Of a stretch of DNA of 46,474 bases, positions 1 to 46,474 are shown piece by piece. Within the stretch, counting starts at the first letter, position 1, and each line of letters starts with the position of its first letter. The position numbers and the translations under genes are program-made. The notes below the pieces were generated by a model, which saw only the letters and a program-made list of their open reading frames with translations, was not told the DNA's origin and searched no databases. Source of the stretch: a virus; the IMG/VR virus record IMGVR_UViG_3300044641_001855, positions 1 to 46,474 of that record; one strand, given 5' to 3'.

Positions 1-71
1 ACATTTGCCAAGATGCGATTACGCATTTCGGGTGTTACTGCTTCACGAAGATATTGCTTAAAACTTAGCAT
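1..71 (-). CDS. Start of prohead core scaffold protein (gp22-like), partial
   Basis: Only the first 23 codons are in the window, on the minus strand, reading MLSFKQYLREAV and then TPEMRNRILAN. The ATG overlaps the stop of the protease gene as TAATG, so translation is probably coupled; no strong Shine-Dalgarno sequence is visible. In T4 the gene after the gp21 protease is gp22, the major scaffold of the prohead core, which the protease later degrades. The assignment rests on this position and on the amphipathic N-terminus, not on a recognised motif. The rest of the gene lies left of the window. Confidence 0.5.
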   Translation of the reverse strand, partial: MLSFKQYLREAVTPEMRNRILAN

Positions 72-715
72 TAAAGAGTCTTAAAGAAATTCTCAAACAG
101 TGTCAATGCTTTCTTTTCCATGTTCTTACTGGAAGTCTTACGAATTATTTTCTTTGCTTCCATAAGATCACGCTCTAACCAAGAACCATTGTTCCAAATC
201 CATTCCTTGCCTTCCATGATGCCATTTACGAAAGCACCGGGAGCAGATGGATCTGCAACAATGTCAACAGCGGAAAGCATGAGATCTGGTTGAACGATCT
301 TTTTACCGTTTTGCTCAACAAGAGAACCCATTGCTCTTGAACTAACGCCTAGTTTTGCACCTTCGCGGATTAGTTCAGCAGCAATCTTACCCATTGGGGT
401 GCTTTCCATAATCTTGGCTTTTCCATAAACTTTGTTTCCACGGAATTCAAGCATTACGATTCTGTGACTGACACGATCAAGATTGATGGTTGGACCTGTT
501 GGATGTCCGAGTTCACCGAAAGCACGGTTGCAATCAACAAATTCGTTGATGTATCTTCCTACTTCTTTGTTTAAAGTATTAAGAGGATAGACTCTACCGT
601 TTCGGTTGCATTCCTCGGCAACCATGAATACACCTTCGATGAACAGATTCTTTTTGTCATCTGTTCCTTCGGTGATGTATCGAATATCTTCTACTGTTTC
701 GGTTATTAACTTCAT
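71..715 (-). CDS. 21: Prohead core protease (T4 gp21 type)
   Basis: Herpesvirus-type serine protease that matures the prohead by cutting the scaffold and the head shell proteins. It is 214 aa, close to T4 gp21 (212 aa). The catalytic regions are visible: His71 in FGELGHP, Ser125/Ser126 in GVSSRA and an acidic segment around Asp151-Asp155 (DIVADPSAPGAFV). It lies between the acidic core protein and the scaffold gene, the expected place, and its ATG overlaps the preceding stop as TAATG. By family knowledge it is assembled inside the core and activated by self-cleavage. Nothing appears truncated. Confidence 0.95.
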   Translation of the reverse strand: MKLITETVEDIRYITEGTDDKKNLFIEGVFMVAEECNRNGRVYPLNTLNKEVGRYINEFVDCNRAFGELGHPTGPTINLDRVSHRIVMLEFRGNKVYGKAKIMESTPMGKIAAELIREGAKLGVSSRAMGSLVEQNGKKIVQPDLMLSAVDIVADPSAPGAFVNGIMEGKEWIWNNGSWLERDLMEAKKIIRKTSSKNMEKKALTLFENFFKTL

Positions 716-1290
716 TATTTCTTCTTTCTCTTAGCCATTGCAGCCTTGATGGCTTTGCTTCGGGAACCTTTCCACTCATCGGTGGATGATTCGATCTTAC
801 CATCTCCATCATAATCCTTATTGGCTTTCTTTGCTTCGCTCAAACCAGTGTTACGAAATGCCTTTTTATTCATATCTTCTGCATTGTTATCTTCGTAGCA
901 GTCACCTTCGCAGTCAGTTCCGCCCTCGTATTCGTATGGTGAGTTTCCACCAATACCACCCTCGTATTCCATGTCTTCTTCGTCGTCAGACTCTTCATCT
1001 TCTGATTCTTCTTCGTCGGATTCCTCTTCCTCTGACTCTTCTTCCTCTGACTCTTCTTTGTGCTTCTTGGCTTCCATCATCTCTTCGACTTCTAGGCGAA
1101 GATCATTGGTGTCGTCAGCAGTTTCCTCTGACTCTTCGGTGTTTTCATCAAGGAAAGTTTCTGGAGCATACTCTTCAAACTTTTGTTGAAGTCTCTCAGA
1201 GAGTTTTTGCATGAGAAGTTCCGTAGCAATCTTCTTTGATTCTACGATGTTTTCTGAAATTACGCTCTTGATTAGGTTATTTGTGTCCAT
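715..1290 (-). CDS. Acidic prohead core protein (gp67-like), with EF-hand-like loop
   Basis: A 191-aa protein in three parts. Residues 1-48 are helical. Residues 50-112 are almost all Glu, Asp and Ser, encoded by a repetitive TCTTCx tract. The C-terminal part has an EF-hand-like calcium loop at 159-167 (DYDGDGKIE) and a basic tail ending KRKKK. T4 gp67, a small prohead core protein processed by gp21, also has a helical start and a very acidic end, and it lies between portal and protease as here. The added cysteine/glycine region (110-135), the calcium-type loop and the basic tail are extras. It overlaps the upstream gene by 14 bases and the protease by one. The gp67 role is inferred from position and composition. 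Confidence 0.7.
   Translation of the reverse strand: MDTNNLIKSVISENIVESKKIATELLMQKLSERLQQKFEEYAPETFLDENTEESEETADDTNDLRLEVEEMMEAKKHKEESEEEESEEEESDEEESEDEESDDEEDMEYEGGIGGNSPYEYEGGTDCEGDCYEDNNAEDMNKKAFRNTGLSEAKKANKDYDGDGKIESSTDEWKGSRSKAIKAAMAKRKKK
973..1056 (-). repeat. Low-complexity acidic coding repeat
   Basis: Imperfect tandem repeat of short GAA/GAG/GAT/TCx codon units encoding runs such as SEEEESEEEE and SDEEESEDEE, residues 79-106 of the acidic core protein. The opposite strand reads as an artefactual serine-rich ORF. Such tracts can change length by slippage. Confidence 0.8.
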
Positions 1291-1729
1291 TTTTTGCTCC
1301 GTAAATTCTTTCCGCAGTTTTCACTGCTTTTTTGAAACCGTGATCAGATTCCAATATGAGGTTTATTAGTTTATCCTTATGTGAACTATTTAGAGAATTG
1401 TATAGTTCGGCTAAGTATTTAGCCATTTTTGGTGTTATCTCTAACTGAGAACCATCCTTAGCAGTCATCCAATTAGTTGTATTATTGTTTATTGCATTGT
1501 TGAATTCTGCAATAGGCATATACTGGGGTTTTACTTGTTTCTGTATTTGAACAGGAACTGATTTTACCTTTGGTTCTAATGTGATGCTTTCAAACAGTTT
1601 TTCAGAAGCATCGATGTATTTTTTAGCCATCTCTTCTGCTATTCTGTCAGAAATAACAGAGAACAATTGTTCTTTAAACAATTCCCTGTCATTCTTGATT
1701 AGTGCTTCAAATTCTTTCCTAATGCTCAT
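1277..1729 (-). CDS. Probable prohead core protein (gp68 position)
   Basis: 150 aa, helical and charged, with no catalytic motif. The first 45 residues include KEQLFSVISDRIAEEMAKKY and resemble in pattern the N-terminus of the following acidic protein (KIATELLMQKLSERLQQKF), so the two may be related core proteins. It lies between portal (4-base ATGA overlap) and the acidic core protein. In T4 two small internal core proteins, gp67 and gp68, lie between portal and protease, and this protein fills one of those places. The C-terminal half (from about 85) contains ITPKMAKYLAELYNSLN, probably a helical bundle. The function comes from gene order only. Confidence 0.6.
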   Translation of the reverse strand: MSIRKEFEALIKNDRELFKEQLFSVISDRIAEEMAKKYIDASEKLFESITLEPKVKSVPVQIQKQVKPQYMPIAEFNNAINNNTTNWMTAKDGSQLEITPKMAKYLAELYNSLNSSHKDKLINLILESDHGFKKAVKTAERIYGAKNGHK

Positions 1730-3300
1730 TGTGGTGGTTGACCTTCTTGTGGTTGTGGTTGAATACCAAGAGCCATCATTTGCTGTTGTTGTTCTACTTC
1801 CTTGATCAATGCTTCTTGTTGTTCCTTGGCAATCTGAGCGTTGATTTCGATCATTTCTTCATCGGTTTGCTTTAGAATATTCTTACGGATATATTCTTCT
1901 GAATAAAACTTACCAACAAAGTTGCTTAGGGTGTTCAACATATCAATACGATCACGAAGAATGTCATTTTCTTTTAGTTCATTGAAGTACGAATCTTTGT
2001 TGAACTTAAAGGTAATATCTTGGGCAATCTTATTCCATTCATCCTCTGTCATAATTCCCTTAAGAATAACTTGAGTCTTAAGGAGGTCTGTGAGGAATGC
2101 AGCGAATCTCAAGCGAAGTCTTTCTATGAACTTATAGAACTTAACTTCATCTCTGGTGATTTCAGCAGATCTACCCATGTTGAATCCGTTTTCTGATTCA
2201 AGACGAGAGATTGGAACATTGAGTGCGCGGTAGAGTTTCTTTTGTAGATAAAGAACATCTTCCATCTCTCCGAGGTTTTGACCACCATCGAGAGTTGTGA
2301 TTTCTGTTCCTCTACCACCTTCTCTTCGTGGCATCCAGAAATCCTCAAGCATGTGCTGATGGTTTCTGTCGTCACGGATTTGACCAGTGGCTGAATCGTA
2401 AGTAATCTTGTTACGATATCGATTCATAATATCACGGAGATATTGTTCAGCCTTCTGCTTTGGAAGATTACCAACATCGACATAGAAAATTCTACGCTCT
2501 GGTGCGCGAGAAATACGGTAGATGACTACAGCATCTTCGATTTGACGCAACATGTTCAGAGGACGAATTGCTTTTTGTAGATAACCAATTACTCTCTTGG
2601 TTACTGAATCGACAGTACCGGAGTGACAGTAAGTAATGCTATCGATTGTAAACTTATAGCCAGATGGAGTCGTTGGATAAAGAGCCTCTTTATCTGTATC
2701 TGCATAGACATAATATTCTTCGATTTTCTTTACGAATGGAATGATTTGTCCACCAGAAACTCTGGCTCTATCCTTTTCAATCTTTCTTACCTTTTTGATC
2801 TTAATTGGATCAACGGGAATAAGAGAAACCAATCCCTTAGCAGGATTTTCTTTATCGATTTCTTTGTAGTAATAGATCTTGCTGTCGATATACCATCTTC
2901 TGAAAATTTCATGACACCGATTGGTAAAGTCAAGAAGTTTTAGAATATGATTGTATTCGTAGTAGATCTTAGTCTTGATTGTGTCTGGAAGATTGACATA
3001 ATCCAAATTTAACTTAATTGGTTTTCTGTCTTCGCCCATCACAATACTTTCATTGACAATATCTTCGATGGCTGAATCCACTTCTGGATGGAGAGCCATA
3101 CCGCGATACTGCCCAATGAGTTGATTCTCATCTCTAATAGAACCGGAGAAGTCGATGGATGTACCAAAGACTCCTCCGGCTTCAAATGTATAGGTTCCAT
3201 CGTATGGCTCAGGAGTTACCGGAATCTGACTTGATTCTAGATTCTTTGTCTCCTGATCGTTCTTCTTACCAAAACTAAAACCAAAGATATCAAACGCCAT
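1726..3300 (-). CDS. 20: Portal vertex protein (T4 gp20 type)
   Basis: Forms the dodecameric ring at the unique head vertex through which DNA is packaged and to which the neck binds. It is 524 aa, the same length as T4 gp20. Recognisable stretches include the N-terminal GTSIDFSGSIRDENQLIGQYR, the central SRAPERRIFYVDVGNLPKQK and EDFWMPRREGGRGTEI, and the residues after RALNVPISRLE, all characteristic of T4-type portals. The C-terminus is Gln/Pro-rich (EQQQQMM...QPQEGQPPQ). It follows the tail-tube gene by 28 bases, has a GGTTCC-type weak ribosome site, and its end overlaps the next gene by four bases. Confidence 0.95.
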   Translation of the reverse strand: MAFDIFGFSFGKKNDQETKNLESSQIPVTPEPYDGTYTFEAGGVFGTSIDFSGSIRDENQLIGQYRGMALHPEVDSAIEDIVNESIVMGEDRKPIKLNLDYVNLPDTIKTKIYYEYNHILKLLDFTNRCHEIFRRWYIDSKIYYYKEIDKENPAKGLVSLIPVDPIKIKKVRKIEKDRARVSGGQIIPFVKKIEEYYVYADTDKEALYPTTPSGYKFTIDSITYCHSGTVDSVTKRVIGYLQKAIRPLNMLRQIEDAVVIYRISRAPERRIFYVDVGNLPKQKAEQYLRDIMNRYRNKITYDSATGQIRDDRNHQHMLEDFWMPRREGGRGTEITTLDGGQNLGEMEDVLYLQKKLYRALNVPISRLESENGFNMGRSAEITRDEVKFYKFIERLRLRFAAFLTDLLKTQVILKGIMTEDEWNKIAQDITFKFNKDSYFNELKENDILRDRIDMLNTLSNFVGKFYSEEYIRKNILKQTDEEMIEINAQIAKEQQEALIKEVEQQQQMMALGIQPQPQEGQPPQ

Positions 3301-3328
3301 AATATAGGAACCTTTTTGTTAGATGAGA

Positions 3329-3871
3329 TTAAACTACGCCAACTGCTTCGTATTGGAAATGTGTATACGCGATTTGTAACTGGAATTGCACCAACTGATT
3401 GGCTGCTCCCATGTCTAACTGAACAGGACCAACTTGAACTGGCCATGCATTCTTCAGATATACTTTTCTAATGCTTGTATCTGATGCATGATCTAAATGC
3501 TCAACAGTCAAATCTATGCAGAAGTTTGTTTTCTGTGATCTGTCTGCTGCGACATTGGTTTCGTGATCGTTAAACTTTTGAGACCATTCGTGATAAGCAA
3601 ACCAAGTATCATTTCCGCCAGTATCATCTAGAACAGTTACTGTCCATTCGTTATATGTTCTATCGCCTGGGAACTTATACATTCTTCCACGGAAAGGAAT
3701 TGGAATTATTCCAACTATACTTTCTGGTAGTGTTGCTGCGACGCAGTGAGTCTCTACGAACAAACCATTTACAGCAGTTCCTGTTGGATCTGTTGCGGTG
3801 ATTCTGAAACGGTTTGGTCTAGTACCGCCATTGAAGGCTGATATAAAGTTTCCTATTGAGTGAATTGACAT
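3329..3871 (-). CDS. 19: Tail tube protein (T4 gp19 type)
   Basis: Subunit of the inner, non-contractile tail tube through which DNA is delivered. It is 180 aa; T4 gp19 is 163 aa. The start NFISAFNGGTRPNRFRI and the GRMYKFPGDRTYNEWTVTVLDD segment are typical of T4-type tube proteins, as is the C-terminal beta hairpin (QFQLQIAYTHFQYEAVGVV). It lies directly after the sheath gene with AGGAG before the ATG, as in T4. A second tube-like protein is encoded on the plus strand at 39316. Confidence 0.9.
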   Translation of the reverse strand: MSIHSIGNFISAFNGGTRPNRFRITATDPTGTAVNGLFVETHCVAATLPESIVGIIPIPFRGRMYKFPGDRTYNEWTVTVLDDTGGNDTWFAYHEWSQKFNDHETNVAADRSQKTNFCIDLTVEHLDHASDTSIRKVYLKNAWPVQVGPVQLDMGAANQLVQFQLQIAYTHFQYEAVGVV

Positions 3872-3897
3872 ATTATTCTCCTATGTGTTACTTTTTA

Positions 3898-5049
3898 TTA
3901 GAGTTGTGCGTCAGTATTTAGGTTAGTAATGGTAACCTTCACATAGTTAATAGACTTAGCTGGTTTGATGTAAATGTCTGCTACGAATTGATTTGAATCC
4001 AAGATTGCTGCTGGATTGTTTGATTCATCACAGACTACCTTGAAATCATATAGACCTCTGCCATCTTTGATGTTTTGTAGGAATCCGGTTGCTGCATTTG
4101 CGAACAATGAACGCGTAGTTGCATCATTTATTTCAAATAGTACGGCGTTTGCAGTTTTTCCTAGAGTCTTCTTGATGTAGTTAATCAAACGAACGACATT
4201 TACGCGAGTTAGTGAAGAAGTTGCGGTTCCTTCTTGGGTGATATCACCAAACAGATAGATGCCATCACCAGCAATACCAATTACGGAATTGATTTTGCTG
4301 TTGTATAGGTTGTCTTGTTCAGTTGCAGTTGGGTTCTTGATTAACCGAACAGTGTTGAGGATTCTTCCTCTACGAGTTCCTGCTGGTGAGAACCAGCGTT
4401 GTGAATCTCTGTCAGTTCTAACGAAGCATCCTGCTGCATCGCTGGCTAGTGGTATGGTAACATAATTTGTTTCACCAGTGTTAGATATACCCAACATAAC
4501 CTTTTCACCACCAACTGCGAATAACTTATTATCAGCATTGCTTAGTGCTGGATATGCAGTTGGAGTACTTGGAACAGTAGAACCACCAGTATAACCATCA
4601 TAAGTTACACCAACAATTCCAATGATATCATCTCTATATGAAGTTATATTCGATACTGCTGTATAATGTGTGCCTATTGCCTGTGAAGTAAACATTGAAT
4701 CTAGTGCAATGCTTGCATCATAGAAAGTCGCTGCGGTTTCTGCAATCTTGAGAACACCACCGTAAGTGAGATAATTATATGCAGAGTACCAATCAGTTGC
4801 CCATGAACCAGTTGGTCCAGAACCAGTAACACCACCGAAAGTTGTTCCGTTTAGTTTTGCTATCCAGTCACCTAAAGTTTCTACTGTCATATAGTCAACT
4901 TGCTTATCAGCAGTTACACCAAATAGGTCTACTAGAGATGGGCTTGTTAGACTAACCATACCGGAGATGTGGGCGCCTTGCGCCTCAGATCCAGCCACAA
5001 CGAATGAATTATCTACTACTGATACTGTTACTTTTGGTCTTGTTGGCAT
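3898..5049 (-). CDS. 18: Tail sheath protein (T4 gp18 type), short form
   Basis: Contractile sheath subunit. The C-terminal sheath domain is clear: INYIKKTLGKTANAVLFEIN, then TRSLFANAATGFLQNIKDGRGLYDF and VVCDESNN, ending DIYIKPAKSINYVKVTI, the strand-exchange core conserved in contractile tails. At 383 aa it is far shorter than T4 gp18 (659 aa), so the surface domains that T4 adds to the core are mostly missing. The gene has its own leader with a late-promoter-like element and a hairpin (5056-5089), and AGGAG precedes the ATG. It lies between terminase and tube, as in T4. Confidence 0.93.
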   Translation of the reverse strand: MPTRPKVTVSVVDNSFVVAGSEAQGAHISGMVSLTSPSLVDLFGVTADKQVDYMTVETLGDWIAKLNGTTFGGVTGSGPTGSWATDWYSAYNYLTYGGVLKIAETAATFYDASIALDSMFTSQAIGTHYTAVSNITSYRDDIIGIVGVTYDGYTGGSTVPSTPTAYPALSNADNKLFAVGGEKVMLGISNTGETNYVTIPLASDAAGCFVRTDRDSQRWFSPAGTRRGRILNTVRLIKNPTATEQDNLYNSKINSVIGIAGDGIYLFGDITQEGTATSSLTRVNVVRLINYIKKTLGKTANAVLFEINDATTRSLFANAATGFLQNIKDGRGLYDFKVVCDESNNPAAILDSNQFVADIYIKPAKSINYVKVTITNLNTDAQL

Positions 5050-5055
5050 GTTTTG

Positions 5056-5081
5056 CTCCTAGAGATGTCTTACTCTAGGGG
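5056..5081 (-). promoter_or_regulatory. Hairpin covering the gp18 ribosome binding site
   Basis: CCTAGAG (5058-5064) and CTCTAGG (5073-5079) form a perfect 7-bp stem with an 8-base loop, extendable by a G-U and a G-C pair. On the minus-strand transcript the 3' arm includes the first bases of the AGGAG ribosome site of the sheath gene, and the 5' arm begins close to the expected transcript start. It could stabilise the 5' end of the mRNA or tune translation. The structure is seen; the role is inferred. Confidence 0.55.
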
Positions 5082-5089
5082 TATTTATT
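5079..5089 (-). promoter_or_regulatory. Late-promoter-like element before gp18
   Basis: Minus-strand CAATAAATACC contains AATAAATAC, one mismatch from the T4 late promoter core TATAAATA followed by the commonly seen C. It lies about 30-40 bases upstream of the sheath ATG, leaving room for a short leader. T4 late promoters are read by RNA polymerase carrying gp55 with gp33 coactivation, and a gp33-like gene is in this window. Confidence 0.5.
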
Positions 5090-5096
5090 GATTTGG

Positions 5097-6764
5097 TTAT
5101 TTCAGTCCTTCGGCATTCCAGACATCGGTTCCGTCTGAAAATGACTTCATATCATCTTCATCATATGAGGAAATAAAGCCAAATGGTGCTAAATCTTCCT
5201 CAAGTTGTTTAATTTCATTTTGAAATAGCGCCATTCTGGTGTCTAGATTGGTTAGTTCCTTGAAATATGGTTGTCGTGACAACCAAGCAAATAGAACCAA
5301 CGACATAACCAAGTCATCATTGTGTCCCTCTTCAGCAGAATAAGTTTGTGCTTTACTGACGAACGACATCAATTCTGTTAGGATTTCGTAGTCTTCTAGG
5401 ATCAATTTGTCTTGTTCTATCATGTTTTTGAGAACAGAGCATCCAAGTCTTTTTACCTGTGAAGTAGTTCTGACACCAAAAACACTCTCTCCTTTACCAA
5501 ATCCACCACTTACCACTTGTCCCTTTCGTCCCTTCATGCTAGACATGAGAACATGCTCATACTCTAATTCGCTGTGAAGAATGTCCGCAACTTGACCACC
5601 GATGTCGTTGATTTCAATGAAAACATAGGCTTTATTATACTTGTATCCTGTTTTTTCAATGACGGTTGGATATACCATAGGAGATATTAAATTATTCCTA
5701 AACTTACACACTAATCGATATGGAGAACTTGTTGCATCGATTACTGTAAATGCACTGTAGTCTTTTCCTTGTCCTCTTGCAGTATCTACTGCAATGAAAT
5801 ACAAGTGATCATCCTTTGGTTCTTCATAAACAGTCAAACCATCTTTAGTTGTATAAATTGGTTCTTTCCACGCCATTGCATTCAATTTAGCAGTGGAGAT
5901 CAAAGTATTAGATGAACCCAAGAAGTTACATTCAAACTCAGATTCGAATTGCTTCTCAGATGTCTGCTTGATCATCTCCTCTTTCCACTTCTGATCCCGG
6001 AGTTTACCACCAGCAGTAGATGGAACCTGCGACCAGTGAACCTCTATGGGAACATATTCATTCTTTCCAGACTCTCCGGGTTTCTTCGTAGCGCCCTTCC
6101 AGAGTTTGTAGAACATGTTTAGACCATTTGGAGTAGAGATCAACAATACCTTTGTACTCAAACCAGAGGTAATGGTTGGGAACACGGAACTAAAGAATTC
6201 TTCTGCGATGTTCTGAGGAACGAATGCAAACTCGTCAAGAAACAGAAGGTTGAAAGATCCACCACGGACAGCAGATGCTGATGTGGAGGATGCTAGGATC
6301 TTAGAACCATTCTCAAGTTGAATAGATCCTTTGTTCCATTCGAGAATACCTTGTTGCAACCATTTTGGCAAATACTCGTAAGCCAATTTCAAACGAGACA
6401 ACATTTCGCGTGCTGTGGATTGCTTGTTAGCAAGAATGGCTACGCTCATGTTTTGGTTGAACAGAATGTAATGAAGAATGTATGCAATAACTGTGGTTGA
6501 CTTACCAGACTGACGAGGCAGTTTAGCGATCACATAACGATTGTCATGGATCTTACTGATGATGTCTTCTTGATAATCATACAACTCGAAAGGTACAAGA
6601 CCTTTATCTAGAGTTACAATCTTAACATAGTTTTTAGTGAAGTAGATCGGATCGTTTGCACACTTCACATATTCTTCTACTTGTTCTTTTGTAAATTCAA
6701 TTTTTACTCCGGGTCCCTTTAAGTTGGGATTACCGAGGTAACTTTTACTGTCGTTCTTCCCCAT
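5097..6764 (-). CDS. 17: Terminase large subunit (T4 gp17 type)
   Basis: DNA-packaging motor ATPase and headful nuclease, 555 aa (T4 gp17 is 610). The N-terminal ATPase shows Walker A RQSGKST at 84-90, Walker B LLFLDEFA with Asp177-Glu178, and coupling motif LLISTPNG at 207-214. The C-terminal RNase H-like nuclease shows Asp327 (AVDTARG), Glu384 (FIEIND) and Asp483/484 (HNDDLVMSL). All catalytic residues are present, so it should be active. Its start overlaps the small-subunit gene by 20 bases. It docks on the portal during packaging. Confidence 0.97.
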   Translation of the reverse strand: MGKNDSKSYLGNPNLKGPGVKIEFTKEQVEEYVKCANDPIYFTKNYVKIVTLDKGLVPFELYDYQEDIISKIHDNRYVIAKLPRQSGKSTTVIAYILHYILFNQNMSVAILANKQSTAREMLSRLKLAYEYLPKWLQQGILEWNKGSIQLENGSKILASSTSASAVRGGSFNLLFLDEFAFVPQNIAEEFFSSVFPTITSGLSTKVLLISTPNGLNMFYKLWKGATKKPGESGKNEYVPIEVHWSQVPSTAGGKLRDQKWKEEMIKQTSEKQFESEFECNFLGSSNTLISTAKLNAMAWKEPIYTTKDGLTVYEEPKDDHLYFIAVDTARGQGKDYSAFTVIDATSSPYRLVCKFRNNLISPMVYPTVIEKTGYKYNKAYVFIEINDIGGQVADILHSELEYEHVLMSSMKGRKGQVVSGGFGKGESVFGVRTTSQVKRLGCSVLKNMIEQDKLILEDYEILTELMSFVSKAQTYSAEEGHNDDLVMSLVLFAWLSRQPYFKELTNLDTRMALFQNEIKQLEEDLAPFGFISSYDEDDMKSFSDGTDVWNAEGLK

Positions 6765-7200
6765 TGTTATCTAATGCCTTTCTTCTGCTACGACTTTGAT
6801 TTACTAAGTCTTGCAGATCACTTGTCGAACCAACATATATGGCATTTGTTGTGTTATTATTAACAGTGATTTTTTCTTTTTCAATCTCTTTCTTTTGCTG
6901 ATGAAGACCCATTAAGTCTTTATTCATTTCAGCAAGTTGCTTTGCAAAGTTTGATACAACTTCAAATCCACGAGGAGAGTCTAGACTCTGAGCCAAAGAT
7001 ATTGCATTATCTAGGCTATCTTTGCCCTTCTCTATAAGTTCTTTTAGATTTGCTCTAGCATACTCAAAGTCCGAATCCATTTTCTTTTGTTGAACTTCTG
7101 GACTTGCTGGTTTTACCGTTATTTCTTTTGGTGCTGGTTTAAAATCAACACCTAAACTTTGAGAAATAGAATCAAAAACTTTTGGTACTTCATTATCCAT
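6745..7200 (-). CDS. 16: Terminase small subunit (T4 gp16 type)
   Basis: Regulatory packaging subunit that forms a ring and stimulates the gp17 motor. It is 151 aa (T4 gp16 is 164). The central region (about 45-105) is helical and coiled-coil-like (FEYARANLKELIEKGKDSLD, then EMNKDLMGLHQQKKEIEKEK), as expected for the oligomerisation domain. The C-terminus has NAIYVGSTSDLQDLV, a characteristic gp16 segment, then a basic SRSRRKA tail. It overlaps gp15 by 8 bases and gp17 by 20. Confidence 0.88.
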   Translation of the reverse strand: MDNEVPKVFDSISQSLGVDFKPAPKEITVKPASPEVQQKKMDSDFEYARANLKELIEKGKDSLDNAISLAQSLDSPRGFEVVSNFAKQLAEMNKDLMGLHQQKKEIEKEKITVNNNTTNAIYVGSTSDLQDLVNQSRSRRKALDNNGEERQ

Positions 7201-7867
7201 TTAATGTATCATCCTCAAAAATATTAATATCAACTTCTTTGATGATTCCAGAACCACTATCTTTGATTCGACCATACATGTATGCTTTAGCGGTAAATGA
7301 AAAAGTGGAAACAACCATTCTTCTAGAAGACATATCTCCTTCATAAGTCTCTGTCAAATTTACACTATTGAGAACAATTGGAACATCAACATTTACATCC
7401 AATTCGTTCATTTTTAATGTAACTATAAATTCTGGAGAAAAATATGGCAATATTTGTTCCACGATCTGTAGATTATCTTCTACCTTCCTAGTAAAACAAT
7501 ACAATCCATATTGAACATTATACGGCACTTCTGCGTAAGATTGATATGTGTTTGTGTTTTGTTGATCAATCTGTACACTTCTTGATTTAGTGTTTAATTT
7601 ATTAATTTTTCTAACAGGATCGTACTGTAGATTCGTAATTTCAAATCCTAAAATTGGAAGTACAGTTTCAAGTTTAACATTGTTTGAAATAGAACTGGCT
7701 TCAGTTAATCTTCGAATGAATTTTTCTTTACCAGAATAAGTGATCGGAACATTTGTTTTTTCTGATCTACCGTCTGAAGTTTGTTTTTCTACAAAAATTT
7801 CATCAAATAGACCACCAAAGGCTAATGTTAATTTTCGTAAAGTTTGATTATAGTAATACTGAAACAT
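7193..7867 (-). CDS. 15: Tail completion and sheath stabiliser protein (T4 gp15 type)
   Basis: In T4, gp15 forms the hexameric ring at the head-proximal tail end that joins tail to neck. The start (FQYYYNQTLRKLTLAFGGLF, then DEIFVEK) matches the gp15 family pattern, and the body is beta-rich with no membrane or signal segment. Length is 224 aa against 272 in T4. Its ATG overlaps the gp14 stop as TAATG, and it is followed by terminase small subunit, the T4 order. Confidence 0.88.
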   Translation of the reverse strand: MFQYYYNQTLRKLTLAFGGLFDEIFVEKQTSDGRSEKTNVPITYSGKEKFIRRLTEASSISNNVKLETVLPILGFEITNLQYDPVRKINKLNTKSRSVQIDQQNTNTYQSYAEVPYNVQYGLYCFTRKVEDNLQIVEQILPYFSPEFIVTLKMNELDVNVDVPIVLNSVNLTETYEGDMSSRRMVVSTFSFTAKAYMYGRIKDSGSGIIKEVDINIFEDDTLNG

Positions 7868-8781
7868 TAGTAACTTCCCTCGGAGAATGGATCAACATCA
7901 GTGAAATCGTAGATTCCAAGACTATCTCCTGTCTGTTTGATGTGTTCATTGTCTCCGTCGAATGTAGAATCGATTGGAGTTATTGGTACGAGAATATTTG
8001 TTCCAGTAATGCCGGTAACATAGAACTCTGCACCAGAATCTTTTCCTTTAATTGTTTGTGAGGAATAGAAGAAAGATCCACTGATGCCATATATGTTCAT
8101 TGTGTTTGCTGCATCATTATATTTGAAGCACACGGCTTCTGCTGTAGCATTTGAATATGTTCCACCAGTTACACCAAAAACTTGGAATACTGTTTCACCG
8201 TCATAGAAACTTAGATTGTTTGAGACTTCAGTAGAGAGTGCAAATTGATATACTTGTTTCTTTCTTTCAGTTTCAACAACATCCACATCGGTTTCTCCCG
8301 TATCAAATTCGTCATGATCAATTGTGGTTAGTTCGCATGTCAGTGCGTATGTGTATAATTTACCAAGTTGATAAAATGGGTTTTCATGTTCAACAAAGTT
8401 AATTTCAAATAAACCTTTGCTAAGTGGAAAATAGATTAAATCACCTTCTCGTGGTCGTGTGATTGTATCATATTTTTCTGCAATCTCTTTATTGAATCTT
8501 TTCTTAGAGATAATCAAAACTATTTTATCTTTTACTGTAAGACCAAACTTAGTGATTATATCCCCTTCTCCCTCGAATCCAGACACAGAAGCAATATACA
8601 TTTCTAATGGAAATGCCTTATTAAACTTATACTGAGCCTCACCAAACAATATGCTTTTATCATACTGCTCGCGGGGAATGTAAATCATATCCCTACCCAT
8701 AGTCTTGATGATCTCTATAGAGAGATCTTCAATTATGTTCTGTTCGCCTGAATAGTCTTTGAAGTAGGGATTATGAGCCAT
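7867..8781 (-). CDS. 14: Neck protein (T4 gp14 type)
   Basis: Head-to-tail connector protein acting with gp13 after DNA packaging. It is 304 aa (T4 gp14 is 256). The N-terminus NPYFKDYSGEQNIIEDLSIE and the IKTMGRDMIYIPREQYD segment are typical of gp14. The C-terminal 130 residues contain a beta-rich insertion with repeated Gly-Thr (VFGVTGGTYSNATAEAV) that explains the greater length. The start is one base from the gp13 stop. Confidence 0.9.
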   Translation of the reverse strand: MAHNPYFKDYSGEQNIIEDLSIEIIKTMGRDMIYIPREQYDKSILFGEAQYKFNKAFPLEMYIASVSGFEGEGDIITKFGLTVKDKIVLIISKKRFNKEIAEKYDTITRPREGDLIYFPLSKGLFEINFVEHENPFYQLGKLYTYALTCELTTIDHDEFDTGETDVDVVETERKKQVYQFALSTEVSNNLSFYDGETVFQVFGVTGGTYSNATAEAVCFKYNDAANTMNIYGISGSFFYSSQTIKGKDSGAEFYVTGITGTNILVPITPIDSTFDGDNEHIKQTGDSLGIYDFTDVDPFSEGSY

Positions 8782-8782
8782 T

Positions 8783-9589
8783 TTATCCGACCATGAAGTT
8801 TATTGGGAGTTCGTATTCAAGTTGTACTTGTTGTTCTATTAGTGCTATTTCTTGTTGTGCTTCTGCTACGATTTCTGCACCACGGAGAGTAACACCACCG
8901 GGAAGTTGAACACCAGTGAATTTAGACATATTCATGCCCCACTGTCTCTTGATAAGAGCAGTGACATATTTCTTCAGAAGACGATCATTATAGATCTCGG
9001 TGAACTTATCTGGATTTAGAGCAACATATGCTTCAATCAATAGATTTCCATTTGCTGCAAGTTCTTCTTTCCAGTTCATGTCAATGTGAAGTTTATTCGT
9101 AACCTTACTGAAACGAATTGCTTTTTCTGGTTGGAACATGTCTTGAATCATATTGATATAGCGTTTTGTGCTATCGTACTGAGCAAGACCCATGTTACGA
9201 CTTGACATTAGATTGGTATTGATACCAAAATAATCTGTTAGTGCCATCTGATATCGAACATCGAACATGGAGATGTTGCTGAATGGACCAAACTGGAACA
9301 ACTTGACTATAGAAACTATGTCTCTACCAGTAGGTCCATCACCACCGAAACCATTTACTGGACCTAAATTATCGGTATCAATATATTCGTTTGTGATATC
9401 TGTCGCTGTGACGGGATATAAAAAGTATGCTTTTTCAACACCATCAAAGTGACGCTCTGAGAAGTATTGTAAAGCATCATCTAAACGATCTTCACATTGC
9501 TGCCAATCTACATTGATATCTACAACTGGTGCGCCCAATTGTCTCAATGAATATTCAATAAGGGTTTGTCTTGAACTTGGTGATGCCAT
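8783..9589 (-). CDS. 13: Neck protein (T4 gp13 type)
   Basis: Connector protein that binds the portal side of the neck. It is 268 aa (T4 gp13 is 309). The N-terminal SSRQTLIEYSLRQLGAPVVD and QCEDRLDDALQYFSERHFDG are hallmarks of gp13, and the C-terminal YVTALIKRQWGMNMSKFTGV fits as well. It is the first gene of the neck, packaging, tail and head run (13, 14, 15, 16, 17, 18, 19, 20), with AGGAG before the ATG and a late-promoter-like element just upstream. Confidence 0.93.
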   Translation of the reverse strand: MASPSSRQTLIEYSLRQLGAPVVDINVDWQQCEDRLDDALQYFSERHFDGVEKAYFLYPVTATDITNEYIDTDNLGPVNGFGGDGPTGRDIVSIVKLFQFGPFSNISMFDVRYQMALTDYFGINTNLMSSRNMGLAQYDSTKRYINMIQDMFQPEKAIRFSKVTNKLHIDMNWKEELAANGNLLIEAYVALNPDKFTEIYNDRLLKKYVTALIKRQWGMNMSKFTGVQLPGGVTLRGAEIVAEAQQEIALIEQQVQLEYELPINFMVG

Positions 9590-9603
9590 AAATTCTCCTT
9601 ATA

Positions 9604-9614
9604 GGTATTTATGG
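9604..9614 (-). promoter_or_regulatory. Late-promoter-like element before gp13
   Basis: Minus-strand CCATAAATACC contains CATAAATAC, one mismatch from the T4 late core TATAAATA. Six bases separate it from the AGGAG ribosome site of gp13, so the leader would be very short. It shares ATAAATACC with the element before gp18. Confidence 0.45.
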
Positions 9615-9625
9615 CATTTACCAAA

Positions 9626-10216
9626 TTACTTTAAAGGTTCGGAGTTTAATTTATTTCCTTGTTGAGCAGCAAGTTTTGCTTGTTGTTCATCCATAGCCTT
9701 CTGCATCGCTTCTGGCATATCTGGAAGAGTCACAGGCATCTTATTCAGATCTTCAAAGTTGATGTTTTCAATGTAATACTTACGAGTAATTGGTGCAATT
9801 GCTTCATCTGGTTTGCTTGGGGTGTAGTTTGTAAATCCAGGCATAGTAATTGGGCAGTTTAACTTTGGATAATCTAGTTTGCTATAGTCTGTACCATTAG
9901 CAACTAACCAAGTACCTTGACGATCTCCACATCCACAACCACCGCAGAAGTACTGTCCCTGCGTCTTGCTTTCCTTTAGATGCTCACATGGTGGAACAAC
10001 ACCGTTGAGATGCTTATCACCAAAACAACTTAAAACTCTTAGTTGTTTTGTTGCCTTATTAATCTTCTTCTCATTTAGACCACGAGAAGTTAAAGACATG
10101 GCAAAACTCTGTATCATTCCAATCTTCTTGGAAAATATACTTTTATTATCCGGTACGGCAACAGTTCTAAATTCGATAGGATCTGGTTTGCTCGAACAAG
10201 ACTTATCTTCGCTCAT
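9626..10216 (-). CDS. Unknown cysteine-rich protein between fibre and neck genes
   Basis: 196 aa, not recognised. Cysteines are at 7, 64, 77, 91, 94, 96 and 121; the cluster FCGGCGCGDRQGTWL (90-104) together with C64, C77 and C121 resembles a zinc or iron-sulphur site. The N-terminal 60 residues are basic and contain a helical KKIGMIQSFAMSLTSRGLNE segment. The C-terminus (from about 150) is helical and Gln/Ala-rich. It has TTGGAG before the ATG and sits between the last fibre gene and gp13, so it may be a minor neck or tail component, or an assembly factor for the cysteine-rich fibres upstream. The metal site is inferred from spacing only. Confidence 0.6.
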   Translation of the reverse strand: MSEDKSCSSKPDPIEFRTVAVPDNKSIFSKKIGMIQSFAMSLTSRGLNEKKINKATKQLRVLSCFGDKHLNGVVPPCEHLKESKTQGQYFCGGCGCGDRQGTWLVANGTDYSKLDYPKLNCPITMPGFTNYTPSKPDEAIAPITRKYYIENINFEDLNKMPVTLPDMPEAMQKAMDEQQAKLAAQQGNKLNSEPLK

Positions 10217-10222
10217 AATAAA

Positions 10223-12775
10223 TTACTCCAATTCAATTCTTCTTATTAGTCGAACATTAACCTGAGATGTTCTAGGTACTAAGTATATAGATCCGTAATC
10301 AGACTTGTTATAACTTTGACCAAACATAAACGACTGTTTATTAAAAATCTGAGAATCTAGGTTATATTTTGTAACTGATTGCTGTTCAAAATACGGCGTA
10401 GATGTTAAATAGATGCTAGTTTTCATCGATCTGAATACTTCTGGTATAAAGAATCCTTGATTCAGTTTAGAATTAATAAACTCCAATTCGTTCTTTGATG
10501 GCAAATACCAACCAGACAGTTTGGAATTTTCTCTTAGTGTTTCCATCGTCTTGCTTTGTAAACCATAATATGTTTGACTATCACCGTAAGTATTCCAAAA
10601 ACCATCATATATTGATGCGGGAATTATCTCAGTTGGTTCTGATGTGTCATTAATTGAACCAAGATCATAATCATTTGGTGCAATAATAATTGCCCATCTC
10701 TTTGCAGTTGTTCCATAGCCTACTACATTTGGAATGTATTCTACTGCTGAACCCGTATATGGATTTCCATTAACAGTTGATCCTTGAGTGTTGATTGGAA
10801 CACCCGGTTCAAATACACCAACATATAATCCATCTTGATAATATGTTAATTCGGATTCGGGTAAAGTATTTTCTGCTTGTGTGATTCGTAATGTTAAATT
10901 ATTACCACAATTACCACCAACAACAGTATTGCAATCTACACATCCCTCTGTTGGGCTATCTAAATCGCAACAAATACCACCAGTTCTAAACAAACCACCA
11001 AGTCTAGTACAATTACCCTGATTGGTTTGTATGCAATTGGTGATGTCAACACTGCATGTGCAGCAACTGCCATTCATTTTGTTATTGCAGATATCCATAT
11101 CTGGCTCAACAACCGCATAACAACCGGAACGGAAGCACGAAAGATCTATTATATCGGTAAATGAAACTAGTGGTTGTTTTTCAAAGTCACTAATATTAGA
11201 TGCAATTTTTATAATTCTATTAGTCTCATCTACAGCAAAACAATAATCATTTGCCGGAGATTGATTATTCGGTGATACATCGTTTATATTCGAACAAGAA
11301 ACAAGTTTATATTTTCTGCTTAGAGGATATGTTAATTCTGTATTGAGAGAATTACATGTCATCGTTCCATTTGCATCAATACCGCAGAAAGTATTAGCAC
11401 CAAAAGATGCCTTCGCATATTCTATTCGTGGTATAGATCTAACCATGCTGCGTAAAGATTGAAGTTCTGGTAGATCATTGATAAATGGAGAATAGTATTC
11501 AAAACTATTGTCTAATCTTTGCCCAATAAATCCAAGAGTGGCAAAATTTACTTGAATATTATCTGTGCCATTTCCTGTGGATTTTGGTGGAACATACACA
11601 TTGTGTTGATATAACCTTTTAAGTTTTTGTGCAACAGTTAATGTTTTAAATTGATTATTCTTAGCATCAAAGAATCTTCCATAAATTACAACATTATTAT
11701 TTGAATTAATGTATGCACTGAATGTTTTTGTTGCTATTAAATCTAAAGCAGGCAAGTATGGTGGATTAGTTAAAGGAACTGGTGAATTTCGTGGATTATC
11801 TGCAAATCTATTTTTAAATGCAGTTGTTGCATAATAACGAGGAATAGAATTTTCATCCAGTATTGCAAAGTAACCATCAGCCCATCTTGCTGGTTCATCT
11901 ATTGTGTAATCCTGAGAATATCCGCCCGGACAAACTTTTGTAACACCAATTGGTTCTGTGGTTTTTGCAAACGGAGGACCTCCTGTGTTTTCTTGATTTG
12001 GTGCCAAGATTAAATCATAAGCAAGTGAATTTGTGTTATTTCTTATTTGAAACACACCTTGATTTACACCTTGTGCCATTTTTCCGGCGTAATTATCATC
12101 AAACCACGCTTTATTACCACAAATATTAGAATATCCGAGTAGTCCCCAACAGAATACATTAGTACCATTTTCGCATGAATTTAAAACTGTGTTGTTTGTC
12201 TCTGAAAGTTTACAATCGTTTATAGCAGGAGCAGCACTTCCAACTTGTTCTTCGCATTTTCTACCGTTATTGTAGAAAGTAGAAGTGTATGGAAATACTG
12301 CTTTAGCAGCACATTCTTTTTCACTACAGACATCTATGCAATTTGCATAGACGGTTCCATCATCATTAAACTCTGGGTAACAACATGCTCGTTGCTCTCT
12401 GTAATCCAATACATTTGATTGTTCTAGTGTACCAGAAACACATAGACTTTCTTCTGATTCCGTGCAAGTAGAACCTAGAGTCCAAAGACCGCTTAAAGAT
12501 TCGCATTCGCATAATGTAGTTACTGCTGTTCCACCTAATGAACAAGCGCAGCAGCAACCAAGAGATGATGGAGTTATATTTGTATTTTCATCACATTTAC
12601 CCGCAATGAAATGCCCATTTTGGATGTTGCAATCTGATACTGTGGTGTTTTCTGTTTTTGATACTTCATTAGTATCAGAATCATAAACATAACAACAACC
12701 AGTTATACCATTGTTTTGAATATATTGGCTATAATCTACTACAGTCTGTGATCTTGTTCTAAATTGAATTGACAT
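10223..12775 (-). CDS. Giant cysteine-rich fibre/adhesin with lectin-like C-terminus (paralogue 4)
   Basis: 850 aa. The first ~190 residues carry cysteine modules beginning GCCYV, GCCCA and RACCY, each ending G..C; a fourth (GSCCTCS...GGLFRTGGIC) lies near 570-605. The middle part has GANTFCGIDANGTMTC and two similar segments (DYCFAVDETNRI, SCFRSGCYAVVEP), reminiscent of degenerate RCC1-type propeller repeats. The C-terminal ~210 residues show RWAIIIAPNDYDLG, SGWYLPSKNELEFI and VRLIRRIE, the pattern of DUF1566/Lcl domains, which have a lectin-type fold. Unlike its three neighbours it lacks a collagen-like start. It is probably a virion adhesin; function is inferred from domains and from location in the fibre cluster. 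Confidence 0.65.
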   Translation of the reverse strand: MSIQFRTRSQTVVDYSQYIQNNGITGCCYVYDSDTNEVSKTENTTVSDCNIQNGHFIAGKCDENTNITPSSLGCCCACSLGGTAVTTLCECESLSGLWTLGSTCTESEESLCVSGTLEQSNVLDYREQRACCYPEFNDDGTVYANCIDVCSEKECAAKAVFPYTSTFYNNGRKCEEQVGSAAPAINDCKLSETNNTVLNSCENGTNVFCWGLLGYSNICGNKAWFDDNYAGKMAQGVNQGVFQIRNNTNSLAYDLILAPNQENTGGPPFAKTTEPIGVTKVCPGGYSQDYTIDEPARWADGYFAILDENSIPRYYATTAFKNRFADNPRNSPVPLTNPPYLPALDLIATKTFSAYINSNNNVVIYGRFFDAKNNQFKTLTVAQKLKRLYQHNVYVPPKSTGNGTDNIQVNFATLGFIGQRLDNSFEYYSPFINDLPELQSLRSMVRSIPRIEYAKASFGANTFCGIDANGTMTCNSLNTELTYPLSRKYKLVSCSNINDVSPNNQSPANDYCFAVDETNRIIKIASNISDFEKQPLVSFTDIIDLSCFRSGCYAVVEPDMDICNNKMNGSCCTCSVDITNCIQTNQGNCTRLGGLFRTGGICCDLDSPTEGCVDCNTVVGGNCGNNLTLRITQAENTLPESELTYYQDGLYVGVFEPGVPINTQGSTVNGNPYTGSAVEYIPNVVGYGTTAKRWAIIIAPNDYDLGSINDTSEPTEIIPASIYDGFWNTYGDSQTYYGLQSKTMETLRENSKLSGWYLPSKNELEFINSKLNQGFFIPEVFRSMKTSIYLTSTPYFEQQSVTKYNLDSQIFNKQSFMFGQSYNKSDYGSIYLVPRTSQVNVRLIRRIELE

Positions 12776-12776
12776 A

Positions 12777-15700
12777 TTAGCAACTTTCGTAATTATAACA
12801 TTCAGGGCACAACATCTCTACACAAATGCCTTCTGTGATTTTTACACTCTTAGTCATTGTGTTATTTGACTGATCTCGTTGTAGTAATGTAAACCCAGGC
12901 AGCCCCGGTGAAGTTGGTGTTGTCATTGTAGATGGTGCAATCCAACCTCCTTCTAGTATCCATGCAGTTGAATCTTCACTACCACCCGAACCAGTATTTT
13001 GGTTTAAACACACACCTATGCATGTACCATCTGGTCCTCTACTACAATTTGGACCTCCAGTTTCGCAACAATCCGCAGCTTCGCATCCAAATCCACACAG
13101 AGGTTGTGAACCACCCGAATCCCATCCGGTTTGATATGAAATTGGGATCGCAATAGTATTGCTGAATCCCATTGTTTGCTGTCCGGGATTGACTGGAGCA
13201 TTTGGTGAATTAAAAAATACAGTTGCAGTTCTAAATGCATCTAGATTGTATCTGAGATTTCTTCCAAATATGCCTCGCTCGACAATGGCATCTGGTTCAT
13301 CTGCTGCTCTCAATCTAAAATAAATTTCTCCAACAGAATCTAAACTTAGTGGATAAAACTCTGCAATTCCTAATTCATTTTGTATTACTCCACTAGGTGG
13401 TGGAACGCCGATTTGTTGATTTACAGTGCTAGATGGAAGATAATAACCATAGTTCAAACATGCTGCTTCATCAGTTAAATCATTTAAACCATAAGCAGCA
13501 GCATAGATGCCAGATGTATTAAATCCACGCAAATATGGATCATACTGTGTGTATATTGCTCCAATTTCTGTGCAATATTCCACTGGATTTGTTTGTGTTT
13601 CAAAAACAAATAGACCTGGTGTGCATGCCAAAGTGCTATCTCCTATTTGAGAATTCATAGCAGTTCTCATTTTGTTTCTGAATATAATTTGTGCTGTTTG
13701 ATTATTGGGATTATTAATATAGTTTGCAGTTAGATTATTCCAAAAAGTTTTACCATTTCCATCATAAAAACTATTAATCATGTTTACTGTGTCAGAACGA
13801 TTAAGTAAATTTAGATTTGTAGTTTCTTTTAAGTATTTTCCTTTTGCACAATCTGTGTAATCTTTAGAATAAGTTATTCTTCCCCAAATTGGAGGAAATG
13901 GAGCGGCCAAACATTTTACTTCGTTATGGTATGGTTCTAGTTTGTCGAGAGTTATTGTATTTCCAAGATCATATCTTGTTTTATATCTGATTGTTGTTAA
14001 TGGATCACATAATTTACAATTTTGTTTTTCGCTTTCGCTGGTGTAACCAAAACGCTCTAAACAATTTATTTTATTTTGGGCTGGATCTATGGTTCTTACA
14101 TATGATCCGACAAATGAACAATAGAATTTTCCACTGACACTTATTGGATTGGATTCTAATCCACTTGGAATAAAATTAGTCGGAGAAAGTCTATTAGTCC
14201 AATCTTCAATATAGTACAAACCTCTTTTTCCAGATACCCCACCATTTTCATATGAATCTTTTTTTACTTCTACTGTTGTAAATTTTGGATGTGGTATTGT
14301 AAAACTTACAGAATCAGTTGTACCGATTGCATCATTTAATTTCGTATTATCTTCTTCTGATACTACAAATACTGCTCTATATGGTGCTTGTCCACCGTGT
14401 CTAGAATGATTGTACCAATCACTGCCTATGCCATTTGGCAAGTATGGATTATTTCCAGAAGTGTCTGTGCTTCCATCAATTCTTGTATCGGGGAAGCACC
14501 AGAAACATGCAACATGTGATCCTTCCGTAGAATTACTGCAATCACACGATTCGAATGGATAGTCTGGTGCAGCAACAGAACATGGTAGATTTGCATCTAT
14601 ACCATCAATTGACTGACATCCACAGTTCGTAGAAGAATCACATGCTTTATAACAAGTTTTGGTTGTGCATGGTGATTCGGTACATGATCCATTTAAATAT
14701 CCAGTACAAGAAACGCAAGTGTCAACTGGAGTACAATCTGAACCGTCACATGTATGACATGAAACTGGATTGCATTCATTATTGCATGACGAATCTGAGT
14801 AATAGCCTAATTCAGAACATGTTTGCCCTGATTCTATAACTACAGGACTGCAATTGCAACCATTATTGCCTCTTGAGCATTGATAACATGTGGTTGGCTT
14901 GCAGTTGCAGTTAATACTAGAACAAGTGGTATTTCTACCCATGTAAATACCACCACTCTCATTACACTCAAATGGCGTTTCTACATTAGTACAAGTATAT
15001 GTTTCGCCGTCTTGTTTGCAACATGCACCGGGTGCGATTATGTGATCGCAGCAAGATGCTTGTGAACAATTTGAAGCCAGTACAATCTTTCCACCAAGAT
15101 AGTTGCAATGTTCTTCAGTAAGATTTCCTAGGCATTCTCCATCTTTGCAGCAAATTGTTGGTGTCTTACATTGATTGTAGCATAGACCAGATCTTTGTGT
15201 GCCTGATATATTGTCTACATCACTGTCTGGATATTCACCAACTTGACCACATGTTATTCCTGATATAAAGTAACCACCAATTGTTTGGCATAGACTTGGA
15301 TCTATATCAGAGATGCATCTGCCTTCTGAGCAGCAAACGCCATCATATTGTTTTTCGTCGCTGTTGACTATGCATGAATTTTTATTGCAAGGAACTAAAC
15401 CTTCGAATGTTCCTTGTCGTTCGTCGCAGTATGATTGGGTAACATAATCTTCGCAGTATTTGGTTCCATCTAAATCAATATAGCAGCAAGATCCGCGAAC
15501 ACCCGGATTCTTTACTTCATCAACACCAAAACCACGAGCGGTAAAATTCGCCCTCCACACAGAATCAGAATTCGTTCTCCACATGTGAAGAATATTTGTT
15601 CCGGGGTAAAAGATTGGCTTGCTTTCTGCATCAAACACAACATCTGTTGGGAAATTCCAAACATCGTCACCTTCTACAACCAAAGTGACAGACATAATCT

Positions 15701-16466
15701 GCCCGGTTGGAATTGTATCGTATCTGAATCCCTTAATACCAATTGGAGTTGTTAATTGATAAACTGTGGCTCTAGAAACATCTAATGTGATACCATCTGT
15801 ATCGACATCATAGAAGTCATCTAGTGTTATGATCTTTTCTCCCCGCTGGAATGGACCAACAGAAAGAATAGAATCGGTGATATCGGCAACTACATTTCTT
15901 CCTGCTGTCTCACCACCAAAATTTACATATCCATAGTGAGAATTACCAATTCTAGTTGCAACGGTTGTTGATTCTGGAATCAAATCTGTAGACATGATGT
16001 ATGTCTTTTCTTTGACATACACGATTCTATTATTTTCGGTAGAAGCAGAAATACCACCAGCAGTTGTGTTTGCAGAAATGGTGAATATTAAAGTACCATC
16101 TGCATCATAAGTCAAACCAAGTAAACCACTAGTTCTGAAGTTATAGAAATCTAGGGTTATACCACCACAGACACCCTTTAATATGGCATATCCGCCACCA
16201 ACAGAAGAAGCAGTTAATCCTGCATAGATTCCTGTTGCGCCCTGTAAAATACCAGCAGAGGTTGATGTGCCGTCAGATAGTACCAATTGAACAGTGCCAT
16301 CTTCAGCAACAACTACTTGAGTTATGTAATTAGAGTCTAGTCCAGTAGCACCAGTTGCACCGCGAATAGTTTGTGCTGGCCCTGTTGGTCCTGTAGGTCC
16401 TACTGGTCCAGCAGAACCTGCACCAGAAGCCGGATATATTGAACTATAACCGATGTTGTTTGTCAT
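12777..16466 (-). CDS. Giant collagen-headed cysteine-rich fibre protein (paralogue 3)
   Basis: 1229 aa, the largest of the four related proteins. Residues 19-42 are collagen-like (GPVGPTGPTGPAQTIRGATG), a trimerising element common in phage fibres. A beta-rich segment follows. From about 330 come cysteine modules (GSCCYI, GVCCSE, TICCKD, GACCKQ), then a denser part with CxxCxG-type clusters (TCYQCSRGNNGCNCS, VSCHTCDGSDC) to about 690. The C-terminal 540 residues have no lectin-type WYIPS motif, unlike the other three paralogues, and end CPECYNYESC. There is no signal peptide. It lies one base from the next gene, in an evident co-transcribed set. Confidence 0.65.
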   Translation of the reverse strand: MTNNIGYSSIYPASGAGSAGPVGPTGPTGPAQTIRGATGATGLDSNYITQVVVAEDGTVQLVLSDGTSTSAGILQGATGIYAGLTASSVGGGYAILKGVCGGITLDFYNFRTSGLLGLTYDADGTLIFTISANTTAGGISASTENNRIVYVKEKTYIMSTDLIPESTTVATRIGNSHYGYVNFGGETAGRNVVADITDSILSVGPFQRGEKIITLDDFYDVDTDGITLDVSRATVYQLTTPIGIKGFRYDTIPTGQIMSVTLVVEGDDVWNFPTDVVFDAESKPIFYPGTNILHMWRTNSDSVWRANFTARGFGVDEVKNPGVRGSCCYIDLDGTKYCEDYVTQSYCDERQGTFEGLVPCNKNSCIVNSDEKQYDGVCCSEGRCISDIDPSLCQTIGGYFISGITCGQVGEYPDSDVDNISGTQRSGLCYNQCKTPTICCKDGECLGNLTEEHCNYLGGKIVLASNCSQASCCDHIIAPGACCKQDGETYTCTNVETPFECNESGGIYMGRNTTCSSINCNCKPTTCYQCSRGNNGCNCSPVVIESGQTCSELGYYSDSSCNNECNPVSCHTCDGSDCTPVDTCVSCTGYLNGSCTESPCTTKTCYKACDSSTNCGCQSIDGIDANLPCSVAAPDYPFESCDCSNSTEGSHVACFWCFPDTRIDGSTDTSGNNPYLPNGIGSDWYNHSRHGGQAPYRAVFVVSEEDNTKLNDAIGTTDSVSFTIPHPKFTTVEVKKDSYENGGVSGKRGLYYIEDWTNRLSPTNFIPSGLESNPISVSGKFYCSFVGSYVRTIDPAQNKINCLERFGYTSESEKQNCKLCDPLTTIRYKTRYDLGNTITLDKLEPYHNEVKCLAAPFPPIWGRITYSKDYTDCAKGKYLKETTNLNLLNRSDTVNMINSFYDGNGKTFWNNLTANYINNPNNQTAQIIFRNKMRTAMNSQIGDSTLACTPGLFVFETQTNPVEYCTEIGAIYTQYDPYLRGFNTSGIYAAAYGLNDLTDEAACLNYGYYLPSSTVNQQIGVPPPSGVIQNELGIAEFYPLSLDSVGEIYFRLRAADEPDAIVERGIFGRNLRYNLDAFRTATVFFNSPNAPVNPGQQTMGFSNTIAIPISYQTGWDSGGSQPLCGFGCEAADCCETGGPNCSRGPDGTCIGVCLNQNTGSGGSEDSTAWILEGGWIAPSTMTTPTSPGLPGFTLLQRDQSNNTMTKSVKITEGICVEMLCPECYNYESC

Positions 16467-16477
16467 TAATTACTCTC

Positions 16478-19390
16478 TCATCTACAGGAAGAACATGTGT
16501 ACAAGGATTTAAAACTATATTCGAATTGGTTTTTGAAATCCTTGTTTTTAAAGTATATAGGAACCATGCGGCATGCTCTTAGTTTTGCTGTAGAAGAGGA
16601 CTTTAGCGAAGAAACCATTTTACCTGTGCTAAAATCTTGAGTATATGCTCTATGTGCTTGAGCGAGTTTGTACTTTCTCCAAGTATCAGTTAGCGGATCT
16701 CCAATAGTAACTATTCCCTCCAGTGAATTGTTTTGAGGATCGTATGTCTTCATACCATATTCACCAGATTGGGATGTCTTAGAATCTAGTAGTTTTCCAC
16801 CAGTAGTAGAAGACCAATACTTAGATGGAGATAGGGTTGTCCAGCCAGATGCTGCGTTATAGATTAAACCAGAATTAATGGCATCCATGTTGTAATAGAT
16901 GATGTTTAGTTCAAGCGCACTTGGGATGTACCAATCCGAATAACCATTATATGATTGTTTATTCTTATCGCTGATGTGATATAAAGCAGTTGTTTCATTG
17001 TTAACCGCATACCACATTTCTTTGTACTTGGTTTTAAAGTACTCTGAATTTCTACCGATCTGTGTTTGATCTATATCAGATTGCCAATATGATATTTTGC
17101 TATGATTAAATCTCTGATATGCGAGTGGATCTATCGTTTCCAGTTTACCATTTAGAGTGTAGTTACTTGCAATGAACCATGTATTTCTTTCGATGGATGT
17201 CTCATCGAATAGTCTTGTGTTTAGCAATCCATCAAATACGGTTGTTCCATATGGAGCAAGAACATTGTTCTGCCACAGAGAATTGCTGTAATTCTCAAAA
17301 CCACTTGGTGTGCTGAAACCATTTACAGACATGCTCATACCAAAAGAAACATTGTCTGTTGTAAAATCTTCTGGTGCTACAACCAATATCCATGCGCTTG
17401 GAATGTCAGATCCATAGACTTGAGATGCATATTGTTTATATGCAAGTGCTGGATTGAATCCATACTTCTTGTAGTCTGAACCATTATCATTGCAGGCTTT
17501 TCCTTCATCAGTTAGGCAAGCATCTGTTAGTCTGTTATAGAATGTAAGATTTACTTTATCTACTACACCAGATAACGACTTAACATCTGTGACATACACC
17601 TTACCACCGCTCTTACTCAATGCACCAAGATCAACATAACGAGATGGTGAGAAGTTTGAGCAGTTGCATTTTATAGATCCATTATAAACACCGTTTACTG
17701 GAACATATCTTTTGACAGTCGCTGTGGTGAAATTTTCAATTTCTGAAATTACTTCACCTTTGGCAAAGTAACCATCTATATTGAATCCAACTGGTGGTGG
17801 ATAACCAACAAATCCAGCCACAATTCCGCCTTGGAAATAATCACCAACTTTTAATCCTGCGGGAATTGATGAACCGGCATCTGTAGAAACAGCAGAGAGT
17901 CGGAAACTTGGTGCATTTTGTGAATCTTTGCAGCATTGTGAGGAAGAACAAATACTTCCTGGACCTTGGAATACACCACCAAGATTTACACATTCTTGTG
18001 GAGTTATATCATCTCTACAATCATCTGAACCTATGCAACACGCACCCAAGAATCCGTCAATGCAGCAGTTTCTTTCATCACATGGTTTTGCTTCGTATCT
18101 ACCATTAAGTTCATTACACAGATCTTGTGAAGCAGAACTATCTGGAAGAGAATAGCAGTTTCCGTTTACGCAGCAAGATGCGTCTAGTGGGCAGTTGCTT
18201 GGGCAACCTTCTTCAAGATCACCACATTTTACATTTGGATAAAATGTACCATAAACTTTAGCGCAGAGTTCTTGGTTTGTCTCTAGACATACACCATTAA
18301 CACAACATGCGCCACCAGAATAGCAATCATTTGTTAGATATCTGTCGTTGCATGATTTAAAACTAAAGTTACCACCAATCGACTCACAGAAATCTTGTGT
18401 TGCATAATCTAAACAAGAACGATTAACTATGCTGTTTGTATCATTGGCATCTTTACTGCAATAACAGCAAGAGCCAATTACAGAATCTTTGTATGTTTCT
18501 GTTGAATATGTTATTCCCTTACCGATAACATCTATTTGAACAGGACCCGTTACGCTACTACCAATCGTAATTCCTTCTGCACGGAATGAGAGTTTTGGAT
18601 AGATATTATCAGTTTGATCTTTTACTGTTATGAATACACCCTGATCGGTTCTATTAAATACATTTGATGTATCCTGAACCATAGAGTATCTAACATTTAT
18701 AGTGTTTAATAGACTTGATACATTTGAGTCTGAAGCATTAAACCAATTGATATTAATACGACTATCTAAAGTGAATCCAGTTGTATAGTCTTGGTTTATT
18801 TTAAATCTGAATGTATCTAATGTTAAACCAAATAAACTTCCGGCAACAGGAGTAATTGCGGATCTATAATAGTTTGTGTTTAGATCATTTGTCGCATCTA
18901 CTTTTTGTCCAAATCCTGCATCAGTTATATACAACAAACTACCAGTTTTTCCAACAGCGGCGTTTGTTGTACCAGAGGTTGCAAGATAAAATGAATCTAA
19001 ACTAATTCCACCAGTTATTTCACCAACTAATTTTATAGTTTTGAAGTTTAATGAATATGGATTAGTTAATGAGAATCCACCAAATATACTTACGGCATCT
19101 GCATCAGATGAACCAGTAAATGTGATTTTAAAGTTTGGGTTTGGATCTCTATATGAAGATCCTTTTGGTGCAGTAACTCCGAAGGAGAAGTAAGTATTTC
19201 CCTCGTATGTTATACCCAAAACATAATTTTGGATTAGAGCAGATACAAATTGAATACCAGTTGAACCAGTAGGACCAGTGACAGAATAACCAGTTATTCC
19301 AATAGGTCCTGTAGGTCCAGTAGGACCTGTAACATAGTTTATACCGGCTGCAACTAAATTACTTGGTATGGATGATGAACCGAATATCAT
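16478..19390 (-). CDS. Collagen-headed cysteine-rich fibre with lectin-like C-terminus (paralogue 2)
   Basis: 970 aa. Order: short N-terminal anchor; collagen-like TGPTGPTGPIG and VTGPTGSTG at 21-46; beta-rich stalk to about 310; cysteine modules (GSCCYCS, GACCVNG, ASCCVNG, GACCIGS, each ending in C after a GG/NG.(F/Y) step) to about 495; then a C-terminal DUF1566/Lcl-like domain beginning GLKVGDYFQGGIVAGFV and including AWILVVAPEDF, SDWYIPSALELNIIYY, SKYWSSTTGG and LRACRMVPI. This C-terminal pattern is nearly co-linear with paralogue 1, indicating gene duplication. It probably forms a trimeric fibre or tip adhesin. It shares a one-base overlap with its upstream neighbour. Confidence 0.7.
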   Translation of the reverse strand: MIFGSSSIPSNLVAAGINYVTGPTGPTGPIGITGYSVTGPTGSTGIQFVSALIQNYVLGITYEGNTYFSFGVTAPKGSSYRDPNPNFKITFTGSSDADAVSIFGGFSLTNPYSLNFKTIKLVGEITGGISLDSFYLATSGTTNAAVGKTGSLLYITDAGFGQKVDATNDLNTNYYRSAITPVAGSLFGLTLDTFRFKINQDYTTGFTLDSRININWFNASDSNVSSLLNTINVRYSMVQDTSNVFNRTDQGVFITVKDQTDNIYPKLSFRAEGITIGSSVTGPVQIDVIGKGITYSTETYKDSVIGSCCYCSKDANDTNSIVNRSCLDYATQDFCESIGGNFSFKSCNDRYLTNDCYSGGACCVNGVCLETNQELCAKVYGTFYPNVKCGDLEEGCPSNCPLDASCCVNGNCYSLPDSSASQDLCNELNGRYEAKPCDERNCCIDGFLGACCIGSDDCRDDITPQECVNLGGVFQGPGSICSSSQCCKDSQNAPSFRLSAVSTDAGSSIPAGLKVGDYFQGGIVAGFVGYPPPVGFNIDGYFAKGEVISEIENFTTATVKRYVPVNGVYNGSIKCNCSNFSPSRYVDLGALSKSGGKVYVTDVKSLSGVVDKVNLTFYNRLTDACLTDEGKACNDNGSDYKKYGFNPALAYKQYASQVYGSDIPSAWILVVAPEDFTTDNVSFGMSMSVNGFSTPSGFENYSNSLWQNNVLAPYGTTVFDGLLNTRLFDETSIERNTWFIASNYTLNGKLETIDPLAYQRFNHSKISYWQSDIDQTQIGRNSEYFKTKYKEMWYAVNNETTALYHISDKNKQSYNGYSDWYIPSALELNIIYYNMDAINSGLIYNAASGWTTLSPSKYWSSTTGGKLLDSKTSQSGEYGMKTYDPQNNSLEGIVTIGDPLTDTWRKYKLAQAHRAYTQDFSTGKMVSSLKSSSTAKLRACRMVPIYFKNKDFKNQFEYSFKSLYTCSSCR

Positions 19391-22185
19391 TATTGATTAT
19401 TCCTTAGAAGATTTGGTGTCTTCCATAATTTATATTGCTCTGTTGTGGATGCTGGAATTGCTCCATCACATCTCAATGCTCTAATTGGTCTTACTTTCAG
19501 TCCGGTGCTTCTGCTTTCCTTTTTGACTTTGAAATTTGTAGAATCTCCAGTTGAATCAAAGTACATTGCCCATGCAACAGAACCATGTTCGGGCTTTCCA
19601 GAAGTATATACACCTTCAGTCAGAGAGGTTGTATCAAAGGAACCAGTTGAAGACCAGTGCCAATCATAGAGAGGAACACCACCGTTTGAAAGCAAATACG
19701 CGTTTGCATTAAATCCGTAATATGGATTTGTAGAATCACTTATCGTATTTGCTGCAATAAATGCAAGTTCATCATGACTTGGAATATACCAATCTGTAAT
19801 TTGACTTGGGTTTCCAGTTAAACCATGTGAGTTTGTATATGCATTATTATCGAAGAGTTTCAATGCACGAACTGCTGTCATGTCTGTTCCAGATGAGAAT
19901 TCATCTGATGTGAAATGCGGAGATCGATTCACTTTCAAGTAATCTGCATTGTCAGCGGATAACATGCGAATAGTATTATAAAGTCCCCAATTTCTATGCC
20001 ACAATCCATTAGCAGATTTTACATTTCGTGTAAACAATCTAGCAACTGGATCTGTTCCGTTCTTTCGAGTTGAATAGCAAGATTGGAAAGTTACATTCTT
20101 GATGTTATCAAGCGACTCACCAGTTACTCCATAGTATCCCTCACCGTATCTGAGGTAGGATGAATCGTATGATTGTGAGAGATATGTAAAATCACCATAT
20201 GTGTAGTTTGTCAGATTTAAAATTGGACCCCAAGCAATACCGTCACCAAACCACGGGAAGGTATCTGAGTAGGCTAGTTCTTCGGTTGGGTTTATTGCAT
20301 TTCCATCAGCATCAACAGATGCTGGATATAGTGAAACTATTATGTAATATGAATCCGCGTCTTGTGATACTGTTGTCAGACAAGACTCTCCAGTTACACC
20401 ATATCCAACATAATCATTTTCACTGGTGTAATAACCAGCACCTGTCTCACCACCGTACATAAATGTTCCAGTTATACCCTGTCGTGAGAATGCATGTGCG
20501 CCACCCAATAGTTTTGAGTTTCTTGGATTATAGATTCCAACAACCATACCACCGCCGATTAGATCACCGGGGCGTAAAGTAAATCCAAGATAACCACCGC
20601 ATGATAATTGTGAAGAACATGTCACACCACTGCATGATGTGCCATTACCATGATAATTTCCATTATTGGAAAAACAAGTATAAGCATCGGTTACTGTGCA
20701 TATTCCGTTCGTATAGCAACAAGCACCACTGCCGCTAGAACATGTTGGATTTGTATCTTCTGAGTAACAAAGAACTCCTCTGCCTAAGAAACTACCACCA
20801 GATGCGATACAATCTTCTTTTGTTAGATCTTTGCAGTTTCCTTTACCATCACAGCAGCCACCAGTTTCATCGAAACAAGTTTCACAGTTAACATCTTTGC
20901 ATGTTTTGTCTACACCAGTAAATATAGACTCAACGGAATCGCTGTTCAACATCAAGCAATCAAACGGCGATACATTTTCTATGCAGTATGTTGAAATCTT
21001 TCCATCGGTTGTGTTTTTAACACAGCAGGAACCAACAGATTCACTGCAAACACTTGTTGAGCCTATTACACCGCATGTAGTACCAACACCAGAGAAGAAT
21101 CCATCACAGAGTCCATCTGTTGTGATTTGACATGTTCCATCACCCTTACAGCAAGCACCTGTTAGACCAGAATAAAAGTCTAAAACTCTAAGTGCATTTT
21201 CTGTATAATTTTGTATGATGCTGTTGCAGAAATAATTACCACTACCACCAACTTTATTAAAGATATAACCGTACCATGTATCTCTAATTGAGATAAAGTG
21301 AATTACATAATTTTCACCACTTCTAAAACATGGTTGTCTATTGAATGGAAATATTACAGGATTAAGATTTCCTGCCTGTTTAAAACTAATACCGCTATAA
21401 TTTTCAGGAGACACACCATTCTGTATGTGTAAAGTAATTGCGGATGGTGTTACTGATGGTTTTGGCAAAGTAATTTGTACAAAACTAGTTCCAGAACCGT
21501 TTAAATCTATAGAATAAATTTTTGAATTTGTTGTATTGGTATCTGTACTAGTACTTAAATTAACAAATGAAAACGACGAACCACTGTTAAATGTGGAAGC
21601 AGTAGTTTGTGCCCCACTAGTTCTCTCAAACACATTTATTTTATTGATCTGAACGGTATCTGTTATGTTTGCATACTTAGCAGCACCAAGTGTCACACCA
21701 ACCAAATTTCCAGTTGAATTTGTTGCTAATATTTGTGCTAAAGTACCAGCACTTATTCCATATTCACCATCATAACGATCAACAGAAATTGTTATTGTTT
21801 CGGAGTCTGATGTAACACCAATATTTGATCTATACCCAGTGCTTCCTTTGATTGTTCTCAATTGAACTGTTCGTTCAGAAGCAGTTGCTCCAACAAACAC
21901 ATAACCAGTTCCAGTAGATCCAGTTTTACCATCAAGATAAATTACTGTATTTCCGGTTATACCATAAAGCAAACCGGAAGCAGCGTAAGTTGTGCCATTA
22001 GTAAAACTTGTGACTAGTGTATAACCAGAAAGAGTTATACCAGAGACTATGTTGTAAGCAGTAGCACCAGTAGGACCAACAAAGTCATTTCCCTTTGGAC
22101 CTTGAGGTCCGGTTGGACCTGTAATTCCATAGATTGTGATTCCTTTTATGGCCTTGAACTGACTACTACCACGGATTGATGGCAT
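19390..22185 (-). CDS. Collagen-headed cysteine-rich fibre with lectin-like C-terminus (paralogue 1)
   Basis: 931 aa. Residues 20-42 are collagen-like (GITGPTGPQGPKGNDFVGPT). A beta-rich stalk runs to about 340. Four cysteine modules follow (GACCKGDGTC, GSCCVKN, GGCCDGKGNC, GACCYTNGIC), each ending (F/Y).G.G..C. The C-terminal ~370 residues form a DUF1566/Lcl-like domain: LRPGDLIGGGMVVGIYN, DWYIPSHDELAFIAA, WHWSSTGSFD, GLKVRPIRALR. Lcl-type domains share the C-type lectin fold used by some phage receptor-binding proteins (family knowledge). It heads the four-gene array and lies directly after smaller fibre genes. A receptor-binding role is inferred. Confidence 0.7.
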   Translation of the reverse strand: MPSIRGSSQFKAIKGITIYGITGPTGPQGPKGNDFVGPTGATAYNIVSGITLSGYTLVTSFTNGTTYAASGLLYGITGNTVIYLDGKTGSTGTGYVFVGATASERTVQLRTIKGSTGYRSNIGVTSDSETITISVDRYDGEYGISAGTLAQILATNSTGNLVGVTLGAAKYANITDTVQINKINVFERTSGAQTTASTFNSGSSFSFVNLSTSTDTNTTNSKIYSIDLNGSGTSFVQITLPKPSVTPSAITLHIQNGVSPENYSGISFKQAGNLNPVIFPFNRQPCFRSGENYVIHFISIRDTWYGYIFNKVGGSGNYFCNSIIQNYTENALRVLDFYSGLTGACCKGDGTCQITTDGLCDGFFSGVGTTCGVIGSTSVCSESVGSCCVKNTTDGKISTYCIENVSPFDCLMLNSDSVESIFTGVDKTCKDVNCETCFDETGGCCDGKGNCKDLTKEDCIASGGSFLGRGVLCYSEDTNPTCSSGSGACCYTNGICTVTDAYTCFSNNGNYHGNGTSCSGVTCSSQLSCGGYLGFTLRPGDLIGGGMVVGIYNPRNSKLLGGAHAFSRQGITGTFMYGGETGAGYYTSENDYVGYGVTGESCLTTVSQDADSYYIIVSLYPASVDADGNAINPTEELAYSDTFPWFGDGIAWGPILNLTNYTYGDFTYLSQSYDSSYLRYGEGYYGVTGESLDNIKNVTFQSCYSTRKNGTDPVARLFTRNVKSANGLWHRNWGLYNTIRMLSADNADYLKVNRSPHFTSDEFSSGTDMTAVRALKLFDNNAYTNSHGLTGNPSQITDWYIPSHDELAFIAANTISDSTNPYYGFNANAYLLSNGGVPLYDWHWSSTGSFDTTSLTEGVYTSGKPEHGSVAWAMYFDSTGDSTNFKVKKESRSTGLKVRPIRALRCDGAIPASTTEQYKLWKTPNLLRNNQ

Positions 22186-22186
22186 A

Positions 22187-23392
22187 TTAAATTCCTAGTA
22201 TTTGTTCTAGTGTTTGAATCCGTGCTTCTAGTGCTACTAGTTTTGCATCAACATCCGCCACATTAGGAGTAGATAATGTATCTGATACTTCTATGCTATT
22301 GAATATAGCAGAATCTGGTAAGTACGATACAGTTGTATCTGGTTTTACTCTCAGCAATGTCTTTGTGCTAAATGCAGAAACTTGATTTGATGTTCCAGCA
22401 CTTGCTTCAATGTTTGTTGAAAGTTTTGGTGTTTTGAAGTGTGTGATTTGTCCAGAAGTTACAGCGACACGATTTAAACCTAAAACTGGTGTTTGCAACT
22501 CATAAGTTGTATAGTTGGAATTCCACAATTCTTCTTGTGGTGTTATGTGATCTAATACTATTGTGTTATTTGAAGTATCAACAGATCTTATGAATGCAAA
22601 CGATCCAATACCCTTTCCGGTAGTTGGATTAATTGGTCTTATTGATTGTTGCGATAGAGCAGAAACAAAAGAATAAGAGCCATTTATCGTTAATTGTTCA
22701 TATGAACCGTAATCGGTTCCGTATATGTCGTATGATTCACTATATGTTGCAATAGACAATACCTGTGGAGTGCTTGTATCTACCCAACCATCTGGAACAG
22801 GAGAATCTGAATCAACTGTTTGTATTGCTCCGATATTCGAAGAACTAGTTCTTACCGTGTAATTTTCGGCAGCAGATGATTCATAACCAATATAGTTGAC
22901 AACAACGCTATTATACAATTCATCTGATGTTGGGCATACTTGAAGAACAGGTTTTACGATGTAACCAGTTTCTTCCATAAATTCGAAAGTAATTCCACCC
23001 AAAACTGTTGGGCTTAAGAAGAAAATATCGGTTCCACCAGCACCACCAGCCGAACCACTTATTCCTGAAATTATTGCTAATAGGTTTGGGTAATTCATCA
23101 AACCATGTGTAACTACGGTTGCATATGTCACACCACTTGTTTGTGATATCGATTCGACAACACCAACAACTTCTGCTTGTGATAGATTGAGAGTACCACC
23201 ATAATTTGGATTTGCAATAGATTGAGTAAATTTGCCAGTTGCCACATCATAACGAATAACATCGCCAGCAGCAACAGTAGAATCCCAGTTTTTGCTAGTA
23301 TCCTGCTTAAATGCCAAACGCTTCCCGTTTGATGCATCGGAGGAAGCGACAAGTATTCCAGAGATTATAGAATTATTTGTGCAAGATGACAT
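22187..23392 (-). CDS. Tail-fibre-associated structural protein
   Basis: 401 aa, beta-rich, no catalytic motif. Residues 43-98 (GDVIRYDVATGKFTQSIA, then AEVVGVVESI) form a module also present in the 612-aa fibre two genes upstream (GNIVYLDSTGKIEKALA, SEVVGIVIGF), so the two share a fibre building block. The C-terminus (VDAKLVALEARIQTLEQILG) is a heptad-type coiled coil, suitable for trimerisation or for joining the next fibre. The start has AAGGAAC upstream. It sits between a receptor-binding-like fibre and the collagen-headed giants; an adaptor role is possible but not shown. Confidence 0.6.
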   Translation of the reverse strand: MSSCTNNSIISGILVASSDASNGKRLAFKQDTSKNWDSTVAAGDVIRYDVATGKFTQSIANPNYGGTLNLSQAEVVGVVESISQTSGVTYATVVTHGLMNYPNLLAIISGISGSAGGAGGTDIFFLSPTVLGGITFEFMEETGYIVKPVLQVCPTSDELYNSVVVNYIGYESSAAENYTVRTSSSNIGAIQTVDSDSPVPDGWVDTSTPQVLSIATYSESYDIYGTDYGSYEQLTINGSYSFVSALSQQSIRPINPTTGKGIGSFAFIRSVDTSNNTIVLDHITPQEELWNSNYTTYELQTPVLGLNRVAVTSGQITHFKTPKLSTNIEASAGTSNQVSAFSTKTLLRVKPDTTVSYLPDSAIFNSIEVSDTLSTPNVADVDAKLVALEARIQTLEQILGI

Positions 23393-23401
23393 TTATGTTC
23401 C

Positions 23402-24511
23402 TTATGTTTCTAGACCTCTATCGTATGGACTGTAATCCAAATCTGCATCTGCAACCATATGAACTAATATATCATCAAAAACCACTGCACCAGTTGCAAC
23501 ATTAAATGCTACACCATATGTAGTTCCAGAAGTTGTAAGTGTGGCAGCACCTGTTGGGGAAAATCTTGTCACCTGATTCCATCCACGAGTTCCTGAAGTT
23601 AGTCTCATGTCTCTAGAAGCAGTTTTGTTATATCCATCATTAGCAACACCACTACTCGGTGAGTATAAAGTAATTGATGGTGCTTTTCTCATCGGTGTGT
23701 TGAAGTGATAATTGTATGTGTAATTTGGAGTTACAGTAAAATCTATGGCAGTCAAATCATTACCACCGACTGTTGTAATTGTTCCTGGCAAAGTTGTTAC
23801 TGGATAACTCGTGTAATAATATTTTGCTTGTCTAGTTTTTTCTTCTTCTGAATCTGTATATAATGTTGTCGATCCAAAACCTAGTTGAAGTTTTACAGAA
23901 CTTATACTCACTGTGGTATTTGGCATAACACTAAAACCAACACCAAAATAATGATCACCTGATATACCAGAATTTGAAACATATGGTGGTATAAATGTAA
24001 ATGAATACTGCGTCCAATATGAATTAATTTCTGCAATATTAAATACACTCTTATATTCTGTTGAATTTGGACTTATTGCTTCTCTATAATAACAACCCAA
24101 AGTTGTTCCTGTAATTCCAGCAGAATACTTTGCATAAAAAGAAAGAGTTAATGGTGAACCACCATATTGAGTAGAATTTTCTTGTTTATTTTCTAAATAA
24201 CAATAACCACCAGTTATTGATGTAATATTGTTCGCAATTGTGATGTAATAATTTGAACGATTTGATTGCTCGTCACTGACGCTAAATAGTTCTCTATAAA
24301 TTGAAATTGAACCAGTGCTTCCTCCGGTTCTTTTCTGCGTATCAATTGCATACCATCTATCGGCTGTTTTTTCTGTTTGTGCTGTATATGTTGTACCACT
24401 GGCTCCAACATTTGAATACTTTGCATTATATGGTATGGTAAAGGTTGTTCCTCTTTGCCATAAATCAAAATTTCCGTTTATTATTAAGTTAGATGTATTT
24501 TGATTTGTCAT
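23402..24511 (-). CDS. Tail fibre protein with carbohydrate-binding-like domain
   Basis: 369 aa. The start (NLIINGNFDLWQRGTTF, then TADRWYAID) is a signature of phage fibre and virion proteins that contain a jelly-roll, carbohydrate-binding-like domain. The next ~180 residues are beta-rich with repeated aromatic and polar strands, ending in a segment with HFNTPMRKAPSITLYSP, also frequent in fibre tips. There is no collagen segment and only two cysteines. The gene lies in the fibre cluster and is likely a receptor-binding or decoration subunit. The family pattern is well known; the ligand cannot be read from sequence. Confidence 0.7.
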   Translation of the reverse strand: MTNQNTSNLIINGNFDLWQRGTTFTIPYNAKYSNVGASGTTYTAQTEKTADRWYAIDTQKRTGGSTGSISIYRELFSVSDEQSNRSNYYITIANNITSITGGYCYLENKQENSTQYGGSPLTLSFYAKYSAGITGTTLGCYYREAISPNSTEYKSVFNIAEINSYWTQYSFTFIPPYVSNSGISGDHYFGVGFSVMPNTTVSISSVKLQLGFGSTTLYTDSEEEKTRQAKYYYTSYPVTTLPGTITTVGGNDLTAIDFTVTPNYTYNYHFNTPMRKAPSITLYSPSSGVANDGYNKTASRDMRLTSGTRGWNQVTRFSPTGAATLTTSGTTYGVAFNVATGAVVFDDILVHMVADADLDYSPYDRGLET

Positions 24512-24523
24512 TTTTTATGAACC

Positions 24524-26362
24524 TTATAATGCTGGATTTGCTAATGTTCCACTATATCTTGCACTCTGAGTAGTAATTGTATACTTTGTAGAAATATATA
24601 AAGGTCCAGCAGTTGTTGTTTGTGTTGTTGGATTGTATTTGTAAATTTCTAAAATAATGTCACATTGTAGTTCCCCATCATCTGGTAAAAGACTAATTAC
24701 TGAAGTTGGAACAAAATAAAGGCTTTCAACTACTGCACCATATTGAGCATTCCAGCCAAGAATAGCACTTTCCATTGTGTAACCATTGTCTGTAGTCCCA
24801 AAAAATGGAAAATTAGTTATATTTGATTGTATATATTTTGAAACATTAGTTCCAGACAAGGTTACATTATTAATGGTAAATGCCTGAGGTCTGCATTTAC
24901 CATTAAGAGATGGATACACTATTGGAAAAGAACCAGATGTGTCTGGAATTCCATCTATAGTTCCGCCTGTTAAACCATAGGTTAATGTGGCATAATTTGC
25001 TAATGTAAATCCATATGAATTAATAACTGGTTTTATTATTTCAGATGTAGAGGTTTCAGAAGAATATTGTGGAACCTGCGTGCCGAGAGTAATATCGGTA
25101 AGTTGTCCAGCAATCGCATATCCTTTTTTCCTCAACTCAATTCTACTATTTGAGTAAGGACTATTTTGAATCAGATTCATATTACTTCCGGGAATAAAAC
25201 TGGTAGTTATTGATATTAGTGTTGTACCAGCAATTGAATTATATTGTTTTTGTAGTGAAAATGTAAATGAAGAAGGGGCGTTCTGGGCACCGACCCTAGG
25301 GACAATTTTTATACTAGTAATTTTATACACATCACTAATAGTACCATCTGTTGTGAAAATAAATCCATCATCTATATTGTTAGAAAATATACTGAGGAGA
25401 TCAGTTTCATTACCATTCGGTAGAACATATCTAATGTTTGCGGCGACATTAATACCACCACTAGTATTCACCGCGGGCACCAACAGTTGAGATCTGGATA
25501 TACTTTCTATATCTAATTTTAAGTTTTTTGTTAATTTTGGTGCGCCTATGAAACCCGGAGCATCAAGATAATTTATTGCATGTAAATGCCCAGTTGTTAA
25601 TAAGCGTGAAGATGTTCTTGGGCCAGTAGATGGCCAAAGAGCAGCAGTGATCCCATTAAGACTCAATACGCCAGTGGTTGCTTGTACTGTTGAATTATTG
25701 GTATTGGAAGCAGTTAAACCAATAAATCCACGATACGGAAGAATCAATCCCGTATCGCCAGTCAAACCGAGAAGCATTGGTTTTGAAACATATGAAGTTA
25801 CATCTGGCTCTAAAGTAGTACCAGCACCAGAAACTCCACCGCTCAAGAAGTAAACAACACCCTTTTGGAGAGTTGCGCCGCCCGCACCTAAGAAGTTTGA
25901 AACAACGGTTGATCCAGTTATTCTACCAGCAGTTGCAACTTGTGCGTTTCCACCAGTAAATCCTATTACAATTCCTACAACTTCTGATGTGCATTCATCA
26001 TCTGCTAATGCTTTTTCAATTTTACCAGTAGAATCAAGATAAACTATATTTCCAATGGTAACACCGCTATTTGCGGGAAGAACTACATTAATACCAGAAA
26101 CATCTGAGGTAAAACTTGATGTCAGTGTACCATTAACAGTAACATTACCATTGAATGTTACATTTTTGCTTATGGTGCTTCCGATGTCTAAAGTATAACC
26201 ACCCTGTGTTGTTGGGTGTGGAGTAACAAGAATGCCATCTCCCCCGGTGATTCCTCCTACTTTAAGAGCATTCAACCGAGTAATCATCTCATTCGTCTTG
26301 GCGTACCAAGCACCGAATGTTGTTCCGAGATTTATTGAGTTTATTGTTGTGAAGTCAGACAT
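24524..26362 (-). CDS. Tail fibre protein with baseplate-attachment N-terminus
   Basis: 612 aa. The N-terminus TTFGAWYAKTNEMITRLNAL matches the short attachment region at the start of many T4-like marine phage fibres. Residues 40-100 are Gly/Thr/Val-rich with NVTFNGNVTVNGTL repeats typical of trimeric beta fibres. Residues 104-150 carry the GNIVYLDSTGK...SEVVGIV module shared with the 401-aa protein. The C-terminal ~250 residues are beta-rich without cysteine clusters. It has AGGATAAT before the ATG and follows the 253-aa adaptor by one base. It is likely a principal long fibre or its proximal part. Confidence 0.7.
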   Translation of the reverse strand: MSDFTTINSINLGTTFGAWYAKTNEMITRLNALKVGGITGGDGILVTPHPTTQGGYTLDIGSTISKNVTFNGNVTVNGTLTSSFTSDVSGINVVLPANSGVTIGNIVYLDSTGKIEKALADDECTSEVVGIVIGFTGGNAQVATAGRITGSTVVSNFLGAGGATLQKGVVYFLSGGVSGAGTTLEPDVTSYVSKPMLLGLTGDTGLILPYRGFIGLTASNTNNSTVQATTGVLSLNGITAALWPSTGPRTSSRLLTTGHLHAINYLDAPGFIGAPKLTKNLKLDIESISRSQLLVPAVNTSGGINVAANIRYVLPNGNETDLLSIFSNNIDDGFIFTTDGTISDVYKITSIKIVPRVGAQNAPSSFTFSLQKQYNSIAGTTLISITTSFIPGSNMNLIQNSPYSNSRIELRKKGYAIAGQLTDITLGTQVPQYSSETSTSEIIKPVINSYGFTLANYATLTYGLTGGTIDGIPDTSGSFPIVYPSLNGKCRPQAFTINNVTLSGTNVSKYIQSNITNFPFFGTTDNGYTMESAILGWNAQYGAVVESLYFVPTSVISLLPDDGELQCDIILEIYKYNPTTQTTTAGPLYISTKYTITTQSARYSGTLANPAL

Positions 26363-26363
26363 A

Positions 26364-27125
26364 TTATCCTGTTATTTCTTTAACTTTAATGTTATTTAGG
26401 TAATACAAACCATCGGACCTATTTTGTGCTATGGCAACAAAATTATTGGTAATTTGTGTATCAGATATGGTTATTCCCGTAATTTTCAGGTAATATCTAC
26501 CAGAACCACACGAAGAAGTATTTCTAACATTCAACGGATGGTATACATCAGAACTAAAAGTATTGCAAGTTGCTAATTCGCCAGTATATGTTTCATTTGC
26601 TGTAGTATTTAATGTAAATCCTATAAAATAGTTTTCAGGAATATCAGTTAGTGAAAATACTGGTTGAATGTTTGTTTTCAGAAACAACCAAAAATATAAT
26701 CCAAACGAATTTGCTTTACACAAAAACCAAGGCAGTAGAGGTGAAGTATTTGAAATTTGCACAGTGTTATTAAAAACTAATTTACCAAGTACTGAGTTTA
26801 TTGTTAATAAATTTGGATTTATTGGAGTAGCACCCTCCCAACCTGGACCAGTAGATGATGAAGAACCGTAATTTAATAATTCATTAAACCAGTTAGAAAG
26901 CATTTGATTAGATAATGTTTGTTCAATATTCATTCTATATTGAATTTCATTCAATTCCTGTGCCTGCAATATTGTGCCAGGCTCAAATGCAATCATTTTA
27001 TATCCAGCCGAAAACTTTCCATTTGCTGGAACTCCAAAATCAACAGCACCAAAATTTGGCGGATTAAATCCGGGAATATTATTTATGTCTCGTTCTGTTG
27101 TTATTTGTATTGGTACTATTGCCAT
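26364..27125 (-). CDS. Baseplate-to-fibre adaptor-like structural protein
   Basis: 253 aa. Residues 47-62 (FEPGTILQAQELNEIQ) match a motif found near the N-terminus of phage baseplate/fibre connector proteins (the DUF4815-like F-PG--LQA-ELNEIQ pattern). The rest is beta-rich with an N-terminal proline-rich extended arm. It lies between the gp8-like wedge and the fibre genes, the position of gp9-type fibre connectors in T4. No gp9 sequence pattern is recognised, so the adaptor call is an inference from motif and order. Confidence 0.55.
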   Translation of the reverse strand: MAIVPIQITTERDINNIPGFNPPNFGAVDFGVPANGKFSAGYKMIAFEPGTILQAQELNEIQYRMNIEQTLSNQMLSNWFNELLNYGSSSSTGPGWEGATPINPNLLTINSVLGKLVFNNTVQISNTSPLLPWFLCKANSFGLYFWLFLKTNIQPVFSLTDIPENYFIGFTLNTTANETYTGELATCNTFSSDVYHPLNVRNTSSCGSGRYYLKITGITISDTQITNNFVAIAQNRSDGLYYLNNIKVKEITG

Positions 27126-27126
27126 A

Positions 27127-28881
27127 TTAGATTAGGAATGAAAGTTTTGCGGAAGAATCTGACCCAGTGGTGTTATTAAACGATATATTATTGTTTAATA
27201 TTTTGGTTGAAACATACTCTACATTATTTAGTTCATACTTTGGCTCCGATATATCACTTACCGTAAATGTATCACTGCCTATTATTATTTCATCAACAGA
27301 AGACAAAACATTGAACAATAATTCATCTACGCCGGCAATTTCTAAAGTAGAAGATATTGGATTTTCTGCTATATCATAATTAACTTCTATGGCTACCAAG
27401 GCAGAACTATAATCTGCTTGTGTTGCGGTTGCGTCATCTGTTTTAATTGTTACTGTCGTGGTTCCTGCTGAATCATCAACGAATATTTCACCTACATTGA
27501 TATCAGGAAGAATTGGTCCAGCAAAACTAGACAGCGCATCAAGAGTAATCAATGTTGTCATTCTGCCGCTATCTGATTCATTTGGCAATAGATTTATTGT
27601 TGGATCTATTCCATTTGTGGTTTTTAGATTTTTCAGAATTCCTACCTTTGAGAAAACTGTTTGCTTTGTTCCGACATTAGCATTTGATAAATCTTGCAGA
27701 TTCGACAAATCTGTTGCAGAGAATTGTTTTATTATTGAAATTTTTGGAGTAGGTAGGAAAGCAGATGGATCTGCTAGATCTGGTACCAACACTGCATTTA
27801 TTGCATGTTGAAGTTTTGTACTTACTGCATCTGGTATGCTAAAATGGGGAGTTAGGAAGTTAGTTCCAGATGAACGAAGAGTTATACCATTTGCTACGAA
27901 TGCATTTCTTCTTATATCGTAATAAGTTTCAATGTTTGCCTCTGCTCCTATTCCTAACGGATCTAGAATCGTAATTTCTGGTTTTTGGGTTCTTACGATT
28001 CTGTCTTCTATGGATAGAGAAGATACATCAAGTTGAAGATAAACTATTCCACCATTCAAGTTTTGTCCATATAAGTAATTATTATAATGGATATAATAAC
28101 GACTATTTACATCCATAGAACTTAAATTGGAAACCAATTCGTCTATTGGATTTCTTATAATAGTAGAAGAAGAATTTAAGTAATCAATGTGAATGGATTT
28201 ATATCCCAACATGTCACCAACTGTGTGACACACCGAGCATGTCCAGTTCGATGAGCCTATACCGGGAACTAAATCACCTTTAGAATAAATTGTGGAGGTT
28301 AATGGATCTTTTGTGTCTTCGTTATAATAAAAGTAACAAGATCCCGTAACTCCAGCACCATTTGAACAAAGAGAATTATATTTTGAAGAATATGAACCAG
28401 ATGTTACCTCAGTTGTATAATCATATAAATTACTAACTGGTAAAACTGTTTCTGTTAAGAATTTGCTTAGAGCAAAATCAATCTTATACATTGCCATCCA
28501 TGCATAACCGTCTGAGTACAATTGTACTCCATTCGTGTGAGTTGGCTGCTGTGTTGATGGAAATTTAACTTCTCCAACTAATCCGGTTGGTTGATTTTTT
28601 CCAACACAAAGATAAACAATATCTGTGACATTGTTATAAACATAAGATCTATCACCTAAAGAACCAACATAATATGGTTCATACTCAGAATTATATGACC
28701 AATTAATTCTTGTAACAACTGTTGAAACTTCGTCTTTAGTAATTCTACTAACTAACGAAACATCCGTATCATCGATTGATGAAGCAGCACCGGATATACC
28801 ACCCATAAAAATAAAGAATTTTGTTACTTCATCTTTTGTTGGTTTTGCGGTAAATGATTTTATCTGATTTTTAATAGTCAT
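27127..28881 (-). CDS. Baseplate wedge protein, gp8-like N-terminal part
   Basis: 584 aa; T4 gp8 is 334. The N-terminal ~160 residues follow the gp8 plan: KFFIFMGGISG, a short link, then RSYVYNNVTDIVYLCVGKNQP, followed by a loop and SDGYAWMAMYKID, matching the gp8 VYRCL...GDGYVWEYLFEI arrangement. The later ~400 residues are extra beta-rich sequence. A TCSVCHTVGD segment occurs near 215 and looks like an isolated metal or disulphide loop. The gene lies between gp7-like and fibre-adaptor genes, consistent with a wedge that bridges to the fibres. Confidence 0.6.
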   Translation of the reverse strand: MTIKNQIKSFTAKPTKDEVTKFFIFMGGISGAASSIDDTDVSLVSRITKDEVSTVVTRINWSYNSEYEPYYVGSLGDRSYVYNNVTDIVYLCVGKNQPTGLVGEVKFPSTQQPTHTNGVQLYSDGYAWMAMYKIDFALSKFLTETVLPVSNLYDYTTEVTSGSYSSKYNSLCSNGAGVTGSCYFYYNEDTKDPLTSTIYSKGDLVPGIGSSNWTCSVCHTVGDMLGYKSIHIDYLNSSSTIIRNPIDELVSNLSSMDVNSRYYIHYNNYLYGQNLNGGIVYLQLDVSSLSIEDRIVRTQKPEITILDPLGIGAEANIETYYDIRRNAFVANGITLRSSGTNFLTPHFSIPDAVSTKLQHAINAVLVPDLADPSAFLPTPKISIIKQFSATDLSNLQDLSNANVGTKQTVFSKVGILKNLKTTNGIDPTINLLPNESDSGRMTTLITLDALSSFAGPILPDINVGEIFVDDSAGTTTVTIKTDDATATQADYSSALVAIEVNYDIAENPISSTLEIAGVDELLFNVLSSVDEIIIGSDTFTVSDISEPKYELNNVEYVSTKILNNNISFNNTTGSDSSAKLSFLI

Positions 28882-28890
28882 ATTTTATCC

Positions 28891-30225
28891 TTATGTGCAT
28901 TCAGCACATCCTACAGTAGAACACGACAATAGATTAGTGTTAGGTGATTGTTGTCCCGGACTTGGTGTTCCTGCAACCGCATATGACAATTCAATAAATG
29001 AACCTATTGTCATATTTCCAAGAGTTTTTTGCGTAGAAGTCAATATATCTCTTCTGACACCGGGGTCCCACGCCGGCCAAATATGTTGAGGATAATAACC
29101 AGTTGTTCCCATCGGATCGCAGTAGTTTGAACAGCAATAGCATGTATAATTTGTTTGATCATCGCACAAATTTTCTTGATTATACAATGAGTACAGATTT
29201 GTACCAATTGATATGACTGGTGAGTTTGCTGGTGCTGATGTTATACCGGGGAACATGAGCAAATATCTTCCAATAACAGGCAGTTCTTCATAACTTACTG
29301 GAATGCTTCCATCATCATTTTCATCTGCACCAGTATCAACATCATCCAACGGAACATATTGTTCAAAGAAGCCCAACATACCAGCCGGATGTGTTCCTGC
29401 TAGTAGTGTATTTTTATAATTTATAGCCTGTTCTGTCGTTGCGTCTGATGTTAGAATATAAGAATATTCTTGCCAAAAATAATCATCTGGAAGAACTGCT
29501 TCATTTAATGCAGCACCAAATAAATTTGGTCTAGTGCTACTATATCCCACATTTCCAGCCAATACATCATTTTGTATTGGGTTATTTGGATCAAAGTTTT
29601 CTGGAAGATCTATTATATCAGTTGGAACTAAACTCCAAGAAAAATCAACATACTTACCGCCATTTAGTCTCATCAAATACTTTTTGGGATAATCTATATT
29701 GACATTTGTAACATTGTATAGAGTTTTGAGCAGATAACGATATGCTGGTTCTGTTCCTTTTGTGATTAAAAAGTCACTCTTGATGGATCTTATAAATGCT
29801 CTTACATATTGTTTGTCTGTTGCAGAAATTGATGGCAACGAAATGAATGGCGCATATGATTTAATATATTCGTCCAAGAAAGCATCTGGAACTCGGTCTA
29901 TATCCAAAAGTTCTTCGATATCATATGGTGTTAGTTGAACATCTTCTTTCTTAAAGCCACAGTAAATCCAGTTATAATAACTCTTCAAAAAATCAATCAG
30001 ATAATTTTCATTAGAATCTGTGCCATAATTTTGTTTAATCCAAAACGGAATTTGTGAGTCTGTTACTGAAGGTGCAACACAATAATTTTGCCCAACAGGA
30101 TCTGTTCCTACAGTAAGGTTTTTGCTTATTACATCAGTTACATATCTTTGAAACGAAACAGCCTCATCCAATACTTCTTGGCTTGGTGTTGTTTGTGGTT
30201 TTTTAAGTAAAACTGTTGTTAGCAT
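28891..30225 (-). CDS. Baseplate wedge protein, gp7-like position
   Basis: 444 aa. Residues about 65-190 (YLIDFLKSYYNWIYCGF, YDIEELLDIDRVPDAFLDEY, FIRSIKSDFLITKGTEPAYR) show the helical plan found in the large wedge proteins after gp6 in T4-like marine phages. It follows gp6 by one base. T4 gp7 is 1032 aa, so this would be a reduced form or an analogue. The C-terminus is unusual: YTCYCCSNYCDPMG and a terminal SCSTVGCAECT, six or more cysteines that could make intersubunit disulphides or bind metal. No enzyme motif is seen. Confidence 0.55.
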   Translation of the reverse strand: MLTTVLLKKPQTTPSQEVLDEAVSFQRYVTDVISKNLTVGTDPVGQNYCVAPSVTDSQIPFWIKQNYGTDSNENYLIDFLKSYYNWIYCGFKKEDVQLTPYDIEELLDIDRVPDAFLDEYIKSYAPFISLPSISATDKQYVRAFIRSIKSDFLITKGTEPAYRYLLKTLYNVTNVNIDYPKKYLMRLNGGKYVDFSWSLVPTDIIDLPENFDPNNPIQNDVLAGNVGYSSTRPNLFGAALNEAVLPDDYFWQEYSYILTSDATTEQAINYKNTLLAGTHPAGMLGFFEQYVPLDDVDTGADENDDGSIPVSYEELPVIGRYLLMFPGITSAPANSPVISIGTNLYSLYNQENLCDDQTNYTCYCCSNYCDPMGTTGYYPQHIWPAWDPGVRRDILTSTQKTLGNMTIGSFIELSYAVAGTPSPGQQSPNTNLLSCSTVGCAECT

Positions 30226-30226
30226 A

Positions 30227-31987
30227 TTATACTGCTACTGGTGTTGTACCTGTTATGTTTAGTTTTAAGTAAACTTCATCTTGAGCGTTAACTATGGTTG
30301 TAGCTGCTGGTTTTACTTTAATATCAAATGAATCCGTTGATAAATTTGGGTATACAGATACCGTTCCCTGTGCGTAATTTACTTCACCCACAACTATCTC
30401 TAAATCTATACTTGCATCAGTTGAATCTTGTGGTATACCATACAGTTTGAGTTTTCCTATTGATGGTGGATTTGTTGCATTTGTATATAAAATAGGAATA
30501 TCTCGTATTTGAACTGTTCCTTGTGGATAATACGAACTTGTAAATATAGAGGAAACAACTCCAATACCAGAAGTTGTATCTGTTCCTTTTTTGATGCTGT
30601 TTTTAAAGTTCAGCGTGGTGGTTCTAGTTGAAGGCAAAAGAGTATATTGCAAACTTAAATCTGTTATAGAAGTTACACTATAGCCAGCGTATGATTCTAC
30701 TGTTGAATTTATATCACTGGTTTTTAAACTAGAATTGAATGAGCCGGTTGGATAATCACTGTTCAAATCGGATATCATTGAAGCAATGGCTGTGATTGGA
30801 TCTGTTGTTGCTGTATTGTTATATTCTGTATTTAATACAAAATTAACAACCATTGCTTTTGGTGGAATGTACTCTGGTAAAATAGTAACAACTGATCTCT
30901 CTTTTATCTTTGCAATAGCGTCTTTGATTATTGCGTTGTCACCCGTTGCAATTCCATTAATGGTAAACAATAGTCTGCCATATATTGGTGGTGAATTTTC
31001 CTCACCACCCCATACATTAATATCAGTAAAACCCATTTGAGACAAGAAAGCATAATAATCCGACTTAGTAACTAGTCGTTGTTGTGCTGAGAATACGCTT
31101 GGTGCTACTCTTCGTGCTTCATCAAGATCTGGGGAATCCATTCCACCAGATGCTGGCTTAACATTTATGATTGAACTTCCGGTTGGAATAGTTACCGCAA
31201 CAAAGGTAGATGCAGTATTTGCATTTGAACCATTTGAAGAAATGTATTGAATTTTAACTCTATCTCCAGCCACTAAATTGGCAGAAGAACTTGATGTGGT
31301 TTGGAATTTAACAATAAATCCTGCTGTGGTTCTTTCCAGACTATAAAGATTAGATGTTGGTTCTATGAATGATCCACTATATGTGTCTACTCTTGTCCAG
31401 TAACTATAGACTGCATCTGTTGTTCGTTGAACAGCAACTTTTAGTGTCTTTATGTCCATATTCAGATCAGGAATAAACACTCTCTGATCTGGAAAGTCGA
31501 AACCGTCCCCACCATAACTTAATTCGGTTTTTACACCTTCATACATGGTAAAATAGTCTGTTTCATTTGATGGTGCGGAAGAACCACCGACAGGAATAGA
31601 ATCTATATTCCAAAACTGATACCGCAATCCCTCTGGGGTTACTCCAAACACACTAACTGTAAATGGATCTACAACTTGGGTATTAGTTACATTTCTTAAT
31701 TTGATTCGCGTGGTAGCACTTGTTTTAGTTGGTAAAACATATCCTAACGGCTTAACTAAAGAGACAATAGATCTTTCTAGTTGTGCAGAGTCCAAAAAGG
31801 ATTCATTAGAGATCATATTGGCAAAGTGAGCGTAATATAGAGTGTTATATGTCAACAAATCTAATAGAAAATTGACAGCAGAACCCTCGAAGTTAAGATC
31901 CTTTACGGTATCTTGCTTCTTTAGGTAATCAACCAAAGAAGTTCTTATGCTGTCAAAGTCTAGTTCTGATAGGTTAATTTGTGCCAT
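30227..31987 (-). CDS. 6: Baseplate wedge protein (T4 gp6 type)
   Basis: Core wedge protein that forms the inner baseplate ring around the hub. It is 586 aa (T4 gp6 is 660). The N-terminus (NLSELDFDSIRTSLVDYLKK, NFEGSAVNFLLDLLTYNTLYY) and SIVSLVKPLGYVLPTKTSATT are strongly characteristic, as is APSVFSAQQRLVTKSDYYAF with DINVWGGEENSPPIYGRLL. It is four bases from gp25, its wedge partner, as in related phages. Confidence 0.95.
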   Translation of the reverse strand: MAQINLSELDFDSIRTSLVDYLKKQDTVKDLNFEGSAVNFLLDLLTYNTLYYAHFANMISNESFLDSAQLERSIVSLVKPLGYVLPTKTSATTRIKLRNVTNTQVVDPFTVSVFGVTPEGLRYQFWNIDSIPVGGSSAPSNETDYFTMYEGVKTELSYGGDGFDFPDQRVFIPDLNMDIKTLKVAVQRTTDAVYSYWTRVDTYSGSFIEPTSNLYSLERTTAGFIVKFQTTSSSSANLVAGDRVKIQYISSNGSNANTASTFVAVTIPTGSSIINVKPASGGMDSPDLDEARRVAPSVFSAQQRLVTKSDYYAFLSQMGFTDINVWGGEENSPPIYGRLLFTINGIATGDNAIIKDAIAKIKERSVVTILPEYIPPKAMVVNFVLNTEYNNTATTDPITAIASMISDLNSDYPTGSFNSSLKTSDINSTVESYAGYSVTSITDLSLQYTLLPSTRTTTLNFKNSIKKGTDTTSGIGVVSSIFTSSYYPQGTVQIRDIPILYTNATNPPSIGKLKLYGIPQDSTDASIDLEIVVGEVNYAQGTVSVYPNLSTDSFDIKVKPAATTIVNAQDEVYLKLNITGTTPVAV

Positions 31988-31991
31988 ATTT

Positions 31992-32375
31992 TTATACCGT
32001 TAGTACAAGTGTTTGGGTTGGGAAGTTTTGTTGACCATTATTTAACTTATACCGAATATTTATTTTGGCATCCGCTTCGCTTGTATCGCCAAGAGGATAC
32101 AGAACTTCAACAGAATCTACTATTATTCTTGGTTCTATTTCTTCTAAGATTGTTTTTATATCCTTTTGTAAGAAGGCTATATCAATTGGTGAAGGGTTAT
32201 CAAACAACAAATCTACTGTCTTTGTTCCAAAGTAATTATTAAATGGACGCTCACCGTTTCTGGTTAGTACAATATTCTTTATCGATTGAATAATCGAAGA
32301 ATTGTTGGATACAAATGATATGTCTCCGGTATCCGTATTCTTTTTAAAGAAGATGTCTAAGTCTCTATATTTCAT
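31992..32375 (-). CDS. 25: Baseplate wedge protein (T4 gp25 type)
   Basis: Small wedge protein that contacts the sheath and belongs to the gp25-like family also found in contractile injection systems. It is 127 aa (T4 gp25 is 132). The family core is visible: SIIQSIKNIVLTRNGERPFN with the NYFGTKTVDLLF continuation, then FLQKDIKTILEEIEPRIIVD carrying the conserved EPR motif. AAGG precedes the ATG. The last codons of the upstream hub gene contain CTAAATACT, which looks like a late-promoter core. Confidence 0.95.
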   Translation of the reverse strand: MKYRDLDIFFKKNTDTGDISFVSNNSSIIQSIKNIVLTRNGERPFNNYFGTKTVDLLFDNPSPIDIAFLQKDIKTILEEIEPRIIVDSVEVLYPLGDTSEADAKINIRYKLNNGQQNFPTQTLVLTV

Positions 32376-32382
32376 TGGTGCC

Positions 32383-35300
32383 TTATTGAGTATTTAGTTT
32401 CAATTTAGTGGCTCTGATATCATGATTTGTTGATTCTGAGTCTCTAATTAAAATTACATTCATGAGATGCTTTGTTCGTGCTATATCGTGGTTGATTGCA
32501 GACACTAACCATACCCCGCTATATCTCTTATTTCCCATATTCAGTTTTACTTTCATTCCGGGTCTTAGAGTGAAGTCACCGTTCAGTTTGACTGCAATCT
32601 TATTACTAATGATCTGCATCATCTGAGCATTTCTATACAATGGTCTTTCGGGTGGAGTATTCCAGAATGTGCAATATGTTTGAGAATACTTCAAGTAATC
32701 CAAGAACTTCTCACCAATACATGGACACTTGCAGTTTAATGGGTTCTTAGGATCTCCCCACACACAACCCAACCAATCTTCACCCAATACCTCTTCTATA
32801 AGGGTGCATTCTTTAATTTCTTCTTCTAGGTCTTTGAGTTCTTTGAATGTGGGTTCTGGTCCGGTTATTCCCATCGTCAATCGATCCGGGCGTAGTTCCT
32901 GACATGGACAGTTGCAGAGAGGATTATCATCTGGACACGAAGCATTGTCAGCCGGATTTGGGTTTGAGCATGGATAACCAGCACATGAAGAATTAATTTG
33001 AATGTTTTCTCTGGACATTACCACAAACTGAGCAGCAAAATTTCTGTCAAATGTGGAATCTTCGTCTTCTAATTCTGGTCCAACAATTCCGTATTCGGTT
33101 TCACCTGATATATCGTTTTTCCACACAGAAGCAGTCAACCCAGCCAGTTGTGGATGTTGCCATATGGCAGAACCATAGTAGTAACCATAGAATGCAGTCT
33201 CATCTTCTGGTTCCACTCTATCGTTTCTGTTTTTTAGATCCAGTTCAAAGAAAGCAAGCCAAGGAACACCTTTTGATTCGTTTGGATAATATGATATATT
33301 TGACTTAAAATAATCCGTGGATATGGGAAGTGGTTCTGCTTTTTCAGTTTGATAATAACCAAATACATTTCCGGGTATCAATATAGTTTCTAAATCTTTT
33401 TGTTGATTTACTTGATATGAAGTATATTCACCAGAACCTTGATTAGATGAATATATTGTTTTTTCTGGTTGAGTTGCAAAAGAATTTGTAAAATCTACTT
33501 TTTTTAATCCATTCTGAGAACTTGAACCAAAAGGTCGTAAATTGCTAATTTCAAAGTAAGATGTAGGTAAAGATAATGGATTGGTTCTAGTTACTGATTG
33601 TGCTAAATCATGATAAAAAATTTCAGATAAAGTTCCAAATCCATAAACATATCCATTAATAAAATTAGAAGAGTGCATTAAAGCATTTCCACTATTATCA
33701 AATTCTATTCGGTTTTTATCTGAATCGTTACTTTTATTTACGCCTGTAGTGGCTTCAACTAAAGTATTATAATAGAAAGAAGCACTATTAAATTCGTATG
33801 GACTAAAATATGCACTTTGATTAAAGATTTTTATATTGTTTCCATATCCGAGCGGATTTTCGGTTGTAAAACGATATGCGGAACTATCGAGATATGAATC
33901 TGTAGAATTATTTCCAAAAAATGTTCTTCTAGCATATCCTTTTTCAATTATATGATAATCTTTATTGTTAACCAGTGCTTTATTTTCTGGCTTTAGATTT
34001 TGTTTCTTTTTCTTTATTCTTTTTACTGCAACATCAAAACCATATGGATCTTGTCCTAAAACAGAAATATTGTAATCAACGGATTTAGTTCCAAATGGTC
34101 CGGCAGTTAGTAAAATATGATATGGTAAATAATATTCTGATCCCGGAGTATCGTAAAATCCTTTTGGAAAATCATATAAAGTATTTGTACCAATTGGTTT
34201 TTGGAATTCTACCCGCACAAAACTTTCGAGTTCTTCCAATATAGTTTCAATAGGTCTTTTAGGTTCTTCATTATCTGTTGGTGGTTGTATATCAATAAAA
34301 TTTCTAGAATTTAAATAATCAATTGGATTAAAATCTTCAAACCTTTCAAGACCAAATGGCTGCAACACACAAATGCCCGGATCAAATTGTGACAGATATG
34401 AATTACCGTTATTATTAGTATAAACAGTGTCGTATTCAAATGTGTAACTTGTTACGATTTTATTTTGAAGATTGCACTGAATATTTTTTATTTGTGTTAC
34501 TGTTAATACATTAGAATTAACTTCGGTAGTTACTGTCCAACCATCTGCTTCTAACTGAGGAATGTTTATCCTATTTAATTTGTCTGCTACTAGGTTAGAT
34601 AAAACTTGATCTCTTTTTAACTTATTTGGATCTGTATTATTGAAAGAAACATTAGAAAATACAGTTCTTGTGCTAGAATCATTATAAGTTTGTGTGGCAT
34701 TACAGTCATATTCCAATGTAAATGAATCAAACGGAACAAAATTAGTAACACTACTAGTATTTGTTGTAGTTTTTACTCTAAGTGTAATGTAATACAAAAA
34801 TAGTTTGTAAGGATCAGAATCAAACGCAGAACCAGAATCCGGTCCACCGGCTGGATCGAATAAAGAGAACGCGGGATTTACCTGATAACCAATGTCAAAA
34901 TTGTATCCCGAGTCATAATGTGGATGTTTTATCTTTGGATCAATAGTGCTGTCATTATTATAGAAAATTTCATAAGGATAATATGAAGTAGCACCGGCGG
35001 GAAATCCTTTAAAATCAGCAATGACTCCACTACCAAGTGAAGATGCTAATTGTGTTAATACAGATTTATGAGCCAGTTTTTCGTATTTGCTTCCACGAAT
35101 TGGTACTCTAGTTATTGACTTGATGTTAAATAGATTCTTCTGAGAATTATCAGCAGTAAAACCAATTCTATTTGATATAAAGAATGCTTTTCTATTCTTA
35201 TATTCCTCATATACTCTTGTGAAGTTTTCTTTTTCTGCGTTGATGATATCGGCCATTGAATCAAAATAGGGAGAATTTAATAGTTCTTGCCTATTTCTAA

Positions 35301-37149
35301 TGGGATCATCGTAATACTTTGTTAAATAGTCTGCTTTCTTTTCTTGTGTACAGAAACATTCACGACCACCTTCCCCAGTATAGGCAAAAATATCAGATGG
35401 TTCGCAGAAGCCAAATTGTATGGTTTGATCTGGATCACAAATTTGAATTGCATTAGCAACTTGTTTTGCATTTTCTAATCTAGTAATTGAGTTTTGTATT
35501 GTTTCTTTTGCAATATCAATTCTCTTTAACTCTAGATCATACAGATATTTTGTTTGTATATCTGGTGTTTCTCGCAGATACATCAACTCACCAATTGTCT
35601 TATTGAATGGCTCACTTTCAAAATCATAACTTAAAGACAATCCGGCTGGGAACAGCGCAGATAGAGTAGATCCAGTTGCACCGCTATAATTTACCATATC
35701 GCTAAATGCACCGGCAGCCACAACACCATATTCTGGAGTAAATACTATATCTTCTAATGCAGTTGGATCTTGATACCGAGTATCACAGCAAATGCTGCAA
35801 CGATATACTTTCCATTTTTCTTTTAGATTCTTCTTGTTTGCATATTCAATCTTTTTATCTTTGATTTTTTGTTTGATCTCTTTTTGAATCTTTTTACAAA
35901 TCTCACCATCAAGATCTACCTGATCAAACATTGGTTGCCATGAAACCACTCCATCTCGGTTTGACAAAGTATAACCGTGATGTTCCCACTCAACCACCTT
36001 TTCTCTGTTGCTGTAACTTGGAGAAAAATAACCGGAAATGTTATCGTTTATGATATTAGCAACTGTTGGCTTTGTATCAACTTCCGAATCAAATATAGGA
36101 TATTTTTCTACTTTTAGCCATTTATAGTAATCTCGGAAGTAATCATAACTAATTTCTTTGATTGAATGCGATTCATTATAATCAAGATATTCTCTATATG
36201 GTTGATCCCACTTTGGTTCAACCAAATAATATTTTGATGCTATAGCATTTGTTTCAAATAATCGTAAGAAATTGGCTTCTTGTATGGTTTCTAGGGTGTA
36301 TATGTTTTTGGTTTGAGTAGGAATGTTAGTTGCTTGATATTCTCTCTCGGTTGGCTCTTTTAATAGAGATTCGATGCTTCTAAAGTTCCATCTGTCAAGA
36401 TCTTGCCAAAACAAGAAATTGCATGCGTTTGGATTTTCCTCACCAACTGCATATTCTGCTAAAAACTGCATCAATTGTGATGCTTTAATTGGCCGTGTTA
36501 ATTTACCCCACGGATACAGAGATTGGTTCTGTTTGTACCAGATCCAGTTTCCCGTTGGCTCAATAAACATCTCCTTTTGTGTCGTGTCTGTATTAGTTTT
36601 TCCTGTTTTGAAAAACTGATTGTTGATCATATTAACAAGACCAACTGGGGTGTCTTGATTTGATGTTTTGGATGCAATTTTTGTGATAATATCTGCGCCA
36701 GTTAAACCAGCCAATTCTGTAAACTCTCTATAAGTCAACAAATAATGCTCATATGAGCAGAATTGTATTTCTAATTTTATGTTACTAACATTTACATCTT
36801 CTTTGATTCTGTTGTTTGCAATTTGATCATCTGTTGCGCGTACATTGTAAATTTTAAATCGTAAAGACTTATATGAATTTGGAATTTCTGGATTTTCCAT
36901 TTTCACAATTAAATCTTCAAAACCACTAAAGTTTATTTGTTCCATAGTGGAGTTCAAATCACGAATCATTAGTTTACCAACAATAGACGCTTCAAATAAA
37001 CCTTCAACCATTTCCATTGAAACATAAGAAAGGCTTGATGCATAAGGTATAATTTGATAAACTTCCCCGGAAGAGCCGAGAATTTTTATTTCATAAATTT
37101 TTAGATTATAAATGTCCTGTACGATTTGATCAGTTTTTGCCATATTCAA
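32383..37149 (-). CDS. Giant baseplate hub protein (gp27-like ends, very large insertion)
   Basis: 1588 aa, one of the longest ORFs here. The first ~300 residues (VYQIIPYASSLSYVSMEMVEGLFEASI..., FSGFEDLIVKMENPE, ...CSYEHYLLTYREF) and the final ~80 (MMQIISNKIAVKLNGDFTLR, PGMKVKLNMGNKRYSGVWLVSAINHDI) match the gp27-type hub plan; T4 gp27 is only 391 aa. Between them lies more than 1000 aa of insertion, with helical KIEYANKKNLKEKW, a CSICC motif, beta-rich stretches, and two cysteine/proline clusters near the C-terminus (NASCPDDNPLCNCPC and NCKCPCIGEKF). No gp5 lysozyme motif is seen in it. The gene lies between gp53 and gp25, where the hub is expected. Confidence 0.75.
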   Translation of the reverse strand: MNMAKTDQIVQDIYNLKIYEIKILGSSGEVYQIIPYASSLSYVSMEMVEGLFEASIVGKLMIRDLNSTMEQINFSGFEDLIVKMENPEIPNSYKSLRFKIYNVRATDDQIANNRIKEDVNVSNIKLEIQFCSYEHYLLTYREFTELAGLTGADIITKIASKTSNQDTPVGLVNMINNQFFKTGKTNTDTTQKEMFIEPTGNWIWYKQNQSLYPWGKLTRPIKASQLMQFLAEYAVGEENPNACNFLFWQDLDRWNFRSIESLLKEPTEREYQATNIPTQTKNIYTLETIQEANFLRLFETNAIASKYYLVEPKWDQPYREYLDYNESHSIKEISYDYFRDYYKWLKVEKYPIFDSEVDTKPTVANIINDNISGYFSPSYSNREKVVEWEHHGYTLSNRDGVVSWQPMFDQVDLDGEICKKIQKEIKQKIKDKKIEYANKKNLKEKWKVYRCSICCDTRYQDPTALEDIVFTPEYGVVAAGAFSDMVNYSGATGSTLSALFPAGLSLSYDFESEPFNKTIGELMYLRETPDIQTKYLYDLELKRIDIAKETIQNSITRLENAKQVANAIQICDPDQTIQFGFCEPSDIFAYTGEGGRECFCTQEKKADYLTKYYDDPIRNRQELLNSPYFDSMADIINAEKENFTRVYEEYKNRKAFFISNRIGFTADNSQKNLFNIKSITRVPIRGSKYEKLAHKSVLTQLASSLGSGVIADFKGFPAGATSYYPYEIFYNNDSTIDPKIKHPHYDSGYNFDIGYQVNPAFSLFDPAGGPDSGSAFDSDPYKLFLYYITLRVKTTTNTSSVTNFVPFDSFTLEYDCNATQTYNDSSTRTVFSNVSFNNTDPNKLKRDQVLSNLVADKLNRINIPQLEADGWTVTTEVNSNVLTVTQIKNIQCNLQNKIVTSYTFEYDTVYTNNNGNSYLSQFDPGICVLQPFGLERFEDFNPIDYLNSRNFIDIQPPTDNEEPKRPIETILEELESFVRVEFQKPIGTNTLYDFPKGFYDTPGSEYYLPYHILLTAGPFGTKSVDYNISVLGQDPYGFDVAVKRIKKKKQNLKPENKALVNNKDYHIIEKGYARRTFFGNNSTDSYLDSSAYRFTTENPLGYGNNIKIFNQSAYFSPYEFNSASFYYNTLVEATTGVNKSNDSDKNRIEFDNSGNALMHSSNFINGYVYGFGTLSEIFYHDLAQSVTRTNPLSLPTSYFEISNLRPFGSSSQNGLKKVDFTNSFATQPEKTIYSSNQGSGEYTSYQVNQQKDLETILIPGNVFGYYQTEKAEPLPISTDYFKSNISYYPNESKGVPWLAFFELDLKNRNDRVEPEDETAFYGYYYGSAIWQHPQLAGLTASVWKNDISGETEYGIVGPELEDEDSTFDRNFAAQFVVMSRENIQINSSCAGYPCSNPNPADNASCPDDNPLCNCPCQELRPDRLTMGITGPEPTFKELKDLEEEIKECTLIEEVLGEDWLGCVWGDPKNPLNCKCPCIGEKFLDYLKYSQTYCTFWNTPPERPLYRNAQMMQIISNKIAVKLNGDFTLRPGMKVKLNMGNKRYSGVWLVSAINHDIARTKHLMNVILIRDSESTNHDIRATKLKLNTQ

Positions 37150-38057
37150 CCAGTTCTAAAAATTGTATTTGCTGTCACTGTTGGATCACTAAACATCATT
37201 TTTGCTTTGTCTTCTAATAATGGAACGACTGTTGTGTTAATTATATTTAACTTGATTTTTTCGCCGTATTCATCCAACAATCTTTGTTCATTTGTATATA
37301 CTCGAACATCGTTTACAGTTTGATTATTTACAATGTTGTATATCAGACTAGTATCAAAATTTGTTTTGTCATCATCCGTGCAGGTATCTATTTGTATTTC
37401 TGACTCTGATACTGTTTGACTTGTTACAGTTAAGAAAGGATTCAACACATTATTATAACTTCCATAAATTGCACTTGGTGCTTGTAGATATGGTTTAAAA
37501 CCAAAACAATTAAATGCTTGACTTGGTTCTGTGGTAGTCGAGCAGTATGTGTTTAGATCTGTTGTGCTGCCATCAGAGTATATTCTTTTTATAGTAAATG
37601 TGAGCGACGAAAGATCTGTAGTTGGTAGATTGAAATTTTCTTTAATTACTAGTTCTTTATAGAATGGATTCCACGACTCAATCACACCATAAGATGTATC
37701 ATTTAAATACAAGATATCATTTGGGATGATGTCTGCATTCTCATACATGTAATACACTAATTTTCCAGAATACTTATCTAGTTCTTCTCCAAAACCGGCT
37801 TGTGATTTTGGCCAGTCTGTGTTTACATCATAAACATTATTGGCAAGCATGAGAAGCCAATAATAATCAAATGTTCCATACTTTTGAAAAGATAGCCGAT
37901 CCGGTGTTAAGACAGTATCGCTGCTCTCTTCATAATACAGTTCAGTACTTTTAAAGAAGTTTTTGTTCAACCCTACTCGCGTGAATATATCAGCAACTGT
38001 ATATTCTCCCGAAGAGAATGTGTATTTTATGGTTGGTATGAGATCGAAGTATATCAT
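37146..38057 (-). CDS. 53: Baseplate wedge protein (T4 gp53 type), enlarged
   Basis: gp53 joins neighbouring wedges when the baseplate closes. The N-terminal 100 residues show the gp53 pattern: YTVADIFTRVGLNKNF, then LSFQKYGTFDYYWLLMLANNV and DWPKSQAGF. The family has a LysM-like fold. At 303 aa it is longer than T4 gp53 (196 aa), with an added C-terminal region (from about 165) containing three cysteines and ending DPTVTANTIFRTG. It overlaps the start of the giant hub gene by four bases and follows the tube-cap-like gene by one. Confidence 0.85.
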   Translation of the reverse strand: MIYFDLIPTIKYTFSSGEYTVADIFTRVGLNKNFFKSTELYYEESSDTVLTPDRLSFQKYGTFDYYWLLMLANNVYDVNTDWPKSQAGFGEELDKYSGKLVYYMYENADIIPNDILYLNDTSYGVIESWNPFYKELVIKENFNLPTTDLSSLTFTIKRIYSDGSTTDLNTYCSTTTEPSQAFNCFGFKPYLQAPSAIYGSYNNVLNPFLTVTSQTVSESEIQIDTCTDDDKTNFDTSLIYNIVNNQTVNDVRVYTNEQRLLDEYGEKIKLNIINTTVVPLLEDKAKMMFSDPTVTANTIFRTG

Positions 38058-38058
38058 T

Positions 38059-38865
38059 TTAGATTATTGTGTCAAAGCCAGCAGAGGATCTGCTAAACAA
38101 ACCAGGACCTTTATATGACGAATATGCTGGTTCAATTTCAGAAAAAGAAAGACTGATATCCAACCCCAAGAAATAATTATTAGTTGTCAGTACAGGAGCA
38201 GTAGTATCCATTCTATTGACAGAACAATTTACTAAAACACACGGTTGAATGTGATTTTTAAGAACAGATGATTTATCTGATCCAGAACTTGGAACTATTT
38301 GAATTTTCCACATTGGGGGTGGGGTTGCTTTATTCAGTGTTCTTGTTTCTAGATGCGGATATAGACCAGTTTGAAATGAGTCTGCGATGTAATCTAGATT
38401 TTCTGCATCCACCGCATTTTTTGCATAGAGAGAGAAGGCAAAAGCATGAACTCTTTTTGCAACATTTTTAAACATTAAATCACTGTGTGATATGTCTTGT
38501 AATGCTGCACCTTTTAGTCCACCCATAAAATTTATAGCATTGTTTATGCTAACACCGCCTGGACCTATTGGTAAGTTTGTTCCTATTGCCATGAGTTTAC
38601 CAATACCACCACCAGTAAATACATCACGGATTCCTTGTCCGATCATTTCTGTACCACTTGGTTCTACATCTTCGTAGTTTGCGGAGTTTGGACTGCTATA
38701 GCGTTGCAGTGGTAAAATAATAGCACCACTTGCACCTACGGTTTTAGGTTGCACTCTACCATTTGGCAAAGTTGTAAAGTTTTGTGGTGCAAATTTAACC
38801 CAAACAGCAACTTGTCTCTGATATCTACTAGTGGAGGGAAATGTAACATCAGCGGGTAGAGGCAT
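38059..38865 (-). CDS. Baseplate tail-tube cap/initiator-like protein (gp48/gp54 class)
   Basis: 268 aa. Residues about 125-190 (KNVAKRVHAFAFSLYAKNAV, DAENLDYIADSFQTGLYPH, PPPMWKIQIVP) resemble the tube-like region in gp48 and gp54, which cap the hub and nucleate the tail tube in T4 (364 and 320 aa there). The N-terminal half is Gly-rich with a TGGGIGKLMAIGTNLPIGPG loop and could insert into the hub channel. The last segment (NNYFLGLDISLSFSEIEP) is typical of tube-type beta sheets. It is the first gene of the minus block, with AGGA before the ATG, and starts 10 bases from the divergent gp4 gene. Which of gp48 or gp54 it matches cannot be decided by eye. Confidence 0.6.
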   Translation of the reverse strand: MPLPADVTFPSTSRYQRQVAVWVKFAPQNFTTLPNGRVQPKTVGASGAIILPLQRYSSPNSANYEDVEPSGTEMIGQGIRDVFTGGGIGKLMAIGTNLPIGPGGVSINNAINFMGGLKGAALQDISHSDLMFKNVAKRVHAFAFSLYAKNAVDAENLDYIADSFQTGLYPHLETRTLNKATPPPMWKIQIVPSSGSDKSSVLKNHIQPCVLVNCSVNRMDTTAPVLTTNNYFLGLDISLSFSEIEPAYSSYKGPGLFSRSSAGFDTII

Positions 38866-38875
38866 TTAAGTTCCT

Positions 38876-39316
38876 ATGGCGTATAAGAGTAAGTATAAAC
38901 CAAAAAATCCACACAAATATGTTGGCAACCCAGACAACATAATATGTAGATCACTGTGGGAACGAACATTCTGTAAGTATTTAGACGAAAATACGAATGT
39001 TATTCGTTGGTCAAGTGAAGAACTTCAGATCCCATACATCTCACCAGTTGATAACAGACCTCACATGTATTATCCTGATTTCTTATTCGAAATAAAAAAA
39101 GAATCTGATGTTGAAACTTTGGTGGTAGAGATAAAACCAGAAAAGCAAACAAAAGAACCAATTCGTGGAAACAAAAGTAGTAGAACTTTCCTGACCGAAA
39201 GCCTACAATATCAGATAAATAAATCTAAGTGGGATTCTGCCAAACAATTCTGTTCGAAACAGGGGTGGAAGTTCGTGGTTTTGACTGAAAATAACATGTT
39301 CAAAGGAAAAACTTAA
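38876..39316 (+). CDS. 4: Head completion nuclease-fold protein (T4 gp4 type)
   Basis: Finishes the packaged head so that tails can attach; the family has a TnsA-like endonuclease fold. It is 146 aa (T4 gp4 is 150). Conserved parts are KNPHKYVGNPDNIICRSLWE, VIRWSSEELQIPY, MYYPDFL and VVEIKPEKQT. Candidate catalytic residues are Glu29, Asp68 and Glu85-x-Lys87. The start is set by the ATG ten bases from the divergent gene; GAGG lies 13 bases upstream inside that gene. The stop overlaps the next ATG as TAATG. Confidence 0.93.
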   Translation: MAYKSKYKPKNPHKYVGNPDNIICRSLWERTFCKYLDENTNVIRWSSEELQIPYISPVDNRPHMYYPDFLFEIKKESDVETLVVEIKPEKQTKEPIRGNKSSRTFLTESLQYQINKSKWDSAKQFCSKQGWKFVVLTENNMFKGKT

Positions 39317-39876
39317 TGTCATCACCGCTATACTCGGGTACGCCCGGTGGAATCATGGAATATATTTCCCAACAAAAGGGAATACAACTATCCACCAAAT
39401 TTAGAGTAACAGTTACAAAACCAAATTCAACTCCTGTAGAATTTTTGTGCGACATGGCTCAAGTTCCCTCTCGCAAAATTAGAGCATATAATGATTTTAT
39501 GTCAGGTGCAGCAGCACCAATTGGTATTCCATACGGTATAGATTATAACAGCAATGTCTTTCAGTTTGTGACAGAAGAATCATGGATAAGTAGAAGGTAT
39601 TTTGAAGATTGGCAATCTGCGTTTTTTAAAGATTCCGATGGAAATTCAAATGAGTACTTCAATAAAGTAGAATTCTTGGAAAATGTGGCAGGAAAAATAG
39701 TAATTACAGCATTATCGGTTGGAGGTCCTGCCGGAAATCCAACAATTAATGCTAATGTTACTCTCTATGATTGTATTCCGCTAGAAATAGTTCCAGTTAA
39801 GTTTGATGATGCTGCATTTAATACACCACTCCGGTTCATGGTGAATATGTTTTATGCAAGATCTTACTGGTCTTAA
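39316..39876 (+). CDS. Tail-tube-like protein (gp19/gp54-related)
   Basis: 186 aa. FLCDMAQVPSRKIRAYNDFM, ...GIPYGIDYNSNVFQFVTEESW and YFEDWQSAFF followed by VTLYDCIPLEIVPVKFD and LRFMVNMFYARSYWS follow the tube-protein plan (N-terminal strand, central loop with aromatic residues, long C-terminal strands). It is distinct from the gp19 tube at 3329 and could be the tube initiator (gp54 role) or a second tube subunit. It directly precedes the tail chaperone and a possible tape-measure gene, the usual tail-gene order in many phages. Its ATG overlaps the gp4 stop. Confidence 0.65.
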   Translation: MSSPLYSGTPGGIMEYISQQKGIQLSTKFRVTVTKPNSTPVEFLCDMAQVPSRKIRAYNDFMSGAAAPIGIPYGIDYNSNVFQFVTEESWISRRYFEDWQSAFFKDSDGNSNEYFNKVEFLENVAGKIVITALSVGGPAGNPTINANVTLYDCIPLEIVPVKFDDAAFNTPLRFMVNMFYARSYWS

Positions 39877-39880
39877 TGAT

Positions 39881-39888
39881 AATAAATA
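39881..39888 (+). promoter_or_regulatory. Possible late-promoter element before gp26
   Basis: AATAAATA is one mismatch from the T4 late core and lies 20 bases before the ATG of the chaperone gene, with GAGG between. The spacing is tight, so this may be chance in A+T-rich DNA. Confidence 0.3.
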
Positions 39889-39907
39889 ATTTTGAGGAAA
39901 CTTAATT

Positions 39908-40645
39908 ATGCTTAAAGAATTATTGATTGAAAAGACACCAAAATATACTGAAATTTTACCATGCAGTCAAAAACGAGTCACCTATAGACCATTTGTGGTT
40001 CGTGAAGAAAAGAATTTGATGATCGCAAAGGAAACTTCGTCATTTGAAAACTTAATGACGACTGTTCAAGAGGTAATAAACTCTTGCACAACTGGAATTC
40101 CAGAAGACGACTGCAAAACTCTACCATTTTGTGATTTAGAATACCTTTTTCTAAAGATAAGAGAAAAATCACTCGGAGAAGTGGTAGATTGCATCATCAC
40201 ATGTCCAGTTACGGGTGAAAGAATACCAACAAAGATAGATTTACAGAAAACAAAGATATCAAACAAAAAAATAAACAACAAAGTAAAACTTGATGCTTCA
40301 ATTTCTGTAGTGATGCAACAGCCAACCCTCGAAACTTACTTAAAACTTAATAAGTTTCAAATTAAGGAAGAAGAAGACGGGGTTATTGAACTTCTGGCTC
40401 TTTGTGTTAAGGAAATTCAGGCTGGAGATGAGACTTATTATGCAAAAGATGTACAAGAACAAGAAATTACTCAATTCATCGAGTCTTTAACAACAAAACA
40501 ATTTAAAAGCCTACTGGGATTCCTAAAAGAAATACCAACAATCGAACAAAACATAGATTATGTCACCAGTGATGGAACAAAACGCAATCTAACCTTACGA
40601 GGATTTACCGATTTTTTAGAATTATTCTTGGTTATGCAGATTTAA
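39908..40645 (+). CDS. 26: Tail assembly chaperone, zero-frame product (T4 gp26-like)
   Basis: 245 aa (T4 gp26 is 208). It matches the T4 baseplate-protein family to which gp26 belongs: RVTYRPFVVREEKNLMIAKE, FCDLEYLFLKIREKSLGEVV, then CPVTGERIPTKIDL and SLTTKQFKSLLGFLKEIP. In T4 gp26 takes part in hub/tape-measure assembly. Near the end (40612-40618) it contains T TTT TTA in the reading frame, and the -1 frame continues into a conserved-looking extension, so this gene probably makes two products, as in lambda G/GT. Without frameshifting the last eight residues are ELFLVMQI. GAGG precedes the ATG. Confidence 0.88.
   Translation: MLKELLIEKTPKYTEILPCSQKRVTYRPFVVREEKNLMIAKETSSFENLMTTVQEVINSCTTGIPEDDCKTLPFCDLEYLFLKIREKSLGEVVDCIITCPVTGERIPTKIDLQKTKISNKKINNKVKLDASISVVMQQPTLETYLKLNKFQIKEEEDGVIELLALCVKEIQAGDETYYAKDVQEQEITQFIESLTTKQFKSLLGFLKEIPTIEQNIDYVTSDGTKRNLTLRGFTDFLELFLVMQI
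40612..40618 (+). promoter_or_regulatory. Slippery heptamer for programmed -1 frameshift
   Basis: T TTT TTA stands in phase with the gp26 codons GAT TTT TTA, exactly the X XXY YYZ form. Slippage by one base moves ribosomes to the frame that stays open to 40794. No strong downstream stem or pseudoknot is evident in this A+T-rich sequence. Confidence 0.75.
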
Positions 40646-40794
40646 GTGCGCTTTTTAAGATAAATTTCCAAATTTTCTTTGAACATAAAGTACCTTTAGA
40701 TCAAGTTGAAAGAATGATACCGTGGGAAAGGAACCTTTTTGTTGACATGATGAGAAAGCACATAGATGATCTGAACGAAAAATTAGGTAACTAA
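40618..40794 (+). CDS. Frameshift extension of tail chaperone (gp51-like)
   Basis: Read in the -1 frame after the slippery site, it adds 58 residues to residues 1-237 of the gp26-like protein (295 aa in total). The extension runs RIILGYADLSALFKINFQIF, then FEHKVPLDQVERMIPWERNL and FVDMMRKHIDDLNEKLGN. The VERMIPWERNLFVDMM part resembles the helical segment of gp51-type and other tape-measure chaperone extensions (an ...IENMP.WER... pattern). There is no ATG in this frame before the conserved segment, which favours frameshifting over a separate gene. The stop lies nine bases before the next ATG. Confidence 0.8.
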   Translation, partial: RIILGYADLSALFKINFQIFFEHKVPLDQVERMIPWERNLFVDMMRKHIDDLNEKLGN

Positions 40795-40803
40795 GAAAAA
40801 ACT

Positions 40804-42168
40804 ATGAAAACGACTCATCAAAAACAAATAAAAACCTTCCTGAAGAAAGAAGCAGATAAAATTTATCTTCCATTTTTAAAATCATTCTCAAAAAGTGGAA
40901 AAGTTGCTCAAGTTTTTCAAAAAATGATTGATGTTTTGCCAACCATAAAGAAGGCGAAATCAAAAAACGGAGAAGATACTGCAAAATCAAAACTTGCAAT
41001 TCAACAATCTGCTCCAATAACCAAAATAAAATCACCATTAGTTCTAAAACCATCTCAAACTTTTGTAAAATTACCACAAAAGGATAAAGAAACACTTGTT
41101 GATTTGACTGTTAGCAGAAAAATTAGAAATAAATTAGAAAATCCAGCCAAAAATGAATATGTTTTAACCGTTCCAGCATATGCTGGTGGTAAAAATGTAT
41201 TTTCTTCATTAAAAAATGCCATAACTGATACAAAAGCAGCAATAGGATCAAAAATTAAACCAGTAATATCATCTGAGAAGGAAACTGGTAAAATCACTAC
41301 CGCTAAATTAGAACCAAACACTACTATGGCCGGTGGTTCTGAAGGCGCAAAAATAACAGTGATTGGAGATCAAGCAAAAGAAGCATCCTTAGTCGGAGAA
41401 AAACCCGGAGAAGTTGAAGCAATTACAAAAACCGCTGTTCTTCCCGAAAAGAAAGTCGAAGATATTACTGCTTCTGCAAAAGAACAACAAGAAAATGCAG
41501 CAACTCCAGAAGAAGCAGGATCTGGTGCAAAACGCAGCGGAGAAGCATTAGTGGATATTGCCACAACTGCGCTCTCATTTGTGCCTGGTCTTGGAGCCGT
41601 TGGTGGTGCATTAAAAGGTCTTAAAGGACTCGGTGCTGTCGGAAAGATGGCTGGTATGGCAAAAGGAATGGGTGGTGGTTCTCCTCTATCTGCTATGTCT
41701 AAAGGTGGTGGGGGAGGATTGGGTGGTGTTTTAGGAGCAGCAGGGGGTGGTGGAGGAGGAATTGCTGGAGCATTGGGAGCAGCAGGGGGAGGTGGAGGAG
41801 CAATGGGTGGTGCTTTAGGAGCAGCAGGAGGAGTATTAGGTGGACTCGCCGGTGCAGCAGCCATGACAAATCCTGTTGGTATGGCACTAGCCGCTGCTCC
41901 GGCTGTTGGTGAAGCGGTTGGTGGATTGGCATCTGGAATTGGATCAGCCGTTGGTGGTATTGCTTCGGCATATGGAAACATCGGTGGTGCATTGATTGGT
42001 GGACTATTTGGAAACAATAATAAAGAAAAAGAATCCAAACCAATTATTGTTCAAGGTAATGGAGCAGCACCACTGTCAGTTACGAATATCACATATCAAT
42101 ACGACATTTATCGAAAGACAGCAGACGATTCGTTCATGCTGCCAAACTATAGAAGAGAATACGGTTAA
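40804..42168 (+). CDS. Glycine-rich structural protein, candidate tape measure
   Basis: 454 aa. The N-terminal ~90 residues are Lys-rich and helical (KTFLKKEADKIYLPFLKSF). A central charged region runs to about 250. From about 255 to 405 it is Gly/Ala-rich and hydrophobic, including three 14-aa repeats starting LGAAGG. The C-terminus (YQYDIYRKTADDSFMLPNYR) is polar and likely folded. It lies directly after the frameshifted chaperone, where tape-measure proteins are normally encoded, and T4 gp29 is 590 aa. A hydrophobic Gly/Ala stretch fits a tape measure or membrane-penetrating component, but no gp29 motif is recognised, so another tail protein is possible. A terminator follows. Confidence 0.5.
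   Translation: MKTTHQKQIKTFLKKEADKIYLPFLKSFSKSGKVAQVFQKMIDVLPTIKKAKSKNGEDTAKSKLAIQQSAPITKIKSPLVLKPSQTFVKLPQKDKETLVDLTVSRKIRNKLENPAKNEYVLTVPAYAGGKNVFSSLKNAITDTKAAIGSKIKPVISSEKETGKITTAKLEPNTTMAGGSEGAKITVIGDQAKEASLVGEKPGEVEAITKTAVLPEKKVEDITASAKEQQENAATPEEAGSGAKRSGEALVDIATTALSFVPGLGAVGGALKGLKGLGAVGKMAGMAKGMGGGSPLSAMSKGGGGGLGGVLGAAGGGGGGIAGALGAAGGGGGAMGGALGAAGGVLGGLAGAAAMTNPVGMALAAAPAVGEAVGGLASGIGSAVGGIASAYGNIGGALIGGLFGNNNKEKESKPIIVQGNGAAPLSVTNITYQYDIYRKTADDSFMLPNYRREYG
41731..41856 (+). repeat. Three tandem 42-bp repeats encoding LGAAGG units
   Basis: Units begin at 41731, 41773 and 41815, each encoding 14 residues: LGAAGGGGGGIAGA, LGAAGGGGGAMGGA and LGAAGGVLGGLAGA. The equal 42-base spacing and shared GGAGCAGCAGG core point to internal duplication. 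Confidence 0.85.
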
Positions 42169-42174
42169 ATGAAA

Positions 42175-42196
42175 AAACCCCCATCTCTGGGGGTTT
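42175..42196. terminator. Bidirectional hairpin terminator
   Basis: AAACCCCC and GGGGGTTT form an 8-bp stem with loop ATCTCT. An A-run precedes and a T-rich tract follows, so it can act for the plus-strand tail operon and for the convergent minus-strand gp32 gene, whose stop is at 42202. Confidence 0.85.
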
Positions 42197-42201
42197 CTTC
42201 T

Positions 42202-43113
42202 TTACTCATCAGCCAACTTTTGGAAGTAGGAGAGGCTATCCATTTCCTCGCCCGGCTCATCGGTTGGAGCCGGTTCCTTCTTCTTTGGTGGTGACTTGCT
42301 GCGACTGGGAGCATCAAAAGGGTTCGGGGTCTCCTCATCCTCGGCGCGAGTCTGATTCTCCATTACACTTGAACGGATATCATCGCCTAGGGTGCTATAC
42401 AACTTGGTCTTGAGATCACCATATTCCTTGAAGTTCTTTGGAGCAACAAACTCTTGGAGAGAATATTGCTTGTTCCACAGAGCCTCCAACTTGGCATCAT
42501 CTCCACCAAACAGCGGTGAGGCTGGAGCAAACTCAGACTTATCGTAGTTGGTGTAACCCGCAACCTTGCGAATCTTCAACTTGAAGTCTGCGCCAGTCCA
42601 GAAATTAAACGGATCGATTGCAGCCTCATCCTTGAACTCAGGATACATGGCTTCCTTGATCTTGTCGAAGATCTTAACTCCGTACTTGAACAGGAACACC
42701 TTACCTTCGTTCTGAGGATTGGCTTCATCCTTGATAACAAGGATATTAGAAACATAAGTCAACTTACGCTTGCGCTCACGGGCAATGTTCTTGTCAGACT
42801 CAATCCCGCTGTTCCATAGTTCGTTGTTCAGTTCACAAACAGGGCACTTACCACCGTTAGTCGTGAGACAGTTCTCAATGAACCAACCAGACTTGCCTTG
42901 GAATGCGTGAGAGTAAACCTTAACGAAGGGTAGTTCTTCGTCCTTTGGTGCTGCAAGGAAACGAATAACGGCGTAACCATTACCAGACTTATCTGGCTCA
43001 GGACGCCACAAACGATCATCCTTATAATCCTTCTTACCATCAAGACTTTCTAGAGCCTTGGTAAGATCGCTGATGCTTGTCTTTGCCTTCTTCTTAAAAT
43101 CGCTAAATGACAT
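42202..43113 (-). CDS. 32: Single-stranded DNA-binding protein (T4 gp32 type)
   Basis: Coats ssDNA in phage replication, recombination and repair and binds replisome partners through its acidic tail. It is 303 aa (T4 gp32 is 301). The zinc site is complete: His69, Cys82, Cys90, Cys93 (GWFIENC...GGKCPVCELN). The N-terminus is basic (KKKAKTSISDLTKAL) with a later KRKLTYVSN basic patch, and RFLAAPKDEELPFVKVYSHAF is typical. The C-terminus has a Pro/Lys-rich linker (SKSPPKKKEPAP) followed by an acidic tip. It has its own leader with a TATAAT box and two hairpins. T4 gp32 represses its own translation by binding its leader, so the same is likely here. Confidence 0.95.
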   Translation of the reverse strand: MSFSDFKKKAKTSISDLTKALESLDGKKDYKDDRLWRPEPDKSGNGYAVIRFLAAPKDEELPFVKVYSHAFQGKSGWFIENCLTTNGGKCPVCELNNELWNSGIESDKNIARERKRKLTYVSNILVIKDEANPQNEGKVFLFKYGVKIFDKIKEAMYPEFKDEAAIDPFNFWTGADFKLKIRKVAGYTNYDKSEFAPASPLFGGDDAKLEALWNKQYSLQEFVAPKNFKEYGDLKTKLYSTLGDDIRSSVMENQTRAEDEETPNPFDAPSRSKSPPKKKEPAPTDEPGEEMDSLSYFQKLADE

Positions 43114-43117
43114 ACTT

Positions 43118-43169
43118 TTCCTTTATGGGATCTACCCACGATTGATGTTAAAGACGGGAACTACCCGCC
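43118..43169 (-). promoter_or_regulatory. gp32 leader: two near-identical hairpins and ribosome site
   Basis: On the minus-strand RNA a 6-bp hairpin (43153-43169, core GGGTAGTTCCC) is followed 14 bases later by a 4-bp hairpin (43126-43138, core GGGTAGATCCC), then AAAGGA and the gp32 ATG. The arms are interchangeable, so alternative pairing between them is possible. It may be an operator for gp32 autoregulation, by analogy with the T4 leader pseudoknot. Confidence 0.5.
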
Positions 43170-43184
43170 ACGAACATGATATGT

Positions 43185-43190
43185 ATTATA
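43185..43190 (-). promoter_or_regulatory. TATAAT -10 box for gp32
   Basis: Perfect minus-strand TATAAT about 70 bases upstream of the gp32 ATG, in the gp33-gp32 gap. At 17 bases upstream the -35 position reads TTCCAA, a poor match, so an activator or extended contacts may be used. Confidence 0.45.
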
Positions 43191-43201
43191 TCAGGAGTTC
43201 G

Positions 43202-43429
43202 TTAAATTGGAAGTCTATTTTTGTTTTTTGGTAGAAGATTGATCTGCCGTCCTTCTTCTTGAATCTTCTCTACAATGGGCTTTGTAAGATACTTGGCTGC
43301 TGCTTCTGGCTCAATTTTCATATCTTCGGTGACGGCTAACACGGCATCAAGATAACTACCGTTCCACTGTTTAACATGATTTTCTACTCGTTTACAAAAT
43401 TGTTGTTGCTTTTCTAGATCAAATAACAT
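43202..43429 (-). CDS. 33: Late-transcription coactivator (gp33-like)
   Basis: 75 aa. LFDLEKQQQFCKRVENHVKQ, YLDAVLAVTEDMKIEPEAAA and the C-terminal EEGRQINLLPKNKNRLPI follow the pattern of the short gp33 proteins of T4-like marine phages. T4 gp33 (112 aa) bridges RNA polymerase and the sliding clamp at late promoters. The C-terminal NLLPK...LPI segment is the most conserved part and a likely contact site. AGGACT lies before the ATG. It is upstream of gp32, as in related phages. The assignment is from family pattern, not from a motif that is unique. Confidence 0.7.
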   Translation of the reverse strand: MLFDLEKQQQFCKRVENHVKQWNGSYLDAVLAVTEDMKIEPEAAAKYLTKPIVEKIQEEGRQINLLPKNKNRLPI

Positions 43430-43450
43430 TTTTAGTCCTAATTCTATAGT

Positions 43451-43460
43451 TATACATACT
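43451..43460 (+). promoter_or_regulatory. Late-promoter-like TATACATAC element
   Basis: TATACATACT differs from the T4 late core TATAAATA by one base and lies about 22 bases upstream of the plus-strand structural gene, with GGAG at 43471-43474. Spacing fits a short late leader. Confidence 0.45.
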
Positions 43461-43481
43461 TTTACTTAACGGAGATCTTTA

Positions 43482-44741
43482 ATGGCAGACACTACACCAG
43501 ACCTACCAATTGATATTTCAGGAAACACTGCGAGTATAGCAACAGACTACCTTTATGTCAATGGTGTATCCGCAGCAGCAGCACATGCCCAACTTGTGAA
43601 AATAATGTGGGGAACTAGCGGAGAAGCATATCGTGTTTCTCAAAGCACACCACTTCCTGTTAATATTTATTCAACCAACCCAAGTACACTTTTGGGTATT
43701 ACTGGCACCATCTCTGGTTCTGTTACTGTTTCAAATACTGGAACAACTGGAAGTTTTGTGTATGTTAAAGGAAGTACTGGTTATCAACTACCAATCACTG
43801 GCAATGTTCAAGGTGTAACTAATGGTGTTCCAGTTGGAATAACAGGAACCGTTAGCATAGCACAGCCAATAATCGTAGGTGGAGCCGGATCTGCTGGTAT
43901 CACCATTCAACCAGTAGCAATTACTGGTGGTAGATATCTAAGTTCAACCACAGACACCGTTAGTGTTACTGGTTCTGTTTCTATCAGTGGTGGTAGATAT
44001 CTAAACGCAGTTACTGATACAGTATCTGTTCTGGGATCTGATCTTGGTGGTAAAGTTCTAACCAAGATGTATGATTCTTCTGGTGCTACATTAAATTCAA
44101 CATCAAATGCGTTGAATGTTTATCTAACTAATGCAGGGTTTACTGCAACAGTAAATATTGGTGCAGTTGTTGGTGTAACAAATAGCGCATCTGGTCCACT
44201 TTATGTTGTTGGTGTTACAAATGGTTATCCAGTAACAGTAAAGGGTGAAAATGGAAATGCAGTTGAAGTAACTGCAACAACTCCACTAAATGTAAATGTA
44301 AGCAACGAAGTAAACATTGATGATGCAGCAATCGTAAACGCTCTTACTCTTGATACAAATCCACTGATCGGAAAACTAACAACGATCAATACAAACACTG
44401 CTGTTCTATCTTCAATTAAGACAGACATTACTAATGGTAATCTCAGAGCAAAAATCTCAGAAATCACCAGACCAAAGACTGTTTCAAGCGGTTCAAAGAA
44501 CATCACTCCTTCAACCACACAAGTTGCAACAAATGTTCCGCTACTTGTTGGTGTAACTATTAAAGCAAGCAGTGCAAACACTGATATAATCTATATCGGT
44601 GGTGCTAATCTTCTAACAAATTCAACTGATGGTTATCCTCTAGAAGCCGGAGAAAGCCTATACATCGAATGCAGCAATGTAAATTCATTATATGCTAGAT
44701 CAGTAACTGGTACACAAACACTAAGTTACATCGGTTCATAA
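43482..44741 (+). CDS. Unknown beta-rich virion protein with 21-aa repeats
   Basis: 419 aa, not recognised. The N-terminal 70 residues include IDISGNTASIATDYLYVNGV and IMWGTSGEAYRVSQSTPLPV. Residues 75-275 are Val/Thr/Gly-rich with repeated (V/I)-G-(I/V)-T-G and S-V-(T/S)-V motifs, and contain two clear 21-aa units (ITGGRYLSSTTDTVSVTGS and ISGGRYLNAVTDTVSVLGS). The last ~90 residues (NVPLLVGVTIKASSANTDII, YIGGANLLTNSTDGYPLEAG) may form a separate beta domain. There is no signal peptide. GGAG precedes the ATG. Composition and late-gene setting suggest a head decoration, whisker or fibre protein; this is an inference. Confidence 0.6.
   Translation: MADTTPDLPIDISGNTASIATDYLYVNGVSAAAAHAQLVKIMWGTSGEAYRVSQSTPLPVNIYSTNPSTLLGITGTISGSVTVSNTGTTGSFVYVKGSTGYQLPITGNVQGVTNGVPVGITGTVSIAQPIIVGGAGSAGITIQPVAITGGRYLSSTTDTVSVTGSVSISGGRYLNAVTDTVSVLGSDLGGKVLTKMYDSSGATLNSTSNALNVYLTNAGFTATVNIGAVVGVTNSASGPLYVVGVTNGYPVTVKGENGNAVEVTATTPLNVNVSNEVNIDDAAIVNALTLDTNPLIGKLTTINTNTAVLSSIKTDITNGNLRAKISEITRPKTVSSGSKNITPSTTQVATNVPLLVGVTIKASSANTDIIYIGGANLLTNSTDGYPLEAGESLYIECSNVNSLYARSVTGTQTLSYIGS
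43926..44039 (+). repeat. Two 63-bp tandem repeat units
   Basis: GGTGGTAGATATCTA occurs at 43926 and again at 43989, exactly 63 bases apart, and the following bases encode similar TDTVSV segments. The units probably arose by internal duplication within the fibre-like gene. Confidence 0.8.
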
Positions 44742-44742
44742 T

Positions 44743-46092
44743 ATGTCTGGATTAAGAAGAAACACCAAACGAACATTCACGCAGAAAGACACAAGATCAT
44801 TTTATCTTGCTGCCAATGATATGTTCTTTGGTTTGGTGTTCGCTTCTACTCAAAATTATTACTACAAAATCAATAGAACCTTAGTTAGTAAGCCATCTAT
44901 TCTTTTGTATGATAATCAGACTAAAGTAATAATTGATTATAGTAATTCTAGAAATGCTGATGACTTATCTTTTGTGTCTTCTTTTTTTAATTCATTACAG
45001 TCTGGAATGACTTTTTCGATCTCTAGCGCAACTTACCTTGAAGATGGACCAAATGTAAAGGCAAATCTATCAGGAATCTATACATTTAAATCATTCGAAC
45101 AGGGAAAGATAGTCCGTGGTGATATAGTTTCAACAACTACACTAAGCACTAAAAAAGATTCATACTATTCAAAGTTTTTTACAGATACGCCACAAATTGC
45201 AAAAGCATCAGGCTCAGTATCTTCTGTGCAGCAGAGAAAAAACATAATCAAAAATACATTATCAAGTGGAATGTATTCTTTCAAGAGATTAGGTGTTCGT
45301 ATTGGAGATTACATTGATTTCTCTGGCACAGAAAATAACCAATGGAAAAAAGTTAAAGTATTAGATCTATTTACTGACACTGATGGCTTTGAGGTAATAG
45401 AAGTAGACACGGATATAACAGACGAAGACTTAGTTGGTGAACCAGTTTTAGTTAATTTATATCTTGAAGGCGAATCTGATACTAATGTTGATGGAAATGA
45501 TAAGACATATGGAACTTGTTTACTAAGATTTAACACTACAACTACATCATGCATCCCGTGTCAAAACTCATTTTTGTGCGACAAAAGAACAAAACAACTG
45601 AAGGCATTATCTTCGATCTATACAGAAAATACAACTTGTGAAGATTCAGATATTCAAACCATTGCTAATACTTTAAGTTCATTAGTAACAGGAATAACTG
45701 GAAACCCAGAACTAACTGTAAACACTATTTCTGTTGTAGACAATTTACAAGCAGTAACATCAGTCAGACCCAAAACTACTTTTGAAACAATAACAGTAAA
45801 AGTAGAAAACAAAAAGATAACACAAAATGGCATAGTTCTAACAGACTATTCTCTTGGATTCAATACATCATTTAAAGTATTATTAAGCGATCCAACATTC
45901 TCTGGATATTCTATGTTGTTTTCTTCGACAGATCCGGCAAAAGGTATAACTGAAATAACAGATAATGTTATAAAAAGTGGATTACCCGGTTCTTCTAGTT
46001 CGTACATTGCAATACAGTCTGGAACAACTACCAAGACAGTATATGTTACTTCGTCGGACAAGAAAATAGGCTTCAAAGTAACTATTAAATAA
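44743..46092 (+). CDS. Unknown structural protein downstream of beta-repeat protein
   Basis: 449 aa, not recognised. The start (RTFTQKDTRSFYLAANDMFF, then GLVFASTQNYYYKINR) is basic, then aromatic. It continues as an alpha/beta mix, with a Cys cluster TSCIPCQNSFLCDKRTKQL near 268-286 and a beta-rich C-terminus (FSGYSMLFSSTDPAKGITEI). It starts one base after the preceding stop, so the two genes form an operon and may make a complex such as fibre plus attachment protein. No enzyme motif or transmembrane helix is seen. The terminator at its end acts better for the opposite strand. Confidence 0.6.
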   Translation: MSGLRRNTKRTFTQKDTRSFYLAANDMFFGLVFASTQNYYYKINRTLVSKPSILLYDNQTKVIIDYSNSRNADDLSFVSSFFNSLQSGMTFSISSATYLEDGPNVKANLSGIYTFKSFEQGKIVRGDIVSTTTLSTKKDSYYSKFFTDTPQIAKASGSVSSVQQRKNIIKNTLSSGMYSFKRLGVRIGDYIDFSGTENNQWKKVKVLDLFTDTDGFEVIEVDTDITDEDLVGEPVLVNLYLEGESDTNVDGNDKTYGTCLLRFNTTTTSCIPCQNSFLCDKRTKQLKALSSIYTENTTCEDSDIQTIANTLSSLVTGITGNPELTVNTISVVDNLQAVTSVRPKTTFETITVKVENKKITQNGIVLTDYSLGFNTSFKVLLSDPTFSGYSMLFSSTDPAKGITEITDNVIKSGLPGSSSSYIAIQSGTTTKTVYVTSSDKKIGFKVTIK

Positions 46093-46113
46093 AAAACCCG
46101 CTTATTCAGCGGG
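46091..46113 (-). terminator. Rho-independent terminator for the rightmost minus operon
   Basis: On the minus strand CCCGCT and AGCGGG pair around loop GAATA, followed by TTTTTT. It overlaps the last codons of the zinc-finger gene. In the plus direction no T-run follows, so it would stop plus transcription less well. Confidence 0.8.
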
Positions 46114-46315
46114 CTCGGTTGGAGACTCGTTGCGCTCTCCGTAGGTTTTCTTTGTCACCGGAATCAACCATTACGAGTTCCGGTGCAGTCTTGTGATACC
46201 AATCCATAAAACCGACCAGGGGTTTAGCATCAGAACACTTTACGCACTTTGTTGCATAAGGTAGTGCTTCTAGACGAGCCGCTGGAATCTCACAGCCGCA
46301 AGTTTGACAGTTCAT
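46106..46315 (-). CDS. Small C4 zinc-finger protein (DksA/TraR-like)
   Basis: 69 aa from the chosen start (MNCQTCGCEIP). Two CxxC pairs (CQTC and CVKC) enclose GCEIPAARLEALPYATK, the pattern of DksA/TraR-type zinc fingers, which in other proteins bind RNA polymerase. The coiled-coil part of DksA is absent, so only the finger module and a short basic tail (LRRAQRVSNRAR) remain. The start at 46315 is preferred over an upstream ATG at 46333 because GGAG lies eight bases before it and it overlaps the upstream stop as ATGA. Function (transcription or nucleic-acid binding) is inferred. Confidence 0.7.
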   Translation of the reverse strand: MNCQTCGCEIPAARLEALPYATKCVKCSDAKPLVGFMDWYHKTAPELVMVDSGDKENLRRAQRVSNRAR

Positions 46316-46474
46316 ACTTCCTTCTCCACACACTTGACGAGTTTGCGTTGAATGGCGTAAGTACCATCAAGATGCATACGCCGTTGCTTGATGATTTGCT
46401 TACCCATACCACGCTTTGCGATTTGGTGTGTTACTTGTTTGCGGAAAGCATTACCCTCCGCTTCTGCTTCCATA
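46312..46474 (-). CDS. Partial small basic ORF at the right edge
   Basis: An open minus-strand frame reads from the window edge to TGA at 46314-46312, with an ATG at 46473 that may be internal. The 53 residues visible are basic and helical (MEAEAEGNAFRKQVTHQIAK, RGMGKQIIKQRRMHLDGTYA, ending KCVEKEV). The stop overlaps the zinc-finger ATG (ATGA), a sign of coupled genes. The product is not recognised and the gene may extend past the edge. Confidence 0.5.
   Translation of the reverse strand, partial: MEAEAEGNAFRKQVTHQIAKRGMGKQIIKQRRMHLDGTYAIQRKLVKCVEKEV

Follow-up and report, generated by a model that had tools for sequence, protein, structure and literature searches.

Four adjacent genes for cysteine-module proteins form a candidate accessory host-adhesion cassette in a lineage of T4-like myoviruses

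The window analysed here, 46,474 bases long, is an entire IMG/VR virus record. It contains four adjacent genes encoding proteins of 931, 970, 1229 and 850 aa (D931, C970, B1229 and A850; Table 1), present as open reading frames just as the earlier note had described them, all on the minus strand and spaced by only -1 to 11 nt. We propose, with a probability of roughly 0.7, that these genes, which lie in the late structural operon of a T4-like myovirus, form a discrete accessory cassette for host adhesion, and that they encode long fibres whose tandem cysteine modules would be stapled by disulphides after exit from the host.

The portal protein of the window is 51% identical to that of cyanomyophages, its neck gene gp13 matches gp13 of P-SSM2, and gp32-like, sheath, tube, terminase and baseplate genes were all found; the virus was therefore assigned to the T4-like myoviruses. 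A cyanophage host was considered by way of psbA and set aside, since no psbA match was obtained in nine contigs. The operon, read in the direction of transcription, leads from baseplate genes (gp25, gp6 and further wedge proteins) to o612, o369 (a tail-fibre match), o401, D931, C970, B1229, A850 and Cys196; gp13, gp14 and gp15 come next, followed by the genes for terminases, sheath, tube and portal. The cassette thus has baseplate wedge genes on one side and the gp13/gp14/gp15 neck genes on the other. The order o401-D-C-B-A-Cys196-gp13 was kept in diverged contigs. At the edge of the structural region, a TnsA-like endonuclease N-terminal domain is encoded on the plus strand (window 38876-39316; Pfam E 6e-21). 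Seven tRNA genes and a tmRNA-like prediction were found in a related 109 kb contig (G012, L213:5507-12548) and none in the window.

Table 1. Positions in the window of the four array genes, their parts and the adjoining Cys196 gene
Feature	Position	Strand	Remark
D931, candidate fibre protein	19390..22185	-	collagen-like N-terminus, four modules, C-terminal Lcl_C
D931 collagen-like (Gly-X-Y)5, res. 20-34	22084..22128	-	
D931 four IRHD-like cysteine modules, res. 342-527	20605..21162	-	
D931 probable Lcl_C/DUF1566 domain, res. 793-901	19483..19809	-	weak alone; in 7/15 family members
C970, candidate fibre protein	16478..19390	-	architecture as D931
C970 collagen-like segments, res. 22-47	19250..19327	-	
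C970 four cysteine modules, res. 305-486	17933..18478	-	28/28 Cys kept in orthologues
C970 probable Lcl_C/DUF1566 domain, res. 794-875	16766..17011	-	
B1229, candidate fibre protein	12777..16466	-	collagen-like N-terminus, four modules, fast-evolving Cys-rich tip; no Lcl_C detected
B1229 collagen-like segments, res. 17-44	16335..16418	-	
B1229 four cysteine modules, res. 324-520	14907..15497	-	26/26 Cys kept
B1229 variable tip, res. 521-1229	12780..14906	-	putative receptor-binding part
A850	10223..12775	-	divergent modules, RCC1-like propeller, C-terminal Lcl_C; without collagen segment
A850 three divergent N-terminal modules, res. 24-176	12248..12706	-	
A850 RCC1-like beta-propeller, about res. 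302-560	11096..11872	-	
A850 fourth module, res. 569-604	10964..11071	-	
A850 probable Lcl_C/DUF1566 domain, res. 752-845	10241..10522	-	
Cys196, six invariant Cys, adjoins gp13	9626..10216	-	lineage marker; not strictly part of array

The four proteins are rich in cysteine (31-71 residues each, with 71 in B1229, 35 in C970 and 31 in D931); the other structural ORFs mostly have 0-5, the exceptions having 7, 10 and 25. The repeated module is about 38 residues long and follows the pattern G-x-CC-x(n)-C-x(5-9)-C-x3-G-G-x-(F/Y)-x-G-x(2-4)-C-x(3-8)-C. The C-x2-G spacing given in the earlier note had to be corrected to C-x3-G-G and a sixth cysteine added, and scans using the C-x2-G pattern mostly missed the modules. 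A loose form of the motif occurred 9 times, compared with a mean of 0.03 and a maximum of 2 in 1000 composition shuffles. A profile of 110 modules from other contigs, from which the window and its close orthologues had been left out, was run over 152 six-frame ORFs; it picked out B1229, C970 and D931 with protein E values of 6e-20 to 8e-27 and placed four modules, no more and no fewer, in each. A850 stayed below significance in the same scan (E 0.16); when scored alone, it yielded one supported copy (the fourth, 12 bits) and three divergent copies at the right spacing. The expected four or so modules per gene, at least 16 in total, were thus recovered for B, C and D as 12 clear copies, and A850 contributes one supported and three probable copies. 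A second, different cysteine-rich repeat, with CxxC and CxC spacings, lies directly after the modules of B1229 (window 14427-14906, residues 521-680).

At least 470 distinct modules could be aligned from related contigs. Five of the module cysteines were conserved at 93-100% in this alignment of 470, and the sixth was less regular in position. Related proteins carry from 1 to 19 copies and reach 284 cysteines; single frames extend to 2571 aa (L089, in contig G007) and to 3001 aa (in G1000). Direct searches returned no Pfam, PHROG or NCBIfam model for the module. The profile search against phage and bacterial proteins that had been suggested earlier found it in related contigs and in Acidobacteriota; among 50,697 phage records, cultured T4-like phages included, neither B, C and D nor a 1950 aa protein with 14 modules had any relative, and the module block alone gave one match at E 2, which was taken as chance. 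The earlier reading had depended on a fold shared among the modules. AlphaFold models (monomers, on alignments of 9-13 rows) suggest such a fold in both modelled paralogues, at low to moderate confidence (pLDDT about 50-76 in the module regions, with whole-model means of 36 for A850 and 46 for C970): the order beta-beta-alpha-beta recurred at all four modules of C970 and of A850, except that the third N-terminal copy of A850 lacks the final strand.

D and C are paralogous across roughly 525 N-terminal residues (hhalign E 1.7e-27), B and C have common sequence over about residues 300-520, which reaches further upstream in some relatives, and D, C and B have in common a short N-terminal segment with a G/Y-S-S motif. 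The three collagen-like starts reported earlier do exist in B, C and D, but each amounts only to (Gly-X-Y)5 near the N-terminus, and the phrase 'giant collagen-headed' overstates five triplets; relatives reach 12. A match of the C970 profile to BclA was attributed to the common collagen-like stretch and discarded. Two features are additional to the earlier description, namely a probable C-terminal Lcl_C domain in three proteins and the RCC1-like propeller of A850, the middle of which matches RCC1-type propellers by fold. Lcl_C (PF07603) was matched at E 5.8e-6 in C970, 0.0049 in A850 and 0.042 in D931, all under the Pfam gathering cut-off, and it recurs in six of nine A family members as it does among those of D. 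The Legionella Lcl_C domain is trimeric and C-type-lectin-like and binds glycosaminoglycans (PMC11162425), and DUF1566 genes of Bacteroides phages are diversified tropism targets (PMC8143477). None of the four window proteins had a significant match to PHROG tail-fibre families, and weak matches to such families were seen in a few relatives, among the D orthologues.

For C and D, orthologous arrays were found at 80-92% and at 55-60% identity. Cysteines were invariant at 35 of 35 positions in C, 38 of 40 in A and 64 of 71 in B, and whole-protein invariance was 80%, 62% and 45%, respectively. Purifying selection acts on the modules of B, C and D (dN/dS 0.06-0.16), and the A850 copies gave values of 0.07-0.24. 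The tip of B1229 was only 35-60% identical, versus 82-96% for the N-terminus, and had a dN/dS of 0.30-0.60 with 38-41 of its 43 cysteines kept; judged from sequence, this is how a putative receptor-facing tip on a cysteine scaffold would be expected to look. The Lcl_C heads of C and D were conserved rather than hypervariable, which makes them poor candidates for the arms-race surface. Diversification by a DGR was also considered and rejected for the region 9000-23500 of the window, which contains no template/variable repeat pair; a reverse transcriptase and its template could still lie beyond the fragment. Co-loss of cysteines yielded no informative rows for disulphide connectivity, because cysteines were almost never lost.

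Cys196 was found in at least 577 IMG/VR contigs and in 0 of the 50,697 phage records. It is 53-89% conserved in its first relatives, and its invariant cysteines include a CxxCxC cluster. Module genes lay upstream of Cys196 in 22 of the 24 fetched contigs with roughly 10 kb of upstream sequence. L257 and L267 have the order o612-o401-Cys196-gp13; the array is missing, and no module was found anywhere in either record. The two are near-identical over the region and were therefore counted as one event; both also lack the tail-fibre-like gene o369. Because some members lack the array cleanly, we regard it as a discrete accessory cassette. Cys196 was ruled out as a dedicated partner of the array, since it persists where the array is absent, and it is possibly a neck-associated metal protein. 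The lineage is one of abundant T4-like viruses, and no cultured member was found.

A profile of 71 diverse phage modules was compared with all PDB sequences. Only four matches fell below E 1, and all were iRhom1 or iRhom2 (E 2.1e-7 to 1.7e-5); the next match, at E 5.5, was not an iRhom. The alignment spans one full six-cysteine repeat of the iRhom homology domain (IRHD), with all six cysteines in register and non-cysteine matches in addition, together with a weaker partial repeat. When the cysteines were held fixed, 0 of 2000 shuffles per protein reached the score (33-34 bits, against at most 20.9). The IRHD lies outside the cell, and its solved structure has 8 disulphides (PMC11248996, PMC12184519), and two structural studies report no similar structures (PMC11248996, PMC10148629). 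Our literature search returned no paper joining iRhom, bacteriophage and homology domain. The phage modules differ in being tandem repeats of soluble fibre proteins, the likeness is one at the sequence level, and no rhomboid family, as a rhomboid-like membrane core would give, was present among the Pfam matches of the array proteins.

The module also occurs in bacteria: in 8 of 149 Acidobacteriota genomes, in 1 of 398 genomes of the phylum of G004, in 1 of 296 of the phylum of G003 and in 0 of 145 Verrucomicrobiota genomes. Several of the Acidobacteriota proteins have N-termini that, judged by eye, resemble Sec or lipoprotein signals, and a multicopper-oxidase-like region forms the end of some; in L297, L298, L300 and L302, two modules are fused to a multicopper-oxidase-like protein. 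It is quite possible, at slightly below even odds, that the phage module and the animal IRHD repeats share one ancestral extracellular disulphide module, present also in exported bacterial proteins, and that phages turned it into a stalk unit oxidising only after lysis. The similarity to iRhom could instead be a convergence of small cysteine-rich repeats, uninformative on fold or chemistry, which would compete with this one line of evidence and not with the fibre reading. The alignment is short (36 residues) and dominated by cysteines, the phylogenetic distance is enormous, and a Foldseek comparison of the low-confidence C970 model with the PDB gave no fold at E <= 0.001, iRhom included. However, the PDB holds many other cysteine-rich domains, and the iRhoms alone were matched at E < 1; the register of the six cysteines, the non-cysteine matches, the second partial repeat and the failure of the fixed-cysteine shuffles to attain the score likewise make us consider convergence rather unlikely.

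Under the fibre reading, each gene would encode one long subunit, probably homotrimeric, of a tail or baseplate fibre. In D, C and B, an N-terminal attachment segment would lead into a collagen-like triple helix, a beta-rich shaft and the four tandem modules; D and C would then end in a C-type-lectin-like Lcl_C head, and B in its fast-evolving cysteine-rich tip, which would be the main specificity part. A would combine modules, propeller and Lcl_C head. No signal peptide-like hydrophobic stretch was found in the first 60 residues of the array proteins; since they lack an evident secretion signal, they would be made and assembled reduced in the cytoplasm and could become oxidised only after lysis. 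Outside the host, the module cysteines of the virion would form disulphides, and the oxidised modules could act as rigid, protease-resistant stalks in open water.

The earlier note had offered a disulphide lock and metal binding side by side. By analogy with the IRHD and the exported-looking bacterial proteins, we favour disulphides: the relatives are extracytoplasmic, and the conserved CC-C-C-C-C pattern lacks a CxxC metal knuckle, CxxC being present in only 62 of 470 modules. Cytoplasmic units that bind Zn or Fe, need no oxidation to fold and stay metal-loaded in the virion would suit synthesis in a reducing compartment without signal peptides, and both the CxxCxC cluster of the small protein adjoining the array and the odd cysteine counts of B, C and D would agree with them. 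Nevertheless, we judge metal binding improbable: the knuckle is missing from the pattern, the module recurs both in the disulphide-bonded IRHD and in bacterial proteins that look exported, and Cys196 is found in contigs that have no array. The odd counts mean that not all cysteines can pair within one chain; those left over may bond between the chains of a trimer or stay as free thiols. No glutaredoxin was detected in nine related contigs; the sulfhydryl-oxidase search was run without a ringing control.

Several known systems resemble the array in part. The Legionella adhesin Lcl (DUF1566/Lcl_C) joins a collagen-like stalk to a C-terminal Lcl_C domain, as D931 and C970 probably do. In contrast, the array proteins are phage-encoded, lack a secretion signal, have five Gly-X-Y triplets only, carry four intervening modules and have an Lcl_C head of weak similarity, and the full-length NCBIfam adhesin_Lcl cut-off was not reached (13.7 of 500 bits). 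In Bacteroides phages, DUF1566/Lcl_C serves as a tropism domain of DGR proteins (PMC8143477), whereas the array has no repeat pair, its Lcl_C heads are conserved and it is the B1229 tip that varies. In pelagimyophages, the host-recognition cluster lies beside neck genes and carries variable tail-fibre cargo including collagen repeats (PMC7029224). The array occupies the same genome position as this pelagimyophage/cyanomyophage cluster, with candidate adhesion genes beside Cys196-gp13-gp14 that are absent in L257 and L267; it differs in keeping its D-C-B-A order rather than being a non-syntenic island, and in B, C and D having no relatives among the phage records. Like T4 gp34-37 and gp12, the products are encoded in the structural region and would be long, probably trimeric fibres for receptor binding, but they bear disulphide-type modules and lectin-like heads. 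The proposal of a modular adhesion system distinct from those T4 fibres is well supported by the operon position, the Lcl_C heads, the lack of a significant fibre-family match and the synteny of the cassette.

That the proteins serve superinfection exclusion or sit on the surface of the infected cell, as Lcl and the Acidobacteriota module proteins are exported or surface-bound and pelagimyophage host-recognition clusters also contain surface-modifying genes (PMC7029224), is very improbable, given that they have no signal peptide-like stretch, that the array is embedded in a baseplate-neck structural operon, and that collagen-like N-termini and PHROG tail-fibre matches occur among the orthologues.

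As a host-adhesion cassette of fibres, the array would represent a widespread, unnamed fibre family in a T4-like lineage, and it offers a well-defined case in which to test whether phage fibres made in a reducing cytoplasm are stabilised by disulphides. To our knowledge, the modules are the first sequence relatives of the iRhom homology domain; if the common ancestry is true, that domain, reported to have no structural relatives, would belong to a large family with phage and bacterial members. Because phages without the array occur in nature, the contribution of the cassette to host range can be tested.
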